Part shown: one piece after another, positions 1 through 59,329 of the stretch
Numbering within the stretch: position 1 is the stretch's first letter
Layout of the letters: each line of letters starts with the position of its first letter
Notes under the pieces: generated by a model
Databases searched by the model: none
Seen by the model: the letters and a program-made list of their open reading frames with translations, nothing else
What the model was told of the DNA's origin: nothing
From: Gemmatimonadaceae bacterium
Lineage (GTDB): Bacteria > Gemmatimonadota > Gemmatimonadetes > Gemmatimonadales > Gemmatimonadaceae
Length of the DNA: 59,329 nucleotides
Assembly (NCBI GenBank): GCA_019752115.1
Contig: JAIEMN010000033.1
Location: 1 to 59,329 of the forward strand
Direction: 5' to 3'
Translations under genes and position numbers: made by a program

Positions 1-1
1 G

Positions 2-370
2 TCGGCACCCGTCGCGACGCCGCCAGCCTCGGCGCCCGCGCCGACGCCGGCACCGAGTGCGCCGACCGGAGCGCCCGCCGCGCCGCATGCCGACAGCGCC
101 AAAACGGTGGGGTGGCGTGACGGGACGTACACCGGCTGGGGAACCTCGCGCCACGGCGACATCGAAGCCACGGTGGTCGTCGAGAACGGCAAGATCACGG
201 GGGCGATCATCAGTCGGTGCCTGACCCGCTACTCCTGCTCGTGGGTCGCGCATCTGCAGGCGCAGGTGGTCGCACGGCAGAGCCCCGAGGTGGACAATGT
301 GTCCGGGGCCACGCAAAGCGCGAACGCCTTCTACTACGCCGTCGTCGACGCCCTCGCCAAGGCCAAGTGA
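2..370 (+). CDS. FMN-binding domain protein (RnfG/NqrC-like), 5' end outside window
   Basis: The reading frame is open from base 2, so the true start lies upstream. The first ~35 visible codons are almost only Ala, Pro, Thr and Ser, a typical flexible tether between a membrane anchor and a periplasmic domain. After it comes a short FMN-binding domain (PF04205 type) ending in VDNVSGATQSA; the Thr of SGAT (codon at 311-313) is the residue to which ApbE attaches FMN through a phosphoester in this family. The next gene is apbE, overlapping by 4 bp (GTGA), and an RnfD/NqrB-like subunit follows, so the domain is very probably a flavinylated electron carrier outside the cytoplasm. The upstream partner is not visible. 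Confidence 0.8.
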   Translation, partial: SAPVATPPASAPAPTPAPSAPTGAPAAPHADSAKTVGWRDGTYTGWGTSRHGDIEATVVVENGKITGAIISRCLTRYSCSWVAHLQAQVVARQSPEVDNVSGATQSANAFYYAVVDALAKAK

Positions 371-1320
371 CGTTCGCCGGTCCGGTGGTCGAGGTCGCCG
401 AGGCCGCGATGGGCACGGTGTTCGCCGTGCAGCTGTCGGACCCGACGGGGTCATGGGAGGTGGACGCACTCCGGGCCGAGGCGCATCGCGCCCTGACTGC
501 CGTGCACGACGTCGAGCGTGTGTGCTCCCGCTTCGACGCGACCAGCGAGCTGCGCCGGCTCAGCGACCACATCGGCGAGCCCGTCCCGGGGAGCCCGCTG
601 TTGGTGGAGCTGCTGGCGTTGGCGCTGGCGATCGCCGAGGCCAGTGACGGGGCGTTCGACCCGACGGTCGGCGCCGCGATGCTGGCGCATGGGTTCGATC
701 GCCATTGGCGCACCGATGTTGCCGTCGGAGACGTTGGGCGCGTATCGCCGCCGCGTCATGGGGGCTGGCGTGACCTCACCGTCGATCAGGCGCGTGGTAC
801 GATTCGCCTCGACGCTGCGCATCAGCTCGACCTGGGGGCGCTCGCCAAAGGCTTTGCCGTGGATCTCGTGGCCGCCGCCATTCCCCACGCGCTCTCCGCC
901 TCGATTCACGCCGGCGGTGACGTGCGCTGTGTTGGCGCCCATCCCGAGGGACGCGCCTGGACGATCGGCGTGCGCTCGCCGACACACACCGATCGATTCG
1001 CCGCGGTGGCGCACATCGCCGACGGCGCGGTCTGCACGAGCGGGGACTATGAGCGCGTGAACGCGGCCGGCGTGCATCACCTGCTGGACCCGCGCACCGG
1101 CCACGCCGCCACCGGTTTTCGCAGTGTCAGCGTCGTCGCGCCAACGGCCGTCGTCGCCGATGGCCTCGCCACCGCGGCGTTCGTCCTCGGCCCGGCGCGG
1201 GCCGCCGACTGGTTGGCCACGCAGCACGTCGATGCGTTGCTGATCGCGCCCGATGCCGAACCGCACACGGTGACCGGCGCCGGTACGACCACGTGGGAGC
1301 TCCTCCCGTTGGATTCCTGA
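367..1320 (+). CDS. apbE: FAD:protein FMN transferase ApbE
   Basis: About 317 residues, the normal ApbE size. It transfers FMN from FAD onto Thr/Ser of target proteins in a Mg-dependent reaction. Family motifs in order: DLGALAKGFAVD (~155-166), the HAGGD flavin loop (~181), SGDYER (~224), HLLDPRTG (~238-245) and VVADGLATAAFVLG near the C-terminus. The GTG at 367 is chosen because it overlaps the previous stop (GTGA) and leads straight into the conserved N-terminus; longer readings run through the previous gene. No obvious lipobox is seen at this start. Context gives the substrate: the SGAT-bearing protein encoded immediately upstream. Confidence 0.93.
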   Translation: MTFAGPVVEVAEAAMGTVFAVQLSDPTGSWEVDALRAEAHRALTAVHDVERVCSRFDATSELRRLSDHIGEPVPGSPLLVELLALALAIAEASDGAFDPTVGAAMLAHGFDRHWRTDVAVGDVGRVSPPRHGGWRDLTVDQARGTIRLDAAHQLDLGALAKGFAVDLVAAAIPHALSASIHAGGDVRCVGAHPEGRAWTIGVRSPTHTDRFAAVAHIADGAVCTSGDYERVNAAGVHHLLDPRTGHAATGFRSVSVVAPTAVVADGLATAAFVLGPARAADWLATQHVDALLIAPDAEPHTVTGAGTTTWELLPLDS

Positions 1321-1339
1321 TTGACCTGACTGGGCCCTG

Positions 1340-2179
1340 ATGACCACCCGACTCGACGTCGCGCACGCCAAACGATGGATCCGCTCGCCCAAAGGGCTCT
1401 TCGCCGGGGTGCTCGCGGTGCTCACCGTGCCCGCCGCCCAACAGGCGGGGTGGACACTCGTCGGGCCGTCGCTCGTGGCCGCCATGGCCGCTGCGATGCT
1501 GGTGGATCTGCCGCTCATCCGGTGGCGCGATGGCCACTGGAGTGTGCCGGACGGCGCCCTGCTCACCGGATGGCTGGTGGCGCTCACGCTGAGCCCGCAC
1601 GAGCCGTGGACCGCCGCCGCGGGCGCGGCCATACTCGGGATCGTCGCCAAGCACGCCCTCAAGGTGAAGCGCGCGAACGTGCTCAACCCGGCGGCGGCGG
1701 CGCTCGTGCTCTCGTACTTCGTGTTCAACACGGGCCAGAGTTGGTGGGGCGCCTTGCCCGAGTTGCCCACGGCCTACGTCACCCTCGTGCTGGCGACGGG
1801 GGCCTTCATGGCGTGGCGTCTGCACAAACTCCCGCTCGCCCTCGCGTTTCTGGGCGTACACTTTCTCCTGGCGACGCTCCTCGCCTTCGTGGGCGATCCA
1901 GCCCATGTGGCGGAGCTCTACCGTGCCCCCGACGTGCACATGGCCCTCTTTGCGGCCGGCTTCATGGCCACCGATCCCCCGACGTCACCGCCCAAGTATG
2001 GCGATCAGATTCGGTACGGCATCCTGGCGGCCGTGGTGAGCTTCGCGCTGTTCGAGTTCGTGGGCGCCGTCTACTTCCTCCCCGGCGGCCTGCTCGCGGC
2101 GAACTGCTGGGAAGGGTGGCGCAAGTGGCGGCGCCAGCATCCGGCGCGCACCGTCGCCGCCGCCGCGGTTGCCTCATGA
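1340..2179 (+). CDS. RnfD/NqrB-like membrane electron-transport subunit
   Basis: 279 residues with about eight to nine hydrophobic segments. It matches the NQR2/RnfD family through an N-V-L-N-P-A stretch (~115) and the hallmark FMATDPPTSPPKYG near residue 215. In complete Rnf or Nqr complexes this subunit carries electrons across the membrane via covalent FMN on a Thr in an SGAT-type motif; no such motif is visible here, so the flavin may sit only on the preceding FMN-binding protein. It lies 19 bp after apbE, and its stop overlaps the next start (ATGA). No other rnf/nqr subunits are in the window. Likely a reduced module that sends electrons to an extracytoplasmic acceptor (inference). Confidence 0.8.
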   Translation: MTTRLDVAHAKRWIRSPKGLFAGVLAVLTVPAAQQAGWTLVGPSLVAAMAAAMLVDLPLIRWRDGHWSVPDGALLTGWLVALTLSPHEPWTAAAGAAILGIVAKHALKVKRANVLNPAAAALVLSYFVFNTGQSWWGALPELPTAYVTLVLATGAFMAWRLHKLPLALAFLGVHFLLATLLAFVGDPAHVAELYRAPDVHMALFAAGFMATDPPTSPPKYGDQIRYGILAAVVSFALFEFVGAVYFLPGGLLAANCWEGWRKWRRQHPARTVAAAAVAS

Positions 2180-2610
2180 GTGACGCGAATCCGCTCCTGC
2201 ACCGCGACGCCTATCGTCATCTGGCGTCGATCGATACGCGGTGGATGGACAACGACGCGTACGGTCATGTGAACAACGTGACGTACTACAGCTTCTTCGA
2301 CACGGCGGTCAATCGCTGGCTCATCGAGCGCGGCCTGCTCGATGTCCAGACCAGCCCGGCCTTTGGCGTTGTGGTGGAAACCGCCTGCCGTTTCCACGCG
2401 TCCCTCAGCTTTCCCGACCGCGTGACGGCGGGCCTTCGCGTGGCGCATCTGGGCACCTCGAGTGTGCGCTACGAGATCGGCCTGTTTCGCAATGCCGAGC
2501 CGACGGCCGCGGCCACCGGACATTTCGTGCACGTCTACGTTGATCGCACCACCCGCCGGCCAGTGCCCATCCCGGACGCGATCCGCCTGGCGCTGTCCAC
2601 GTTGCGCTGA
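2176..2610 (+). CDS. Acyl-CoA thioesterase, 4HBT hotdog family
   Basis: 144 residues, the usual length of a single hotdog domain. The motif RWMDNDAYGHVNNVTYYSFF (residues ~22-41) is the 4-hydroxybenzoyl-CoA-thioesterase signature; the Asp before AYGHVNN is the catalytic acid. The central part (VETACRFHASLSFPDRV) is typical of the FadM/YbgC side of the family. The ATG overlaps the preceding stop (ATGA), so it is probably translated with the flavin redox operon, although a functional link is not obvious. The acyl substrate cannot be read from the sequence. Confidence 0.87.
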   Translation: MSDANPLLHRDAYRHLASIDTRWMDNDAYGHVNNVTYYSFFDTAVNRWLIERGLLDVQTSPAFGVVVETACRFHASLSFPDRVTAGLRVAHLGTSSVRYEIGLFRNAEPTAAATGHFVHVYVDRTTRRPVPIPDAIRLALSTLR

Positions 2611-2629
2611 TCCGGAGCGCCGTGGGCGC

Positions 2630-2959
2630 CTAGCGCTCGGCGCGTTCGTACCGCGACAGAATGTCGCTCGCCGCGGGCAGATAGGCTTCGACGGGTGGCA
2701 GCCCACCATCGAGGAGCGGGCCGGTATCGCGCAGCGCCATCGCGATGTGGTACTCGAGCGCCGAAACGTCGCGGTGCTCGTGCACGCAGGCATCGAGCAG
2801 CAGGAGCAGATGATCGGCGAGCTCCTCCGGGGTCGGCTCGCGGACTGCACGCCATCCGATCGCCTCGAGGGCCGCGGCCAATGGCGGGATGGCGCCCGGA
2901 CCACCGGGGCGGGTGTCGTCGAGGTAGCGCGCGCGCAAGGCGCTGAAGCTGGTCGCCAT
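2630..2959 (-). CDS. Hypothetical protein, ~109 aa
   Basis: Not recognised. The frame remains open further upstream, but the ATG at 2959 (MATSFSALRARYLDD) is preferred because upstream in-frame Met codons would run into or past the start of the divergent flavin oxidoreductase gene. The product is acidic and helical, with a Leu-rich middle (EELADHLLLLLDACVHEH) and no signal peptide or transmembrane segment. It is convergent with the thioesterase (19 bp between stops) and divergent from the LLM oxidoreductase, with ~100 bp between starts. Confidence 0.6.
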   Translation of the reverse strand: MATSFSALRARYLDDTRPGGPGAIPPLAAALEAIGWRAVREPTPEELADHLLLLLDACVHEHRDVSALEYHIAMALRDTGPLLDGGLPPVEAYLPAASDILSRYERAER

Positions 2960-3059
2960 CGGCGGAGAATAACGGCGCATGCACCGGCCCGCGATGGCGT
3001 GACATATTCCCTCGGGCGCGCGTGCCGCACGCCCCTCCCCTCTCTCCTGCGTTGATGCC

Positions 3060-4100
3060 ATGACCGCCCCGCTCGAACTCGGCCTCGATACCTTCGGCGA
3101 CATCACCGAGGGCCCGGACGGCCAGCTCCTCGCCGCCCCCGACGTCCTGCGGAATGTGGTCGCCGAGGGCGTCCTCGCCGATGAGGTGGGCGTGGATTTC
3201 TTCGGCGTGGGCGAACATCATCGCGACGACTTCGCCGTCTCCGCGCCGGAGGTCGTGCTCGCGGCGATCGCGGGGCGCACCAGCCGCATTCACCTCGGAT
3301 CGGCCGTGACCGTGCTCAGCTCGGATGATCCGGTGCGGGTGTACCAGCGCTTTGCCACGCTCGACGGCATCAGCGGCGGCCGCGCCGAGATCATCCTGGG
3401 CCGCGGCTCCTTCACGGAGTCGTTCCCGCTCTTCGGCTATCCGCTCGATCAGTACAACGTGCTGTTCGAAGAGAAGCTCGAACTCTTCGCCGAGCTGCTG
3501 AAGGAAGGCCCGACCACCTGGCGGGGCACCACGCGCGCCCCGCTGGTGAAGCAGCAGGTGTATCCGCCCACCGCCACGCCGCCCATCCGGACCTGGATCG
3601 GCGTGGGCGGCAGCCCCGAATCCGTCGTGCGAGCGGCCCACTATGGGCTGCCACTGACGTTAGCCATCATCGGCGGCGACCCGCGGCGCTTTCTGCCGTA
3701 CGTGCAGTTGTATCATCGTGCGCTGGGGGAACTGGGGCGGGACCTGCTCCCCATTGGACTCCATTCCCCGGGGCACATCGCCGACACCGACGAGGAGGCG
3801 CGCGAGGCCATGTGGCCCGCCTTCAAGGCGATGCATGACCGCATCGGCCGTGAGCGGGGGTGGCCGCCAATGCAGCGCGCGCACTTCGAGCAGGAGATCG
3901 CCAGCGGCTCCCTCTACGTCGGGTCGCCCGAAACGGTCGCGCAGAAGATTGCCGCAACGGTGCGAGCCCTTGGCGTCTCCCGCTTCGATCTCAAGTACAG
4001 CGCCGGCCGACTGGCCCACAGCCGCCTCATGCGCTGTATCGAGCTCTATGGGCGCGTCGTCATTCCGCGGGTACGCGCCCTGCTCGGCCAGACATCCTGA
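3060..4100 (+). CDS. LLM-class flavin-dependent oxidoreductase
   Basis: 346 residues of the bacterial luciferase-like TIM-barrel fold. Seen: GLDTFGDITE at the N-terminus, FFGVGEHHRDDFAVSAPEVV (~53-72, the GEHH motif), RIHLGSAVTVLSSDDPVRVYQ, and DGISGGRAEIILGRGSF (~100-117, SGGR phosphate-binding signature). The C-terminal half has the SPETVAQKI helix seen in this group. Such enzymes use reduced FMN or F420; the sequence does not decide which. A flavoprotein role suits the neighbouring flavin genes, but it stands alone, divergent from a hypothetical gene and 50 bp ahead of the sensor kinase. Confidence 0.88.
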   Translation: MTAPLELGLDTFGDITEGPDGQLLAAPDVLRNVVAEGVLADEVGVDFFGVGEHHRDDFAVSAPEVVLAAIAGRTSRIHLGSAVTVLSSDDPVRVYQRFATLDGISGGRAEIILGRGSFTESFPLFGYPLDQYNVLFEEKLELFAELLKEGPTTWRGTTRAPLVKQQVYPPTATPPIRTWIGVGGSPESVVRAAHYGLPLTLAIIGGDPRRFLPYVQLYHRALGELGRDLLPIGLHSPGHIADTDEEAREAMWPAFKAMHDRIGRERGWPPMQRAHFEQEIASGSLYVGSPETVAQKIAATVRALGVSRFDLKYSAGRLAHSRLMRCIELYGRVVIPRVRALLGQTS

Positions 4101-4150
4101 CGGCGCGCCCCACCCTCCGCCTTCCGCCCGCCCCTCACCTGCTTTCGTCC

Positions 4151-7100
4151 GTGTCGTTCCGCCGCCTGCTGACCGTCTGCACTGCCGTCGGGGCCCTTGG
4201 GCTCCCGGGGGCAGCGGTCGCACAGCCGTTGCAGGCGCCGTCGTTCGTCAAGGACGTCGTGGACGTGCGCAATGGCATGCCCGACACGCAGGTCTCGGCG
4301 GTGGCCCAGACCGCCGACGGCTTCCTGTGGCTCGGAACGCGTCGGGGGTTGGTCCGCTTCGACGGCCTCTCCTTTACGAGCTATACCCCGGCGCTCGAGC
4401 GCGAGCTGCCCTCGGCCAGCATCAATGCGCTGATCAGCGAACCCGACGGGTCGCTGTGGATCAGTACCGACAAGGGGCTCGTGCGCTACGCCGACCGCGC
4501 CTTTCACCGGATTCCGGCCACGGAGATCCCTGCGGTCGTGACGTGGAAGGTGCTGCGCGATCGGCAGCAGCGGGTCTGGGTGGCGGGGGCCTTTGGCGTG
4601 CGGGTCGGCGATGGCACCCATTTCCGAGAGGTCGCCGGCGTGTCCGCCCACATCTACGCGCTGGCGGAGGATGCCAGTGGGCGGATCTGGCTTGCCGGGC
4701 GTGATTATCTGGCGGTACTGACGAGCCCCACGGCCGCGCCGCAGATCGCGCCGTTCAGCACGGGCGAACGGTTTTTTGATGTCGCCGCCGACGAACGCGG
4801 GACCGTCTGGGCGGCCACCCGACACGGGGTCATCGAGCTCAATACCACGGGGGCCAACCCCTTCGTGATCGCGCAACGGATCGCGACGGCGAATGGGGAG
4901 GAGTGGGCCCAGGTGTGGGCGATGACCCGCGATGCCCGTGGCGATCTCTGGCTGGGCACCGACACGCGCGGGGTGCTGCGGGTGGACCATGGCCAAGCCG
5001 TGCCGGTGGACCCGCCTTCCGGCATTCGCGCCGACGCGGTGTGGGCGCTCACGACTGATCGGCGCGGCCGCCTGTGGGCTGGCACCTCCGGTGGTCTGGT
5101 CCGCTACCAGCGATCGGCGTTCCACACGATTGCCCAGGGCATGGGCGTTCGCTCCACCTGGTCGATTCGTCCGGACCATTCCGGCGCCGTCTGGGCTACG
5201 ACCGACGATGGGCAGGTGTGGCTGCTCGGCTCGACCGGCTGGCGCCCGATGCTTCCCTCCGTCGCGAATCGCATGCCCGGATCGACCTGGCCGCGACGGG
5301 ACGGTGGCATCTATTTCGCCGATGACGCCGGCCGCCTGTTTGCGATCGACCGCAATCGAGTCGCCGACATCACGGCGCGCCATGGCTTCCCCGGTCTTGG
5401 CCCGCTCGGGCTCTTCGAGGATGGGGACGGCGCGCTGTGGGCCAGCACACACAACGGGCTCCTGATTTCCCACGCGGGCGCGCCAGCGCGTCCGGCATTC
5501 GACTCCCTGCATCTCGCGGCGACCGATGAGCCGCGGGTCCTCATGCGCGACCGGCGGCAGCGCCTGATCGTGGGCGGCCCCGGGCTCACGATCGTGGACG
5601 CTGCCGGCGTGCGCCGCATTGGTGCCGCCGAAGGGCTGACCGACCCGGAAGTGCTTTCGGCCTACGAAGACGGCGATCGCCTCTGGATTGGCACCGCCGA
5701 CAGCGGCCTCTTTGTGGTGCAGAATGATCGCGCCACGCTCGTCTCCACGGTGAACACACGCCTGCGGCGCGATATCCACGGCATCGTGCGCGATGATCTC
5801 GGTTCACTCTGGCTGACGTCCAGCTCCGGCCTCCTGCGCGTGAACCTGAGCGATCTGGAGCGCAGCCTGCGCGAGCCGGGCGGCAACGTGCGGGTGCGCG
5901 TCCGGGAGTTCAGCCGACTGGACGGCCTGCCGAGCAATGACATCAACGGCGACTATCAAAGCACGCTGTTCAAGGACGCGAGCGGGGGGATCTGGCTCCC
6001 CACGGCGGGCGGGCCGGTGTACTTCGATCCCCGCGGCGTCGCCGAAGACACCGTGGCGCCACAGGTGCACATCGACCAGATCGTGATCGACGGGGTGACG
6101 CAGCGGTTTGCGCCAAGCCTGACCCTCGAGCAGCATCCAACGCGCGTCGACGTGAGCTTCGCCGTCACCGACGCCCTGTTCCCCGAACGCGCGCGCGTGG
6201 CGTACCGGGTGATCGGCGTCGATACCACCTGGACCGATCTCGGACGGCGACGCGCCATCACCTTTGGCCCGCTGCCGGGTGGCACCTTCCGGGTCGAGGT
6301 CCGCGCAGCGTCCGAACATGGCGACTGGAACGCGCGACTGGCCACGGTCGACTTCAATGTCGAGCGTGATTGGAGTGAGCGCTGGTGGGCCGTCCCGATG
6401 CTGGTGGCCCTGGTGCTCGCCGCGTTCGCCCAATCCGTCCGCATCGTGCGCATCGAGGCGCGCGAGCGCGAAGAGCGCCTGTCGCGGCTGGTGGCCGAAC
6501 GCACCGCCGATCTCGAGGCCAGCCGGGCCATGCTCGAGACGCGCGTGCAGGAGCGGACCGCGGCCCTCGCGCGCGAACTCGACGAACGCACGCAACTCGA
6601 GCAGCGCCTGGCGTCGAGCCGCAAGGCCGAGAGCCTCGGGCGCCTGGCCGGTGGCGTGTCACACGAGATCAACAACGCCCTCGCGACGGTGCTCGGGTTT
6701 GCGCAGCTCGCGCGCAGTACGGCCAACGGCAACCCGAATCTGCAGGCCGACATCGACGAAGTCGTGCGGGCCGGGCGGCGCGCCGCCAACATCACGCATC
6801 AGCTGCTCGCCTTCGCACGGCAGCAGCATACGCCGATGCGTCGCGTGCAGATCGATGGCATGGTGCGCGAACTGGTTCGCTCGCTCGAGCAGCTGCTGGG
6901 GCCCGAGCTGTCGCTGCACACGCGCCTCGCCGACGCCGTGCCGCCCGTGCTCGCCGATCCGCTGCAGGTCGAGCAGCTGCTGGTCAACCTCGTGAAGAAC
7001 GCGCGCGATGCGAAGCCGCGGGATGGTACCGTGACCATCAGCGTGGAGCCCGTGGCGCTGACCGCCTCGCAGGCCATCGGTGATCAGGTGCTGCCGGCCG

Positions 7101-7765
7101 GTCATTACGTGACCCTGGCCGTGATCGACACCGGTGAGGGGATCGCGCCGGAGGTCCTGGAGCACCTCTTCGAACCGTTCTACACAACCAAGGATATTTC
7201 GACGGGCAGTGGTCTCGGTCTCGCCGTGTGTCAGGGGATCGTCGCGCGACACCAGGGCGCGATCGAAGTCGAAAGCACCGTGGGCGAGCGCACCTGTTTC
7301 CGGGCGTGGTTCCCGGCGCAGGCGGCGACGCTGTCGACCCCCAGTCAGGGCCAGCCGGCCATCGGCGGCAGCGAAACGCTGCTCTTTGTGGAAGACGAGG
7401 CGAGCATCCGCACGTTTGCGGTGCGCATGCTGCGCGCGGATGGTTATACCGTGCTGGATGCCGAGGATGGTGCCGCCGCACTGCGCGTCATCGGCAACAC
7501 CACGGCCACGATCGACTGCGTCATCACCGACATGATGATGCCCAACGTGAACGGGCTCGAGCTCGCGCGTCTGCTGCGCGCGACGCGGGCCGATCTGCCC
7601 ATCGTGTTCATCAGCGGCTTTGCCGGTCTGGATGAACAGGCGCTGCGCGACATGCGCAGCATCGGCCCCATGATCGCCAAGCCGTTCACGCAGGAAGAGC
7701 TGGCGGCGGCCGTCCGACGGGCACTGGATGCCCGTCGGCGGGTGGCCGACTCACTCAGCAGCTGA
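4151..7765 (+). CDS. Hybrid sensor histidine kinase with periplasmic propeller (Reg_prop/Y_Y_Y) and C-terminal receiver
   Basis: 1204 residues from the GTG at 4151, chosen because it begins a clear Sec signal peptide (FRRLLTVCTAVGALGLPGAAVAQ). Order: signal peptide; repeated propeller blades of the two-component-regulator type (~35-650; e.g. GFLWLGTRRGLVRFDG, GSLWISTDKGLVRY); Y_Y_Y domain (~690-740); transmembrane helix ~745-765; coiled coil; H-box GGVSHEINNALA with His838; HATPase with N-box LVNLVKNARDA, VIDTGEGIAPE and STGSGLGLAV; receiver with VEDEAS, phospho-acceptor Asp1127 (VITDMMMP) and Lys in MIAKPF. There is no DNA-binding domain, so output must pass to another protein. The architecture matches the split gene at 13868-18045. 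Confidence 0.93.
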   Translation: MSFRRLLTVCTAVGALGLPGAAVAQPLQAPSFVKDVVDVRNGMPDTQVSAVAQTADGFLWLGTRRGLVRFDGLSFTSYTPALERELPSASINALISEPDGSLWISTDKGLVRYADRAFHRIPATEIPAVVTWKVLRDRQQRVWVAGAFGVRVGDGTHFREVAGVSAHIYALAEDASGRIWLAGRDYLAVLTSPTAAPQIAPFSTGERFFDVAADERGTVWAATRHGVIELNTTGANPFVIAQRIATANGEEWAQVWAMTRDARGDLWLGTDTRGVLRVDHGQAVPVDPPSGIRADAVWALTTDRRGRLWAGTSGGLVRYQRSAFHTIAQGMGVRSTWSIRPDHSGAVWATTDDGQVWLLGSTGWRPMLPSVANRMPGSTWPRRDGGIYFADDAGRLFAIDRNRVADITARHGFPGLGPLGLFEDGDGALWASTHNGLLISHAGAPARPAFDSLHLAATDEPRVLMRDRRQRLIVGGPGLTIVDAAGVRRIGAAEGLTDPEVLSAYEDGDRLWIGTADSGLFVVQNDRATLVSTVNTRLRRDIHGIVRDDLGSLWLTSSSGLLRVNLSDLERSLREPGGNVRVRVREFSRLDGLPSNDINGDYQSTLFKDASGGIWLPTAGGPVYFDPRGVAEDTVAPQVHIDQIVIDGVTQRFAPSLTLEQHPTRVDVSFAVTDALFPERARVAYRVIGVDTTWTDLGRRRAITFGPLPGGTFRVEVRAASEHGDWNARLATVDFNVERDWSERWWAVPMLVALVLAAFAQSVRIVRIEAREREERLSRLVAERTADLEASRAMLETRVQERTAALARELDERTQLEQRLASSRKAESLGRLAGGVSHEINNALATVLGFAQLARSTANGNPNLQADIDEVVRAGRRAANITHQLLAFARQQHTPMRRVQIDGMVRELVRSLEQLLGPELSLHTRLADAVPPVLADPLQVEQLLVNLVKNARDAKPRDGTVTISVEPVALTASQAIGDQVLPAGHYVTLAVIDTGEGIAPEVLEHLFEPFYTTKDISTGSGLGLAVCQGIVARHQGAIEVESTVGERTCFRAWFPAQAATLSTPSQGQPAIGGSETLLFVEDEASIRTFAVRMLRADGYTVLDAEDGAAALRVIGNTTATIDCVITDMMMPNVNGLELARLLRATRADLPIVFISGFAGLDEQALRDMRSIGPMIAKPFTQEELAAAVRRALDARRRVADSLSS

Positions 7766-7776
7766 CGACGCGCCGC

Positions 7777-9270
7777 TCACCACGGAATGACGGTGCCGCT
7801 CCAGGCGCCGGGGTGGCCATCGAACAGCGTACCGGTCAGCTGCTGCAGCACCTCCGGCACCGTCGCCCCACTCAGTCGCATGGTCCCCAGGCGGACGAGC
7901 AGCCACGGCATCGAGAGCGGGCGCGCCACCGCGAGGACCACGAGATACCGGTCATTGGGGGCGCTGGCGGTGAGGCTCTGGCGAAGGATCGTCGTCGCTG
8001 GCGGCGCGGGCGCCGTTCGCGACGCCACGGTGGCACAGCTCGCGGCGGCATAGGCCTGCGACGCACCGCCCACGCCGGCGTAATCGACGCGCCCCCCCGC
8101 CGGATTGATCGCCACTTTGCGCCCGTTCTTGTTGGGATCCGCGCGGAACTGTCGATCGAACTCCGCCTGCAGTTGCGCCGTCTGGCGGGAGAGGCACGCC
8201 TCGATGGCCGCTTCGCGCCGCAACGCGTCGGTGTCGGTGAGCGATGACGAACCGGCAATCACCGTGGCCGTCACCGCCAGATCGGCGGGACGCAGATCGA
8301 CCGGAATGGGGCCACTCGCCAGCAGGCGCGCGTTCTTCGGTTGATCAGGCGCGAGCAGGATCGGCGCCTCGCCCAACGTGAGCGAGAGCACGACCAACTG
8401 CGCCGGACGCGGCAACCGCACACTCACCCGACCGTCGCGCGGCGGGCCGAGGGTCACGCGCCCGACCAGCGCCGTGTCTCCGAGAAAGACCGCCGCTGTA
8501 TCCGCCGGCGCGCGACGCGGCGGCAGACGCTGCGCCACCGTCGTAAGCGCCGACGTCCCGACGGCACCCGCCTTGGCCAGCGCGAGCTGGGCGTCGCGCC
8601 GAACCTGCTCACTCGGGTCCCGCGTGACCACCACCTCGAGCATGCGGCGCCCATCGGCATCCAGGCGCTGCGCGAGCAGATAGACCGCACTGCGTCGCAG
8701 TTCGGTGGCGCAGGGCGTCCGCATCGCGAGGAGTGTCGCGAGATAGCCGGTGATGACCTGCGGATCCGAGAGCATCGTCAGCGTGGAGAGCGCCGCCATC
8801 GCCGCGGCATCTTCGCGGTCCGCACACGGCGCCCCCTCGGGCGTGCGCGGCGGGAGCTGCGCGACGACACTCTCCACGCGCGCGCGCAGCGCGAGCACAT
8901 CATCGCTGCCGGCCGCCTCGGGGAAGCGCAGCTGCTGCTCATCCAGCACCATCAACGCTTGCTGCATCAACGTCGGCTCATCGATGCGCTGCAGCGCGAA
9001 GGCCTGCCAGTAGTAGCTGTCCGGTACGTAGGGGGAGCGCGGATACGTCAGTCGCAGCGCGGCGAACAGCCCGGCGGCACGCCGATAGTTCCCCTTCGTC
9101 AGCGTACGCGTTGCCTCCCGGAACACCGTATCAGCGCCCTGCACCACCGCCTGCCCGGTGACATTGGGCAGGTTCTGCGCCGCGGCGGTCGACCGCGCCG
9201 CGCCGATGGCGAAGGCGGCGATGACGAGCGCGCGCCCGCACACCGGAAAATGGCCCCATCGCGACATCAC
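7777..9270 (-). CDS. Secreted protein with TPR-like and HEAT-like repeats, in sigma-factor operon
   Basis: 497 residues with an N-terminal signal peptide (ALVIAAFAIGAARSTAAAQ). Residues ~45-130 look like a TPR/YbgF-type helical pair (FREATRTLTKGNYRRAAGLF, YPRSPYVPDSYYWQAFALQR). Residues ~170-250 resemble HEAT repeats (RRSAVYLLAQRLDADGRRML, SEQVRRDAQLALAKAG). The remainder is a beta-rich region of unknown function, rich in Ala and Thr. Its start overlaps the stop of the anti-sigma candidate by 4 bp, making it the last gene of the sigma operon. It may sense or execute the envelope response controlled by that sigma factor (inference). Confidence 0.8.
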   Translation of the reverse strand: MMSRWGHFPVCGRALVIAAFAIGAARSTAAAQNLPNVTGQAVVQGADTVFREATRTLTKGNYRRAAGLFAALRLTYPRSPYVPDSYYWQAFALQRIDEPTLMQQALMVLDEQQLRFPEAAGSDDVLALRARVESVVAQLPPRTPEGAPCADREDAAAMAALSTLTMLSDPQVITGYLATLLAMRTPCATELRRSAVYLLAQRLDADGRRMLEVVVTRDPSEQVRRDAQLALAKAGAVGTSALTTVAQRLPPRRAPADTAAVFLGDTALVGRVTLGPPRDGRVSVRLPRPAQLVVLSLTLGEAPILLAPDQPKNARLLASGPIPVDLRPADLAVTATVIAGSSSLTDTDALRREAAIEACLSRQTAQLQAEFDRQFRADPNKNGRKVAINPAGGRVDYAGVGGASQAYAAASCATVASRTAPAPPATTILRQSLTASAPNDRYLVVLAVARPLSMPWLLVRLGTMRLSGATVPEVLQQLTGTLFDGHPGAWSGTVIPW

Positions 9271-10076
9271 GGTTCCTCCGACCCGCTGCGCGCTTCGGCA
9301 GCCGCGCGCAGGCGGGGTAACAGATTGGTTTCCCGCATCGCCTCGTCGGCGGCGGCACGCGTCGCCGGCGCTGTGGCTCGCGCCCGCGCGAGCTGCGCGA
9401 GCACCAGTTCAAGATCCTGCAGCAAGCGATGCGTACGCGCGGCGCGGCCGCCCGGCTCATCGAGCAGGGTACGCGTGGTCGTCAACAGCTGCTGCAGCTG
9501 GAGCCGTGTGGCACTGTCCGCATCGGTGGCGTGCTCCCCATCACGTACGGCCGAGAGCACGGCGACCGTCTGCTGCAGGTGTTCCGCCACCACCGGCGTG
9601 ATCGGCATCGCGCGACGCGTACGTGACACGCCGCTCAGCGCAGCGCTGGGTACCTCAAGAGACGGCGCGGACGGCATCGGCGCGACGTGCGGCGTGTCCA
9701 CGTTCGTGGCGGCGAGCGGCCCCGGCGCCGGAAGCGTACCGGCCGCCGTGACGCGATTGGCGGACGCACGATCGGCGCTGCGCACGGGCCACGCGAAGCG
9801 TCCGAGTGCGACGCCGAGCACGAGGCCCGCGGCGAGCAGGGCCGGGCCGCGCCACCGCGACCTCGTCGGCGATGTCGGGATGACCCGCGGCGCGACCGCC
9901 GCGTCGTTCCGCTCGAGGACGCGCCCATCCACCAGGCGCGGCGCCTGGGCCACCCGGGCCCACATCCGGTCCATCGGAATGCTGGCGTCGGCCGGCGTCA
10001 TCGCCCGCGACACCTGCGCCTCCATCCACGGATCGAGCGGCTCGCTCTGTTCCTCTGGCCGGTCCATCATGCGCAC
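9267..10076 (-). CDS. Membrane protein, probable anti-sigma factor
   Basis: 269 residues. A ~75-residue cytoplasmic part (MDRPEEQSEPLDPWMEAQVS...) precedes one transmembrane helix (~77-97, ALLAAGLVLGVALGRFAWPV), then an extracytoplasmic Ala/Thr/Pro-rich and helical part. The reading frame starts inside the end of the ECF sigma gene (10-bp overlap), the usual gene order for sigma/anti-sigma pairs. The classical zinc anti-sigma motif (HxxxCxxC) is not present, so the assignment rests on topology and position. Confidence 0.65.
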   Translation of the reverse strand: MRMMDRPEEQSEPLDPWMEAQVSRAMTPADASIPMDRMWARVAQAPRLVDGRVLERNDAAVAPRVIPTSPTRSRWRGPALLAAGLVLGVALGRFAWPVRSADRASANRVTAAGTLPAPGPLAATNVDTPHVAPMPSAPSLEVPSAALSGVSRTRRAMPITPVVAEHLQQTVAVLSAVRDGEHATDADSATRLQLQQLLTTTRTLLDEPGGRAARTHRLLQDLELVLAQLARARATAPATRAAADEAMRETNLLPRLRAAAEARSGSEEP

Positions 10077-10699
10077 TCCGAGTTTCGAAACGGGGCGAGC
10101 GCGGCTCGAAGCCGCGCCCGCGCCTTGGATAACTGCGACTTACTCGTGCCCTCGACGATCCCGAGCTGCGCACTGATCTCGTCGTGCGTGTAGCCCTCGA
10201 GATCGTGTAACACGTACACGGCCCGGGTCCCGGCCGGCAGCGCCGCGATGGCCGCCTCCAGCCGCTCGCGCAGATCGGGGTCGGTCGCCGTCTCCGGTGA
10301 CGCCACCGACTCCGCCTCCTCCATCGACGCCGCGTACTGTTCGCGCCGGAGCACCGTCTCCATGCGGTTGCGCGTCACCGACACGGCGATCGTCCGCAAC
10401 CACGTGGCCAGCGAGGCCTCCCCACGAAACTGGTGCAAGCGACTGAATGCCCGAATGAACGTGTCCTGGGTCCAGTCCTGCGCCTGCTCCGCACGTCCGG
10501 TCAGCCGATAGATCAACCGATAGATGCCGGGCGCGTACTGATCGAACAGCTCGCGCTCGGCCGCCTGCTCGCACGCCCGCACCCGCGCGACCAGCGCCAG
10601 GTCCGCAGGCAGGGCGGTTGGCACCGCAGCGAGGCGATCGTCGACGGGAGGGCGCGTCACATCAGAGGTGACAGGGACAGCCCGGCGAGGGTTGCCCAT
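10067..10699 (-). CDS. RNA polymerase ECF sigma factor
   Basis: 210 residues. Region 2 lies at ~45-115 (ERELFDQYAPGIYRLIYRLT, DWTQDTFIRAFSRLHQF, ATWLRTIAVSVTRNR) and region 4 at ~150-205 (IAALPAGTRAVYVLHDLEGY, THDEISAQLGIVEGTSKSQL, KARARLR), with no region 3, as in ECF sigma factors. It directs core polymerase to a small regulon, probably including this operon (unverified). A ~40-residue Pro/Val-rich extension precedes region 2, so a later start is possible. It begins 5 bp after tspO ends on the same strand. Confidence 0.92.
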   Translation of the reverse strand: MGNPRRAVPVTSDVTRPPVDDRLAAVPTALPADLALVARVRACEQAAERELFDQYAPGIYRLIYRLTGRAEQAQDWTQDTFIRAFSRLHQFRGEASLATWLRTIAVSVTRNRMETVLRREQYAASMEEAESVASPETATDPDLRERLEAAIAALPAGTRAVYVLHDLEGYTHDEISAQLGIVEGTSKSQLSKARARLRAALAPFRNSECA

Positions 10700-10704
10700 A
10701 TGCC

Positions 10705-11223
10705 CTACAGCAGCGACGGATTGCGCTGCCAGACCGACACGGTGAGGGCGCTGGCGAAGCTCACCCAGGCGAGATACGGCGCGAGCATGAGCGCCGCCGG
10801 CCGATCATGCCGCCGGAACGCCAGCACCGTGGCCAGGATGGCGGCCCAGAGCGCCACGACCTCGGCGGTGGCCCAGAGCCCCACATGTCGCTCGAAGAAC
10901 AGCCACGTCCAGAGGGCATTGAGCACCAGCTGCCCCGCGTACAGCCCGAGGGCGCCCCGCGCGGCGCCGCCGGCGGCGCGCCAGGTGCGCCAGGCCGCCA
11001 CCGCCATCAGGAGGTACAGCACACTCCAGACGGGCCCGAACAGCCACGGGGGCGGCGCCCAGGCGGGCTTGTCGAGCTGGGCGTAGAAGACCGCCGAGGT
11101 GACCGACGAGCGCGCCGCAATGGCGGCGGCGGTCCCGGTCACGACGATCGACACCAGGAGGGCGAGCCAGGCGGCGCCGGACGAGACCGGGGGCTGGGCG
11201 GAGGCGGCGGCGCGAGGCGACAT
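10705..11223 (-). CDS. tspO: TspO/MBR family tryptophan-rich sensory protein
   Basis: 172 residues from ATG 11223 (MSPRAAAS); a start 16 codons further up is possible. Five transmembrane helices. The family core is clear: KPAWAPPPWLFGPVWSVLYL (~60-79), AGQLVLNALWTWLFFERHVG and APYLAWVSFASALT near the C-terminus. TspO proteins bind porphyrins and other hydrophobic ligands and act in oxidative-stress signalling. It sits just upstream of the ECF sigma gene on the same strand and may share its transcript. Confidence 0.9.
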   Translation of the reverse strand: MSPRAAASAQPPVSSGAAWLALLVSIVVTGTAAAIAARSSVTSAVFYAQLDKPAWAPPPWLFGPVWSVLYLLMAVAAWRTWRAAGGAARGALGLYAGQLVLNALWTWLFFERHVGLWATAEVVALWAAILATVLAFRRHDRPAALMLAPYLAWVSFASALTVSVWQRNPSLL

Positions 11224-11268
11224 ACCGCAATCTACCCGTTGGCCGTCGAACAGCTCCGCTGGGCATGA

Positions 11269-11303
11269 CAAAGCCCGCCACCGGCGAACCGGCGGCGGGC
11301 TTT
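11269..11303 (-). terminator. Intrinsic terminator after tRNA-Pro
   Basis: On the minus strand, 15 bases ending in CCGCCGG pair fully (one G-U) with the complementary arm around a TTCG tetraloop; arms are 11270-11284 and 11289-11303. The stem ends in AAA/TTT and is followed by TGTC. It lies 12 bp past the tRNA-Pro 3' end and ahead of tspO. Confidence 0.75.
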
Positions 11304-11314
11304 CTCGTATGCAA

Positions 11315-11388
11315 TCGGGACGGCGGGATTCGAACCCGCGACCCCCTGAACCCCATTCAGGTGCGCTACCGGGCTGCGCTACGTCCCG
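11315..11388 (-). tRNA. tRNA-Pro(GGG)
   Basis: A 74-nt cloverleaf on the minus strand. The acceptor CGGGACG pairs with CGTCCCG; anticodon stem CCTGA/TCAGG; loop ATGGGGT gives anticodon GGG; T-arm GGGTTCGAATCCC. The discriminator is A, and CCA is not encoded (TTG follows). A strong terminator lies just downstream. Confidence 0.95.
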
Positions 11389-11507
11389 TCACCGCCAGAC
11401 CAGCCGGTGAGCAGACTACGGAACCTAACCCCGTGCACCGCCCGGTTCCAGCCCCAACCGCCCCCGTTCATCCTCGACGGCAGGCACGGCAGACGGTAGA
11501 TCATGAC

Positions 11508-13835
<2,328 letters not shown>

Positions 13836-13867
13836 CACCCGCACCGACGTCGCGGCGCCGCGAGCGG

Positions 13868-15859
13868 CTACCCGCCGCTCGAGGCGCCCGCGGCGAGGGC
13901 ATCGTCGACCGCACGCTTGAGCACATCCAGCTCAACGGGCTTGAGCAGCACCGCGCGCGCGCGCACCGCCGCGACTCGTTCGGCCGTCAGGCGATGGCTG
14001 TACCCGGTCAGAATCAGCACCGGCAGATTGGGGCGCAACGCCTTCACGGCCTCGGCCAGCTGGTCGCCCGTCATCCCCGGCATGGTCTGGTCGGTGATGA
14101 GCAGATCGACGCTCTGCATGCGCTCGCGCATGTAGTCGAGCGCCGTGACGGGATTGAGAAACACCCGAACGACGTGCCCATACTGCTCGAGCGCGCGCTC
14201 CACGACGCGTGCGACCGTGGGTTCGTCGTCCACCACGACGATGGTCGTGCCGGCGAAGCGATTATCTTCGGTCGCAAGCGCCACCGGCTGTACCGGCGTC
14301 CCCTGCGGTGGCGTGCCAAGCATCAGATTCTCCGTCAGTCCGCCGTCCTCGGCGGGCATGAGATCGAGGTCGTCGTCGAGGTCGTCAAAGAGCCCGTCCA
14401 GCTGCGCACGCGGGAAGCGCATCTCGAACGTGGTGCCGGCGCCGGGGGCGCTGATGACCTCCGCGCGCCCCTCGTGCGACATGACAATGCCATGGACCAC
14501 CGCCATCCCGAGTCCGGTCCCTTCGCCGGTGGGCTTGGTGGTAAAGAAGGGCTCGAAGATCCGCGAGCGAATCTCTTCCGTCATGCCTTCGCCATTATCG
14601 CTGACGCGGAGGACCACCACCTCACCGGTCGGCGCCGGCTGCCCGTCGGGAATGGTGGCTGACGCGAGTACGATGCGCAGGTCACCGTCCGTCCGACCAC
14701 GCATCGCGTAGTCTGCATTGGATACCAGATTGAGCACGAGCTGCTGCAGCTGGGTGGGGTCCCCCATCATGAGCTGCATCGTATCGGCGCCTTCCACGGT
14801 GATGTTCACCGTCCGGAGCACCATGCGCCGCAGCAGCGGCTGCAGATCGACCACGAGCGATGACAGGTTCACGTACTCGCGCGTGGGCGTGGAGCGGCGG
14901 CTGAAGGTGAGGATCTGCTTCACGATGTCGCGCGCCCGATCGCTCGCATCGAGGATCGCCGTCAGGTACTCCTCGCTGGGCCGTCCCTTCCTCTGGGCGG
15001 CCCGAGCCAGCTCCGTGTTCCCGCGCACGACACCCAGCAGGTTGTTGAAGTCGTGCGCGACACCGCCCGCCAGCGTACCGAGTGACTCGAGCTTCTGCGC
15101 CTCGCGCACCTGGGCCTCGAACCACGCCCGTTCGGCTTCCGCCTTGCGGACGTCGGTGAGATCGCGCATGACCACGTGCTGCAGCGTGGCCGTTTCCGTG
15201 GGTACGTCGGTCACCGTGCATTGCACGGGCACCAGCAGATCCCCGCGACGAATCTGGTGTTCCCCACTCGCGCACACCGGGTTGGGATCCCCAAGCAGGC
15301 TGGTGAGGTCGCGTCCGACCAGGTCCTCCTGGCGGGCCACACCGAACAGACGAGCCGCTTCGGCGTTGGCCGCCTGGACGCGCCCCTCGCCCATCAGCAG
15401 GTGCGCGTCGAGCGCCTGCTCGAAGAGCGTGCGGAACCGCCGCTCGCTGTCGAGCGCCCGGCGCTCACTGGCGAGCTGCCCCTCGTTGGCCTGCGTGATC
15501 GTGCGGACGCGGAAGGCGTAGATCGTGTACAGCGCGCCGCCCGCCAGCAGCAAGTACGCCACCAGCGCATACCAGCGCAGTGCGAGCGGCGTCGCGACCT
15601 CGAAGTGCTGAACGGCCGGGCCGTACGCCCGCCCAGCCCAATCATACGCCGTCACCTCGATCGTATAGCGCCCGGGCATCAGATCGTGGTACATGCGGCT
15701 GCCGGCATCCAGCATTTCACCGGATTCATCGCCGATGATATGCGTGCCGCCGCCAAAGCTCCACGGCCGCTCGCGTGTCATGCGGATGCGGAAGCGAGTC
15801 GACTCCTCGCGGTGAAACGTGAGCAGCTGCGGATCGACGTGGATGTCATCGTTGGCTCC
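13868..15859 (-). CDS. C-terminal part of frameshifted hybrid sensor kinase (Y_Y_Y end, TM, PAS, kinase, receiver)
   Basis: This frame lacks a convincing start of its own; homologous sequence begins at GANDDIHVD (~15859) and continues the propeller protein encoded at 15778-18045. Order: end of Y_Y_Y domain; TM (WYALVAYLLLAGGALYTIYA); coiled coil; PAS domain (FEQALDAHLLMGEGRVQAAN); H-box GGVAHDFNNLLGVV; HATPase with N-box LVLNLVSNADYA, VSDNGEGMTEE and GEGTGLGMAV; receiver with VDDEPT, Asp in LITDQTMPG and Lys in VLLKP. An in-frame Met at 15781 could restart translation but would omit half the Y_Y_Y domain. Adding one G around 15858-15860 fuses both frames. Confidence 0.8.
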   Translation of the reverse strand, partial: GANDDIHVDPQLLTFHREESTRFRIRMTRERPWSFGGGTHIIGDESGEMLDAGSRMYHDLMPGRYTIEVTAYDWAGRAYGPAVQHFEVATPLALRWYALVAYLLLAGGALYTIYAFRVRTITQANEGQLASERRALDSERRFRTLFEQALDAHLLMGEGRVQAANAEAARLFGVARQEDLVGRDLTSLLGDPNPVCASGEHQIRRGDLLVPVQCTVTDVPTETATLQHVVMRDLTDVRKAEAERAWFEAQVREAQKLESLGTLAGGVAHDFNNLLGVVRGNTELARAAQRKGRPSEEYLTAILDASDRARDIVKQILTFSRRSTPTREYVNLSSLVVDLQPLLRRMVLRTVNITVEGADTMQLMMGDPTQLQQLVLNLVSNADYAMRGRTDGDLRIVLASATIPDGQPAPTGEVVVLRVSDNGEGMTEEIRSRIFEPFFTTKPTGEGTGLGMAVVHGIVMSHEGRAEVISAPGAGTTFEMRFPRAQLDGLFDDLDDDLDLMPAEDGGLTENLMLGTPPQGTPVQPVALATEDNRFAGTTIVVVDDEPTVARVVERALEQYGHVVRVFLNPVTALDYMRERMQSVDLLITDQTMPGMTGDQLAEAVKALRPNLPVLILTGYSHRLTAERVAAVRARAVLLKPVELDVLKRAVDDALAAGASSGG

Positions 15860-18045
15860 GCGAGTACGGCACCATCCGCCAACGTCTGCTCTGTGGCTCC
15901 GACACTGACGTGCAACATCACCCGTCCGGTGGGGGCCGCTTCGGCCCGCGTGCGATCGACAACGCCAAGGCCATAGGGGGTCGCCGCCCACAGGCGCTGC
16001 GACCCACCGGCCACCACGTCGCTGACCAGCACCGAGGGCAACCCGTCGGCGTCAGAGACGGAAGTGCGAACACGCCAGGCCGCGGTATCTGCGGCCGCCA
16101 CATCGAAGACGGCAAGCCCCGTGAAGCTCGAGACCGCCACCTCCCCCTGCGGCAAACAGCGGAGATTGAGCGCGCCCGTGTTGGCAAGGGCGATCACGGG
16201 ATTGCCGGGAAACGCACGCCACGAGGCGCCCGGTTGCTCGTCGCGCCAATAGACGCCCCGTTCCGGATCGAGCGCAAACAGGCGCTGACCGGTGGCCGTT
16301 CGCGTGCGACACAGACGCGTGACGACTCCACGCGCCGTGGACTGCGAGGTCGGTCCCGGCAACGAATCCACGCGCAGGCCGTTGCGTCCAAAGACGCGGA
16401 CCGCGTGCACCGCACCGATGTAGAGCACCGGCTCACCGCCCAACGTGCCATCGAGGAGCGCGCCGGAGAGCTCCGCCTCAACGCCCGGGACCGGTGTCCA
16501 CGCGCTCCCCGACCACTGGCGCACGCCACGCTCGGTCCCGGCGACGAGCGTGAACAGCCCGTTCGGCATGCGCACGCGCCGCACATCGAACACCGCCCCC
16601 GCGAGTCCGGCCCCAAACGGCACAAAGGCATCGCCCTGCTGCCGCCACGGCACACCGGCGGCGATCGCCAGCGTGACGGTATCACTGCCCGGCGTTGCGG
16701 TCGGCGCCGACACCACGTCGCGGCGCACGAGAGAGACCACGCCGTTGGGCGACCCGGCTCGGAACGGATGAACGCGGATGGGGCCTGCGGGTGGCACCTC
16801 CACCAAACCGTCGTCCTGCGTCGCAATCCACAGGTGATCGGCGCGATCCGGACGCGCCGCGACCGCGACCGAGGTGACGACGGGCGCCAGGGATTGCGCC
16901 GTGAAGTCCACGCTGGCGGCCACGCCATTCGTGATGCGGACGAGCGATCCGTTGCGCGCCGATGCGTAGATCGCCGTCTCGCCCGCTTGCGTCGGAAATG
17001 GCTGGAGCAGCGTCACGGTGCCCCGACGCGTGGAGACCGTCGATTCGACGCGGGTCCAGCCGGACGGCCGCCAACGCCACAGCGAGCCATCGCTGGTCCC
17101 GACCCACAGCTCATCCTGCCCATCGATCTCGGGAACGAGCGCGAGGCGATACACCCCGCGCGGGCTCCCGGCGATCAGCGTGAAGCGCGCGTCGGGGGCG
17201 TCGGTTGGCGCCACGAACACGCCGACACTGGTGGCGACGTAGACACCGCGCAGCGCGCCACGCGTAATGGGGAGGACAAACTGGGCGTCCGGCGCCGTCA
17301 GTCCTGCGGTGCGAGAGAATCCGCTCCACACCCCTCGCGCGTAGCGGCCGACACCGCCCGCCGAATTGGCCGCCCACAGTGTGGGCGTGCCGTCCGTGCC
17401 GACGCCACTCGCCACCATCACGCCGACCCACGGGTTCCCCACCTCGGGCAGCGCCATCGGCACGAACGTCGCCCCGTTGAACCACGCCGCTCCCGTGGAC
17501 GCGCCGGCGACGACCCGTGCGGTGCCATCGATGGCCTTCGATTCCGCCAGACTGTAGATGACCGCCCCGGGGAGCCCGTTGCGCTCGCGATACACGGCGG
17601 GCGTTCCGTTGGCCGGGCGTCGGATCAGCCCGCGTCGGGTGCCGAGCCACGCCGTGCCATCGGCGGAGAACCAGAGCGAGCGCACCTGCTGGTAGTCGAA
17701 CTCTCGCAGCACGGGATCGCGACGCCACAGGCCACCCACGTAGCGGTAGATCCCGTCGTCGGCCGCCAACCACGGAATGCCCATGTCATCCAGCGCCATG
17801 GCAAACACCGTGGTGGCCCGAAGGCCGGAGGCCGCATCGAACCGTCGCTCGGCGAGTGCCCGGACGCGCAGCGCCGACGGAATGCCCGCGAGAAACGACG
17901 ACGCGCCACTCCCGGCAGCCGCCGCTGGCGAGGCCGGCGCGGGGGCGGCCGCTTGCGCGTGGATTGCGATCGCCGACGTCGCGACGACCGTGCCCGTCGC
18001 CAGCAGCGCACCGATCGTGCGCCGGGTGCGCTTACTGAAAACCAC
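15778..18045 (-). CDS. N-terminal propeller part of frameshifted hybrid sensor kinase
   Basis: 755 codons as read, of which the last ~25 after ADGAVLAE are out of the true frame. It starts with a signal peptide (RRTIGALLATGTVVATSAIAIHAQA). Seven-bladed-type propeller repeats follow (GIPWLAADDGIYRYVGGLW, GTAWLGTRRGLIRRP, DELWVGTSDGSLWRWRP, DHLWIATQDDGLVEVP), then the beginning of a Y_Y_Y domain. The intact paralogue at 4151-7765 shows the expected full layout. Its start overlaps the PPK2 stop by 14 bp, so it is the last gene of the CDF, split-barrel, PPK2 operon. Either a recent pseudogene or a base-call error. Confidence 0.8.
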   Translation of the reverse strand: MVFSKRTRRTIGALLATGTVVATSAIAIHAQAAAPAPASPAAAAGSGASSFLAGIPSALRVRALAERRFDAASGLRATTVFAMALDDMGIPWLAADDGIYRYVGGLWRRDPVLREFDYQQVRSLWFSADGTAWLGTRRGLIRRPANGTPAVYRERNGLPGAVIYSLAESKAIDGTARVVAGASTGAAWFNGATFVPMALPEVGNPWVGVMVASGVGTDGTPTLWAANSAGGVGRYARGVWSGFSRTAGLTAPDAQFVLPITRGALRGVYVATSVGVFVAPTDAPDARFTLIAGSPRGVYRLALVPEIDGQDELWVGTSDGSLWRWRPSGWTRVESTVSTRRGTVTLLQPFPTQAGETAIYASARNGSLVRITNGVAASVDFTAQSLAPVVTSVAVAARPDRADHLWIATQDDGLVEVPPAGPIRVHPFRAGSPNGVVSLVRRDVVSAPTATPGSDTVTLAIAAGVPWRQQGDAFVPFGAGLAGAVFDVRRVRMPNGLFTLVAGTERGVRQWSGSAWTPVPGVEAELSGALLDGTLGGEPVLYIGAVHAVRVFGRNGLRVDSLPGPTSQSTARGVVTRLCRTRTATGQRLFALDPERGVYWRDEQPGASWRAFPGNPVIALANTGALNLRCLPQGEVAVSSFTGLAVFDVAAADTAAWRVRTSVSDADGLPSVLVSDVVAGGSQRLWAATPYGLGVVDRTRAEAAPTGRVMLHVSVGATEQTLADGAVLAEPTMTSTSIRSCSRFTARSRLASASA

Positions 18046-18883
18046 GCGCCGCCTCGCGAACCGCGGGATCCATCGGGGGATACGAGGGCTGCAGCGCCTC
18101 GATCGTTTCCACGAGCAGCTTGGCGATCAGGTAATTCCGCACGGTTTTGCTGTCGGCCGGCACGACGTACCAGGGCGCCACGGCGGTACTGCACCGGGCG
18201 AGTACCTCCTGATACGCTGCCGTGTAGTCATCCCACCGGGCGCGGTCGTCCAGATCGCCCAGTCGGAACTTCCAGTTCTTGGTGGGATCATCGAGCCGCT
18301 CCTGGAGCCGTGCCTGTTGCTCATCGCGCGACACGTGCAGGAAGCACTTGCGGATCACGACATCGTTTTCGCTCAGCATCTGCTCGAACGCATTGATCTG
18401 CGCGTAGCGCTGGCGCCAACGCTCCTCGGGCACCAGCCCACGCACCCGCACCACCAGGACATCCTCGTAGTGCGACCGATTGAAGACGCCGATCACCCCC
18501 CGCGGCGGCATCACCTGATGCACGCGCCACAGATAGTCGTGCGACAGCTCGCGGTCGGTGGGCGGACCAAAGGATGCCACCTGCACCCCGCCCGGATTGA
18601 ACGCGCCGCACACCGTGCGAATGACGCCGTCCTTGCCGGAGGCATCGCGCCCCTGCAGCACGAGCAGGACGGCCTTGCGTCGATCGGCATGCAGCGCGTC
18701 CTGCAGCGCGCTCAGCCGGGTGAGCAGCACCTCCGTCGCGGCCTGCACCGCCGCCTTGGGCGGGGCATCGTCGACGCGCGCCGCCTTATGCCCCAAAGAC
18801 GGGACGGCATCGGGCACGACCGGTGTCAGCGACAGCCGGGACAGCGCCGCGGCCACCTCGGCGTCCGAGCCGGCGTGGCTCAC
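18032..18883 (-). CDS. ppk2: Polyphosphate kinase 2 family protein
   Basis: 283 residues. Walker A GRDASGKDG (~78-86) and the PPK2 core QVASFGPPTDRELSHDYLWR, PPRGVIGVFNRSHYEDVLVV (Walker B with the Tyr-Glu-Asp) and the lid region (FLHVSRDEQQARLQERLDDP, NWKFRLGDLDDRARWDDY) are clear. PPK2 enzymes use polyphosphate to phosphorylate AMP, ADP or other nucleotides; the subclass is not decided here. It overlaps the upstream split-barrel gene by 4 bp and the downstream sensor by 14 bp. It is cytoplasmic. Confidence 0.92.
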   Translation of the reverse strand: MSHAGSDAEVAAALSRLSLTPVVPDAVPSLGHKAARVDDAPPKAAVQAATEVLLTRLSALQDALHADRRKAVLLVLQGRDASGKDGVIRTVCGAFNPGGVQVASFGPPTDRELSHDYLWRVHQVMPPRGVIGVFNRSHYEDVLVVRVRGLVPEERWRQRYAQINAFEQMLSENDVVIRKCFLHVSRDEQQARLQERLDDPTKNWKFRLGDLDDRARWDDYTAAYQEVLARCSTAVAPWYVVPADSKTVRNYLIAKLLVETIEALQPSYPPMDPAVREAARGFQ

Positions 18884-19335
18884 GAATGCCCCGGCGGCAC
18901 GGCCGCGCGCCCCGAGACTTCCGAGACCGGCAGGATGAAGATCAACTCCCGCCCCGGGGTCGGATCATCCTCGGTGAACGCCGTGGGGAGGAGGGTGCGA
19001 AACGCGGCCACACCTTCGGCATAGCGCTCGCGTTCCATCGCCGTCCCCACCGGATCGGGAAACTCGAGGCGCCCGTGCACCACGACGTTGCGCCAGCGGA
19101 ACATCGCCTCGACGCGATCGACCTCGAACGCCACCCACGGATGATGCGCGAGCACGTCGACCTTGGCGCCGTACTGCGTTCGCCCATAGATGTTGCCGGC
19201 GTAGAACACGTAGTGCACCGGCTCGATATCCACGCGATCACGAAAGCTGTACGCCAGACGGCCGACGTGCTGCGAGGCCAGCAGGGCCTCGCATTCCGCG
19301 CGGTCGAGCACCAGGAATGTCGGAGACGCGTTCAT
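18880..19335 (-). CDS. Pyridoxamine 5'-phosphate oxidase-like FMN-binding split-barrel protein
   Basis: 151 residues. The pattern VGRLAYSFRDRVDIEPVHYV (~24-43), IYGRTQYGAKVDVLAHHPWV and WRNVVVHGRLEF is typical of the NimA/PNPOx-like split-barrel group, which binds FMN, F420 or heme. No substrate can be assigned. It overlaps the CDF gene upstream and PPK2 downstream by 4 bp each, so it is translationally coupled to both. Confidence 0.85.
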   Translation of the reverse strand: MNASPTFLVLDRAECEALLASQHVGRLAYSFRDRVDIEPVHYVFYAGNIYGRTQYGAKVDVLAHHPWVAFEVDRVEAMFRWRNVVVHGRLEFPDPVGTAMERERYAEGVAAFRTLLPTAFTEDDPTPGRELIFILPVSEVSGRAAVPPGHS

Positions 19336-20240
19336 GTCGGGGCTACCGGTTCGTAGGGCTCCATGTGAATCAACACGCCGGCGGCCGCCGGCACCCGCTG
19401 CCGGATGGCGCCTTTTACGCGCCCCGACAGAATGTGGGCCTCGTGCAACGACATCGCCGGATCCGCCTGTACGTGAATATCCACGTAAAAAGCGGTGCCG
19501 GTTTTGCGCACCTTGAGCTTTTCGATCGCCCGCACGCCGCTCGTGGCCAACGCCGCCTCCGACACCGATTGAATCACCGTCGGCGCGGGGGCACGGTCCA
19601 TCAGATCCGCGACCGCCGTCCGCAGGATGAGGAGGCCGTTGATGGCGATCACCGCCGCGGCCACGAGCGCCGCCCAGTCATCGGCGGGTTCCCACCCCGG
19701 ACCACCGATGATCGCGATGCCGATGCCGATGAACGCCGCCCCCGAGGTGATGGCGTCGCTGCGATGATGCCAGGCGTCCGCGGCCACCACGACACTCCCG
19801 GTGGCTTCGCTCACGGCCAGCACACGCTTGGCCAACACCTCCTTCACGACAATCACGACCACCAGAATCGCGAGCGTCCAGGGCGCCGGTGCGTGGTGGG
19901 GCGTGCGGATCTCCCGCACCGCCTCGATCGCGATGCCGGCCGCGGCGCCCAGCATGAGCGACGCTACGATGGCCCCCGCCACCGCCTCCGCGCGTCCGTA
20001 CCCGAACGGATACTGCTCATCGGGGTCGCGGCTCGCGATCCGCAGCCCGCCCCAGACCACGACGGAGCCGATCATGTCCATCCCGCTCTCGATGGCGTCG
20101 GCCACCAGCGCGTACGCGTTCCCCACGAGCCCGGCGACCAATTTGACGATCGCGAGCAGCGCGTTGACGAGAAGGCCGATCTGGGCCAGCCGCTGCGATG
20201 CCTGCGAATCGGGCACGGCCGGTGGGGGAGTGGTCATCAC
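19332..20240 (-). CDS. Cation diffusion facilitator (CDF) family transporter
   Basis: 302 residues, six transmembrane helices and a C-terminal cytoplasmic ferredoxin-like domain (~210-295; VRKTGTAFYVDIHVQADPAM). The TM5 metal site is clear (DAWHHRSDAITS). The TM2 counterpart reads ADAIESGMDMIG, keeping the flanking Asp residues but with Glu-Ser instead of the common His-Ser, so metal preference may differ from ZnCDFs. Exports divalent cations in exchange for protons. First gene of a four-gene operon; divergent from the LpxL-like gene with only 33 bp between starts. Confidence 0.9.
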   Translation of the reverse strand: MMTTPPPAVPDSQASQRLAQIGLLVNALLAIVKLVAGLVGNAYALVADAIESGMDMIGSVVVWGGLRIASRDPDEQYPFGYGRAEAVAGAIVASLMLGAAAGIAIEAVREIRTPHHAPAPWTLAILVVVIVVKEVLAKRVLAVSEATGSVVVAADAWHHRSDAITSGAAFIGIGIAIIGGPGWEPADDWAALVAAAVIAINGLLILRTAVADLMDRAPAPTVIQSVSEAALATSGVRAIEKLKVRKTGTAFYVDIHVQADPAMSLHEAHILSGRVKGAIRQRVPAAAGVLIHMEPYEPVAPT

Positions 20241-20273
20241 GTGGAATATGGCGGGTGGTTACATTCTCCGGCT

Positions 20274-21212
20274 ATGTCCGAACCGGCCCCAGCGCGCACG
20301 CCCACGCTCTCGCATCGCCTCGAATACTGGGGGACCCGGGCCGCCGTCTTCGGCCTGCGCCTGCTCGGGTGGCGCACCGCCAGCGCGATTGGTGGCCGCA
20401 TAGCCCGCTTAGCCTACAAGCCGCTGGGAATTCGGGCCGGCGTGGTCGAACGGCAGATCGCCGCCGCCTTCCCCGATCGGACACCGGCCGAGGTCCTGGC
20501 GCTTGCCGCCGCGTCCTACGACAGTCTCGGGCGCACCTCGATCGAGACGGCCATCATGCCCGGCACCTCGCGGGACGAGATCCTCGCGCGCACCGAGCGG
20601 GTGGAAGGATGGGAGCACATCGAGCGCGGTCTCGCCCAGGGCAAGGGGCTCATTGCCGTGACCGGACATCTGGGGAACTGGGAGTACGGCGGTGCCTACT
20701 TCGCCGCCCGCGGGGTCCCCACCGATGTCGTCGCGCGGGGCATGGCCAACCCGATCTTCGAAGCGTACGTGACGCGGACGCGTGAAGAGATCGGCATGTC
20801 CGTGATTCACGACAAGGACGCCGTCAAGCGCACGCCGCGCGCGCTGCGCGACAATCACATGGTCGCCTTCGTGAGCGATCATGACGCACTGGGACTGGCC
20901 AGTACGTTTGTGCCCTTCTTCGGCCGGCCGGCCAAAACCCCGCGCGGACCAGCGGTCTTTGCGCTGCGCTTCGGCGCGCCGGTGGTGTTCATTGCGATTC
21001 CGCGCCTCCCGAGCGGGCGCTACGCGGTGATCGTGGAACCGGTGGAGGTGGAACCCACCGGTGATCGCGAAGCGGATGTGGATGCCATCGTCCTGCGGTT
21101 CACGCAGATGCTCGAGGACATGGTGCGACGCTTCCCGGCCCAGTACTTCTGGCAGCATCGGCGCTGGCGGCGGCAACCGCCCGATACGCCGCCTCACCTG
21201 CGCGAGCCCTGA
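20274..21212 (+). CDS. Lipid A-type acyltransferase, LpxL/HtrB family
   Basis: 312 residues from ATG 20274 (MSEPAPARTP). The catalytic motif is TGHLGNWEYGG (H-x4-E, ~125-135), followed by MANPIFEAYVTRTREEIG, AFVSDHDALGL and FFGRPAKTPRGPAVFALRFG, all characteristic of LpxL/LpxM acyltransferases that add secondary acyl chains to lipid A at the inner membrane. An N-terminal hydrophobic stretch (~22-35) anchors the protein. Followed after 5 bp by mtgA on the same strand: an envelope-building pair. Confidence 0.88.
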   Translation: MSEPAPARTPTLSHRLEYWGTRAAVFGLRLLGWRTASAIGGRIARLAYKPLGIRAGVVERQIAAAFPDRTPAEVLALAAASYDSLGRTSIETAIMPGTSRDEILARTERVEGWEHIERGLAQGKGLIAVTGHLGNWEYGGAYFAARGVPTDVVARGMANPIFEAYVTRTREEIGMSVIHDKDAVKRTPRALRDNHMVAFVSDHDALGLASTFVPFFGRPAKTPRGPAVFALRFGAPVVFIAIPRLPSGRYAVIVEPVEVEPTGDREADVDAIVLRFTQMLEDMVRRFPAQYFWQHRRWRRQPPDTPPHLREP

Positions 21213-21217
21213 TCGGC

Positions 21218-22009
21218 ATGGCCAAGAAATCGTGTTGGCGCCGCTGGTGGCCCAAGGCGCGGTGGAAGCGCATCCTGGTCGGCGGCCTGCTGCTCGCGCT
21301 GCTGCCGGTGCCGTGCATTCTGGTCGTCGCCGTCGTGCAGCCGCCGGTGACGTCGGTGCTGTTGCAGCGCGTCGGCCAGCGCCTGGTCAACGGCGATCGC
21401 CCCATCTGGCCCGATCATGAGACCGTCTCCCGGGCCGGCCTGTCGCCGAATCTGCGGCGCGCGGTCCTCGCCTCAGAAGACGACCGCTTCTACCTGCACC
21501 ACGGCATCGACTTCGTGGAGATGCAGAACGCGCTCGAGCGGCGAAAGCGCGGCGGCAAGCTGCGCGGGGCAAGCACGCTGACGCAGCAGGTGGCCAAGAA
21601 CCTGTTCCTCTGGAACGGCCGCTCCTTCGTGCGCAAAGGCCTCGAGGCGTATCTCGCGGTGTGGCTCGAGATCCTGCTCTCCAAGGAGCGGATTCTCGAT
21701 CTCTACCTCAATCTCGCCGAGTGGGGGCCGAACCAGTTCGGCGCCGAGTCGGCGGCGCGCTATCACTTCAAGAAGAGCGCCTTCGCCCTCTCGCGCGACG
21801 AAGCCGCGCGCCTCGCGGCCATTTTGCCGGCCCCGCGGCGCTGGTCCCCGCGCGGCAGCATCGCCTCGCGCCGCGCCGCCATCATTCAGCAGCGCATGGC
21901 GTACGCCGCGCCCAAGAGCGAGGGGGCCTTCAGCTCCCTCCCCTCGCTCGACGATCTCAAGCAGATCAGCGATCTCGTCACGTCGCCCAGCACGCCGCGC
22001 AAGAAGTAG
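21218..22009 (+). CDS. mtgA: Monofunctional peptidoglycan glycosyltransferase
   Basis: 263 residues. One N-terminal transmembrane helix (~20-43), then a GT51 domain: the catalytic Glu in LASEDDRFYLHHGID (~85-99), GASTLTQQVAKNLFLWNGRS (~117-136), the second Glu region LAVWLEILLSKERILDLYLN and NLAEWGPNQFGAESAARYHF. No transpeptidase domain, hence MtgA-type. Polymerises lipid II into glycan strands on the periplasmic face. Five bases after the LpxL-like gene. Confidence 0.93.
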   Translation: MAKKSCWRRWWPKARWKRILVGGLLLALLPVPCILVVAVVQPPVTSVLLQRVGQRLVNGDRPIWPDHETVSRAGLSPNLRRAVLASEDDRFYLHHGIDFVEMQNALERRKRGGKLRGASTLTQQVAKNLFLWNGRSFVRKGLEAYLAVWLEILLSKERILDLYLNLAEWGPNQFGAESAARYHFKKSAFALSRDEAARLAAILPAPRRWSPRGSIASRRAAIIQQRMAYAAPKSEGAFSSLPSLDDLKQISDLVTSPSTPRKK

Positions 22010-22036
22010 GCGGCCGCGCGGCGCTCAACGCGGCCG

Positions 22037-22816
22037 TCAGGTGCCGATGACGAGTCCGCCATCCACCGTGAGGGTGGCGCCGTTGATGAACGCCGCCTGC
22101 GCCGACGCGAGGAAGCAATACGCGTTCGCCACATCCTCGGGCGATCCCAGTCGCCCGAGCGGCGTGTGCCCGGCCATCCCCTCAAGAACCGGCGCCGGCA
22201 TCTTCGCCGTCATCTCGGTGGCGATGAAGCCGGGCGCGATCGCGTTCACGGTGATGCCCCGCTTGCCCAGCTCGCGCGCCCACACCTGCGTCATGCCGAT
22301 CACGCCGGCCTTGGTCGCGACGTAATTCGTCTGCCCGAAGTTGCCGTTCATCGCCACGACACTCGACGCATTGATGATGCGCCCGCGCCCCTTCGCGAGC
22401 AGATGCGGCACGACCGCCTGAGTGCAGGTGAACACGCCCTTGAGGTTCACCGCGATCACCGCATCGAAGTCGGCCTCACTCATGCCGCCGGTGACCGCGC
22501 CGTCCTTCACCTTGACCAGCTGCGCATCGCGCGTAATACCGGCGTTGTTGATCAGGATGTCGATCCCACCGAAGGTGGCAATCGTGGCCGCGACCGCGGC
22601 GTCCACACTCGCGCGGTCGGTCACATCGGTTTGGACGAAGGCCACCGTCAGCCCCTCCGCGGTCAGCGCTGCCTGAGCCGCCGCGCCGGCCTCGGCGACG
22701 CGATCCCAGATGGCCACGCGCGCGCCACTCTGCCCCAGTCGCCGCGCCGTGGCGAGCCCGATTCCGTTCGCGCCGCCGGTGACCACGGCGACCTGTCCGT
22801 CGAATTGGATATGCAT
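22037..22816 (-). CDS. SDR-family oxidoreductase (FabG/PhaB-like 3-oxoacyl reductase)
   Basis: 259 residues from ATG 22816 (MHIQFDGQVAVVTGG); a start seven codons upstream is possible. Rossmann TGGANGIG (~13-20), NNAG (~95), catalytic Ser in NASSVV, Tyr-x3-Lys in YVATK (~160) and PGFIATEMT. The active-site order fits NAD(P)H-dependent 3-oxoacyl-ACP or acetoacetyl-CoA reductases. Convergent with mtgA; a GC hairpin (arms 22011-22018 and 22029-22036) lies between the stops. Confidence 0.88.
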   Translation of the reverse strand: MHIQFDGQVAVVTGGANGIGLATARRLGQSGARVAIWDRVAEAGAAAQAALTAEGLTVAFVQTDVTDRASVDAAVAATIATFGGIDILINNAGITRDAQLVKVKDGAVTGGMSEADFDAVIAVNLKGVFTCTQAVVPHLLAKGRGRIINASSVVAMNGNFGQTNYVATKAGVIGMTQVWARELGKRGITVNAIAPGFIATEMTAKMPAPVLEGMAGHTPLGRLGSPEDVANAYCFLASAQAAFINGATLTVDGGLVIGT

Positions 22817-23017
22817 GAGGCCAGAGTAGCGTGCCAATAGATTGGCTGCCAGCGGCGATCCCCCGGCACGCGTCCCACGCCGGAACGTGACGCACGACCG
22901 GCCCCGGCGGCACGCGCCCTACACCTCACGAGTCACCCCGGTTAACCTCCTCGCACATCCGGTCCGCCGCGGCTTCGCGGCGACGACCGGCCTTGCGTCG
23001 ACACGTCCAGTCCATCC

Positions 23018-24109
23018 ATGCGCGTTTCCATTCTGCCGCGGGCGTTCGCGCTCGCCGCTGTTGTTGCCCTCGCCGCCACGCCGGTGCTGGCGCAGTCGTC
23101 GGATTCGGTCAAGCCGGCCCCCACCGCCGCGAAGAAGAAGGCGGTGAAGAAAGCGGCCGTCAGGAAGGCGCCGACGAAGAAGAAGGCCACCGCCAAGCAG
23201 GATTCGACGGCGCCGCGGAAGGCGACGGGCGGCAGCCTGGGCCCCTCGTCAGGGGATCGGCACCTTTCCTTCCGTGATCAGGGGAGCGACCTCGACTCGC
23301 TCTGGCCCCCCAAGATGCCGGCGCCACTGCCGGGCTCGCTACTGCCGGCGAAGCGGATCGTCGCCTTCTATGGCAACCCGCTCTCCAAGCGCATGGGCAT
23401 TCTGGGCGAGTTCGAACCGGACGAGATGCTCCAAAAGCTCGATGCGGAGGTCGCCGCGTGGAACCGGGCCGATCCAAGCCACCCCGTCCAGCCGGCGCTG
23501 CACCTTATCTCGGTGGTCGCGCAGGGTGACCCGGGCCGCGACGGAAAGTACCGCCTGCGCATGGACAGCGCGCTGATCGAGAAGGTCTACGGCTGGGCGC
23601 AGAAGCGGAAAGCGCTCCTCTTTGTGGACGTGCAGGTCGGCCACAGCACGCTGCAGCAGGAGCTCCCATGGCTCGAGCGCTTCCTGAAGCGCCCCGACGT
23701 GCACCTCGGGATCGACCCCGAGTTCTCCATGAAGGATGGCAACAAGCCGGGCAAGAAGATCGGCACCTACGACGCGGCGGACATCAACTACGCGTCGCGC
23801 TTCCTGCAGGAGCTCGTGGACAAGTACAAGCTGCCGCCCAAAGTACTGATCGTACATCGCTTTACGCGAAAGGGCGTCACCAACTACGACAACATCAAGC
23901 TGGATCCGCGCGTCCAGATCGTCATGGACATGGACGGGTTTGGCGCCCCGTGGCTCAAGCGCGATTCCTACTACAGCTACATCAAGAAGGAGCCGGTGCA
24001 GTTCACCGGCTGGAAACAGTTCTCGAAGCTGAAGAACGACAATCCGCCCACGAGCCGCGAGGCGATCTTGCGGCTCTGGCCGACGCCGCTGTACATCCAA
24101 GTGCAGTAG
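23018..24109 (+). CDS. Secreted protein with Lys-rich linker and probable TIM-barrel domain, unknown function
   Basis: 363 residues. Signal peptide (ILPRAFALAAVVALAATPVLAQ), then a Lys/Ala-rich linker (~30-70), then a ~280-residue globular domain. The alternation of short hydrophobic strands (RIVAFYGNP, ALHLISVVA, ALLFVDVQVG, VHLGIDPEF, KVLIVHRFT, VQIVMDMDGFG) and helices suggests a TIM barrel with acidic residues at strand ends, as in glycoside hydrolases, but no family could be named. It precedes the GMC oxidoreductase operon by 46 bp on the same strand and may belong to it. Upstream 22817-23017 holds no gene. Confidence 0.7.
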   Translation: MRVSILPRAFALAAVVALAATPVLAQSSDSVKPAPTAAKKKAVKKAAVRKAPTKKKATAKQDSTAPRKATGGSLGPSSGDRHLSFRDQGSDLDSLWPPKMPAPLPGSLLPAKRIVAFYGNPLSKRMGILGEFEPDEMLQKLDAEVAAWNRADPSHPVQPALHLISVVAQGDPGRDGKYRLRMDSALIEKVYGWAQKRKALLFVDVQVGHSTLQQELPWLERFLKRPDVHLGIDPEFSMKDGNKPGKKIGTYDAADINYASRFLQELVDKYKLPPKVLIVHRFTRKGVTNYDNIKLDPRVQIVMDMDGFGAPWLKRDSYYSYIKKEPVQFTGWKQFSKLKNDNPPTSREAILRLWPTPLYIQVQ

Positions 24110-24154
24110 CCCCGGCCGACGTCGTGCCGGGGCGTCTCCCCTGCCCCGGCCGCG

Positions 24155-24727
24155 ATGGAACGTCGTGACTTTCTGAGGGCTGCTGCTGCGGCGGCGGCCC
24201 TCTCGCTTGTCCCCCACGAAGCCGAGGCGCAGGCCGCCCGCGCGTGGGCGACCCTTGCCGCTCCGGCATCCCCCGACCTCCCGGTGGCGCCCCTCAGCGA
24301 GGCCCATCGCGCGATCATTCGCACCGTCGCCGACGCCATCATTCCGCGCACCGACTCCCCGGGCGCGAATGATGTGAATGTCCTCGGCTGGATCGAGGTC
24401 ATCGCGCAGGACTACTACACGGACGCCGAGCGCACCGCACTGACGACGGGGCTCGACGCCATGGACGCGCTGAGCCGACAGCTCACGCAGCAACCGTTGG
24501 CCGGTCTCGCCGGAGCGCCGCTGGCGCAGGTCATGGACGCGCTGGACGCGCCGACCGATCGCACGACACCGGCGGCGCGCGGCTACAGCCGGCTCAAGGG
24601 GCTCGTCATTCACGGCTACTTCACCAGCGAGCGCGTGCAGAAGGACGTGCTCAAGACACAGATCATGCCCGGGCGCTTCAACGGCGCCGCCGACATGCCG
24701 ACCAAGGGAGCTGGCCGCGATGAGTGA
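24155..24727 (+). CDS. Gluconate 2-dehydrogenase subunit 3-like protein, Tat-exported
   Basis: 190 residues. The N-terminus MERRDFLRAAAAAAALSLVP is a twin-arginine signal. The mature part (EAHRAIIRTVADAIIPRTDS, SPGANDVNVLGWIE, DYYTDAERTALTTGL, RLKGLVIHGYFTS) matches the small subunit (gluconate 2-dehydrogenase subunit 3 family) that accompanies periplasmic GMC flavoprotein dehydrogenases and guides their Tat export. The stop overlaps the start of the GMC gene by 8 bp, strong evidence that the two form a complex. Confidence 0.87.
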   Translation: MERRDFLRAAAAAAALSLVPHEAEAQAARAWATLAAPASPDLPVAPLSEAHRAIIRTVADAIIPRTDSPGANDVNVLGWIEVIAQDYYTDAERTALTTGLDAMDALSRQLTQQPLAGLAGAPLAQVMDALDAPTDRTTPAARGYSRLKGLVIHGYFTSERVQKDVLKTQIMPGRFNGAADMPTKGAGRDE

Positions 24728-26459
24728 CCTCACCTCCACCCTCCTCTCCCTCGGCACCCGGCAGCCGCGCGAACGGCGCGTCTTCGACGCGATCGTGGTG
24801 GGGTCCGGCATCAGCGGCGGCTGGGCAGCCAAGGAGCTCACCGAGCGCGGCCTCGAAACGGTCGTCCTCGAGGCCGGTGGCCCGATCGACTTCGGGGGCA
24901 AGGACTTCACCGAGCATGTGCAGTCGTACGAGCTCAAGTACCGCGGCTGGGGTGATCGCAACACGATCGCCAAGACGCAGCCCATCCAGGGGCAGTGCTA
25001 CGCCTGCGACGAAGCCGGCCACAAGTTCTTCGTGAACGATTTCGAGAATCCGTACACGACGCCCGATAACGCCCCCTTCAAGTGGTTCCGTGGCCGGCAG
25101 GTCGGCGGACGCTCCATCATGTGGGGGCGCCAGGTCTATCGCTGGAGCGATCTCGACTTCGAGGCGAACGCGAAGGACGGGCACGGCACCGACTGGCCCA
25201 TCCGCTACAAGGACATCGCGCCGTGGTATTCGCACGTCGAACGCTTCATCGGCATCACGGGCGCCAAGGAAGGGCTGTCGCAGCTTCCCGACGGCGAGTT
25301 CCTGCCCGCCATGCAGATGACGGTCGTGGAGCGCGCCGCGCGGGAAAATATTCTCAAGAAGTTCGGTGGCGAGCGCGTGCTCACGATCGGACGCGCGGCG
25401 GTGCTCACGCAGAATCACAATGGCCGCGCCGCCTGCCACTACTGCGGCCCCTGTGAACGCGGCTGCGTCACGCATTCGTACTTCAACTCCATCGGCAGCA
25501 CGCTCCCCGCGGCCAAGAAGACGGGTCGGCTCACGCTGCGCCCGCACAGCGTGGTGACGGAAGTGCTCTTCGACGCCAAGCGCGGTCGCGCCCGCGGGGT
25601 ACGGGTCATCGATGCGGTGACGATGCAGGAGCACATCTTCGAAGCCAAGGTGGTGTTCCTGTGCGCGTCGGCCATCGAGAGTGTGCGCCTGCTCCTCAAT
25701 TCCAAGAGCACGCGTTTCCCCGACGGCTTTGCCAACTCGAGCGGCACGCTGGGCAAGTACGTCATGGACCATCACTACGGCTCGGGCGCCGGTGGCACCT
25801 TCCCCGGCTTTCTCGACAAGCGCACCGAAGGGCGTCGCCCGAATGGCATCTACGTGGCGCGCTTCCGCAACGTGACGAGTGCGTCTAAGGATTTCGTGCG
25901 GGGCTACGGCATGCAGGGCGGCTCGAGCCGCGGCGGCTGGGGTCGCGGGAGCGGGATGCGCGGCTATGGCGCGGCGTTCAAGCAGAGCCTCATCGACGAC
26001 CTTGGGCCGTGGGGGCTCAGTGTGGGCGGTTGGGGCGAGACGCTCCCCTACGAAGACAACACCATCACCCTCGATCCCACGGTGAAGGACAAGTGGGGCG
26101 TGCCGGCGGCGCGCATCAACGTGACGTGGCGCGAGAATGAGATCGCGATGAACAAGGACATCATCGCGAGCGGTGTGGAGCTCATGGAAGCGGCGGGGTG
26201 CACCGATGTCCGGCCGAGCCGCACAATGCATCCGCCGGGACATTGCATTCATGAGATGGGCGGCGCCCGCATGGCGAAGACGGCGAAGGAGGGCGTCCTC
26301 AACGGCTGGAACCAGAGCTGGGATGTGCCCAATCTGTTCATCACCGACGGGTCGGCCATGGCATCGACTGCCTGCCAGAACCCGTCGATCACCTACATGG
26401 CCCTCACCGCGCGCGCGGCCGCGCACGCGGTGGCCGAACTCAAGCGGCGGAGCCTCTGA
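24720..26459 (+). CDS. GMC-family FAD-dependent oxidoreductase (sugar dehydrogenase-like)
   Basis: 579 residues. FAD-binding VVGSGISGGWAAKELTERGL with Glu in VVLEAGG (~25-58), GMC signature WFRGRQVGGRSIMWGRQVYR (~122-141), a Cys-rich stretch ACHYCGPCERGCVTHSYFNS (~239-258) and C-terminal HPPGHCIHEMGGARM plus the Asn-Pro pair in ACQNPSITYMALT, all as in gluconate or fructose dehydrogenase large subunits. It has no signal peptide of its own, so export would piggy-back on the Tat-tagged small subunit. Substrate is probably a sugar or polyol. The Cys cluster could bind a metal centre; this is not established. Confidence 0.9.
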   Translation: MSDLTSTLLSLGTRQPRERRVFDAIVVGSGISGGWAAKELTERGLETVVLEAGGPIDFGGKDFTEHVQSYELKYRGWGDRNTIAKTQPIQGQCYACDEAGHKFFVNDFENPYTTPDNAPFKWFRGRQVGGRSIMWGRQVYRWSDLDFEANAKDGHGTDWPIRYKDIAPWYSHVERFIGITGAKEGLSQLPDGEFLPAMQMTVVERAARENILKKFGGERVLTIGRAAVLTQNHNGRAACHYCGPCERGCVTHSYFNSIGSTLPAAKKTGRLTLRPHSVVTEVLFDAKRGRARGVRVIDAVTMQEHIFEAKVVFLCASAIESVRLLLNSKSTRFPDGFANSSGTLGKYVMDHHYGSGAGGTFPGFLDKRTEGRRPNGIYVARFRNVTSASKDFVRGYGMQGGSSRGGWGRGSGMRGYGAAFKQSLIDDLGPWGLSVGGWGETLPYEDNTITLDPTVKDKWGVPAARINVTWRENEIAMNKDIIASGVELMEAAGCTDVRPSRTMHPPGHCIHEMGGARMAKTAKEGVLNGWNQSWDVPNLFITDGSAMASTACQNPSITYMALTARAAAHAVAELKRRSL

Positions 26460-27331
26460 TGATCACGCGACGCAATGCCCTGTCGTCGGTGGGCGCGGCG
26501 GCGGCCGCCACCGTGGCGGCCACGGCGCTCACCCCGCTGGCGGCAGCCGCCGACGCGATGGCGCCGCTCCCGCGTGGCCGGCTGCGCCAGAGCGTGGCGC
26601 GCTGGTGCTACAGCAGCACCAAGATCCACGACCTGTGCGCCGCGGCCAAGAGCATGGGCCTCGTGGGCGTGGACCTGCTGGGCCCTGAAGAATGGGAGGT
26701 CCCAAAGCAGTACGGTCTGCTGTGCACCATGGGCAACAGTTGGGGCACCATTCCGGTGGGCTTCAATCGGCTCAACCAGCATGACAAGCTCGTGGCCGAT
26801 GGGGAGGCGTACATCCCCAAGGCCGCCGCGGCGGGCGTGAAGAAGATCGTGATCTTCAGCGGCAACAAGGGTGGGATGAGCGATGGCGAAGGCATCGCCA
26901 ATTGCATTACCGGCATCAAGCGGCTCATGCCGACCGCCGAGAAGTACGGCGTGGTGCTCTGTATGGAGATGCTGAACAGCAAGGTCGATCACAAGGACTA
27001 TCACGCCGATCACACCGCGTGGGCCGTGGAGGTGGCGAAAGGGGTGAACAGCCCGAGTTTCCGCCTGCTCTACGACATCTACCACATGCAGGTCATGGAA
27101 GGGGATGTCATCGCGACGATCAAGGCGAACCTGCCGTGGATCGCGCACTTCCACACGGCGGGCGTGCCGGGGCGCAACGAGATCGACGGGGGCCAGGAGC
27201 TCAACTATCGCGGCATTGCCGAAGCGATTGCGGCGATGCCGTACGATGGCGTCTTCGCGCATGAGTTCATTCCCAAGGGGCGCGACGGCATCCAGTCGCT
27301 GCGCGACGCCGTCGCCACCTGTCTGGTGTGA
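26459..27331 (+). CDS. Tat-exported TIM-barrel protein, hydroxypyruvate-isomerase/xylose-isomerase-like
   Basis: 290 residues. Tat signal (MITRRNALSSVGAAAAATVA) and then an AP-endonuclease-2-type TIM barrel: KKIVIFSGNKGGMSDGEGIA, VVLCMEMLNSKVDHKDYHAD (~175-190), FRLLYDIYHMQVMEGDVIAT (~200), IAHFHTAGVPGRNEID and the final acidic ligand in AHEFIPKG. The Glu, Asp-x-x-His, His and Glu pattern is the metal site of hydroxypyruvate isomerase relatives. Start and GMC stop share one base (TGATG). Probably processes the keto product of the dehydrogenase in the periplasm (inference). Confidence 0.85.
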   Translation: MITRRNALSSVGAAAAATVAATALTPLAAAADAMAPLPRGRLRQSVARWCYSSTKIHDLCAAAKSMGLVGVDLLGPEEWEVPKQYGLLCTMGNSWGTIPVGFNRLNQHDKLVADGEAYIPKAAAAGVKKIVIFSGNKGGMSDGEGIANCITGIKRLMPTAEKYGVVLCMEMLNSKVDHKDYHADHTAWAVEVAKGVNSPSFRLLYDIYHMQVMEGDVIATIKANLPWIAHFHTAGVPGRNEIDGGQELNYRGIAEAIAAMPYDGVFAHEFIPKGRDGIQSLRDAVATCLV

Positions 27332-27666
27332 GCGTCGTCAACGTCACCGAAGTCACCGAGCTCGCCGGGCTGCAGGCGGTGATCCGCACGCTGATCACCG
27401 CCGCCTTCACCGAGCGCCTCCCCGAGGTGACGGTTGACGTGGTGTTCCATCGTGGCTGGAACGGCGGCTGGCGTGCGCGGGCGACCGTGTCGGGGCGGGC
27501 GCCGCTCGACTTTGCGATGGTCCGCACCGCCGACGAGGAGCTGCTCGCGCTCCCCGTTCCCTTCCCCGATGGCTGGCGCCGTCGCGGGGTCGCCGGCAGT
27601 CATGGCCAGCGGTATCGCGCCAATGCCGCCGGGGCGATCGAGCGCTGCGAGCCGGACGCGCGCTAG
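27328..27666 (+). CDS. Hypothetical protein, 112 aa, end of GMC operon
   Basis: Not recognised. It starts with GTG overlapping the previous stop (GTGA), which argues that it is real and translated. A soluble alpha/beta-looking protein (LAGLQAVIRTLITAAFTERL, VTVDVVFHRGWNGGWRARAT, LLALPVPFPDGWRRRG) without signal peptide, transmembrane segment or known motif. Convergent with the outer-membrane-type gene; the stops overlap by 4 bp. Confidence 0.55.
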   Translation: MSVVNVTEVTELAGLQAVIRTLITAAFTERLPEVTVDVVFHRGWNGGWRARATVSGRAPLDFAMVRTADEELLALPVPFPDGWRRRGVAGSHGQRYRANAAGAIERCEPDAR

Positions 27667-28394
27667 AAGGTGCGTCCGATCTCGATCACCAGACCGTCGC
27701 CGCGGGTGCCCGGCAAGTTGCCGAACTTGTAGCCCGCGATGAGCACCGTGCCGTGCCGATGATGGCTCAGCCCCGTCACCAGGTCCGCGAACTCGTGACG
27801 CCCGCTCCACCACTCCGCCAACAGCGTCACGTGATGCAGCCGGTGTCCAGCCGCTCCGGGTAGCGGCGCGAGCGGCTGCTCCACACTGCCTACGAAGTGC
27901 GCCGTCGCCTTGCCGAAGAGCGCCGGCGGTCCATTGCTGATGCCGGCGGTGACGCGGGTGCGTGCGCTGGGCACCCGCACACTGCCATGCGCGTAGCTCC
28001 AGAGGCCCACGCGTTCCCCGCGAAGGGGCAGCACCACCATCTGGCCGGCGCCGATGCGCGGCTCCCAGGCCTCGAGATGCGTGCCGACGCCGGGCACGGG
28101 CTGCGCGGTCTTCCAGCCGAGCCCCACGGCCGAGAAGCGCTTGAGCGGCGTCCCGAGATTGTACGCCGTCACCGCCGCTTCGACCTTCGCGGTCACGCCG
28201 TAGGTCAGAAAGTGCGTTGTCTGCCAGAAGCGTTCCCCACCCCAGTTCCGCGCCTGACTTTCGTGCAGGGCAAACCAGCGTCCGCGCTCGGTCTGGTCAG
28301 TCGACGGGGCGTTGATGATCGTTTGCTGTGCCTGGGCCCGAGCGCCCCCGTGCAGGGTGAGCGCGACGGAGAGGGCGAGGAGCGCCCGCCGCAT
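27663..28394 (-). CDS. Exported protein, probable outer-membrane beta-barrel
   Basis: 243 residues from ATG 28394, which opens a signal peptide (MRRALLALSVALTLHGGARAQ). The mature protein is rich in alternating polar/hydrophobic strands with aromatic residues at their ends (HFLTYGVTAKVEAAVTAYNL, VGLWSYAHGSVRVPSARTRV, HHVTLLAEWWSGRHEF) and ends in Phe (VIEIGRTF), as outer-membrane barrels do. No family could be assigned. Its ATG overlaps the stop of the upstream gene (ATGA). Confidence 0.65.
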   Translation of the reverse strand: MRRALLALSVALTLHGGARAQAQQTIINAPSTDQTERGRWFALHESQARNWGGERFWQTTHFLTYGVTAKVEAAVTAYNLGTPLKRFSAVGLGWKTAQPVPGVGTHLEAWEPRIGAGQMVVLPLRGERVGLWSYAHGSVRVPSARTRVTAGISNGPPALFGKATAHFVGSVEQPLAPLPGAAGHRLHHVTLLAEWWSGRHEFADLVTGLSHHRHGTVLIAGYKFGNLPGTRGDGLVIEIGRTF

Positions 28395-28879
28395 CACGAC
28401 TCCGCGGGGTGCGAAGCGGCCCCCTGCATCGTCAGCACCGCTTCCAGTCCCAGCTGCTGCACGAAGGCGAGCGCCGCCGGCAACGGCACGTGGTGCAACG
28501 CATACGCGCGTCGACGGGTCGTCAGCTCGAGCTGCGCCCAGGTGCCGTCGGTGCGCACGTGGGCCGCGCGCACATCGGTGATCGCGAGGACGCGGTACAG
28601 CGCCACCTGACACCGGCCGTGCAGCAGCTGCAACACCCGACGGGGCGTCACGAGCCAGACATACACCTCATCGGCGTCGGCCCCGCGCACAACCCCGCGC
28701 ACGGTTTCGCCGGCGTGCAGAAGATCGCGCACCGCCAGTTGCTCGTTCGGCAGCAACTCGCCAAATGGGGTATCGACGCTCGTGTCGTCGAGGGCCAACG
28801 TGAACGGGGGACGCGGGCGACGGCGTGGGCCGCGCGCATGCGGCGCCGCCGATTCCAACCACTCCGGCAACAGGATCAT
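28394..28879 (-). CDS. Hypothetical cytoplasmic protein, ~161 aa
   Basis: Start chosen at ATG 28879 (MILLPEWLES), which has a GAGAG ribosome-binding site six bases ahead; an ATG six codons further up is possible. After a basic, Pro/Arg-rich segment (~14-26) comes a ~110-residue beta-rich domain (GVVRGADADEVYVWLVTPRR, VALYRVLAITDVRAAHVRTD, WAQLELTTRRRAYALHHVPL), whose pattern of strands plus a last helix (ALAFVQQLGLEAVL) recalls PH-like domains. Translationally coupled to the exported protein downstream. Confidence 0.55.
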   Translation of the reverse strand: MILLPEWLESAAPHARGPRRRPRPPFTLALDDTSVDTPFGELLPNEQLAVRDLLHAGETVRGVVRGADADEVYVWLVTPRRVLQLLHGRCQVALYRVLAITDVRAAHVRTDGTWAQLELTTRRRAYALHHVPLPAALAFVQQLGLEAVLTMQGAASHPAES

Positions 28880-29118
28880 CGGTGACTCTCTCGGCATGGC
28901 CGTGGATCACCGGGGACCGGGCGGTCGATCGGGGAAACCACGGCACGTGAGTGCGGTGGTCTCGCCGCCTGTCGTTGCCGACAGTGTCTGCGACCGGGAC
29001 ACCCGAAGGCATCCGTTCTGACGATCGCAAACCCGCGCAGCTGAGCCGCAGCGGTGGCTACTCCCCTACCAATACGGGATGAAAGTAATCCCCAATGCGC
29101 CAACGGCAACGGGTACAT
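28880..29118. other. Intergenic region without recognisable gene
   Basis: Divergent spacer ahead of the BlaI/BlaR1 promoter. No ORF with credible codon use or signal and no repeat was found. Any promoter of the minus-strand pair must lie here, but no good -35/-10 match was seen. Confidence 0.5.
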
Positions 29119-29178
29119 CTACGGAAAAACCAGTTGACAGATCCCGAAGGCGCCCCTATTCTACGGAAGATTCCGTAG
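29119..29178 (+). promoter_or_regulatory. BlaI-type promoter and operator
   Basis: The -35 TTGACA (29134-29139), a 17-bp spacer and the -10 TATTCT (29157-29162) form a near-consensus sigma-70 promoter. A dyad, ctacggaagattccgtag (29161-29178, 8-bp perfect arms, 2-bp centre), covers the end of the -10 and the expected start point, and an extra half-site ctacggaa lies at 29119-29126 just upstream of the -35. TAC...GTA ends are reminiscent of BlaI/MecI operators. Autorepression by the BlaI-like protein encoded next is the natural reading. Confidence 0.8.
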
Positions 29179-29206
29179 TCAATGCCCCACCCCCACCCTT
29201 TCCCTG

Positions 29207-29581
29207 GTGACCGACTACCACTTCCCCCCGCGCGAACTCGCCGTCATGTCGGTGCTCTGGAAGCTGGGCTCCGCCAGCGTGGCGGAGGTCCGCGAGCACC
29301 TCGACGAAGATCTCGCCTATACCTCCGTCCTCTCGGCGCTTCAGACCCTCGAAGACAAGGGCTACGTGCGCCATGAGCCCGAGGGACGGGCCTACCGCTA
29401 CTTCCCGACCGTTGCCGCCGACAAGGCCGGCAAGAGTGCGATCGGCCGGATCAAGGACGCGATCTTTCAGGGCTCCGCCGAGCGCATGTTCGCGCAGCTC
29501 GTGAGCGACAAGAAGCTGAGCCGCGATGAACTCGAGCGGATGCGCGCGCTGCTCGCCGAGCGGTTGGGAGACGACGCATGA
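29207..29581 (+). CDS. BlaI/MecI/CopY-family transcriptional repressor
   Basis: 124 residues, GTG start ~40 bp after the promoter. Winged helix-turn-helix: FPPRELAVMSVLWKLGSASV, AEVREHLDEDLAYTSVLSAL (recognition helix ~37-50), QTLEDKGYVRHEPEGRAYRY (wing), then the helical dimerisation part with the MecI-like FAQLVSDKKLSRDELERMRA. In the family, a linked M56 protease sensor relieves repression. Its stop overlaps the M56 gene start (ATGA), so both are one operon under the dyad-controlled promoter. Confidence 0.93.
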   Translation: MTDYHFPPRELAVMSVLWKLGSASVAEVREHLDEDLAYTSVLSALQTLEDKGYVRHEPEGRAYRYFPTVAADKAGKSAIGRIKDAIFQGSAERMFAQLVSDKKLSRDELERMRALLAERLGDDA

Positions 29582-31080
29582 CCGCCGCCTTCCTGCTCAG
29601 CTGGATCGCCGTCGCGGTGGTCATGTCCGCCCTGATCGCGGCGGCGGCGATGGCGGCGCAGCGACTCGCCGTGCGGGCGATGCCGGTCCGCATGATCTGG
29701 GCGGCCGCCATGCTGGCCATGATCGGCGTCACGTTCACGCAGCCCCTGCGGCGCGCGGCGGCCATCGAACGAATCGAGGGGCCCACGCCCAGCGCGCTGC
29801 GTCTCACCGCGGTCGAGAGTGCGCCGCCCTCGCCCCTCGAACAGATGCTGGCGTCGCTGCGCCACGCGCCGAGCCGAGCCATCGACCAGGTGATCGCGTC
29901 CGCGTCGTTCGTCGCGCAGCAGCTGCCGCCAGCCACGCGGTTGGGGGTGCTGTTCATCTGGCCGGGAGCGACGGCGCTCATCACCGTGATTCTGCTGGGC
30001 AGCTATCGGCGACAGCGCGCGCTGCTGCGCCGCGCCGTTCCGCGAGAGATGGCCGGTGCGGTGGTGCATGTCAGTGCCGACACCGGTCCCGCCGTGATCG
30101 GTGCGGCGGCGCCGGCCATCGTGGTGCCCGCCTGGTTGCTGGCCCGCACCGAGACCGAGCAGCGGCTCGTCGTGGCTCATGAGTCGGCGCATATCGCGGC
30201 GCACGATCCGCAACTCTTGCTCGCGGGCTGTGTGTGCGTGGCGCTGATGCCGTGGAATCCGGCCGCCTGGTTTGCGCTGGCTCGCCTCCGGCTGGCCATC
30301 GAACTCGATTGTGATGCCCGCGTGCTCGCGCGTGGCACCGACACCCGTCAGTACGGACAGCTCCTCATCGAGATGTCCGCCGCCGCACCGTCCCCAGCGA
30401 TCCCGCTGGGCGCCCCCGCGTTTTCCTACCGCGCATCCCACCTCGAACGGAGACTTCGGACGATGACTGCTCGCCCCACTCGTTTTCTCGCCGCGCGTCG
30501 TGCGTCGGCCCTCCTCATCGGCTCGGCGGCGGTGCTCGCCGCCTGCGGCGCGGAGCTCCCCACGGCCACGGAGTTGCAGGGCATGGATGTCGCGAAGGCC
30601 GAATCGCGGATCGGTGAAGTGGTGAAGATCGACAGCGCCACCACGCGCTACCTGCTGAATGGCAAGATCGTCGAGGCGCGCATCGCCCGCGGTGTGCTGG
30701 CCGATTCCATCGCGACGATTGAGGTGCACAAGACCGGGAACAAGGCCAACGAGATTCGCATCGTGACCAAGGGGGTGCCGACGTCGGGCACGGTGAAGGA
30801 GGTGGCGCTCGCCAACGTGATCGGCAAGGATGCGCCGATAGTCGTGGTGCGTGGTCAACCGCTCGAGGGGCGCCCGGTGAGCGGCATGGTCATTCGATCG
30901 GATTCCACGCGCGGCGAACCGCTGTTCTTCATCGACGGCAAGAAGTCCACGAAGGCCGACCTGGACAAGCTGTCGCCCAACGCCATCGAAAGTGTCTCAG
31001 TGCTCAAGGGTCCGACTGCGGTGGTCAAGTACGGCGCCGACGCGGCGAATGGCGCCATCGAGATCGTCCTCAAGAAGTGA
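29578..31080 (+). CDS. M56 (BlaR1-like) membrane metallopeptidase with TonB-receptor plug-like tail
   Basis: 500 residues. N-terminal transmembrane helices (~5-25, 35-55, ~125-140). Zinc protease domain with HESAH (HExxH, first His ~201) and downstream third-ligand region AIELDCDARVLARG (~242). A fourth membrane segment is near 305-325 (ASALLIGSAAVLAACG). In place of the penicillin-binding sensor domain of BlaR1, the last ~190 residues are beta-rich and end in LSPNAIESVSVLKGPTAVVK, YGADAANGAIEIVLKK, closely resembling the plug domain of TonB-dependent receptors (NDIESISVLK...YGSRGANGVIxITTKK). It should cleave or signal to the BlaI-like repressor; the tail may be the ligand-sensing part (inference). 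Confidence 0.88.
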   Translation: MTAAFLLSWIAVAVVMSALIAAAAMAAQRLAVRAMPVRMIWAAAMLAMIGVTFTQPLRRAAAIERIEGPTPSALRLTAVESAPPSPLEQMLASLRHAPSRAIDQVIASASFVAQQLPPATRLGVLFIWPGATALITVILLGSYRRQRALLRRAVPREMAGAVVHVSADTGPAVIGAAAPAIVVPAWLLARTETEQRLVVAHESAHIAAHDPQLLLAGCVCVALMPWNPAAWFALARLRLAIELDCDARVLARGTDTRQYGQLLIEMSAAAPSPAIPLGAPAFSYRASHLERRLRTMTARPTRFLAARRASALLIGSAAVLAACGAELPTATELQGMDVAKAESRIGEVVKIDSATTRYLLNGKIVEARIARGVLADSIATIEVHKTGNKANEIRIVTKGVPTSGTVKEVALANVIGKDAPIVVVRGQPLEGRPVSGMVIRSDSTRGEPLFFIDGKKSTKADLDKLSPNAIESVSVLKGPTAVVKYGADAANGAIEIVLKK

Positions 31081-31134
31081 CCGGTGTGACCTGACCGCTT
31101 GACTTTTCGTCACTTCAGACCGAACCTGAGAATC

Positions 31135-31263
31135 ATGACCGCCACGCTCTGGGCCCCGGCCCGACTTATCAGCCTTATTCCCGTCGTCGTAACGCTTCTT
31201 GTTACGGCGGTACTTGTCGTACTTACGACTCGGGAGCAGGGCCAGAGCGTCGCGGCGATGTAG
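31135..31263 (+). CDS. Putative branched-chain amino-acid leader peptide, 42 aa
   Basis: Reads MTATLWAPARLISLIPVVVT then a Leu/Val run and a short polar end, resembling IlvL-type leader peptides (MTALLRVISLVV...). Among ~22 central residues about 16 are Val, Leu or Ile. Many of these use CTT, GTA, GTT and ATT, codons that the surrounding GC-rich genes avoid, as expected for an attenuation leader. Two hairpins lie inside the coding region (31186-31208 and 31210-31222), and a competing hairpin and terminator follow. It could instead be a single-TM small protein. The ribosome-binding site is weak. No biosynthetic gene follows. Confidence 0.5.
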   Translation: MTATLWAPARLISLIPVVVTLLVTAVLVVLTTREQGQSVAAM

Positions 31264-31272
31264 CGCGACTCC

Positions 31273-31304
31273 CCGCCCCTCCCGACACCAACCGGGAGCG
31301 GCGG
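31273..31304 (+). promoter_or_regulatory. Hairpin competing with downstream terminator (attenuator candidate)
   Basis: Arms ccgcccctcccg (31273-31284) and cgggagcggcgg (31293-31304) pair at 11 of 12 positions around an 8-nt loop. The gggag of the second arm can alternatively pair with ctccc at 31330-31334, the first arm of the terminator, so the two structures are mutually exclusive: the 1:2 / 2:3 / 3:4 logic of classical attenuators. It begins 10 bases after the leader stop codon. Confidence 0.5.
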
Positions 31305-31324
31305 ACTGATCGAACGACAGCCCA

Positions 31325-31355
31325 GGCCCCTCCCACGGAGGGGCCTTCTTCGTTT
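31325..31355 (+). terminator. Intrinsic terminator / attenuator ahead of 52-aa ORF
   Basis: Perfect 9-bp stem ggcccctcc / ggaggggcc (31325-31333 and 31337-31345) with a 3-nt loop, followed directly by TTCTTCGTTT. It lies between the leader-like ORF and a second small ORF with a strong ribosome-binding site, so read-through would decide expression of the latter. Confidence 0.7.
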
Positions 31356-31382
31356 CCGGGCCGGGCCCGGAAGGAGACTCCG

Positions 31383-31541
31383 ATGTACATGGCTTTCGAT
31401 CGATTCCAGACCACGTCTCGCCACACCCAGTCCAGCGCCGACGCCACCGGCACCCCCTTCACCACCCGCAACACGCCGAACGCCGCCCGCCCGAACACGG
31501 AGAGCAAGGACTACCGCGAACAAGCCGACGGCGCCCCCTAA
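31383..31541 (+). CDS. Small ORF of 52 aa behind attenuator, unknown function
   Basis: ATG 31383 is preceded six bases upstream by a perfect AAGGAG (31371-31376), the strongest Shine-Dalgarno noticed in this window. The product (MYMAFDRFQTTSRHTQSSAD then Thr/Asn/Ala/Arg-rich, ending in KDYREQADGAP) is hydrophilic and probably disordered, with no known motif. The position behind a terminator suggests regulated expression. Nothing else lies on this strand before the convergent metallophosphoesterase at 31605; 31542-31604 is empty. Confidence 0.5.
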   Translation: MYMAFDRFQTTSRHTQSSADATGTPFTTRNTPNAARPNTESKDYREQADGAP

Positions 31542-31604
31542 CCGCCGTCCCCGAAGTCCAGCTCCCGCCGTCCAGCTTCCGCCGTACAGGCTTCCGTGGT
31601 GCGT

Positions 31605-32753
31605 TCAGCGAATCGAGTCCGTCAGTACTACGCGTCCCGCCGAGTACGGCTGCCACGACGCCCCAATCGCCACCACCTCCATCCACATCGCGCTCCCATC
31701 CACATGCACAATGCAGAAGTGGTACGGTGAATCGCCCGCTCGAGGTCCCGGTCGCACCAGCTGGGTCAGCCGCACGCCGTCGCCTTTCGACGCGCGCAGG
31801 TATGCCCGCTGGTCCGGGTTCCCCTCGAAGGCGTAGAGCGGCGCGCCACCGCCCCCGCTGACAATTTCGTCGAGCCGCCACGCGCCCTGCGCGTCGGTCC
31901 AGCGCTCGACCCAATGTTCGAACAAGTGCTCGTGTCCCGTCACGAGCAGCCGCACGTGATGCTGGCGAAAGAGCGGCATGTAGCGCCGCCGCACGGCATC
32001 GGCCGGCGGTTCCACGGTCGCGCCACCATGCGGACCGGAGCTGAGCACCGGATGGTGGAACATCACCACCACGTGCACATAGCGCGTACGATCGAGTCCC
32101 TCGAGCTGCGCCTTCACCCACGCGTACTGCTTGCTGTCGTCAGCGATGTTCGAGTCGAACGCCAGCACGAACGTGTTGCCATAGCCAAAGGCGTAGGTCG
32201 GATAGCCATCCAGTCGGCGCATCGACCCGTTCGCCGGAATGAGCGGCGCCACGGCGGCAAGATAGTTCGTGAGCCCCTCGCGGCGCCCGGGATCGCTCAG
32301 CGCCTCGGCGGCGGTCACGTCATGATTGCCGGGCGCCAGGAAGTACGGCACGCCGCCTTGCTGGGTGAGGCGATTGATCAGCCCCACGAAGCTCACATTC
32401 CACTGCCGCGGGTCGCGCCCGTTCACGACCGCGTCGCCACTCTGCAGCACGAAGCGCACGGGATCGGGGCCGCCCTTGAGTCGCTCGATCGCTGCGAGCA
32501 TGCCGTCGACCACGAATTCGTGCTCTTCCTGGGTCGCCACGCCATCGCGCCGCCCGCGCGTATCGCCGTAGGCAATGAACGAGAAGCGGGTCGCCGAGGC
32601 ACTGGCCGCCTCGGTCGGCAGCGGGGTGGCCGGCGCCTGGATGGGCGTGACGGCGGCGCGGTCGCGTTGCGCCCCCGCGGCGCAGGCCCACAAGGAAGCC
32701 GCCGCCATCCCCGCGGTGGTGAAGCCCGAGAGCCGTCGCAGCGCAGATCGCAT
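31605..32753 (-). CDS. Exported calcineurin-like metallophosphoesterase (copy 1)
   Basis: 382 residues. N-terminal signal with a possible lipobox (MAAASLWACAAG). Metallophosphoesterase motifs in order: FIAYGDTRGRRDG (GDxx), FVLQSGDAVVNGRDP (GDxxx), APGNHDVTAA (GNHD), VVVMFHHPVLSSGPHGG (HHP) and LLVTGHEHLFEHW (GHxH). Such enzymes hydrolyse phosphomonoesters or diesters with two metal ions; substrate unknown, presumably periplasmic. Its start overlaps the stop of the upstream secreted protein by one base (TGATG). A close paralogue lies at 38271-39416 beyond the PFOR gene. Confidence 0.9.
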   Translation of the reverse strand: MRSALRRLSGFTTAGMAAASLWACAAGAQRDRAAVTPIQAPATPLPTEAASASATRFSFIAYGDTRGRRDGVATQEEHEFVVDGMLAAIERLKGGPDPVRFVLQSGDAVVNGRDPRQWNVSFVGLINRLTQQGGVPYFLAPGNHDVTAAEALSDPGRREGLTNYLAAVAPLIPANGSMRRLDGYPTYAFGYGNTFVLAFDSNIADDSKQYAWVKAQLEGLDRTRYVHVVVMFHHPVLSSGPHGGATVEPPADAVRRRYMPLFRQHHVRLLVTGHEHLFEHWVERWTDAQGAWRLDEIVSGGGGAPLYAFEGNPDQRAYLRASKGDGVRLTQLVRPGPRAGDSPYHFCIVHVDGSAMWMEVVAIGASWQPYSAGRVVLTDSIR

Positions 32754-33295
32754 CAGAAGTACCGTTGGCAGCGTTCGATGTAGCGCGCGAGCAGCGTGCG
32801 TCGCGCGGCCAGTTCGGTGGCGGCGGGCGAACGGCCCACCCAGAAGGTCAGCGCCGTGAGCTCCTCGCGCGGCACGCCCGGGCGCATCCCCTGCAGCACC
32901 GGCATCGCGTCGCGGGTGAGCACCCGAAGCCCCGTGACGCCGGTCGTGTCATTCACCACCGGTTCAATGCGGTCGGCGAGATCCCCGGCGTCTCCCATGA
33001 TCCGCGTGGGTAGCATGGAACCGTTTACGGGGCGCTGCACCACCACCGTCAGCCGGCAGGGGAGCGCGTTGAGCACCTCCTGATGCACGGTCGGCAGCGT
33101 CAGGCGAAAACCCGTCTCGAGATCGCGCGACAGCTGCTGCAGGTCGCTCACCGAGCCATGCCGCCGCAGAATCTCGAACCGCTCGGCCAGGGTCTGTGCC
33201 GCCAGCGGGCGCCCCAGGCACGCCGACAGCAACGCAAGCAGGGGCCCGACCCGACGGCCCCGAACGAGGAGGGGAAGCATCTCGGAACGCTGCAT
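32753..33295 (-). CDS. Exported hypothetical protein, ~180 aa
   Basis: Starts at ATG 33295 (MQRSEMLPLL; an ATG five codons later also fits) with a signal peptide (GPLLALLSACLGRPLAAQ). The mature part has helical and beta segments (LAERFEILRRHGSVSDLQQL, ALPCRLTVVVQRPVNGSMLP, ELAARRTLLARYIERCQRYF) with two Cys residues that could form a disulfide. Unknown family. Coupled to the metallophosphoesterase downstream and divergent from the PFOR gene (148 bp between starts, no clear promoter seen). Confidence 0.65.
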   Translation of the reverse strand: MQRSEMLPLLVRGRRVGPLLALLSACLGRPLAAQTLAERFEILRRHGSVSDLQQLSRDLETGFRLTLPTVHQEVLNALPCRLTVVVQRPVNGSMLPTRIMGDAGDLADRIEPVVNDTTGVTGLRVLTRDAMPVLQGMRPGVPREELTALTFWVGRSPAATELAARRTLLARYIERCQRYF

Positions 33296-33443
33296 GGCGG
33301 GCGGGCCGCTGGAAAGGGGCCCTCGCCATGGCCCGGCGATGGGGAGAATCCCGATGGCGGGATGCTGGTCCACACCACACTGTTTCGGAGACGGCCCAGG
33401 CCGTCCACTCCCCTGTACGACTCGCACCCGCGCCCCACCAGCC

Positions 33444-36400
33444 ATGTCTGACGCCACGGCCGCCGTTACGCCTCCGCACGTCTCGCACCACGGCAAGCAC
33501 AAGTATCCCGGCTTCCACGTGACCTGCAGCGGCAATCAACTGGTCACGCAGTACGTCGAGACGCGCATTACCGAGGGTGGCGTCTTCTATCCCATCACGC
33601 CGAGCACCGAAGGCGGCGAGATCTACCAGCAGTCGTTCGCCACCGGCGAACTGAATGTCTGGGGGCAGCAGAAGGTCGCCGCCGAAACGGAAGGCGAGCA
33701 TGCGGCGCAGGGTGGCGCCACCGCCTTCGCCGTGACCGGCCGACGCACGGTGAACTTCACCTCCGGGCAGGGCATCGTCTACGCGATGGAGCAGTACTAC
33801 CACGCGCCGGGCAAGCTCTCCACGATGGTGCTGCAGGTCGGCGCCCGCGCGCTGACCAAGCATGCGCTCAACGTGCACTGCGGCCATGATGACCTCTACG
33901 CCGCACTCGATGTGGGCTGGATCATGCTCATGGCACGCGACGCGCAGCAGGCGGCCGACCAGGCCATCATCCTGCGCAAGACGTGCGAGCTCGCGCTCAA
34001 TCCGGGGATGAACATTCAGGACGGCATGCTCACGACGCACAGTGAGCGCATGTACCTGGCGCCGGAGGCCGAGTTCCTGCGCGAGTATCTCGGCGCCGCC
34101 GATGACATCATCCCCTGCCCCACGCCGGCGCAGCGCGAGCTCTTCGGGCCCACGCGCCGCCGCGTGCCGCAGATGATGGACCTCAAGAACCCCGCGCTGC
34201 TGGGCCCCGTGCAGAACCAGGAGCACCACATGAACGGCGTGGTGGCGCGGCGCAACAACTTCAGCGAACACGTGCTTCCCATGCTGGAGGCGTCGTACAA
34301 GGAGTTCGCCGACCTCACCGGCCGCGAGTACGGGCTCATCTCGCAGTACAAGACCGACGACGCCGACACGGTCTTCATCTCGCTCGGCTGCGCCGCTGAG
34401 AACATCGAAGCCGCCTGCGATTACCTGCGCGACCAGCGCAACGCGAAGGTGGGCTCGATCCACATCAACGTCATCCGCCCCTTCCCCGAAGACGCGGTCA
34501 TCAACGCACTCCGCGGCAAGAAGCGGGTGATCATCCTCGAGCGCACCGACGAAAGCTTTGCCGGTGACAACCCGCTCGCCCGCGACATCCGCGTGGCACT
34601 CGGCAAGGCCAACGAGATCACCAAGTTCGGCGGCCCGCACCCGGCGCTGACCCCCGACGAAACGCCCCGGCTCTTCCGCGGTGCGTATGGCATCGGCTCG
34701 CGCGACTTCCGCCCCGAGCACATCATCGGCGCCTACGAGTTCGCCACCGGCGTCTCGGCGCGCACCGACGGCCGCACCGCCGACGATGGCGAGACGTACT
34801 TCGTGCTCGGCGTGCAGCACCCGTACGCCGTCATCAGCAAGGACACCCCAAGCCTGTTGCCGGAAGGCGCGATTGCCGTGCGCTTCCACTCGATTGGCGG
34901 CTGGGGGATGATCACGACCGGCAAGAACCTGGGTGCCATCATCGGCGACCTGGGCCAGTACCTCGCCGAGCAGAACCCGAGCTACGACGACGAAGGCATT
35001 CTCGAAGACAAGCTCTTCGTGATGGCCAACCCCAAGTACGGGTCGGAGAAGAAGGGCGCGCCCACGAACTACTACCTCACCGTGGCGCCGTCGCAGATCA
35101 AGGTGAACTGCGAACTGAACCACGTGGACGTGGTGCTCTGCTGCGACCCCAAGGCGTTCACGCACACCAACCCGCTGGAAGGGCTCAAGCGCGGCGGGGT
35201 GCTGGTGTGGGAATCGAGCGAAAGCCCGACGAGCGCCTGGCAGCGCATTCCGGCGGCGCACCGCGAGTTCATCATCGAGCAGGACATCAAGGTCTACATC
35301 CTCCCAGGCTTCGATATCGCCCGGAAGGCCACGAACCAGACCGAACTCCAGCTGCGCATGCAGGGGAACGCGTTCCTCGGGGCGTTCTTCAAGGTCTCGC
35401 CGTTCCTCGACACGTATCACATCTCCCCCGAAGAGTTCCGCAAGATCATCTACAAGCAGTACGTGAAGAAGTTTGCGCGCTTCGGCGATGCGGTCGTGGA
35501 ATCGAACATGACCGTCATGGACGAAGGGTTCTCGCGCGTGGTGGAGATCACGCGCGGCGACATGGGCGATCCCGATCGCTCGAGCATGCGCAACCCGCTG
35601 CTGGCGCCGCTGGGTGAGCACTACTTCCCGCCCACGGCCGGCTGCGGCTCGTGTGGTGGCGGAGGCATCTCCTTCCCCACCGCACAGCTCTCGCGCGCGC
35701 CCCTCAAAACGATGGGCAAGTTCGACAGCGAGTTCCGCTCGGGGCTGGGCTACCATCAGCCGGCCAGTGCGCTCGCCTCGGTGGGTATCATGGCCGCCGG
35801 CACCGGCGCCACGCAGTCCAAGTATGTGGCGCGCCGTGAAACCCCGGTGTACGTGCCCGAGAACTGCACGCAGTGCATGGAGTGCATCTCGGTCTGCCCC
35901 GACACCGCGCTTCCCAATACGGCGCAGGAAGTGGGCACCGTGCTCCGCACGGCCGTGGTGAACTACGTGCGGGACGGCGGGGATCGCCAAACGCTGCTCA
36001 CCGAGTTGCCGGCGCTCGAACAGCGCGCCCGAACCCGCATGATGGACGCCGTAAAGGCCAAGGCCTCGGTCCCCTTCAAGACCATCGTGCGCGAAGAAGC
36101 CGCCGCCATCACCGGCATCGCCGACGCCTCGCGCGAGGAGTTCTGCGGCATCATCGACAAGCTGCCGCTGGCCTACAGCAATGTGCCGGCCATCTTCCGC
36201 ACCGTCGAAGCCAAGAACCCGGGTCAGGGCGGCCTGTTCTCGATCTTCGTAAGCGACCTGTGCAAGGGGTGCGGCGAGTGCGTGCAGGTGTGCGGCGACC
36301 ACGACGCGCTCCGCATGACGCGCGAAACCGAGGAGCTCAACGCCGAGCTGACCACGGCACAGGTCTTCTCGCGCCTGCTCCCGGACACGCCGCAGAAGTT

Positions 36401-38171
36401 CCTCGGTCTCTACAACGACGACGACATCACCAGCTCCAAGGACGCCACGCTGCGCAATCACCTCATGGTGCGGCGCAACTACGAGGCACTCGTCAGTGGT
36501 GACGGCGCCTGCGCCGGCTGCGGGGAGAAGAGCGTGCTCCGCTCCATCGCCAGCATCACCGAGGCGTACATGCGGCCGATGTACCACAAGAAGGCCGAGC
36601 GCCTCACCGCCAAGGCCTCGCGGCTCGATACGGAAGGCGTCGCCCGGCTGAACGCCCTCAAGGCCAGCAGCCCCGACGAGTACGCCCGCTTCCGCACGGC
36701 TTTCATGCACATCGTCATGGGGCTCGGCGGCGAGAACGACGCCGACACGGCCAAGCGGATCGCCGCGCACGAGGCCAAGCACGGCCCGGTGAGCGATGAG
36801 CACATCCTGGGGGGCCTGGCCGCGGTACTGCGCCAGGACGCCTTCAACCACCGCGAGCTGCAGGCGGTGGACGGCCGCCGGGCGAACGGCATGTCGGTCA
36901 TGATGATGGGTGCCAGCACCGGCTGCAACACGGTGTACGGCTCCACCCCGCCGGCCAATCCGCACGCCTACCCCTGGATGAACTCGCTCTTCCAGGACGG
37001 CGCCACGATCAGCTGGCTCATGGCCGAGTCCATCATCGTGGACCACGCGCGGCGTTCGGTCGCCCCGGAGCGGCTCACCGATGCCCTGCTCGACAAGGCC
37101 AGCGACGTGATGAGTGAGGAGGAGTACTTCCACCTCACGCACCTCGACGACACGCTCATGACCGATCAGGAAGTGCGCGAGTTGCCCAAGGTGTGGGTCG
37201 TGGGCGGCGACGGCGCGCTGGGCGACATCGGCTTCCAGAACGTGTCCAAGGTGGTGCTGCAGAACCGCCCGAACGTGAAGATGCTGATGCTCGACACGCA
37301 GGTGTACTCCAACACCGGCGGTCAGAACTCCGATTCGAGCACCATGCTGGGCGGCTACGACATGAACCAGTTCGGTCATGCCTCGCAGGGCAAGCTCACG
37401 GAGAAGAAGAACGTGGCCGAGGCGTTCACGAGCGGCCATGGCTCGCCGTTCGTGGGTCAGGTCTCGGTGGCGAATGCGCCGCGCATGTACAAGGCCATGA
37501 TCGACGGCCTGGAGTATCGCGGCACCGCCTTCTTCCAGTGCTACACCACCTGCCAGCCGGAGCACGGCGTGGGCGACAACATGAGCGCCGATCAGGCGAG
37601 CATGGTGCGCGATGCGCGTGGTGTGCCGGAGTTCGTCTTCAACCCGCGCAAGGGCGAGACGATGCAGGAAGCGTTCGACCTCAAGGGCAACCCGAGCCTC
37701 GACCGCGACTGGTGGCACACCAAATACGCCAGCAACGGCGAAGCGTTCACCTTTGGCGTGGCGCACTGGGCGCTCACCGAGGGCCGTTTCCGCAAGCACC
37801 TCAGCGAGGTGAAGGAAGCCGACATCGCGGGCATGACGCCGATGCACGACCAGCTGATGTTCGTCACGCAGGACGACGTCACCTACCGCCGCGTCTTCGA
37901 CCCATCACACCGCAGCTACATCCCCAACCTCGGCTGCTACATCAAGGTCGAACGGAAGGGCGCGTTCAAGTACTACGCGGTGACTCGGCAGATGGTGCTC
38001 TTCGCCGTGGAACGCCGGAAGGCCTGGCGCATGCTGCAAAGCAAGGCCGGTATCATCAACAAGGACTACCTCGCCCAGAAGGCGCTGCTGGCGCGCATCG
38101 ATCGTGGTGAACTCACGGTCGCCGACGCAAAGGCGAATCTGGCGGCGTTGCTGGCGGAGACGGTGTCCTGA
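33444..38171 (+). CDS. nifJ: Pyruvate:ferredoxin (flavodoxin) oxidoreductase, extended 2-oxoacid oxidoreductase
   Basis: 1575 residues. Order: pyruvate-binding alpha domain (ETRITEGGVFYPITPSTEGG, ~35-54), domain II (VFISLGCAAENIEAACDYLR, ~311; KVGSIHINVIRPFPEDA), gamma domain (HSIGGWGMITTGKNLGAIIG, ~485), GCGSCGGGG (~732), first [4Fe-4S] motif CTQCMECISVCP (~808), second CKGCGECVQVCG (~940), TPP domain with GDGACAGCGEKS (~1017) and the Mg/TPP site GGDGALGDIGF to VYSNTGGQNS (~1253-1296). Oxidises pyruvate with CoA to acetyl-CoA, CO2 and reduced ferredoxin. Typical NifJ is ~1170-1200 residues; extra length sits between the two clusters, after CAGCGE, and at the C-terminus. Alone on its strand, flanked by two paralogous phosphoesterases. 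Confidence 0.92.
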   Translation: MSDATAAVTPPHVSHHGKHKYPGFHVTCSGNQLVTQYVETRITEGGVFYPITPSTEGGEIYQQSFATGELNVWGQQKVAAETEGEHAAQGGATAFAVTGRRTVNFTSGQGIVYAMEQYYHAPGKLSTMVLQVGARALTKHALNVHCGHDDLYAALDVGWIMLMARDAQQAADQAIILRKTCELALNPGMNIQDGMLTTHSERMYLAPEAEFLREYLGAADDIIPCPTPAQRELFGPTRRRVPQMMDLKNPALLGPVQNQEHHMNGVVARRNNFSEHVLPMLEASYKEFADLTGREYGLISQYKTDDADTVFISLGCAAENIEAACDYLRDQRNAKVGSIHINVIRPFPEDAVINALRGKKRVIILERTDESFAGDNPLARDIRVALGKANEITKFGGPHPALTPDETPRLFRGAYGIGSRDFRPEHIIGAYEFATGVSARTDGRTADDGETYFVLGVQHPYAVISKDTPSLLPEGAIAVRFHSIGGWGMITTGKNLGAIIGDLGQYLAEQNPSYDDEGILEDKLFVMANPKYGSEKKGAPTNYYLTVAPSQIKVNCELNHVDVVLCCDPKAFTHTNPLEGLKRGGVLVWESSESPTSAWQRIPAAHREFIIEQDIKVYILPGFDIARKATNQTELQLRMQGNAFLGAFFKVSPFLDTYHISPEEFRKIIYKQYVKKFARFGDAVVESNMTVMDEGFSRVVEITRGDMGDPDRSSMRNPLLAPLGEHYFPPTAGCGSCGGGGISFPTAQLSRAPLKTMGKFDSEFRSGLGYHQPASALASVGIMAAGTGATQSKYVARRETPVYVPENCTQCMECISVCPDTALPNTAQEVGTVLRTAVVNYVRDGGDRQTLLTELPALEQRARTRMMDAVKAKASVPFKTIVREEAAAITGIADASREEFCGIIDKLPLAYSNVPAIFRTVEAKNPGQGGLFSIFVSDLCKGCGECVQVCGDHDALRMTRETEELNAELTTAQVFSRLLPDTPQKFLGLYNDDDITSSKDATLRNHLMVRRNYEALVSGDGACAGCGEKSVLRSIASITEAYMRPMYHKKAERLTAKASRLDTEGVARLNALKASSPDEYARFRTAFMHIVMGLGGENDADTAKRIAAHEAKHGPVSDEHILGGLAAVLRQDAFNHRELQAVDGRRANGMSVMMMGASTGCNTVYGSTPPANPHAYPWMNSLFQDGATISWLMAESIIVDHARRSVAPERLTDALLDKASDVMSEEEYFHLTHLDDTLMTDQEVRELPKVWVVGGDGALGDIGFQNVSKVVLQNRPNVKMLMLDTQVYSNTGGQNSDSSTMLGGYDMNQFGHASQGKLTEKKNVAEAFTSGHGSPFVGQVSVANAPRMYKAMIDGLEYRGTAFFQCYTTCQPEHGVGDNMSADQASMVRDARGVPEFVFNPRKGETMQEAFDLKGNPSLDRDWWHTKYASNGEAFTFGVAHWALTEGRFRKHLSEVKEADIAGMTPMHDQLMFVTQDDVTYRRVFDPSHRSYIPNLGCYIKVERKGAFKYYAVTRQMVLFAVERRKAWRMLQSKAGIINKDYLAQKALLARIDRGELTVADAKANLAALLAETVS

Positions 38172-38189
38172 GGGGCAACTCGAGAACTG

Positions 38190-38265
38190 GCCACGGATGA
38201 CACGGAAACGCACGGCTCCTTCAGCGCGAGCTGAGGGAACCGCGTGTTTCCGTGTCATCCGTGGC
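38190..38265. repeat. 76-bp interspersed palindromic repeat, copy 1
   Basis: Perfect 20-bp outer arms GCCACGGATGACACGGAAAC (38190-38209) and its complement (38246-38265), with a smaller inner inverted repeat (cttcagc / gctgagg). It sits between the convergent stops of nifJ and the second metallophosphoesterase, where it may act as a bidirectional terminator or mRNA-stabilising hairpin. A second copy of the same length is at 42614-42689. Confidence 0.8.
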
Positions 38266-38270
38266 AGTTA

Positions 38271-39416
38271 CTATCGAGTCGTCGTATCGCTCAGCACGAC
38301 ACGCGCCGACCGGTACGGCTGCCAGTCGCGCCCCCAATCCACGCCCACGACGTCGAACGAGAGTCGGGTGCCGTCCACGTGCACGATGAGGAAGTGGTAC
38401 GGGTTGTCCCCCGCCTGCATGCCCGGCTTTACGAGGTGGGTGAGACGCACCGAGTCGGCACCGGCGTCGCGGATATACTGGCGCGTATCGGGCTCACCCT
38501 GATACGTGTACAGCGGGGCCCCACCGCCGCCGCTGACGATGTGGTCCATGCGCTGCGGCGCGCCCGAGGCGTCGCGATAGCGTTCGACCCAGTGTTCGAA
38601 CAGATGCTCATGCCCCGTAAGCAGCAGCCGCACCTTGTGCTTGCGGAAGAGCGGCATGTACCTGGCGCGCACCGCAGCTGTGGGGCGCTCCACGATCGAT
38701 CCGCCGTGCGGCCCCGACGAAAAGGCCGGGTGGTGTGAGAACACCACCACATTCGTATAGCGCTTCCGGTCGAGCCCTTCGAGCTGTTGCTGCACCCAGC
38801 CGAACTGCACCGTGTCTTCGGCGATGTTCGAGTCGAAGGCGATGACGAAGGTGTTGCCGTAGCCGAAGGCGTACGTCGGATAACCGCGGAGGCGCCGCAC
38901 ATTGCCGTCGGCGGGGATCAGCCCACCCACCGCGCGCAGATAGTTGGCCAGCCCTTCCTTGCGCCCCGGGTTCTCGAGATCGCCGGCCGCGGTCACGTCA
39001 TGGTTGCCCGGCGCCAGATAGTAGGGCACGCCGCCGGCCGTGGTGATGCGGTTGATCAGGCTGACGAAGCTCACGTTCCACTGCTTCGGATCGCGACCAT
39101 TCACCACGGCGTCGCCGCTCTGCAGCACGAATCGGACCAGGTCGGGCCCCTTCTCGAGTCGCGTGATCGCGCGGAGCATTTCGTCCACCACGAGGCTGTG
39201 CTCGTACTGCTCCGCCTGGCCATCGCGGCGGCCGCGCGTGTCGCCATAGGCGATGAACGAGAAGCGGGTAACGCCCGCACTCTGCGCTTCCGGCGGGAGC
39301 GGGCGCGTGGGTTTGGCGATGGCGATGACGGAGTCGCGCGGAGCGACCCCCTGGGCCGTCGCGGAGCACGGCAGCAGGATGGCGGCGATCGCCACCGAGA
39401 GAGGGAGAGAGCGCAT
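38271..39416 (-). CDS. Exported calcineurin-like metallophosphoesterase (copy 2)
   Basis: 381 residues with a Sec signal (MRSLPLSVAIAAILLPCSATAQ). Same motif order and spacing as the product of 31605-32753: FIAYGDTRGRRDG, FVLQSGDAVVNGRDP, APGNHDVTAA, VVVFSHHPAFSSGPHGG and LLLTGHEHLFEHW. By eye roughly two thirds of aligned residues are identical over the whole mature length, while the signal peptides differ, so it is a true paralogue. Monocistronic; its stop abuts the palindromic repeat. Confidence 0.9.
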   Translation of the reverse strand: MRSLPLSVAIAAILLPCSATAQGVAPRDSVIAIAKPTRPLPPEAQSAGVTRFSFIAYGDTRGRRDGQAEQYEHSLVVDEMLRAITRLEKGPDLVRFVLQSGDAVVNGRDPKQWNVSFVSLINRITTAGGVPYYLAPGNHDVTAAGDLENPGRKEGLANYLRAVGGLIPADGNVRRLRGYPTYAFGYGNTFVIAFDSNIAEDTVQFGWVQQQLEGLDRKRYTNVVVFSHHPAFSSGPHGGSIVERPTAAVRARYMPLFRKHKVRLLLTGHEHLFEHWVERYRDASGAPQRMDHIVSGGGGAPLYTYQGEPDTRQYIRDAGADSVRLTHLVKPGMQAGDNPYHFLIVHVDGTRLSFDVVGVDWGRDWQPYRSARVVLSDTTTR

Positions 39417-39496
39417 CCCCGGAATTCCCTCTCCGGAGCGCGATCACGCAAGGAGTGGCCGGAAAGACCGCGTCGCGCGGCCCCCGTCAGCGCCGG

Positions 39497-40051
39497 CTAG
39501 TCGACGCGCGTGAACACAAAGTCGGCATTGCGGGCATCGTTCGCCGACCCGGGGCACGACCCGCCCATGCCGGAGTTCATCACCAGTGTGCGGGCGTCAC
39601 TGACGCGCACGCGGTAGGCGCCGATGCTCCGCCCATTCTCGGTGGCCGAGGTGATCATGATCGTGGGCACCGCGACCGAATAACCGGCGTCGCGCACGCC
39701 CACCCATTGCCAGCGCCCGATCGTCACCGTGGGCGACACGCTTTCCGGCGCTCCGTTGGCGGTGCGGATGAGCGCCAACGACCGGCGGAACTCGCCGGAG
39801 GCGCCGAGGCGAATGGTATCCTGCAGCGTGGTGACCCAGCGGGTGCCGCTGCAGACGTGATCGAAGATGACCACCGGCGCGCTTTGACCGTCCGCACTGC
39901 TCAGCACATACGTGACCGGGCCCGTGGTCAGCGTGGCGGCAAGGGCGCGCTCGAGGTCGGCCTGCGGGGTGGCGGCCGGTGCCGTGGTGTCGGCGCACGA
40001 AGCCGCGCCAACGAGGAGCAGTACCGCGGCGAAGGTCGCATTGGCCCGCAT
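39497..40051 (-). CDS. Putative lipoprotein, unknown function
   Basis: 184 residues from ATG 40051 (MRANATFAAVLLLVGAASC): signal peptide with lipobox GAASC, so lipid-anchored. The mature part is beta-rich (TGPVTYVLSSADGQSAPVVI, WVTTLQDTIRLGASGEFRRS, TVTIGRWQWVGVRDAGYSVA) with further Cys residues (DHVCSGTRW, GGSCPGSAND) that may pair. No recognised family. Codon use matches neighbours. Confidence 0.65.
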   Translation of the reverse strand: MRANATFAAVLLLVGAASCADTTAPAATPQADLERALAATLTTGPVTYVLSSADGQSAPVVIFDHVCSGTRWVTTLQDTIRLGASGEFRRSLALIRTANGAPESVSPTVTIGRWQWVGVRDAGYSVAVPTIMITSATENGRSIGAYRVRVSDARTLVMNSGMGGSCPGSANDARNADFVFTRVD

Positions 40052-40164
40052 CGAGCACACTCCGCGTGGTAGAGACGTCGGCCGCCTGACCCTCGCGGAC
40101 CTACTTGGGGAAGCTCCCGACCAGGGGGCCTCGCGTCAAGCGATCGCGGCCGTGGCCGCCGGCA

Positions 40165-40199
40165 ACGACAAACGCCCCGCCACCGAAGTGACGAGGCGT
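40165..40199 (-). terminator. Intrinsic terminator after tRNA-Gly
   Basis: On the minus strand ACGCCTCGTCAC pairs completely (with G-U pairs) with GTGGCGGGGCGT around a TTCG tetraloop (40172-40199), followed by TTTGT. It begins 9 bp after the tRNA-Gly 3' end. Confidence 0.75.
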
Positions 40200-40208
40200 C
40201 TGGCAAAG

Positions 40209-40281
<73 letters not shown>

Positions 40282-40337
40282 GACGGAATGGGAAGGTAGC
40301 CGCCGGTCCGCCGGGCTACAAGCCTCCCTCCACCCTC

Positions 40338-41657
40338 CTACCCCTCAACCCAGTCCCGGTTCAGCCGCCGGGATGCCAGGAACAACAGCACCGACGCCAT
40401 CACGTAGAACCCGGCCCCGTAGTACAGCGCGTAGCGCATCGACTCGGCCCCGTACTGGGGCGCCAGCCGGTCGCTCAGGAAGCCGAAGATCCAGAGCCCC
40501 ACGGCAATGCCGAGCAGGTTGTTGATCAGCAGAAAGAGCGAATTGACCGTCGTGCGCATCGACGCCGGCGCCAGATGCTGGACCGCACCGAGGACCGGGC
40601 CGAGCCAGGCGAGATTGAGCCCCGTCGGCACGAGGAACAACGCGAACGCCCAGACCAGCGACGTCGTGTTCATCGCCGCATACGCGAACGGCAGCGCGAC
40701 CAGAAAGCACACGGCGGGCGTGAGCGCATACGCGGCCCGCGTACGCCTGGCGAACCGATCGGCAAAGGCCCCACCCAGCCAGATGCCAACCACGCCGCCG
40801 ACGAGCGTGATCGCGCCGTAGTACCAGCTCGTCTGCGTGAGCGTGAGCCCGAGGCTGCGAATGAAGAAGCTGGGGAGCCAGAAGGCCACGCCGTAGCCGC
40901 AGATCGACGAACAGGCGGCACCCAGCGCGAGCAGCCAGAAGGTGGGCTTGGGGAAAACGGTGGCCATCACGCTGGCGAGTGACGGCGCCGGTGCGGTGGA
41001 CACCGCGCCGTCCAATCCACCACGCGGCGGGTCCTTCACCACGAGCTTGAAAAATGGCGCAAGCAGCACCCCCGCCCCGCCCACGATGAAGAACGCCACG
41101 CGCCAGTTCATCGAGGCGGCGATCAGCCCGCCGAACAGAATGCCAAGCGCCGAGCCCACGGGAATGCCGAATGAGTACGCCGCGAGCGCGCGCGCGCGCT
41201 GCGCCTTGGGGAAGTAGTCGCTCACCAATGAATAGGCCGGCGCCACGCCCCCGGCTTCGCCGAAGCCCACGCCCACGCGCGCGAGGAAGAGCGACCAGAA
41301 GCCGCTCGCGAGGCCGCAGGCCATCGTGAACGCGCTCCAGAGGGCGAGCGCCGCGGTCATGATCCACGTGCGGCTCATGCGATCGGCGAGCCACGCGATG
41401 GGGACGGCGAGCGTGGAGTAGAGCATCGCGAAGGCGAGCCCGCCCATCAGGCCGAGCTGGGTGTCCGTGAGCCCGAGCTCCTTCTTGATCGGCTCCTTCA
41501 GGATCCCCAGGATCTGCCGATCGAGGAAGTTGAACGTGTACGCGAGCACGAGCATCGCGAGCACGACGTAGCGATAGCGGGCGTCGCGCGGCGCAGGGTC
41601 CAACGCCTCGCGTTCGGGGGCAGCGGGAAGCGGAGCGGGCATCCGTGCAATGTGCAT
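40338..41657 (-). CDS. MFS transporter, Spinster-like
   Basis: About 439 residues from ATG 41657 (MHIARMPAPL); ATG 41642 is equally possible and neither has a good ribosome-binding site. Twelve transmembrane helices. The first reads YRYVVLAMLVLAYTFNFLDR and is followed by QILGILKEPIKKELGLTDTQ, LGLMGGLAFAMLYSTLAVPI and AWLADRMSR, the MFS motif-A loop, a signature of the Spinster-like group. RVGVGFGEAGGVAPAYSLVS is also conserved. Substrate unknown; it is divergent from the exonuclease gene. A hairpin without a clear T-tract lies 40294-40319 beyond the stop. Confidence 0.87.
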   Translation of the reverse strand: MHIARMPAPLPAAPEREALDPAPRDARYRYVVLAMLVLAYTFNFLDRQILGILKEPIKKELGLTDTQLGLMGGLAFAMLYSTLAVPIAWLADRMSRTWIMTAALALWSAFTMACGLASGFWSLFLARVGVGFGEAGGVAPAYSLVSDYFPKAQRARALAAYSFGIPVGSALGILFGGLIAASMNWRVAFFIVGGAGVLLAPFFKLVVKDPPRGGLDGAVSTAPAPSLASVMATVFPKPTFWLLALGAACSSICGYGVAFWLPSFFIRSLGLTLTQTSWYYGAITLVGGVVGIWLGGAFADRFARRTRAAYALTPAVCFLVALPFAYAAMNTTSLVWAFALFLVPTGLNLAWLGPVLGAVQHLAPASMRTTVNSLFLLINNLLGIAVGLWIFGFLSDRLAPQYGAESMRYALYYGAGFYVMASVLLFLASRRLNRDWVEG

Positions 41658-41732
41658 CGCGGTGCGCGTGCGCACAGGACCACCCGCCCCTGCCAATGCT
41701 GCCAATATCGGGCAGCCGCGGTAGCTTGGGAG

Positions 41733-42602
41733 ATGGCCCTGCCCCACCTCCTTGTCATCGATGCGCAGTCGCTGGCCGCGCGCGCCGCGCACGTCGCCAA
41801 CGGCGACCCCGAGGCCGGCGTGCGCCTCTGGTGTCAGATGGCCCGTGGCGCGGCGCAGGATCTGGGCGCGACGCACCTCGCGGCGGCGTGGGATCACGAG
41901 GGGCCGACCTTCCGCCATGCGCTGTTCGCGGGCTACAAGCAGCGCCGCACCGGCGAAACGCGCTCACGCGTCGCGCCGATTCGCGCCGCGCTCGAGCAGA
42001 CCGGGCTCCTGAGTCTGAGCGTCGCGGGGTTCGAGGGCGATGATGTCGTCGCGTCGATCATGGCGCGCTATCGCGCGGATCTCGCGGTGACGTTGCTCTC
42101 GAACGACTCCGACCTGCTGCAGTTTCTGAGCGACGGGGTGGCGGTGGTGAGCTACGTGGGGATGGGCAAAGGGACCGACGGCACGCGCGTCCGCCGCTGG
42201 CAGCCCACCGATGTGCAGGAGCGCTTCGGCGTGACGCCAGCGCAGCTTGCCGACTTCAAGGCGCTCGCCGGTGAGACGGGCGACGATATCCCGGGCGTGC
42301 CGCGCATCGGCAAGGACACCGCGGCCAAGCTGCTGCGCCGCTGGCAGAGTCTTGAAGGCGCGCTCGAGGCCAGCGAGTTCGTGAGTCATCGCGACGAAAC
42401 CGCCAAGCTCGCGGGGCAGCATGATCACGCGCGCCTGATGCGATCCCTCACGACGATTCGCACCGACGTGCCGCTGCCGGTGTTTGCGCTCGAGGCGTGC
42501 GCGCTCGAGGTCATTGCGTGGCCCGGCGCCACTCGATCGTCGGGCACAGCAAGGCACGTCGAGGCCGGCCCCGGACTTGAGCAGGTCCCGTGGCCTGAGT
42601 AG
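41733..42602 (+). CDS. 5'-3' exonuclease (Pol I 5'-nuclease/FEN-like domain protein)
   Basis: 289 residues from ATG 41733 (MALPHLLVIDAQSLAARA). Acidic metal ligands of the 5'-nuclease fold: VIDAQS, AAWDHEGPTFRHALFAGYK (arch and basic region), VAGFEGDDVVASI, LLSNDSDLLQFLS, and the helix-three-turn-helix ALAGETGDDIPGVPRIGKDT followed by AAKLL. A stand-alone nuclease without polymerase domain, likely for RNA primer or flap removal. The usual first motif is DxN/S; here Asp-Ala-Gln-Ser. Ends 11 bp before the second palindromic repeat. Confidence 0.87.
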   Translation: MALPHLLVIDAQSLAARAAHVANGDPEAGVRLWCQMARGAAQDLGATHLAAAWDHEGPTFRHALFAGYKQRRTGETRSRVAPIRAALEQTGLLSLSVAGFEGDDVVASIMARYRADLAVTLLSNDSDLLQFLSDGVAVVSYVGMGKGTDGTRVRRWQPTDVQERFGVTPAQLADFKALAGETGDDIPGVPRIGKDTAAKLLRRWQSLEGALEASEFVSHRDETAKLAGQHDHARLMRSLTTIRTDVPLPVFALEACALEVIAWPGATRSSGTARHVEAGPGLEQVPWPE

Positions 42603-42613
42603 ACCATGTTGTC

Positions 42614-42689
42614 GCCACGGAGCACACGGAAACGCACCGTTCCCTCCGCGCGCGTTGATGGAACCGTGCGTTTCCGCGAAATCCGTGGC
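42614..42689. repeat. 76-bp interspersed palindromic repeat, copy 2
   Basis: Same length and layout as 38190-38265. Outer arms begin and end in GCCACGGA...TCCGTGGC; a central GGAAACGCAC/GTGCGTTTCC pair is kept, whereas the five bases between (gcaca against cgaaa) no longer pair. Its second half (gaaccgtgcgtttccgcg...) aligns closely to copy 1. It sits in the 3' spacer between the exonuclease gene and the tRNA array terminator. Confidence 0.75.
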
Positions 42690-42704
42690 CAAAGTCGATG
42701 CACG

Positions 42705-42745
42705 TCAAACAAAAACGCCCCGGCCAGCGAGCTGACCGGAGCGTT
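42705..42745 (-). terminator. Intrinsic terminator of tRNA array
   Basis: On the minus strand a fully paired 14-bp stem (two G-U) from AACGCTCCGGTCAG with loop CTCG (42714-42745), followed by TTTGTTTG. It starts 4 bp after the tRNA-Thr 3' end. Confidence 0.85.
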
Positions 42746-42749
42746 GAAG

Positions 42750-42821
42750 AGCCACAGATCGGGATTGAACCGATGACCGCCCGATTACGAATCGGGTGCT
42801 CTACCACTGAGCTACTGTGGC
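42750..42821 (-). tRNA. tRNA-Thr(CGT)
   Basis: 72 nt. Acceptor GCCACAG/CTGTGGC; anticodon stem CCCGA/TCGGG with loop TTCGTAA (anticodon CGT); T-arm ATCGGTTCAATCCCGAT. No encoded CCA. Last gene of the array. Confidence 0.93.
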
Positions 42822-42881
42822 GACGTGCGCGGAGCAAACTAACACGCTCCGGGACCATCGTGTACTGCGAAAACACCTGCA

Positions 42882-42963
42882 TGCTCTGGCGCGGACTCGA
42901 ACCGCGACGCCTTGCGGCACCGCCCCCTCAAGACGGCGTGTCTACCAATTTCACCACCAGAGC
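42882..42963 (-). tRNA. tRNA-Leu(GAG)
   Basis: 82 nt with a long variable arm (class II). Acceptor GCTCTGG/CCAGAGC; anticodon stem CCGTC/GGCGG (one U-G), loop TTGAGGG with anticodon GAG; variable arm TGCCGCAAGGCGT; T-arm GCGGTTCGAGTCCGC. Discriminator A. No encoded CCA. Confidence 0.93.
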
Positions 42964-43021
42964 GAGGGGTCCCGGCTTGCACCAGGAACCTGCAACCAAC
43001 ACCTGCGAGCCGTACTACTGA

Positions 43022-43096
43022 CGGGAGCGACGGGGCTCGAACCCGCGACCTCTCGAGTGACAGTCGAGTGCTCTAACCAAACTGAGCTACGCCCCC
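43022..43096 (-). tRNA. tRNA-Asp(GTC)
   Basis: 75 nt. Acceptor GGGGGCG/CGCTCCC (one G-U); anticodon stem CTCGA/TCGAG, loop CTGTCAC (anticodon GTC); T-arm CGGGTTCGAGCCCCG. Discriminator G as expected for Asp. No encoded CCA. Confidence 0.94.
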
Positions 43097-43125
43097 CAAC
43101 CACACCTGCACCTGCAACCTGCTAG

Positions 43126-43197
43126 TAGCTCCAACGGGAATCGAACCCGTCTCTCGACCTTGAAAGGGTCGCGTCCTAACCGATAGACGATGGAGCC
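43126..43197 (-). tRNA. tRNA-Glu(TTC)
   Basis: 72 nt. Acceptor GGCTCCA/TGGAGCT, so the first pair is G1-U72 instead of Watson-Crick; anticodon stem CGACC/GGTCG, loop CTTTCAA (anticodon TTC); T-arm ACGGGTTCGATTCCCGT. The other Glu tRNA in the array has the same G1-U72 pair. No encoded CCA. Confidence 0.93.
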
Positions 43198-43221
43198 GTT
43201 TTCCCGTTGTGACTACCTACA

Positions 43222-43294
43222 TAGCGGTAACGGGATTCGAACCCGTGTTCCAGCCTTGAGAGGGCTGTGTCCTAGTCCCCTAGACGATACCGCC
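43222..43294 (-). tRNA. tRNA-Glu(CTC)
   Basis: 73 nt. Acceptor GGCGGTA/TACCGCT with G1-U72; anticodon stem CAGCC/GGCTG, loop CTCTCAA (anticodon CTC); T-arm ACGGGTTCGAATCCCGT. No encoded CCA. Only 24 bp from the tRNA-Glu(TTC) gene. Confidence 0.93.
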
Positions 43295-43303
43295 AAGATC
43301 CAA

Positions 43304-43376
43304 CAGGCCCGGAGGGAATCGAACCCCCAACCGCCGGTTTTGGAGACCGGTGCTCTACCAATTGAGCTACGGACCT
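43304..43376 (-). tRNA. tRNA-Trp(CCA)
   Basis: 73 nt. Acceptor AGGTCCG/CGGGCCT (one U-G), starting with A as usual for Trp; anticodon stem CCGGT/ACCGG, loop CTCCAAA (anticodon CCA); discriminator G. No encoded 3' CCA. Confidence 0.94.
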
Positions 43377-43409
43377 CCAGAGATCTTTGCAGATCTCCGA
43401 GTGACTCAG

Positions 43410-43484
43410 GGTGACCGACGGGAATCGAACCCGCAACCCCCGGAACCACAATCCGGTGCTCTAACCGATTGAGCTACGGCCACC
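43410..43484 (-). tRNA. tRNA-His(GTG)
   Basis: 75 nt including the extra G-1 at 43484, which faces discriminator C73 (43410), the identity pair of tRNA-His. Acceptor GTGGCCG/CGGTCAC; anticodon stem CCGGA/TCCGG, loop TTGTGGT (anticodon GTG). No encoded CCA. First gene of the array. Confidence 0.95.
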
Positions 43485-43515
43485 ATGATCTCCGGAAATT
43501 CCAACGGAGACACCC

Positions 43516-43544
43516 ATGGTAACCAGTCGGCCTTCGAACTTCAA
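43516..43544 (-). promoter_or_regulatory. Candidate promoter of tRNA array
   Basis: Minus strand: TTGAAG (43539-43544), a 17-bp spacer and TACCAT (43516-43521), ~32 bp before the tRNA-His 5' end. It lies between the hairpin behind efp and the first tRNA, so the array probably has its own transcript. Confidence 0.45.
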
Positions 43545-43548
43545 GCGG

Positions 43549-43581
43549 GGGCGGACTCGACATTTTCCGTCGAGTCCGCCC
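43549..43581 (-). terminator. Strong hairpin behind efp
   Basis: 13-bp perfect stem gggcggactcgac / gtcgagtccgccc with a 7-nt loop, eight bases beyond the efp stop. No T-tract follows on either strand, so it may terminate poorly or act as an mRNA 3'-end stabiliser. Confidence 0.5.
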
Positions 43582-43588
43582 GCGTCGC

Positions 43589-44155
43589 TCAGTCCTTCGC
43601 GCGATCGAGGTACTCGCCCGTCGTCGGGTTCACGCGAATGCGCGTCCCCTGCTCGATGAATTCCGGCACGTTCACCACCACGCCGTTCTCGAGCTTCGCC
43701 GGCTTCGACGACGCCGTCTTGGTGGCGCCACGCACGACCGGCGCCGTGTCCACGATCTCGAACACGAGCGAGTTCGGCAGCTCGATCCCGATCGGCCGCC
43801 CGTTGTACCACTCGGCCAGGATCTTCATCCCCGGCTGCATCCACGGCGCCGAATCACCGAGCGTCTCCTCGTCCAGCTCGAGCTGGTCGTAGTTCTCGAT
43901 GTTCATGAAGTGGTACGTGTCGCCGCCCTGGTAGAGGAACTCCAGTTCGTGCGTTTCCATGTCCGCCTTCGTGATCGTGTCGGCGGCGCGGAAGCGATGC
44001 TCGAAGCTCGACCCGGTGCGAAGGTTCTTGAGCTTCGCCTGCACCATCGCGCGCAGGTTGCCCGGCGTGTGGTGACGGAACTCCAGCACGCGGCACGGAT
44101 CGCCTTCGAAGACGAGCACCATGCCGCGACGGATCTGCGTTGCGGTGACGGCCAT
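43589..44155 (-). CDS. efp: Elongation factor P
   Basis: 188 residues from ATG 44155 (MAVTATQIRRGMVLVFEGDP). Three KOW/OB-type domains: KOW-like N domain (1-64), OB domain II (RAADTITKADMETHELEFLY, GGDTYHFMNIENYDQLEL), C-terminal OB III (GATKTASSKPAKLENGVVVN, VPEFIEQGTRIRVNPTTGEY). EF-P rescues ribosomes stalled at polyproline. The loop tip reads HHTPGNLRAMVQAK: residue 33 is Asn where E. coli has the beta-lysylated Lys34 and others Arg. An AGG lies ~10 bases before the ATG. A short dyad ggtgtg-g-cacacc sits upstream at 44203-44215. The spacer 44156-44335 holds no gene. Confidence 0.95.
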   Translation of the reverse strand: MAVTATQIRRGMVLVFEGDPCRVLEFRHHTPGNLRAMVQAKLKNLRTGSSFEHRFRAADTITKADMETHELEFLYQGGDTYHFMNIENYDQLELDEETLGDSAPWMQPGMKILAEWYNGRPIGIELPNSLVFEIVDTAPVVRGATKTASSKPAKLENGVVVNVPEFIEQGTRIRVNPTTGEYLDRAKD

Positions 44156-44335
44156 ATAGTCAGACCTGCGAACAGGGAAACAGACGGGAGCCAGCGCCCA
44201 TCGGTGTGGCACACCAACGGCAGCCGGATTCGGTACAGCCTCGAAAAATAGACGAGCTAAGCCGTGAAGGGAAGGCCATTTACCGCCCCCCGCCCGGGTC
44301 GGGACGGCCGGCCAGATCCCCCGCGAGATCCCGAG

Positions 44336-44941
44336 CTAGATCCCGAGCTTCCGCCGGAACTCCTGCCCGCTGGGCGGCCGCGCCGGCGTCTTCGGGTCGC
44401 GGCGCTCGGCCCCGACCTTCACGTCGAGCATCCGGCGGTCCGGCGCAAAGGCCGGCGGCGACACCCGGGTCGTCTCCGCCCGCTCGCCGTAGTGCTTGGC
44501 CAGGCCGAGCGCGATCCCTTCGAACGCCGCCAGCATCTCGGCCGGTCCCTCGAACCGGATGCGCATCGTGTCGAGGTCGATCAGCTCGACGTCGAACTCC
44601 GCATACGGAATGCCGGGGATCAGCGTGTCGAGCACCGTCGGTGCCAACCGCGTGATCTGCATCAGCACGGTGCGCGCCGACGTATGCCCCTTGAGCAGCG
44701 CGCCGTACTCCTTGAGGACCAGCGGCACGAGCTGCATCGCCACGAACTGGTAGACCTCGTGCACCGGCCGACGCCGCACATCGGCGATCGCTTCCACGAA
44801 CGCCATGACCCGCCCCGGCGCCCCGGGGAGGCGCCCCACGTCATTCAGGTGCTCGGTCGACGCCGCGCGAACGGCCGCCAGCTCACGAGGGCCGAACTCC
44901 GCCTGCACCAGGTCTTCCAGCAGCACGAGGATGGAACGCAT
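44336..44941 (-). CDS. H-NOX-like (heme NO-binding fold) protein without visible heme ligand
   Basis: 201 residues. The layout matches the HNOB domain: VLLEDLVQAEFGPRELAAVR (1-25), VMAFVEAIADVRRRPVHEVY and FVAMQLVPLVLKEYGALLKG (~45-85), ITRLAPTVLDTLIPGIPYAE (~95-115), FDVELIDLDTMRIRFEGPAE (~116-136), LAAFEGIALGLAKHYGERAE. In heme H-NOX proteins the proximal His lies in a I-x-x-x-I-H-x-x-V stretch before the L-x-P motif; here the aligned residue is Pro (LAPTVL), and the Y-x-S-x-R heme-propionate motif reads FEGPAE. So probably heme-free. Nine bases after the tesA-like gene stop, same strand. Confidence 0.6.
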   Translation of the reverse strand: MRSILVLLEDLVQAEFGPRELAAVRAASTEHLNDVGRLPGAPGRVMAFVEAIADVRRRPVHEVYQFVAMQLVPLVLKEYGALLKGHTSARTVLMQITRLAPTVLDTLIPGIPYAEFDVELIDLDTMRIRFEGPAEMLAAFEGIALGLAKHYGERAETTRVSPPAFAPDRRMLDVKVGAERRDPKTPARPPSGQEFRRKLGI

Positions 44942-44950
44942 GGCGAGAAC

Positions 44951-45742
44951 CTAATGCGTTCCGGCAGGCGCCGCCCACGAGGCGATCGCGGCTTGCAGCG
45001 GCCCCCACAGCGTGGCGGCGACGAGCCGTGATCCTTCCGGGTTGGGATGGATACCGTCCGCCTGGTTGAGCCGCGCGACGCCCGCCACGCCATCGAGGAG
45101 AAAGGGCCACAGGGGCACCTTCGTCTCCTGCGCCGCCCGCGCGTAGACGGCGTGAAAGCGCGTGGTGTAGGCGCGGCCGAGATTGGTGGGCGCCTCCATC
45201 TGCACGAGCGCGATCGCCGCCTCGGGGCGCTGCGCCCGCACGATGCCAATCAGCTTGATGAGGTTCGCGTAGGTCGAATCGGGATCGACGCCGCGCAGCC
45301 CGTCATTCGCGCCCACCTCGAGCACCACCAGACGCGCCGGCTGGTCGAGCACCCACGAGGCGCGGCGCACCGCGCCCGCCGAGGTTTCGCCGCTGAGCCC
45401 CGCATTCACGATGCGCACCGCGTACCCTGCCGAATCGGCCTTGGCCTGCAGCAGGGCGGGATAGGCCTGGGCCGGATCGAGCCCGAGTCCGGCCGTCAGG
45501 CTCGTCCCGAGGAGCACGACCCGGGGAACTCCCGCTGCGGCCGGACTTCCCGTTGATTGCGGATCGCGCGCCGCCGCCGAGGCGCCGACCGCTCCCGATG
45601 GAGCGCGTCCGGAATCCTTTCCCGACGCGCTGCCGTTGGAGGAGCGATCGGCGGCGTTGGCCCCGCAGGCGGCCAACCCGCCCAGCAGCATGGCCGCCAG
45701 CGCCCGAACGCCCCGAAATCTGACCCGCACCCGACTCTGCAT
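44951..45742 (-). CDS. GDSL/SGNH esterase, TesA-like, probable lipoprotein
   Basis: 263 residues from ATG 45742. Signal peptide with lipobox LGGLAAC, then a Ser/Gly/Ala-rich linker (~25-70), then an SGNH hydrolase domain: LLGTSLTAGLGL (block I, catalytic Ser; Thr replaces the Asp of GDSL), IVNAGLSGETSAG (block II), VVLEVGANDGLRG (block III Asn) and DGIHPNPEGSRLVA (block V Asp-His). Closest pattern is E. coli TesA (arylesterase/lysophospholipase/thioesterase I). Divergent from the ABC genes exactly as tesA is from ybbA-ybbP in enterobacteria; the two start codons overlap on one CATG. Confidence 0.87.
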   Translation of the reverse strand: MQSRVRVRFRGVRALAAMLLGGLAACGANAADRSSNGSASGKDSGRAPSGAVGASAAARDPQSTGSPAAAGVPRVVLLGTSLTAGLGLDPAQAYPALLQAKADSAGYAVRIVNAGLSGETSAGAVRRASWVLDQPARLVVLEVGANDGLRGVDPDSTYANLIKLIGIVRAQRPEAAIALVQMEAPTNLGRAYTTRFHAVYARAAQETKVPLWPFLLDGVAGVARLNQADGIHPNPEGSRLVAATLWGPLQAAIASWAAPAGTH

Positions 45743-46427
45743 GCTTGTTGCCCGTGGATTGACCAAGGAATACCTGAGCGGCACCCAGCGCCTGACGGTG
45801 CTGCGCGACGTGTCCTTCGACGTCCCGGCCGGCGCCTTCGTGTCCATTGTCGGACCCTCGGGCAGCGGAAAGACGACCCTGCTCGGCCTGCTGGCCGGAC
45901 TCGATACCCCGAGCGCGGGGTCGGTGTCCCTCGATGGCGTGGATTTCTCGCGCCTCGACGAAGATGCCCGGGCCCGGCTGCGCGGTGAGAAAGTTGGGTT
46001 TGTCTTCCAGAGCTTTCAATTGATCCCCACGCTCACCGCGCTCGAGAATGTACAGGTTCCCCTCGAGTTGAGTGGGGCCGCGAGCACCACCGAGGCCGCC
46101 GTGCGCGCGAAAGAGCTGCTCACGCGCGTCGGTCTGGCGGATCGGACGCATCACTTTCCCCAGCAGCTGTCCGGCGGCGAGCAGCAACGGGTGGCGCTCG
46201 CGCGTGCGTTCGTGAACGAGCCGCGCATTCTCTTCGCCGATGAGCCCACCGGCAACCTCGATGGCACGACCGGTGAGCGCATCGTGGAGCTGCTGCAATC
46301 GCTCAACCGCGAGCGCGGCTGCACGATCGTGCTCGTCACGCACGACCCGAGCCTCGCCGCGCGCACGCAGCGTACCATCCGCCTGCGCGATGGCGTGATC
46401 GTGGAAGACATCCGGCACGACGCATGA
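45741..46427 (+). CDS. ABC transporter ATP-binding protein, YbbA/LolD-like
   Basis: 228 residues from ATG 45741 (MLVARGLTKEYLSGTQRLTV). Walker A GPSGSGKT (~38-45), Q-loop VFQSFQLIPTLTALENVQVP (~85), signature LSGGEQQRVALARA (~138), Walker B ILFADEPTGNLDG (~158), H-loop VTHDPSLAARTQRTI. This MacB/LolD-type ATPase partners the next gene (4-bp overlap), giving a YbbA-YbbP pair. Its start codon shares bases with that of the divergent esterase gene. Confidence 0.93.
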   Translation: MLVARGLTKEYLSGTQRLTVLRDVSFDVPAGAFVSIVGPSGSGKTTLLGLLAGLDTPSAGSVSLDGVDFSRLDEDARARLRGEKVGFVFQSFQLIPTLTALENVQVPLELSGAASTTEAAVRAKELLTRVGLADRTHHFPQQLSGGEQQRVALARAFVNEPRILFADEPTGNLDGTTGERIVELLQSLNRERGCTIVLVTHDPSLAARTQRTIRLRDGVIVEDIRHDA

Positions 46428-49237
46428 CGACTCAGGCCCTGCTCCGCCTGGCCTGGCGCGAAAGCCGTACGGCGCGCCGGCGGCTGGCGCTCTACATGTC
46501 GTCCATCGCGTTCGGTGTCGCTGCACTGGTTGCCATCGACTCGTTCGCCGGCAATGTCACGCGCTCCATTCGCGAGCAGTCGCGAACGCTGCTTGGCGGC
46601 GATCTCGCCCTGTCGTCACGGGCGGTGATGCCGGCCGTGGTGGACACGGTGCTCGACTCATTGGCCACCCAGCAGGTGCGCACTGCGCGCGTGACCACGT
46701 TTGCCTCGATGGCGCTCGCCGAACCGTCGGGCGGAACGCGGCTCGTGCAGGTGCGTGCCGTCTCGCCGGGCTACCCGTTCTACGGCGCCATTGAAACGGT
46801 CCCCAGTGGTGCCTGGGCCCGCGTGCACGCCGACACGGTGGTGTTCGTCGATGCGTCCCTGCTGGTGGCGCTGGACGCGAAGGTGGGCGACGTCCTGCGG
46901 CTGGGGCAGCAGGCATTCACGATTGGCGGCACGCTGGGCAATGTGCCGGGCGATGCCGGTATCGCCTCGGTAATCGGGCCGCGGGTGTACGTCTCGGATC
47001 GGTGGATCGAGCGCACCGGGCTGCTGCGCTTCGGCAGTCGTGCGGAATACGAAGTGGTGATGCAGCTGCCGCCGGCGCTCGCCGAGCGCGCGCGCGCCCG
47101 CACGCTCAAGTACGCCCTCTGGAAGCGCGTCGATCCGGAGTCGTTCGCGCGGGACTCCGTGCGGCGCGCCCGTGACGGCGACCGACGCAATCCCGGCGGC
47201 GGCGACGACGAACCCGACACCACGGCCGCCAATGATCGCGCCACCACGACCGCCGTGGCGGCGGTCGGGCGCCCGAACGATTCCACGCCCACCGCGGGAT
47301 CGCCCACGGCGGACAGCACCGCCGTCGCGGCCCGCCCGGCGGCGCCCGCTGCACTCGCCGCGCCGCGCGCGCGCATCAGCGTGCGCACGGTGGCCGACAC
47401 CGAGCGCGACTTCACGCAGGCCGTCGCGCAGCTCGCCGACTTTCTCAGCATCATCGGGCTGATCGCCCTGCTCCTGGGCGGCATCGGCGTCGCGTCGGGC
47501 GTCAACGCCTTTGTCAGCGCCAAGATCGACACCGTGGCCGTCCTGCGCTGCCTCGGCGCCACGAGCGGCCAGGTGCTGGCGCTCTATCTCGTGCAGGCGG
47601 TGGCGATGGGGCTGCTCGGTGCGACCGCCGGTGCCGTGCTCGGCGTTGGCGTGCAGTTCCTGCTACCGCGCGTGATGGGCGACTTCCTGCCCGTGGACGT
47701 CACCATCGCGCTCGAACCGCTCCCGCTGCTGCTTGGGCTCGCGACGGGCGTATGGGTGGCGCTCGTCTTCGCGCTCCGCCCGTTGCTGGCGCTCCGGCGC
47801 GTGTCGCCGCTTCAGGCCATTCGTCGCAACGCCGACCCGGCCGCGCTCCCGAGTGAGTGGCGTGATCCGGCGCGGCTGACCGTGGATGTGCTGCTCGTGG
47901 CCAGCATCCTCGGCATCGTCCTCTCGCGCGTGGAAGGGTGGCGCAACGGACTGGCGATGGCCGGCGGTATTCTTGGCGTGGTGGTCGTACTGTGGTTGGC
48001 CGCGACGGCGCTGATTGCGGTCGCGCGCCGCAGTCCGCGACCGAGCTGGCCGTTTCCGCTCCGCCAGGGCGTGGCCAATCTGCATCGTCCGGCCAATCAG
48101 ACGCGCGCCGTGACGCTGGCCCTGGGCTTCGGCGCCTTTCTGCTCAGCACTGTCTACCTCGTGCAGGCCAACCTGCTGCGCCGCGTGCAGACCACCGCCG
48201 AAGCCAGCGCTGGCAATCTGCTGTTCTTCGACGTGCAGGATGATCAGGCGGCGCCACTCGATTCGCTGCTGCGGGCGCGCCAGCATCCCATCGTGCAGCA
48301 GACGCCGATCGTCACGATGCGCGTGGAGTCGATCAACAACCGCTCGGTCTCGGCGCTCACGGCCGATACGACGGTCCGCCGTGCCGGCTGGACGTTGCGT
48401 CGCGAGTATCGCTCGACCTATCGCGACTCCCTACAGGGGTCGGAGACGCTGGTTCAGGGGAAGTGGTTCCCATCCGCCGCGGAGCGTGAGAAAAACCGCG
48501 CGGCGAATCCCGACGCCCCCTTCCTCGTGTCCCTCGAGCAGGCGGTGGCGCGCGACATGGCCGTCACGATCGGCGATACGATCACCTGGAACGTGCAGGG
48601 CGTGCCCGTGCGCACCGTCGTGCACAACATCCGCACGGTGAACTTCGCGCGCTTCGAAGCAAACTTCTTCGTGGTGTTCGAACCGGCCGCGCTCAAGCGC
48701 GCCCCGCAGCAGTTCGTGATCGTGTCGAACGTGCCGGCGGGCACGGCGATGGCCGAGGTGCAGCGCGATGTGGTGCGCCGCTTCCCGAACGTGTCGAGTC
48801 TCGACCTCACGCTGGTGCGTCAGACCATTGGATCGATCGTGGACCGGGTGACGCTCGCGATTCGTTTCCTCGGCATCTTCTCACTCGCCATGGGCGTTCC
48901 GGTGCTCTTCAGCGCGGTGGCCGCTACGCGCCGCGCCCGCTTGCGTGAAGGGGTCCTGCTGCGCACGCTGGGCGCCACGCGGCGTCAGGTCGCGCGCGTG
49001 TTGCTCGCGGAGTACGGCGCCCTCGGCGCCCTCGGCGCGCTCACCGGGATGGTGCTCAGCTTCGGCAGCGCCTGGGCCATCACGCGGTTCGTCTTCGACG
49101 ACGCCTTCGATCCGGCGATCGGGCCGACGGTGCTGATTGCGGCCGGGCTGCTGCTCCTCACGATGACGATCGGCGTGCTGACGAGCCGTGACGTCTATCG
49201 GGAAACGCCGATGATGGCGATCCGCGAGCCGGGATAA
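46424..49237 (+). CDS. FtsX-like ABC permease, YbbP-like
   Basis: 937 residues. N-terminal helix (~20-40, LALYMSSIAFGVAALVAIDS), MacB-type periplasmic domain, FtsX three-helix unit (~335-475, FLSIIGLIALLLGGIGVASG to LALRRVSPLQAIR), a further pair of helices, a second periplasmic domain (~590-790) and a second FtsX unit (~805-930). This ten-helix layout fits YbbP (804 residues in E. coli). The extra length is mainly a Thr/Ala/Asp-rich low-complexity insert at ~247-320. Such transporters work on envelope substrates, perhaps lipids or lipoproteins. A 10-bp hairpin spans the stop codon. Confidence 0.9.
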   Translation: MTTQALLRLAWRESRTARRRLALYMSSIAFGVAALVAIDSFAGNVTRSIREQSRTLLGGDLALSSRAVMPAVVDTVLDSLATQQVRTARVTTFASMALAEPSGGTRLVQVRAVSPGYPFYGAIETVPSGAWARVHADTVVFVDASLLVALDAKVGDVLRLGQQAFTIGGTLGNVPGDAGIASVIGPRVYVSDRWIERTGLLRFGSRAEYEVVMQLPPALAERARARTLKYALWKRVDPESFARDSVRRARDGDRRNPGGGDDEPDTTAANDRATTTAVAAVGRPNDSTPTAGSPTADSTAVAARPAAPAALAAPRARISVRTVADTERDFTQAVAQLADFLSIIGLIALLLGGIGVASGVNAFVSAKIDTVAVLRCLGATSGQVLALYLVQAVAMGLLGATAGAVLGVGVQFLLPRVMGDFLPVDVTIALEPLPLLLGLATGVWVALVFALRPLLALRRVSPLQAIRRNADPAALPSEWRDPARLTVDVLLVASILGIVLSRVEGWRNGLAMAGGILGVVVVLWLAATALIAVARRSPRPSWPFPLRQGVANLHRPANQTRAVTLALGFGAFLLSTVYLVQANLLRRVQTTAEASAGNLLFFDVQDDQAAPLDSLLRARQHPIVQQTPIVTMRVESINNRSVSALTADTTVRRAGWTLRREYRSTYRDSLQGSETLVQGKWFPSAAEREKNRAANPDAPFLVSLEQAVARDMAVTIGDTITWNVQGVPVRTVVHNIRTVNFARFEANFFVVFEPAALKRAPQQFVIVSNVPAGTAMAEVQRDVVRRFPNVSSLDLTLVRQTIGSIVDRVTLAIRFLGIFSLAMGVPVLFSAVAATRRARLREGVLLRTLGATRRQVARVLLAEYGALGALGALTGMVLSFGSAWAITRFVFDDAFDPAIGPTVLIAAGLLLLTMTIGVLTSRDVYRETPMMAIREPG

Positions 49238-49247
49238 CCGGCTCGCG
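49223..49247 (+). terminator. Hairpin across the ybbP-like stop codon
   Basis: Perfect 10-bp inverted repeat cgcgagccgg / ccggctcgcg with a 5-nt loop that contains most of the TAA stop. No T-tract; a short GCGTAC-GCGTTG tandem follows (49245-49274). May be a terminator or a 3' stabiliser. Confidence 0.4.
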
Positions 49248-49280
49248 TACGCGTTGGCGTACGCGTTGGCGTGCGCGACG

Positions 49281-50051
49281 TCAGCGCGGGATTACGCCAC
49301 CGGCGACGGCCGCGCCGTTCTTGACCGCCACCCAGACGCGCGTGCCGGTGACCCCGCGCAGTTCGGCGGGGAGCGGCACGCGCTTGGTGCCGGAGCCATC
49401 GGTCAGCCGCAACGTGCCGCCTTCTTCGAGCAGACCATCAAAGGCCGGGGCGCCGTGCGCCGCGCGCACCACGTAATCGTTGACCACCACATCGCGTGGC
49501 GTGATCTGCACACCATGCACGACGATTTCGGCGCCGGCGAGACGCGACAGTCCGGTCGTGGCCATGCCACTGAGCGCGATGGTCTGCTCACCAGCCTTGA
49601 GGACGACCTGCCGCGCCGGCTCGGTCCCGATCATCGTCAGCACGCCGCGCACGGAATCGCCGCGCGCGCGACCCGTGTTGCCCCCCGCCAGCTGCGCCGC
49701 GATGGCACGAGCCATCGAATCACCGCGCGCCTGCGCGCGCCGCGACATCTCATTGCCGGCGTCGGTGCCAAGATTGCCGTCCCGGCCCGGCACCACCAGG
49801 GTGCCGTCACCGGTGCCGCTCGCCGAGGAATCCGCCAACCGCGGGAGCGAATCGAACACCACCGGCGGCTTGCCCGCGTTGGCGATCAGCGAATCGGCGC
49901 GTGTCGCGAGCGTGTCCAGGCCGGCCACATCGCCCTTGATGGTGACGCCATCGCCTTCACTCGCGCCGCACGCGCTGAGCAGCGCCGTCGTGGTCAGCAG
50001 GACCGCGGCCACCCGCACCGCACGGAGTCGGGGGATCATGAAGGGGCGCAT
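49281..50051 (-). CDS. Putative lipoprotein, unknown function
   Basis: 256 residues from ATG 50051 (MRPFMIPRLRAV; the ATG four codons later also works). Signal peptide VRVAAVLLTTTALLSAC with lipobox LSAC. A ~140-residue Asp/Ala/Gly-rich, probably flexible region follows (repeated DSxA and DSL patterns), then a C-terminal beta-rich domain (VVLKAGEQTIALSGMATTGL, VVHGVQITPRDVVVNDYVVR, TRVWVAVKNGAAVAGGVIPR) that looks like an OB-fold. Not assigned to a family. The spacer 50052-50347 shows no gene. Confidence 0.65.
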   Translation of the reverse strand: MRPFMIPRLRAVRVAAVLLTTTALLSACGASEGDGVTIKGDVAGLDTLATRADSLIANAGKPPVVFDSLPRLADSSASGTGDGTLVVPGRDGNLGTDAGNEMSRRAQARGDSMARAIAAQLAGGNTGRARGDSVRGVLTMIGTEPARQVVLKAGEQTIALSGMATTGLSRLAGAEIVVHGVQITPRDVVVNDYVVRAAHGAPAFDGLLEEGGTLRLTDGSGTKRVPLPAELRGVTGTRVWVAVKNGAAVAGGVIPR

Positions 50052-50347
50052 ACGTTGCCAACCTAGGACAATTCCAGAACCCGTCAACCAGTCACAGCAT
50101 GGGAATACCGCGCCGTGCCCGTCTCGGCGTCAGGCGCGCCGGATCTCCCGATCGATCATATTGCCTCACCAGTCGCACACGGGGCATGCTGGGCGTGTGT
50201 CGGACAATCCGACCGGTTCACCGGAATCCAAGCAGTCCCGGCCGCTGGCTGGCATCGCGGGTGTGACGCCGGGTGCACAGTCGTCACACCACGGGCACAA
50301 CGCGTTCAAACGGGTGACCTCCCATTCCACGGGGCGTCAACCATGGC

Positions 50348-51547
50348 ATGGCTGATACGGGTACAGAGACGGGCATGGTTCTCGACGGCGATTCGCAGGC
50401 GCTGAGCGCCTGGGCGCACGACAACGATCGCGGGCTGGCGCTCGCGGCCGATGGCGCGTGGGCGGATGCGGCCGCAGCCTTTCAGGCGGCGGCCGACGCG
50501 CTGGCGCAGGATCTGCCGCTCCGCCCCGCCACGCATGAGCCGCTCGCGCTGGTGCTCGGCAACCTCGCCCACGCCTGCTTCAAGGCGGGGCGTACCGACG
50601 AGGCGCTCCAGCACGCGCAGCGGACCTGTGCGCTCCGCGTCGCCATTGCCGGTGAAGATGGCATGCCCGTCGCCCGCGCCCGCATGGATCTCGCCGTGAT
50701 GCTGGCCTCCTGCGGCCGCGGCGAGGAGGCGATGACGCTGGTGCAGCGCGCCATCGCCACCATCGAGCACCGCGTGGGCGACGAAGATGCACGCCTGGCC
50801 ATCGTGCTCGAGAACGCGGCGCGCATCGCGCTCGCGTTGGGCTCGCCGTCCAACGCCGAGCCGTTGCTGCTGCGCCTGCATGCGCTGTTGCACGCCCACG
50901 AGCTCTCCACCGGCCGCGCCGACAAGCTGCTGGCGAAAGTGGCCGAAGTGCGCGAGCAGCAGCGGGTGGCGCCACGTACGCGCACGCCCGCACCACGCCT
51001 GGCGACCCCGACCAGCGGCGCCATGTTGCAGCGCGTGGCGGAAACCATTGAGCTCCGCCGCCTGACGCTCGACGATCTCGAGCCGCTCGACGAACCCACG
51101 CCGCCCTCGGTGATCGCCTTCGAGACGCCGGGGTCGTCCGACGCGCTCGATGTCCGCGAGTATGCGCACGCGAGCATCGAGACCGCCGCCCCGTGGGAAG
51201 AGGGACCGGTGATTGAACGGCCGCCGATCGCCGAACCGGTAGTCAGCGCGGCGCCGCGCCATGCGGTATCACCGGTGTTTCGTGATCTCGATCGCGGGCC
51301 GACGATTGCGATGCCGACGCCCGATCGCGGCGTCCGCACGATCGAGACGCCATCCCGCGCCCCGCGCGCCGTCGTCCGTGACGAGGCGCCCTCCCGCCGC
51401 GAGTCACCCGCGGAGATCCCCGCACCGCGCGCGGCCAAGGCGCCGGCACCCGAGGGTAAATCGGGGGTCTATCTGCCGATGATTCTCGGCACCGTGGCCG
51501 CCGTGGCGGCCGGCGCCGGTGCGGTGTGGTGGTTCATCCTGCGGTGA
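50348..51547 (+). CDS. TPR-repeat protein with C-terminal membrane anchor
   Basis: 399 residues from ATG 50348 (MADTGTETGM); the ATG at 50343 is in another frame. Residues ~20-200 contain about four TPR-like helical pairs (LALAADGAWADAAAAFQAAA, LALVLGNLAHACFKAGRTDE, ARMDLAVMLASCGRGEEAMT, LAIVLENAARIALALGSPSN). A long Pro/Arg/Ala-rich disordered section (~210-370) follows, and a single hydrophobic helix closes the protein (YLPMILGTVAAVAAGAGAVW). With no signal peptide, this predicts a tail-anchored protein whose TPRs face the cytoplasm. Function unknown. Confidence 0.7.
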   Translation: MADTGTETGMVLDGDSQALSAWAHDNDRGLALAADGAWADAAAAFQAAADALAQDLPLRPATHEPLALVLGNLAHACFKAGRTDEALQHAQRTCALRVAIAGEDGMPVARARMDLAVMLASCGRGEEAMTLVQRAIATIEHRVGDEDARLAIVLENAARIALALGSPSNAEPLLLRLHALLHAHELSTGRADKLLAKVAEVREQQRVAPRTRTPAPRLATPTSGAMLQRVAETIELRRLTLDDLEPLDEPTPPSVIAFETPGSSDALDVREYAHASIETAAPWEEGPVIERPPIAEPVVSAAPRHAVSPVFRDLDRGPTIAMPTPDRGVRTIETPSRAPRAVVRDEAPSRRESPAEIPAPRAAKAPAPEGKSGVYLPMILGTVAAVAAGAGAVWWFILR

Positions 51548-51591
51548 CTCCGCAGCGGCTCAGCACAGAACCGACCCGTTCGCGGCGCAGC

Positions 51592-51813
51592 TCAGTTCTT
51601 GTGACGGAAGGTGATGCGGCCGCGCGTGAGATCGTACGGCGAGACTTCCACAGTGACGCGATCACCGGCGAGGACGCGAATGCGATTCCGTCGCATGTTG
51701 CCCGCCAACGTGGTGAGGACTTCATGCCCGCTCGGAACGGTGACCCGGAACGTCGCATTTGGCAGCAACTCGGTTACTGTCCCCTCGAGTTCGATCGCGT
51801 CCTGCTTCCCCAT
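51592..51813 (-). CDS. infA: Translation initiation factor IF-1
   Basis: 73 residues from ATG 51813 ([20 protein letters not shown]), one S1/OB domain. It contains [40 protein letters not shown] and [12 protein letters not shown], nearly the universal IF-1 sequence; only the N-terminal lysine-rich start differs slightly. It binds the 30S A-site during initiation. It stands alone here rather than beside ribosomal protein genes, divergent from an SDR gene (130 bp). Confidence 0.96.
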
Positions 51814-51943
51814 GTATGTGCGGATCCTGTGCAATCGGTGATGTCGGCTCGGACCAGATTCCGGCCAAGACCCCCGGAATTTATAGCGTCCCTGGCGCGT
51901 TCAGCCAGCGACGTCACGGGCTGCTGGCCGTGAGTCGCGATCC

Positions 51944-52801
51944 ATGAGCCGCTCTGTTTTGCTGGTCGGCCCGGGATGGCTGGGCGGCCCCACGGCGACG
52001 CTGCTCGCCGCCCAGGGGGCGCACGTCTTCACCCTCCAGCGGTCCGAGCACGCCCCGCCAGCCGGGTGCACCGCGGTGACCGGCCACCTCGAGACGGCCG
52101 CGCACGACGACGCCGTCCTGTCGGCGGTCTCGCGCACGGTGGATCACCTGGTCGTCTGCGTCTCCCCGTCGCGCGCCCGCGGCGACGACTACGGGCTCTA
52201 TCCGGCCGCGGCCGAAGGCGCGGCCGCGCTGGCCGAGGTGCTCAGCTGTCGCTCCATCGTGTGGGTCTCCAGTACCGGCGTCTATGACCGCCAGGACGGC
52301 AGCGTGGTGACCGAGCAGACGCCGCTCCGCCCGGCGGACGTGCGGGTGCAGGCGCTGGCCGACGCCGAGATGTACATCGCCCGGGCCGCCAATCCGCGTA
52401 TTCCGCGGGTCGTGCGCATTCTGCGCGTAGCGGGGCTCTATGGCCCCGGTCGCGACCCCGCACCTCGGTTCATCAGCGGCGCCACGCCGCCCGACATCTG
52501 GTGCAACTTTGCCTGGCGCGACGACGTGCGCGACGCGATCGCGCACCTGCTCGCCACGCCCCCCGAGGCGGCGGTGGAGATCTTCAACTGCGCGGATGGG
52601 CATCCGGTGCAGGCCGGCGAGATCACGCGGGCCCTGACGGGCCGGGCGCCGTCGGCGACGACGGCTCCCACCGATGGCCCGGTGCGTTCCGGCCGCAGCA
52701 ACCAGCGGATCGTGGTGGACGCCCTCAAGGCGACCGGGTGGAGCCCGAGCATGCCCACCGTCTTCGACGGGCTGCGGGCGCTTGGCCACCGCATCGCCTA
52801 G
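51944..52801 (+). CDS. NAD(P)-dependent epimerase/dehydratase-like SDR (YeeZ-type)
   Basis: 285 residues. N-terminal Rossmann VLLVGPGWLGGPTATLLAAQ (GxGxxG variant), VVCVSPSRARGDDYGLYPAA, WVSSTGVYDRQDGSVVTEQT (Ser and Tyr of the SDR site; no classic YxxxK), RILRVAGLYGPGRDP and the late part FNCADGHPVQAGEITRAL. This matches the atypical extended SDR group of E. coli YeeZ. Substrate unknown. Followed after 4 bp by a hypothetical gene on the same strand. Confidence 0.82.
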   Translation: MSRSVLLVGPGWLGGPTATLLAAQGAHVFTLQRSEHAPPAGCTAVTGHLETAAHDDAVLSAVSRTVDHLVVCVSPSRARGDDYGLYPAAAEGAAALAEVLSCRSIVWVSSTGVYDRQDGSVVTEQTPLRPADVRVQALADAEMYIARAANPRIPRVVRILRVAGLYGPGRDPAPRFISGATPPDIWCNFAWRDDVRDAIAHLLATPPEAAVEIFNCADGHPVQAGEITRALTGRAPSATTAPTDGPVRSGRSNQRIVVDALKATGWSPSMPTVFDGLRALGHRIA

Positions 52802-52805
52802 CCCG

Positions 52806-53219
52806 ATGGCCAGCACCCTGCCCTATGGTCCGCAGTCGGCGGCGGTGCGGGCCATGCTCGTGCAGCTGGCGGGTCTGGGGGCGGCCGATCGCGCGCGCGT
52901 CGTCGCCGCGCACACCGCGTTGTGCACGACCCGCGCGTGGGTCACCGCCGAGCGCCAGCTGGCCGAGACGATGGCGCGCAGTGACCGCGAAGCCTATCGC
53001 GAGGCGCTGAGTGGCCCGCTGCTGCAGCTGGTGCGCGTCCCCGATGCGCCGACGCCCCAGACCGAGGAGGAGGCGTTGGCGACGCTCGATCCGGTCGCGG
53101 AGCCCGCGCTGGCCGCGCTGCTCGCGGTGTTGGTGCAGGACCTGCTGCCGCCCGACACGGTGCGCACTCTGTGCGCTCCGTTCGCCGACGTGCTGTCGGC
53201 TACCAGCCCCGTCAGCTGA
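52806..53219 (+). CDS. Hypothetical protein, 137 aa
   Basis: Starts at ATG 52806, 4 bp after the SDR stop. All-helical, Ala/Leu-rich (VRAMLVQLAGLGAADRARVV, AERQLAETMARSDREAYREA, PALAALLAVLVQDLLPPDTV), no signal peptide and no recognised motif. Its stop overlaps the convergent apaG by 8 bp. Position suggests co-transcription with the SDR gene. Confidence 0.6.
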   Translation: MASTLPYGPQSAAVRAMLVQLAGLGAADRARVVAAHTALCTTRAWVTAERQLAETMARSDREAYREALSGPLLQLVRVPDAPTPQTEEEALATLDPVAEPALAALLAVLVQDLLPPDTVRTLCAPFADVLSATSPVS

Positions 53220-53625
53220 CGGTGTCGGCGCGCGGTTCGGCGGCGAGCTGAAAGCGCGGGATGACGGCCAGAAAGCTCGACCCGTCGTCGCGGACGAAGC
53301 GATAGGTCCCCTCCATCCACCCGTTCGGGGCCTTGAGCACGCAGAAGCTGCGATACTCGTGCACCTGTCCCGGCAGCAGGTGGGGCTGTTCGCCTACGAC
53401 CCCTTCGCCTTCGACCACCGTATCGCCAACCGCCTCGTCGTGAATCAGCCAGCGGCGCGTGCGCAGCTGCGCCGCCTGTTCGCCGACGTTCTCGATGCGG
53501 ATGTGATAGGCGAAGACGAACTGCCCCAGAAGGGGGTTCGAACGCTCGCGCAGATACGACGGGCGCACCGTGATGCGGATGCCCGACGTCATGCGATAGT
53601 AGAATGGAATCCGTTCAGCGCCCAT
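53212..53625 (-). CDS. apaG: ApaG-domain protein
   Basis: 137 residues (ATG 53625; ATG 53592 gives a length nearer the usual ~125). A fibronectin-III-like ApaG domain: ITVRPSYLRERSNPLLGQFV, FAYHIRIENVGEQAAQLRTR, RWLIHDEAVGDTVVEGEGVV, GEQPHLLPGQVHEYRSFCVL, GWMEGTYRFVRDDGSSFLAV. Linked in enterobacteria to Co/Mg resistance; biochemical function unsettled. Its start lies inside the end of the upstream glycosidase gene (11-bp overlap). Confidence 0.92.
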   Translation of the reverse strand: MGAERIPFYYRMTSGIRITVRPSYLRERSNPLLGQFVFAYHIRIENVGEQAAQLRTRRWLIHDEAVGDTVVEGEGVVGEQPHLLPGQVHEYRSFCVLKAPNGWMEGTYRFVRDDGSSFLAVIPRFQLAAEPRADTVS

Positions 53626-55300
53626 CAGAACGGCCTCGGCTCGCTGGCGATGTCGCGGTCGGCGTGGGGAGCGTGATCGTCACCGGCTGACTCTCGGCCC
53701 CCACGCGGTTCACCGAGCTGACGGTGGCGGCGTTGGCCGCCAGATCGCGCGGCAGCGCCCACCGGTCCGTCGTTCCCGGTAGTACCATGGTAATCCAAGC
53801 CGTGTCGGTTCGCAGCCTCACCACCCACTGCCAGGGGGCCGGTTGCCCCGCCAACGGCAGCCGCAGTTGCCAGTTGGCCCCGCTCCGCTCCGCCTGCGGA
53901 GCCGGCCGCGGGGGTGCGGGGGCCCGCAGCCACGGCGTCGCCGGCACGAGAGCGGGCTCCGCATACGGCCCGGTGGCCAGCACTTCGTTCATCCCGGCCT
54001 GATCGCGCAGGAACGAGGTCATGCTGAAGTGCACGTTGCCGGTGGCGCCGCTCTGCAGACGGGTCAGGCGGATCTGCTCGACCAACTCACTTACCGGGAA
54101 CGCCGTGGACCCGCGGCCACCGGCCAGCGAGGTGAAGTTGCCGGGCCAGAGATGGCGCGCCTGCACGTTTTCCGACGCCCACCAGTTGAGCAGCACCGGA
54201 TACGACTGCTGCGGCCGCGTCGTGGGCCAATACAGCTGGGGCGTGAAGTAGTCCACCCACCCTTCGCGCAGCCATTTGCGCGCGTCGGCGTAGAGCTTCT
54301 CGTAGGCGTCGAGTCCGCGCACGGACTCCGGGTAGCCCGGCCGCCAGATGCCGAACGGGCTCACGCCGAAGCGAACCCACGGCTTCGTTTGGTGAATGCC
54401 GTCGTGGAGCGCCTCGACCAGCTGATTGACGTTCTCGCGGCGCCAGTCGGCGCGTGAGAGCGTGCCGCCGCTCTTCTTGTAGCGGAGCCAGCTCCGTTCA
54501 TCGGGGAACGCGATGGGCCGTCCCCGCCGCGTGGTTTCGGGATACGGATAGAAGTAGTCGTCGATATGCACGCCATCGACGTCATAGCGCTTGACCACAT
54601 CGAGCACGACCTTGAGCGTGCGCGCGCGCACCGTCGGCTCCCCGGGATCCATCCAGAGGTACTTGGCGTAACGCTTCACCACCGCCGGGTTGGTCTTGGC
54701 GATGTGGTTGGCCGCGAGCGGCGAGCGGCCATCGGTGTTGCGGGCGCGATAGGGATTGAACCACGCGTGCAGCTCGAGATTGCGCGCATGCGCCTCGCGC
54801 ACCGCAAACTCGAGGGGATCCCAATACGGATCGGGCTTCTTGCCCTGGGTGCCGGTGAGATACTCCGACCACGGTTCGATGCTCGACGCGTACAACGCAT
54901 CGCCCGAGGGGCGCACCTGAAAGATCACGGCATTGAGGCGCAGGGCCGCGGCGCGATCGAGCAGGGCGATCAGCTCGGCCTGCTGCTCCGCCGTGGAGAG
55001 CGTGCGCTTCGAGGGCCAGTCCATGTTCCCCACGGTCGCGACCCACACGCCGCGAAACTCCCGTGGGAGCGGCGGCGCTTCCGCGGGCACGACCGGCCGC
55101 GCCGGGGCCGGCGCCGGGCGCGCCGTTCGCGATGCGGTCCGCGGCGCGGGTGGGACGGCCGAGATGACGGAGTCGCGCGCCGTCGGCATCGGCGCATCCG
55201 GCCCCGTTACCGGCCGCGGCCCGTGACAGGCGAGCGTGACAGCCGCGATGGTCGCGGCCGTGAGGCGGATGCGCCGCCCCGCGAGCCGCGAGGTCGTCAC
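53615..55300 (-). CDS. GHL10-family putative glycoside hydrolase, lipoprotein
   Basis: 561 residues from GTG 55300, which overlaps the upstream stop (GTGA). Signal with lipobox (AATIAAVTLAC), an Ala/Pro/Thr linker (~25-70), then a TIM-barrel domain of the GHL10 (DUF187) type: REFRGVWVATVGNMDWPSKR (~77-96), LNAVIFQVRPSGDALYASSI, LELHAWFNPYRARNT, YDVDGVHIDDYFYPYPETTR (conserved acidic pair), WVRFGVSPFGIWRPGYPESV, VDYFTPQLYWPTTRPQQSYP. A C-terminal beta domain follows. Probably acts on cell-wall or exopolysaccharide glycans. It is embedded in the tyrosine-catabolism operon, with no evident link. Confidence 0.87.
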   Translation of the reverse strand: MTTSRLAGRRIRLTAATIAAVTLACHGPRPVTGPDAPMPTARDSVISAVPPAPRTASRTARPAPAPARPVVPAEAPPLPREFRGVWVATVGNMDWPSKRTLSTAEQQAELIALLDRAAALRLNAVIFQVRPSGDALYASSIEPWSEYLTGTQGKKPDPYWDPLEFAVREAHARNLELHAWFNPYRARNTDGRSPLAANHIAKTNPAVVKRYAKYLWMDPGEPTVRARTLKVVLDVVKRYDVDGVHIDDYFYPYPETTRRGRPIAFPDERSWLRYKKSGGTLSRADWRRENVNQLVEALHDGIHQTKPWVRFGVSPFGIWRPGYPESVRGLDAYEKLYADARKWLREGWVDYFTPQLYWPTTRPQQSYPVLLNWWASENVQARHLWPGNFTSLAGGRGSTAFPVSELVEQIRLTRLQSGATGNVHFSMTSFLRDQAGMNEVLATGPYAEPALVPATPWLRAPAPPRPAPQAERSGANWQLRLPLAGQPAPWQWVVRLRTDTAWITMVLPGTTDRWALPRDLAANAATVSSVNRVGAESQPVTITLPTPTATSPASRGRSDGR

Positions 55301-56499
55301 GCGGACACCGCCTCCGTGGCGAGTTCCGCCGTCATCGCCGCCAGGACCAGCCCGGCCCCACGCGCCGCTTCCGCGATCCGTTCGCCCGACTGAATGAACG
55401 AAATACGGAAGAACCCTTCCCCGCCCGCGCCGAAGCCGGAGCCGGGCATGGCGATCACCCCCTGCTCCTCGCGCAGACGATCGCAGAACGCCGCGCTGGC
55501 GATGCCCTCGGGGAGCGGAATCCACAGGTACATCGTGGCGCGTGGCGTCTCGCAGGTGAACCCGTTGGCGCGGAACGCGGCCACGGAGGCATCGCGCCGC
55601 TCCTTGAAGACGGCGAGGTTCTGCGGCACGAACTCGGCCCAGCTTTCGATCGCCGCCACGCCGGCCTTCTGGATGCCCATGAACTGCCCGGTGTCGGTAA
55701 ACGACTTCACCTTGGTGAGCGCCCCAGCAATCTCCGGCTTGGCGACGGCCCAGGCACAGCGCCACCCGGTCATGTTGTACGTCTTCGACAACGAGTGGAA
55801 TTCGATGGCCACGTCGCGAGCGCCGTCGATCTCGAAGATGCTGGGCGGGACATACCCGTCAAAGCCCATCTCCGAATACGCGTTGTCGTACACGAGCAGG
55901 ATGTCGCGGTCCCGGCAGGTGCGAACCACCCGCTCCAGATAGTCCCGCGGCGCGATCGCCGCCGTGGGGTTGTTGGGATAGTTGAGGTACACGACGCGCG
56001 TGCGCGCCATCACCTCCGCCGGGATCTCGTCGAGCTCCACGAGAAAGTTCGTGCGCGGACGCAGCGCATAGACATACGGCGTGGCATCGCTCATCAAGGT
56101 GCCACCCAGATACGCCTGGTAGGCCGGATCCGGAATGATGGCCGCATCGCCCGACCCGAGATAGGCAAAGGCGATGTGGGCCAGCCCTTCCTTGCTCCCG
56201 AGCAGCGGGACGATCTCACTCATCGGATCAACGCGCTGCCCGAACCGCGTCTGCATCCACGCGCTGATGGCTTCGCGGAAGGGCACGTGCCCAAGCGCGA
56301 AGCCGTAGCGCGACATGGCCGGCTCGGCCGCCGCGTCCTGCAGCGCGGTGATGGCGCGCGCCGGCGGCGGGAGATCGGCATCACCGGCACCGAGGTCGAT
56401 CACATCGACGCCGGCCGCGATGAGGGCCTTCTTGCGCGCGGGGATGTGCGCCAGCGGATACGCGGGGAACTGCGAGAAACGCGTGGAGAAGCGAGGCAT
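55297..56499 (-). CDS. PLP-dependent aminotransferase class I/II (LL-DAP-aminotransferase-like; possibly tyrosine aminotransferase)
   Basis: 400 residues from ATG 56499 (MPRFSTRFSQFPAYPLAHIP). Fold-type I features: VIDLGAGDADLPPP, LLGSKEGLAHIAFAYLGSGD, VVYLNYPNNPTAAIAPRDYL, LLVYDNAYSEMGFDGYVPPS and the PLP lysine in FHSLSKTYNMTGWRCAWAV, plus the C-terminal Arg in GEGFFRISFIQS. Overall most like LL-diaminopimelate aminotransferases, but it starts 10 bp after hmgA in an hppD-hmgA operon, so conversion of tyrosine to 4-hydroxyphenylpyruvate is an attractive alternative (inference). Confidence 0.85.
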   Translation of the reverse strand: MPRFSTRFSQFPAYPLAHIPARKKALIAAGVDVIDLGAGDADLPPPARAITALQDAAAEPAMSRYGFALGHVPFREAISAWMQTRFGQRVDPMSEIVPLLGSKEGLAHIAFAYLGSGDAAIIPDPAYQAYLGGTLMSDATPYVYALRPRTNFLVELDEIPAEVMARTRVVYLNYPNNPTAAIAPRDYLERVVRTCRDRDILLVYDNAYSEMGFDGYVPPSIFEIDGARDVAIEFHSLSKTYNMTGWRCAWAVAKPEIAGALTKVKSFTDTGQFMGIQKAGVAAIESWAEFVPQNLAVFKERRDASVAAFRANGFTCETPRATMYLWIPLPEGIASAAFCDRLREEQGVIAMPGSGFGAGGEGFFRISFIQSGERIAEAARGAGLVLAAMTAELATEAVSA

Positions 56500-56509
56500 G
56501 CGAAACGGA

Positions 56510-57703
56510 TCAGGGCGCCGGCGGACTGAACGCACCATGCTGCGTCTCAATCCAGCTCTGGTGATACTTCGGATCTTCAATCGCGAGCGCCGCCTTGGCC
56601 ACCTTGAGCGGGCGGAAGCTGTCCATCATGACCGCCAGCTCGTTGGTGTGCGTGGCGCCAATGCTCGCCTCGGCACGGCCCGGATGCGGCCCGTGCGGCA
56701 GGCCATCGGGATGATGCGTGATCGACCCGTACTCGATCCCCTTGCGGCTCATGAATTCGCTCGAGGCGTAGAAGAGCACCTCGTCGGAGTCCACGTTGCT
56801 GTGATTGTAGGGCGCGGGAATCGCCCGGGGATCGAAGTCGTACGGCCGCGGGCAGAAGGAGCAGATCACGAAGCCATCGCCCTGGAACGTCTGGTGCACC
56901 GGCGGCGGCTGGTGAATGCGCCCCACGATCGGCTCGAAGTCGTGGATGTTGAACGCCCACGGATAGAAGTAGCCATCCCAGCCAACGACATCGAACGGAT
57001 GATGATCGAGGACCAGCTCGTGCAGGCCGTTGTACTGCTTCACGAGAATCGGGAACTCGCCGCGTTCATCCACCGGCGTGAGCGTCTGCGGCCGACGGAT
57101 ATCGCGCTCCGAGTACGGCGCGCCCTCCAGGAGCTGCCCGAACTCGTTGCGATAGCGCTTCGGCGAGCGGATGTGCCCCGCGCTCTCCATCACGAGAAAC
57201 TTGCTCGCGCCCTTCGAGGCATCGAGGCGCCAGCGATGCGTGATGTTGCGGTGGATGACCACGTAGTCGCCGGGCTGATACGGCAGATTGCCGTAGACCG
57301 ACTCGAGCACGCCGTGCCCCTCCACCACGTACACCACTTCGTCCGCCTGCGAGTTGCGGTAGAAGTGCGTGTCCTGACGGTCCGGCTCGACCCACAGCAT
57401 CGCGATATCGCTGTTGAACAACAGCGGGATGCGATCGAGGGTGGGTGAGCCCCCCTTCACCGCGCGCGACGTCAGAAAGTGGCGATGCCGCAGCGACGTG
57501 TCGGTATCCTCTTCCCACACGATGTCACGCACCTTGCTCGCCCGCAGCACGGTGGTCGGCGGATGGATGTGGTACAGGAGCGAGGAGGTCCCCACGAACC
57601 CTTCGTGCCCCATCAGCTCCTCGGCGTACAGCCCGCCGTCGGGGCGTCGGAAGACGATGTGCCGCTTGCGCGGCACCTCGCCCATCAGGTGATACATCGG
57701 CAT
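56510..57703 (-). CDS. hmgA: Homogentisate 1,2-dioxygenase
   Basis: 397 residues from ATG 57703 (MPMYHLMGEVPRKRHIVFRR), a cupin-type dioxygenase. Seen: NSDIAMLWVEPDRQDTHFYR, ADEVVYVVEGHGVLESVYG, VIHRNITHRW, HHPFDVVGWDGYFYPWAFNI, VGRIHQPPPVHQTFQ, HSNVDSDEVLFYASSEF and ITHHPDGLPHGPHPG, which contains the metal-binding His/Glu set. Opens the ring of homogentisate to maleylacetoacetate using O2 and Fe(II). Somewhat shorter than the classic ~430-residue form. One base separates it from the hppD stop. Confidence 0.93.
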   Translation of the reverse strand: MPMYHLMGEVPRKRHIVFRRPDGGLYAEELMGHEGFVGTSSLLYHIHPPTTVLRASKVRDIVWEEDTDTSLRHRHFLTSRAVKGGSPTLDRIPLLFNSDIAMLWVEPDRQDTHFYRNSQADEVVYVVEGHGVLESVYGNLPYQPGDYVVIHRNITHRWRLDASKGASKFLVMESAGHIRSPKRYRNEFGQLLEGAPYSERDIRRPQTLTPVDERGEFPILVKQYNGLHELVLDHHPFDVVGWDGYFYPWAFNIHDFEPIVGRIHQPPPVHQTFQGDGFVICSFCPRPYDFDPRAIPAPYNHSNVDSDEVLFYASSEFMSRKGIEYGSITHHPDGLPHGPHPGRAEASIGATHTNELAVMMDSFRPLKVAKAALAIEDPKYHQSWIETQHGAFSPPAP

Positions 57704-57704
57704 C

Positions 57705-58829
57705 TCAGAGATTCCCTCGCAGCGCCTGCTCGCGCTCGATGCTCTCGAAGAGCGCCTTGAAGTTCCCCTTGCCGAAGCTCTTCGCGCCCTTGCGCTGAAT
57801 GATCTCGTAGAAGAGCGTCGGGCGATCCTCCACCGGCTTGGTGAAGATCTGGAGGAGATAGCCGTCCGGGTCGCGATCCACGAGAATGCCGAGCTTGGCG
57901 AGTTCGGCCACCGGTTCGTCGATCGTGCCGACGCGGGCCTGCAGCTCATCGTAGTACGACGTAGGCACCGAGAGGAACTCGACGCCGCGGTCCTTGAGCG
58001 CCTGCACCGTGGTGAGGATGTCATCGGTCGCCAGCGCGAGATGCTGCGCGCCCGGGCCCCGATAGAAATCCAGGTACTCCTCGATCTGCGACTTCTTCTT
58101 GCCGCTGGCCGGCTCGTTGATCGGGAACTTGATCTTGTCGTTCCCGTTGGCCATCACCTTCGACATGAGCGACGAATACTCGGTGCTGATGTCGCTGTCG
58201 TCGAAGGTGATGAGATTGCGGAAGCCCATGACATCGGCGTAGTAGCCGACCCAGCGGTTCATCTGCCCGAGCTCCACGTTGCCCACGCAGTGATCGATGT
58301 ACTTGAGCCCCACATCCGCCGGCTGATAGTGCGGCGTCACCGGCACGAAGCCCGGCAGGAACGTCCCCCGATAGTTCCGGCGCTCGACGAGGCTGTGGAT
58401 GGTATCGCCGTAGGTACCGATCGCGGCAATGATCACCTCACCATCGGCGTCCTGATGCACTTCGGGCGGATGGATGCCAATCGCGCCGCGGGAGAGGGCG
58501 GTCTCGTAGGCGAGGCGGGCGTCGTCCACCCACAGGGCATAGTCCTTCACGCCGTCGCCATGCTGATGCACATGCGCGGCGATGGCGGAGTCAGGCGAGA
58601 TCGCCGTCGTCAGGACGAGCCGGATCTTCCCCTGCTGCATGAGGTAGCTGGCGCGGTCGCGCGTGCCCGTCTCCGGGCCACGGTAGGCGACGAGGCGATA
58701 GCCCCACGCGCTGCGGTAGTAATGACTGGCCTGCTTGGCATTGCCGACGAAGAACTCAACGTAGTCGGTGCCATTGATCGGAAAGGCATCCTGCTCGATG
58801 CCGGTCTCGGGAGCGGTCAACGTGGCCAT
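57705..58829 (-). CDS. hppD: 4-hydroxyphenylpyruvate dioxygenase
   Basis: 374 residues from ATG 58829, with CAGGTG eight bases ahead. Two vicinal-oxygen-chelate domains. N domain: INGTDYVEFFVGNAKQASHY, YRSAWGYRLVAYRGPETGTR, VHQHGDGVKDYALWVDD. C domain holds the Fe(II) ligands: His in YIDHCVGNVELGQMNRWVGY (~178), His in GPGAQHLALATDDI (~257) and Glu in RPTLFYEIIQRKG (~336). Converts 4-hydroxyphenylpyruvate and O2 to homogentisate. First gene of the operon hppD-hmgA-aminotransferase-GHL10-apaG, all within 10 bp or overlapping. Later pathway enzymes are not in the window. Confidence 0.95.
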   Translation of the reverse strand: MATLTAPETGIEQDAFPINGTDYVEFFVGNAKQASHYYRSAWGYRLVAYRGPETGTRDRASYLMQQGKIRLVLTTAISPDSAIAAHVHQHGDGVKDYALWVDDARLAYETALSRGAIGIHPPEVHQDADGEVIIAAIGTYGDTIHSLVERRNYRGTFLPGFVPVTPHYQPADVGLKYIDHCVGNVELGQMNRWVGYYADVMGFRNLITFDDSDISTEYSSLMSKVMANGNDKIKFPINEPASGKKKSQIEEYLDFYRGPGAQHLALATDDILTTVQALKDRGVEFLSVPTSYYDELQARVGTIDEPVAELAKLGILVDRDPDGYLLQIFTKPVEDRPTLFYEIIQRKGAKSFGKGNFKALFESIEREQALRGNL

Positions 58830-58910
58830 GGGCACACCTGAGGTGGGAAGTAGTCAGCTGGATACACCGGGAACGCGGCGGTGACCCGCCGGTGGCGATG
58901 CCAGGACCCC

Positions 58911-58985
58911 TCAGATGTGCGAACGCGGAAGCGCGCCAATCCAGGCGCGCTCCCGCTGGTCCTCCGAGACGGCGATGGAGATCAT
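58911..58985 (-). other. Possible 24-codon upstream ORF before hppD
   Basis: Minus-strand ATG 58985 reads MISIAVSEDQRERAWIGALP and four more residues to TGA. A -10-like TAGATT lies 9 bases upstream, and a 7-bp perfect GC hairpin (gcgcgcc / ggcgcgc, 58931-58950) is inside the frame. It may be a leader element of the hppD operon or chance; there is no strong ribosome-binding site. The rest of 58830-59040 shows no gene. Confidence 0.2.
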
Positions 58986-59040
58986 ACCGACAATCTAGTG
59001 CGATTCCGGCACGGTGGCCTCCCGGACGACGGTCGCCGGC

Positions 59041-59325
59041 CTACTGCTTGGCGATGATCTGATCCTTGATTTTGTCGTAGAGCGCCTGCGTCAGGATCTT
59101 CTTCTGGACGAGCTGCAGCTTGTTGGCGTACGGGCGGCCGCCGATGATCTTGGCGGAGAAGGCCTTCCCGATCCCCGGGATGGCCTCGAGCTCGGCCGCC
59201 GTGGCCGAGTTGATGTCGATCTGCTTGGCGGCCGCGGCCGGCGCGGCGATGGCCATCGCCCGCCTGCGTGACCCGGCCTGGCGACGGGGAGCACTCCGCC
59301 TGGCGTTGGCCGGCTGCACGCTCAT
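59041..59325 (-). CDS. Helix-hairpin-helix (ComEA-like) protein
   Basis: 94 residues from ATG 59325, four bases from the window edge, so the true start may lie outside. A basic, Arg/Ala-rich N-terminal part (1-35) with a hydrophobic stretch (AMAIAAPAAAA) is followed by one HhH domain: IDINSATAAELEAIPGIGKA, FSAKIIGGRPYANKLQLVQK, KILTQALYDKIKDQIIAKQ. INSA...LxxIPGIG is the DNA-binding hairpin of ComEA/HhH1 proteins. Could be a periplasmic DNA-binding protein in uptake; cellular location is not clear from the visible N-terminus. Confidence 0.75.
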   Translation of the reverse strand: MSVQPANARRSAPRRQAGSRRRAMAIAAPAAAAKQIDINSATAAELEAIPGIGKAFSAKIIGGRPYANKLQLVQKKILTQALYDKIKDQIIAKQ

Positions 59326-59329
59326 CGCG

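Follow-up and report, generated by a model that had tools for sequence, protein, structure and literature searches.

The gene at 44336-44941 of the window, as the whole analysed stretch of 59,329 nucleotides from a Gemmatimonadaceae genome is called here, probably encodes a stand-alone protein with the H-NOX fold and without heme, that is, a bacterial pseudo-H-NOX signalling module. This proposal is drawn from sequence and prediction, and combines a retained fold, a lost proximal histidine, a lost Y-x-S-x-R motif, the absence of cysteine, and intact relatives under purifying selection. By predicted fold and sequence kinship the protein is an H-NOX, and it lacks the residues by which an H-NOX heme sensor is recognised. 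If the proposal is correct, a stand-alone bacterial group without the histidine, Y-x-S-x-R or the zinc-binding cysteines would indicate that the H-NOX fold can outlive heme-based gas sensing, and would provide a small protein for asking what the hinge and the pocket do without heme.

The gene and its predicted fold

44336..44941, minus strand: gene of the putatively heme-less H-NOX-fold protein, ATG to stop, 201 aa

In a direct Pfam scan the 201-aa ORF matches HNOB (PF07700) at 4.2e-7, its score of 30.5 bits exceeding the family cut-off of 25.5, and HNOB is the sole Pfam family for the protein among those at E up to 10; the NCBIfam scan returned no family at E up to 10. Searching the whole genome with PF07700 gave 0 matches, its first step having put forward no candidate, and the gene was recovered by alignment-derived profile searches. 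HNOB is matched at E up to 1 by all ten members of the group of relatives described below, the window protein included, with a best value of 1e-10. With the window protein alone as query, phmmer retrieved no H-NOX from the PDB, the only matches being two transcription-regulator chains at 0.0017. When the window protein and L002-L009, nine group members with no ordinary H-NOX among them, were combined into a profile, the PDB comparison did return H-NOX, with the Shewanella woodyi protein 6ocv at 2.4e-13. Alternative frames over the gene, such as a 255-codon ORF at 44264-45031 on the plus strand, were rejected, the minus frame being the one conserved in relatives. Scanning its surroundings for promoters and terminators gave no signal above shuffles.

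A first AF2 model, computed from 15 aligned proteins (the window protein, the nine other group members and five ordinary H-NOX), reached a pLDDT of 88.6 and a pTM of 0.81. Its best PDB match in Foldseek is the Nostoc H-NOX 4iae (1.6e-10), and VIA-align places this predicted, not solved, structure on the H-NOX 3tfd with a Z of 18.1 over 172 aligned residues and an rmsd of 3.5. Residue 1 of the model aligns to H-NOX residue 2, without an N-terminal extension. Steering of the prediction by the ordinary H-NOX rows was considered and rejected, since a second model from the nine closest group members alone gives the same PDB matches; in this model the pLDDT is 81.8, the helices and strands are nearly unchanged, and Foldseek again returns Nostoc H-NOX, at 4.1e-10. 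The H-NOX-like fold claimed in the initial annotation is thus borne out by the HNOB match and by the predicted structures, with or without ordinary H-NOX rows. The next PDB folds are Bet3/TRAPP proteins (Z 9.9 over 131 residues, rmsd 3.7), one of which, 6aq3, is palmitate-bound; this V4R/Bet3 resemblance is secondary and far weaker than the H-NOX match, with its Z of about 18, and V4R is absent among the Pfam matches listed for the window protein.

The heme site

44621..44656, minus strand: helix F, residues 96-107, ITRLAPTVLDTL, the ordinary place of the H-NOX proximal histidine, with no histidine here (model and alignment)
44639..44641, minus strand: codon of Pro101, aligned to the proximal histidine (profile and joint alignments)
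44540..44554, minus strand: F-E-G-P-A, residues 130-134 (F130, G132, A134), replacing Y-x-S-x-R (alignment)

When 6ocv is aligned with the nine-member profile no gaps occur across helix F and a proline column falls on the proximal histidine. Profile-profile comparison of the group with ten ordinary H-NOX of the same class (probability 99.1) again puts proline at this place. In the joint alignment the column holds histidine in all ten ordinary proteins, and in the group it holds proline in eight members, histidine in one (L004) and arginine in one (L010). A register shifted by one would bring Ala100 of the window protein to the site, still not a histidine; moreover, its residues 96-107 contain no His, Cys or Met, and helix F is free of histidine in nine of the ten group members. 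The Tyr, Ser and Arg of Y-x-S-x-R are all present in each of the ten ordinary H-NOX, and all three are missing from the corresponding positions of every one of the ten group members, nine of which have Phe and Gly instead of Tyr and Ser. Both features had been read from the window sequence at the outset; the proline at the proximal position is upheld by the group-profile, profile-profile and joint alignments alike, and the absence of Y-x-S-x-R, with F-E-G-P-A in the window protein, extends to the whole group. The exceptional member, L004:1477-2100 (G010), has a histidine at the proximal site and no Y-x-S-x-R, and may be a natural intermediate or carry a chance histidine.

It had been anticipated that another histidine, for example that of KGHTSAR, might be the proximal ligand, in which case the histidine-less reading would fall; no support for this was found and the reading stands. 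The histidine of KGHTSAR, His86, sits within a modelled loop (residues 79-88) and was rejected as a heme ligand, being histidine in just three of ten members. His30 and His61 were set aside as not common to the whole group. His150 is the sole histidine conserved in all ten members, and was also rejected, being found in six of ten ordinary H-NOX beside their own proximal histidine. The window protein contains no cysteine at all, and the three zinc-binding cysteines of the zinc/redox subset of H-NOX are therefore missing; for the same reason a zinc/cysteine redox mechanism of the Vibrio cholerae H-NOX type does not apply.

In an alternative reading, which we consider unlikely, the protein is still a gas sensor and holds heme either by a different axial ligand or, weakly, by none. 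This reading draws on the H-NOX fold retained in the predictions, on His101 of L004, and on the PDB entry 2kil, which by its title is an H103G mutant of an H-NOX protein solved in the Fe(II)CO state; since such a structure exists, loss of the histidine alone need not abolish heme. The reading is opposed by a helix F without His, Cys or Met in the window protein, by the disappearance of Y-x-S-x-R from all ten members, and by the presence of the only universal histidine, His150, in six of ten ordinary proteins that have a proximal histidine. As the histidine and Y-x-S-x-R are both lost, we infer that the window protein is likely without heme.

A group of relatives

The group comprises ten proteins in nine genomes, the window protein included. 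It is carried by eight of 30 genomes of the genus, one of them (G024) with two copies, and by G269, which belongs to another genus of the family. Single-sequence and profile searches covered 61 relatives together with 298 genomes of the phylum, 394 of the class, 179 of the family and 30 of the genus, in sets that overlap. The genus profile search counts nine genomes, the ninth of which (G015) has an ordinary H-NOX only, leaving eight carriers. Neither the profile searches of the 179 family and 394 class genomes nor the protein search of the 298 phylum genomes found a member outside these nine genomes; the sets for class and phylum are samples, and as these searches scored just the top 8 to 18 candidates of each genome, a distant member may escape. 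Two scans of wider genome contigs gave no new relative, their single match (L047) being the contig of L003/G024 again. Several candidates were rejected as members: L011-L015, L037-L040 and L044-L046 are ordinary H-NOX, as are L056 and L057, with both motifs present, and L060, with Y-x-S-x-R in the part seen; L041 is a fragment bearing the Y-x-S-x-R region, and L042 is a false match, inositol-phosphatase-like.

A phylogeny of histidine-less homologues, suggested in the initial annotation, recovers a real group: in a midpoint-rooted tree its ten proteins are separated from ten ordinary H-NOX of the same class at 100/100. The nine members other than L010 cluster at 89/94. L010, from G269, forms a long branch that joins right at the split between group and ordinary proteins, a kind of join that the tree program warns may be false.

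Ordinary H-NOX occurs in four of the 30 genus genomes (G010, G014, G015 and G020), three of which also carry a group protein. Five of the eight genus carriers show no ordinary H-NOX, namely the window genome (97% complete), G029 (one contig, 99%), G023 (93%), G024 (88%) and G017 (70%), so the group protein need not be paired with an ordinary one.

Genomic neighbourhood

44951..45847, minus strand: TesA-like GDSL hydrolase, longest ORF, upstream neighbour (Pfam/NCBIfam)
43589..44212, minus strand: elongation factor P (EF-P), longest ORF, downstream neighbour (Pfam/NCBIfam)

The TesA-like gene and the H-NOX gene share a strand, with 9 nt between the stop of the first and the ATG of the second. 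A lipobox-like LGGLAAC in the TesA-like ORF points to a lipoprotein translated from a later start. YbbA- and YbbP-like genes nearby lie on the strand opposite to TesA, H-NOX and EF-P. Across the genus, TesA precedes EF-P on one contig in 23 of 30 genomes, and a gene of the H-NOX group stands between them in five of these 23; the gap measures 798 to 873 nt in the five with the gene and 104 to 223 nt in the 18 without it, and no decayed remnant was detected in the 18 short gaps at E up to 1. The seven remaining genus genomes gave no TesA/EF-P pair and fall outside the junction count: G002 and G007 have TesA without EF-P in the stretch examined, G022 has a weak TesA-like match only, and in G003, G008, G012 and G026 a TesA match is absent. 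The order TesA, group gene, EF-P is also found in G269, with a gap of 1006 nt.

The other four members (L006-L009; G017, G014, G023 and G024) lie directly 3' of a co-oriented gene for an ABC-F ATPase, the distance from the ABC-F stop being 79 nt in L062. The G024 copy is the second in its genome, at a separate locus, and in G014, G017 and G023, where the group gene follows ABC-F, TesA precedes EF-P without it. The ABC-F ATPase matches the NCBIfam family 'ribosomal protection-like ABC-F' narrowly above the cut-off (two copies scanned). A copy at no less than 82% identity is present in 27 of the 30 genus genomes, some truncated at contig ends, which makes the ABC-F gene independent of the H-NOX gene.

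Two further features of the window were recorded. Seven tRNA genes are clustered at 42749-43483 on the minus strand, directly downstream of the EF-P gene; their specificities are Thr, Leu, Asp, Glu, Glu, Trp and His. A 76-nt near-palindromic repeat occurs at 38190-38265 and 42614-42689, the two copies being 82% alike; elsewhere in the genome, nine contigs hold further copies, full or partial, with 20 strand-wise matches in total, and the repeat resembles a small palindromic element of the interspersed kind.

Selection and conserved residues

All ten ORFs of the group are free of internal stops. In six pairs of group genes the dN and dS values (NG86) are 0.10/0.25, 0.15/0.41, 0.14/0.38, 0.16/0.38, 0.20/1.04 and 0.44/0.95, giving a dN/dS of about 0.19 to 0.47, a rough estimate for GC-rich genes; two pairs of ordinary H-NOX of the genus gave 0.08 and 0.11 (NG86). 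The group protein, judged from these ratios, is under purifying selection, less tightly than ordinary H-NOX, as its higher dN/dS implies.

44339..44404, minus strand: C-terminal tail, residues 180-201, with the Arg pairs R180-R181 and R196-R197, of low model confidence (model and alignment)

The hinge glycines of ordinary H-NOX are placed in helices D and G (PMC8196705). Both helix-G glycines are conserved in all ten group members and the helix-D glycine in nine, the exception being the window protein, which has Ala68. Arg127 is found in ten of ten group members versus one of ten ordinary H-NOX, and F130 and G132 are each kept in nine members. In the tail, which is probably flexible given its low model confidence, one Arg of each pair (R181 and R196) is present in all ten members and the aligned pair in nine; the second pair extends past the C-terminal end of ordinary H-NOX.

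These data also bear on the view, which we regard as quite unlikely, that this one-time H-NOX gene is under relaxed selection, is frequently lost and has no strong role at present. Carriage by just eight of 30 genus genomes, absence from 18 of 23 genus TesA/EF-P junctions, and a dN/dS above that of the ordinary paralogue are all in keeping with decay; however, no internal stop interrupts any of the ten ORFs, the 18 short junctions hold no remnant at E up to 1, dN/dS is well below 1, R127, R181 and R196 are invariant in the ten members and F130 and G132 nearly so (nine of ten), and in G024 the gene is present twice, with one of its copies at another locus, behind ABC-F.

Proposed mode of action and known systems

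In the pseudo-H-NOX module that we propose, no stable heme would be bound, and NO or O2 would therefore not be sensed through heme. The two-lobed domain, in which the glycines of hinge helices D and G are kept in most members, may act as a switch or docking module. The state of such a switch could depend on a different small hydrophobic ligand occupying the emptied pocket, or on a protein partner, with the Arg-paired C-terminal tail as a putative docking segment; the adjoining TesA-like lipase is not the favoured partner.

The protein shares with ordinary stand-alone bacterial H-NOX, such as those of Shewanella oneidensis and S. woodyi (4u99, 6ocv), a common fold, domain length, the helix-G glycines and a profile match; it differs in having no proximal histidine, Y-x-S-x-R or cysteine, and in adding an Arg-paired tail. 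The nearest precedent is the pseudo-H-NOX of the alpha subunit of animal sGC, likewise an H-NOX domain without heme, if heme is indeed lost here. That domain is part of a multidomain cyclase subunit. According to PMC8196705, it binds no heme, the human alpha subunit lacking the heme histidine and the moth alpha subunit lacking Y-x-S-x-R, and an N-terminal extension fills its heme pocket. The window protein, in contrast, is bacterial and stands alone with 201 aa, matches HNOB only with no recognised fusion domain, has lost both motifs together, and is predicted to have no pocket-filling N-terminal extension. The V. cholerae H-NOX is another member of the family thought to work heme-free, with redox sensing by cysteines at a zinc site (PMC7108781); section 14 of the same article states that the proximal histidine is absolutely conserved in 598 BLAST relatives of this protein at 1e-20 or better. 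The two cases differ, since those relatives keep the histidine and the V. cholerae protein senses via cysteines, whereas the window protein has none. In the literature consulted, the animal cyclase subunit (PMC8196705) is the only sequence-based heme-less H-NOX domain met; no description of a bacterial H-NOX group of this kind was recognised among the open-licence PMC papers searched.

A more speculative extension, to which we assign a low probability, is that an H-NOX sensor has been turned into a cofactor-free module working with the translation-rescue machinery, its Arg tail touching RNA or the ribosome and its empty pocket reading a metabolite. The group gene lies before EF-P in six members and after ABC-F in the other four, and both kinds of factor have been reported to relieve ribosome stalling (PMC11381351). 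The probability is set low because this coincidence was noticed post hoc and involves two loci and two common genes.

The initial annotation had coupled the protein to the TesA-like lipase, as a possible lipid sensor. A lipid-sensing regulator of this kind is highly improbable: the two genes are 9 nt apart on the same strand and Bet3/TRAPP proteins, with 6aq3 palmitate-bound, are the next PDB folds, but the gene is missing from 18 of 23 genus TesA/EF-P junctions, four of ten members follow ABC-F, with TesA preceding EF-P without the gene in G014, G017 and G023, the window protein has no cysteine for a palmitoyl link, and TesA appears lipoprotein-like whereas the H-NOX protein has no obvious signal. 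The coupling is not favoured because of the 18 empty junctions and the four members located elsewhere, and the tie between group gene and lipase is weak. The window genome also encodes two further TesA-like hydrolases (L098, on G000 contig 39, and one on G000 contig 59), one of which lies beside a second YbbA-like ATPase.
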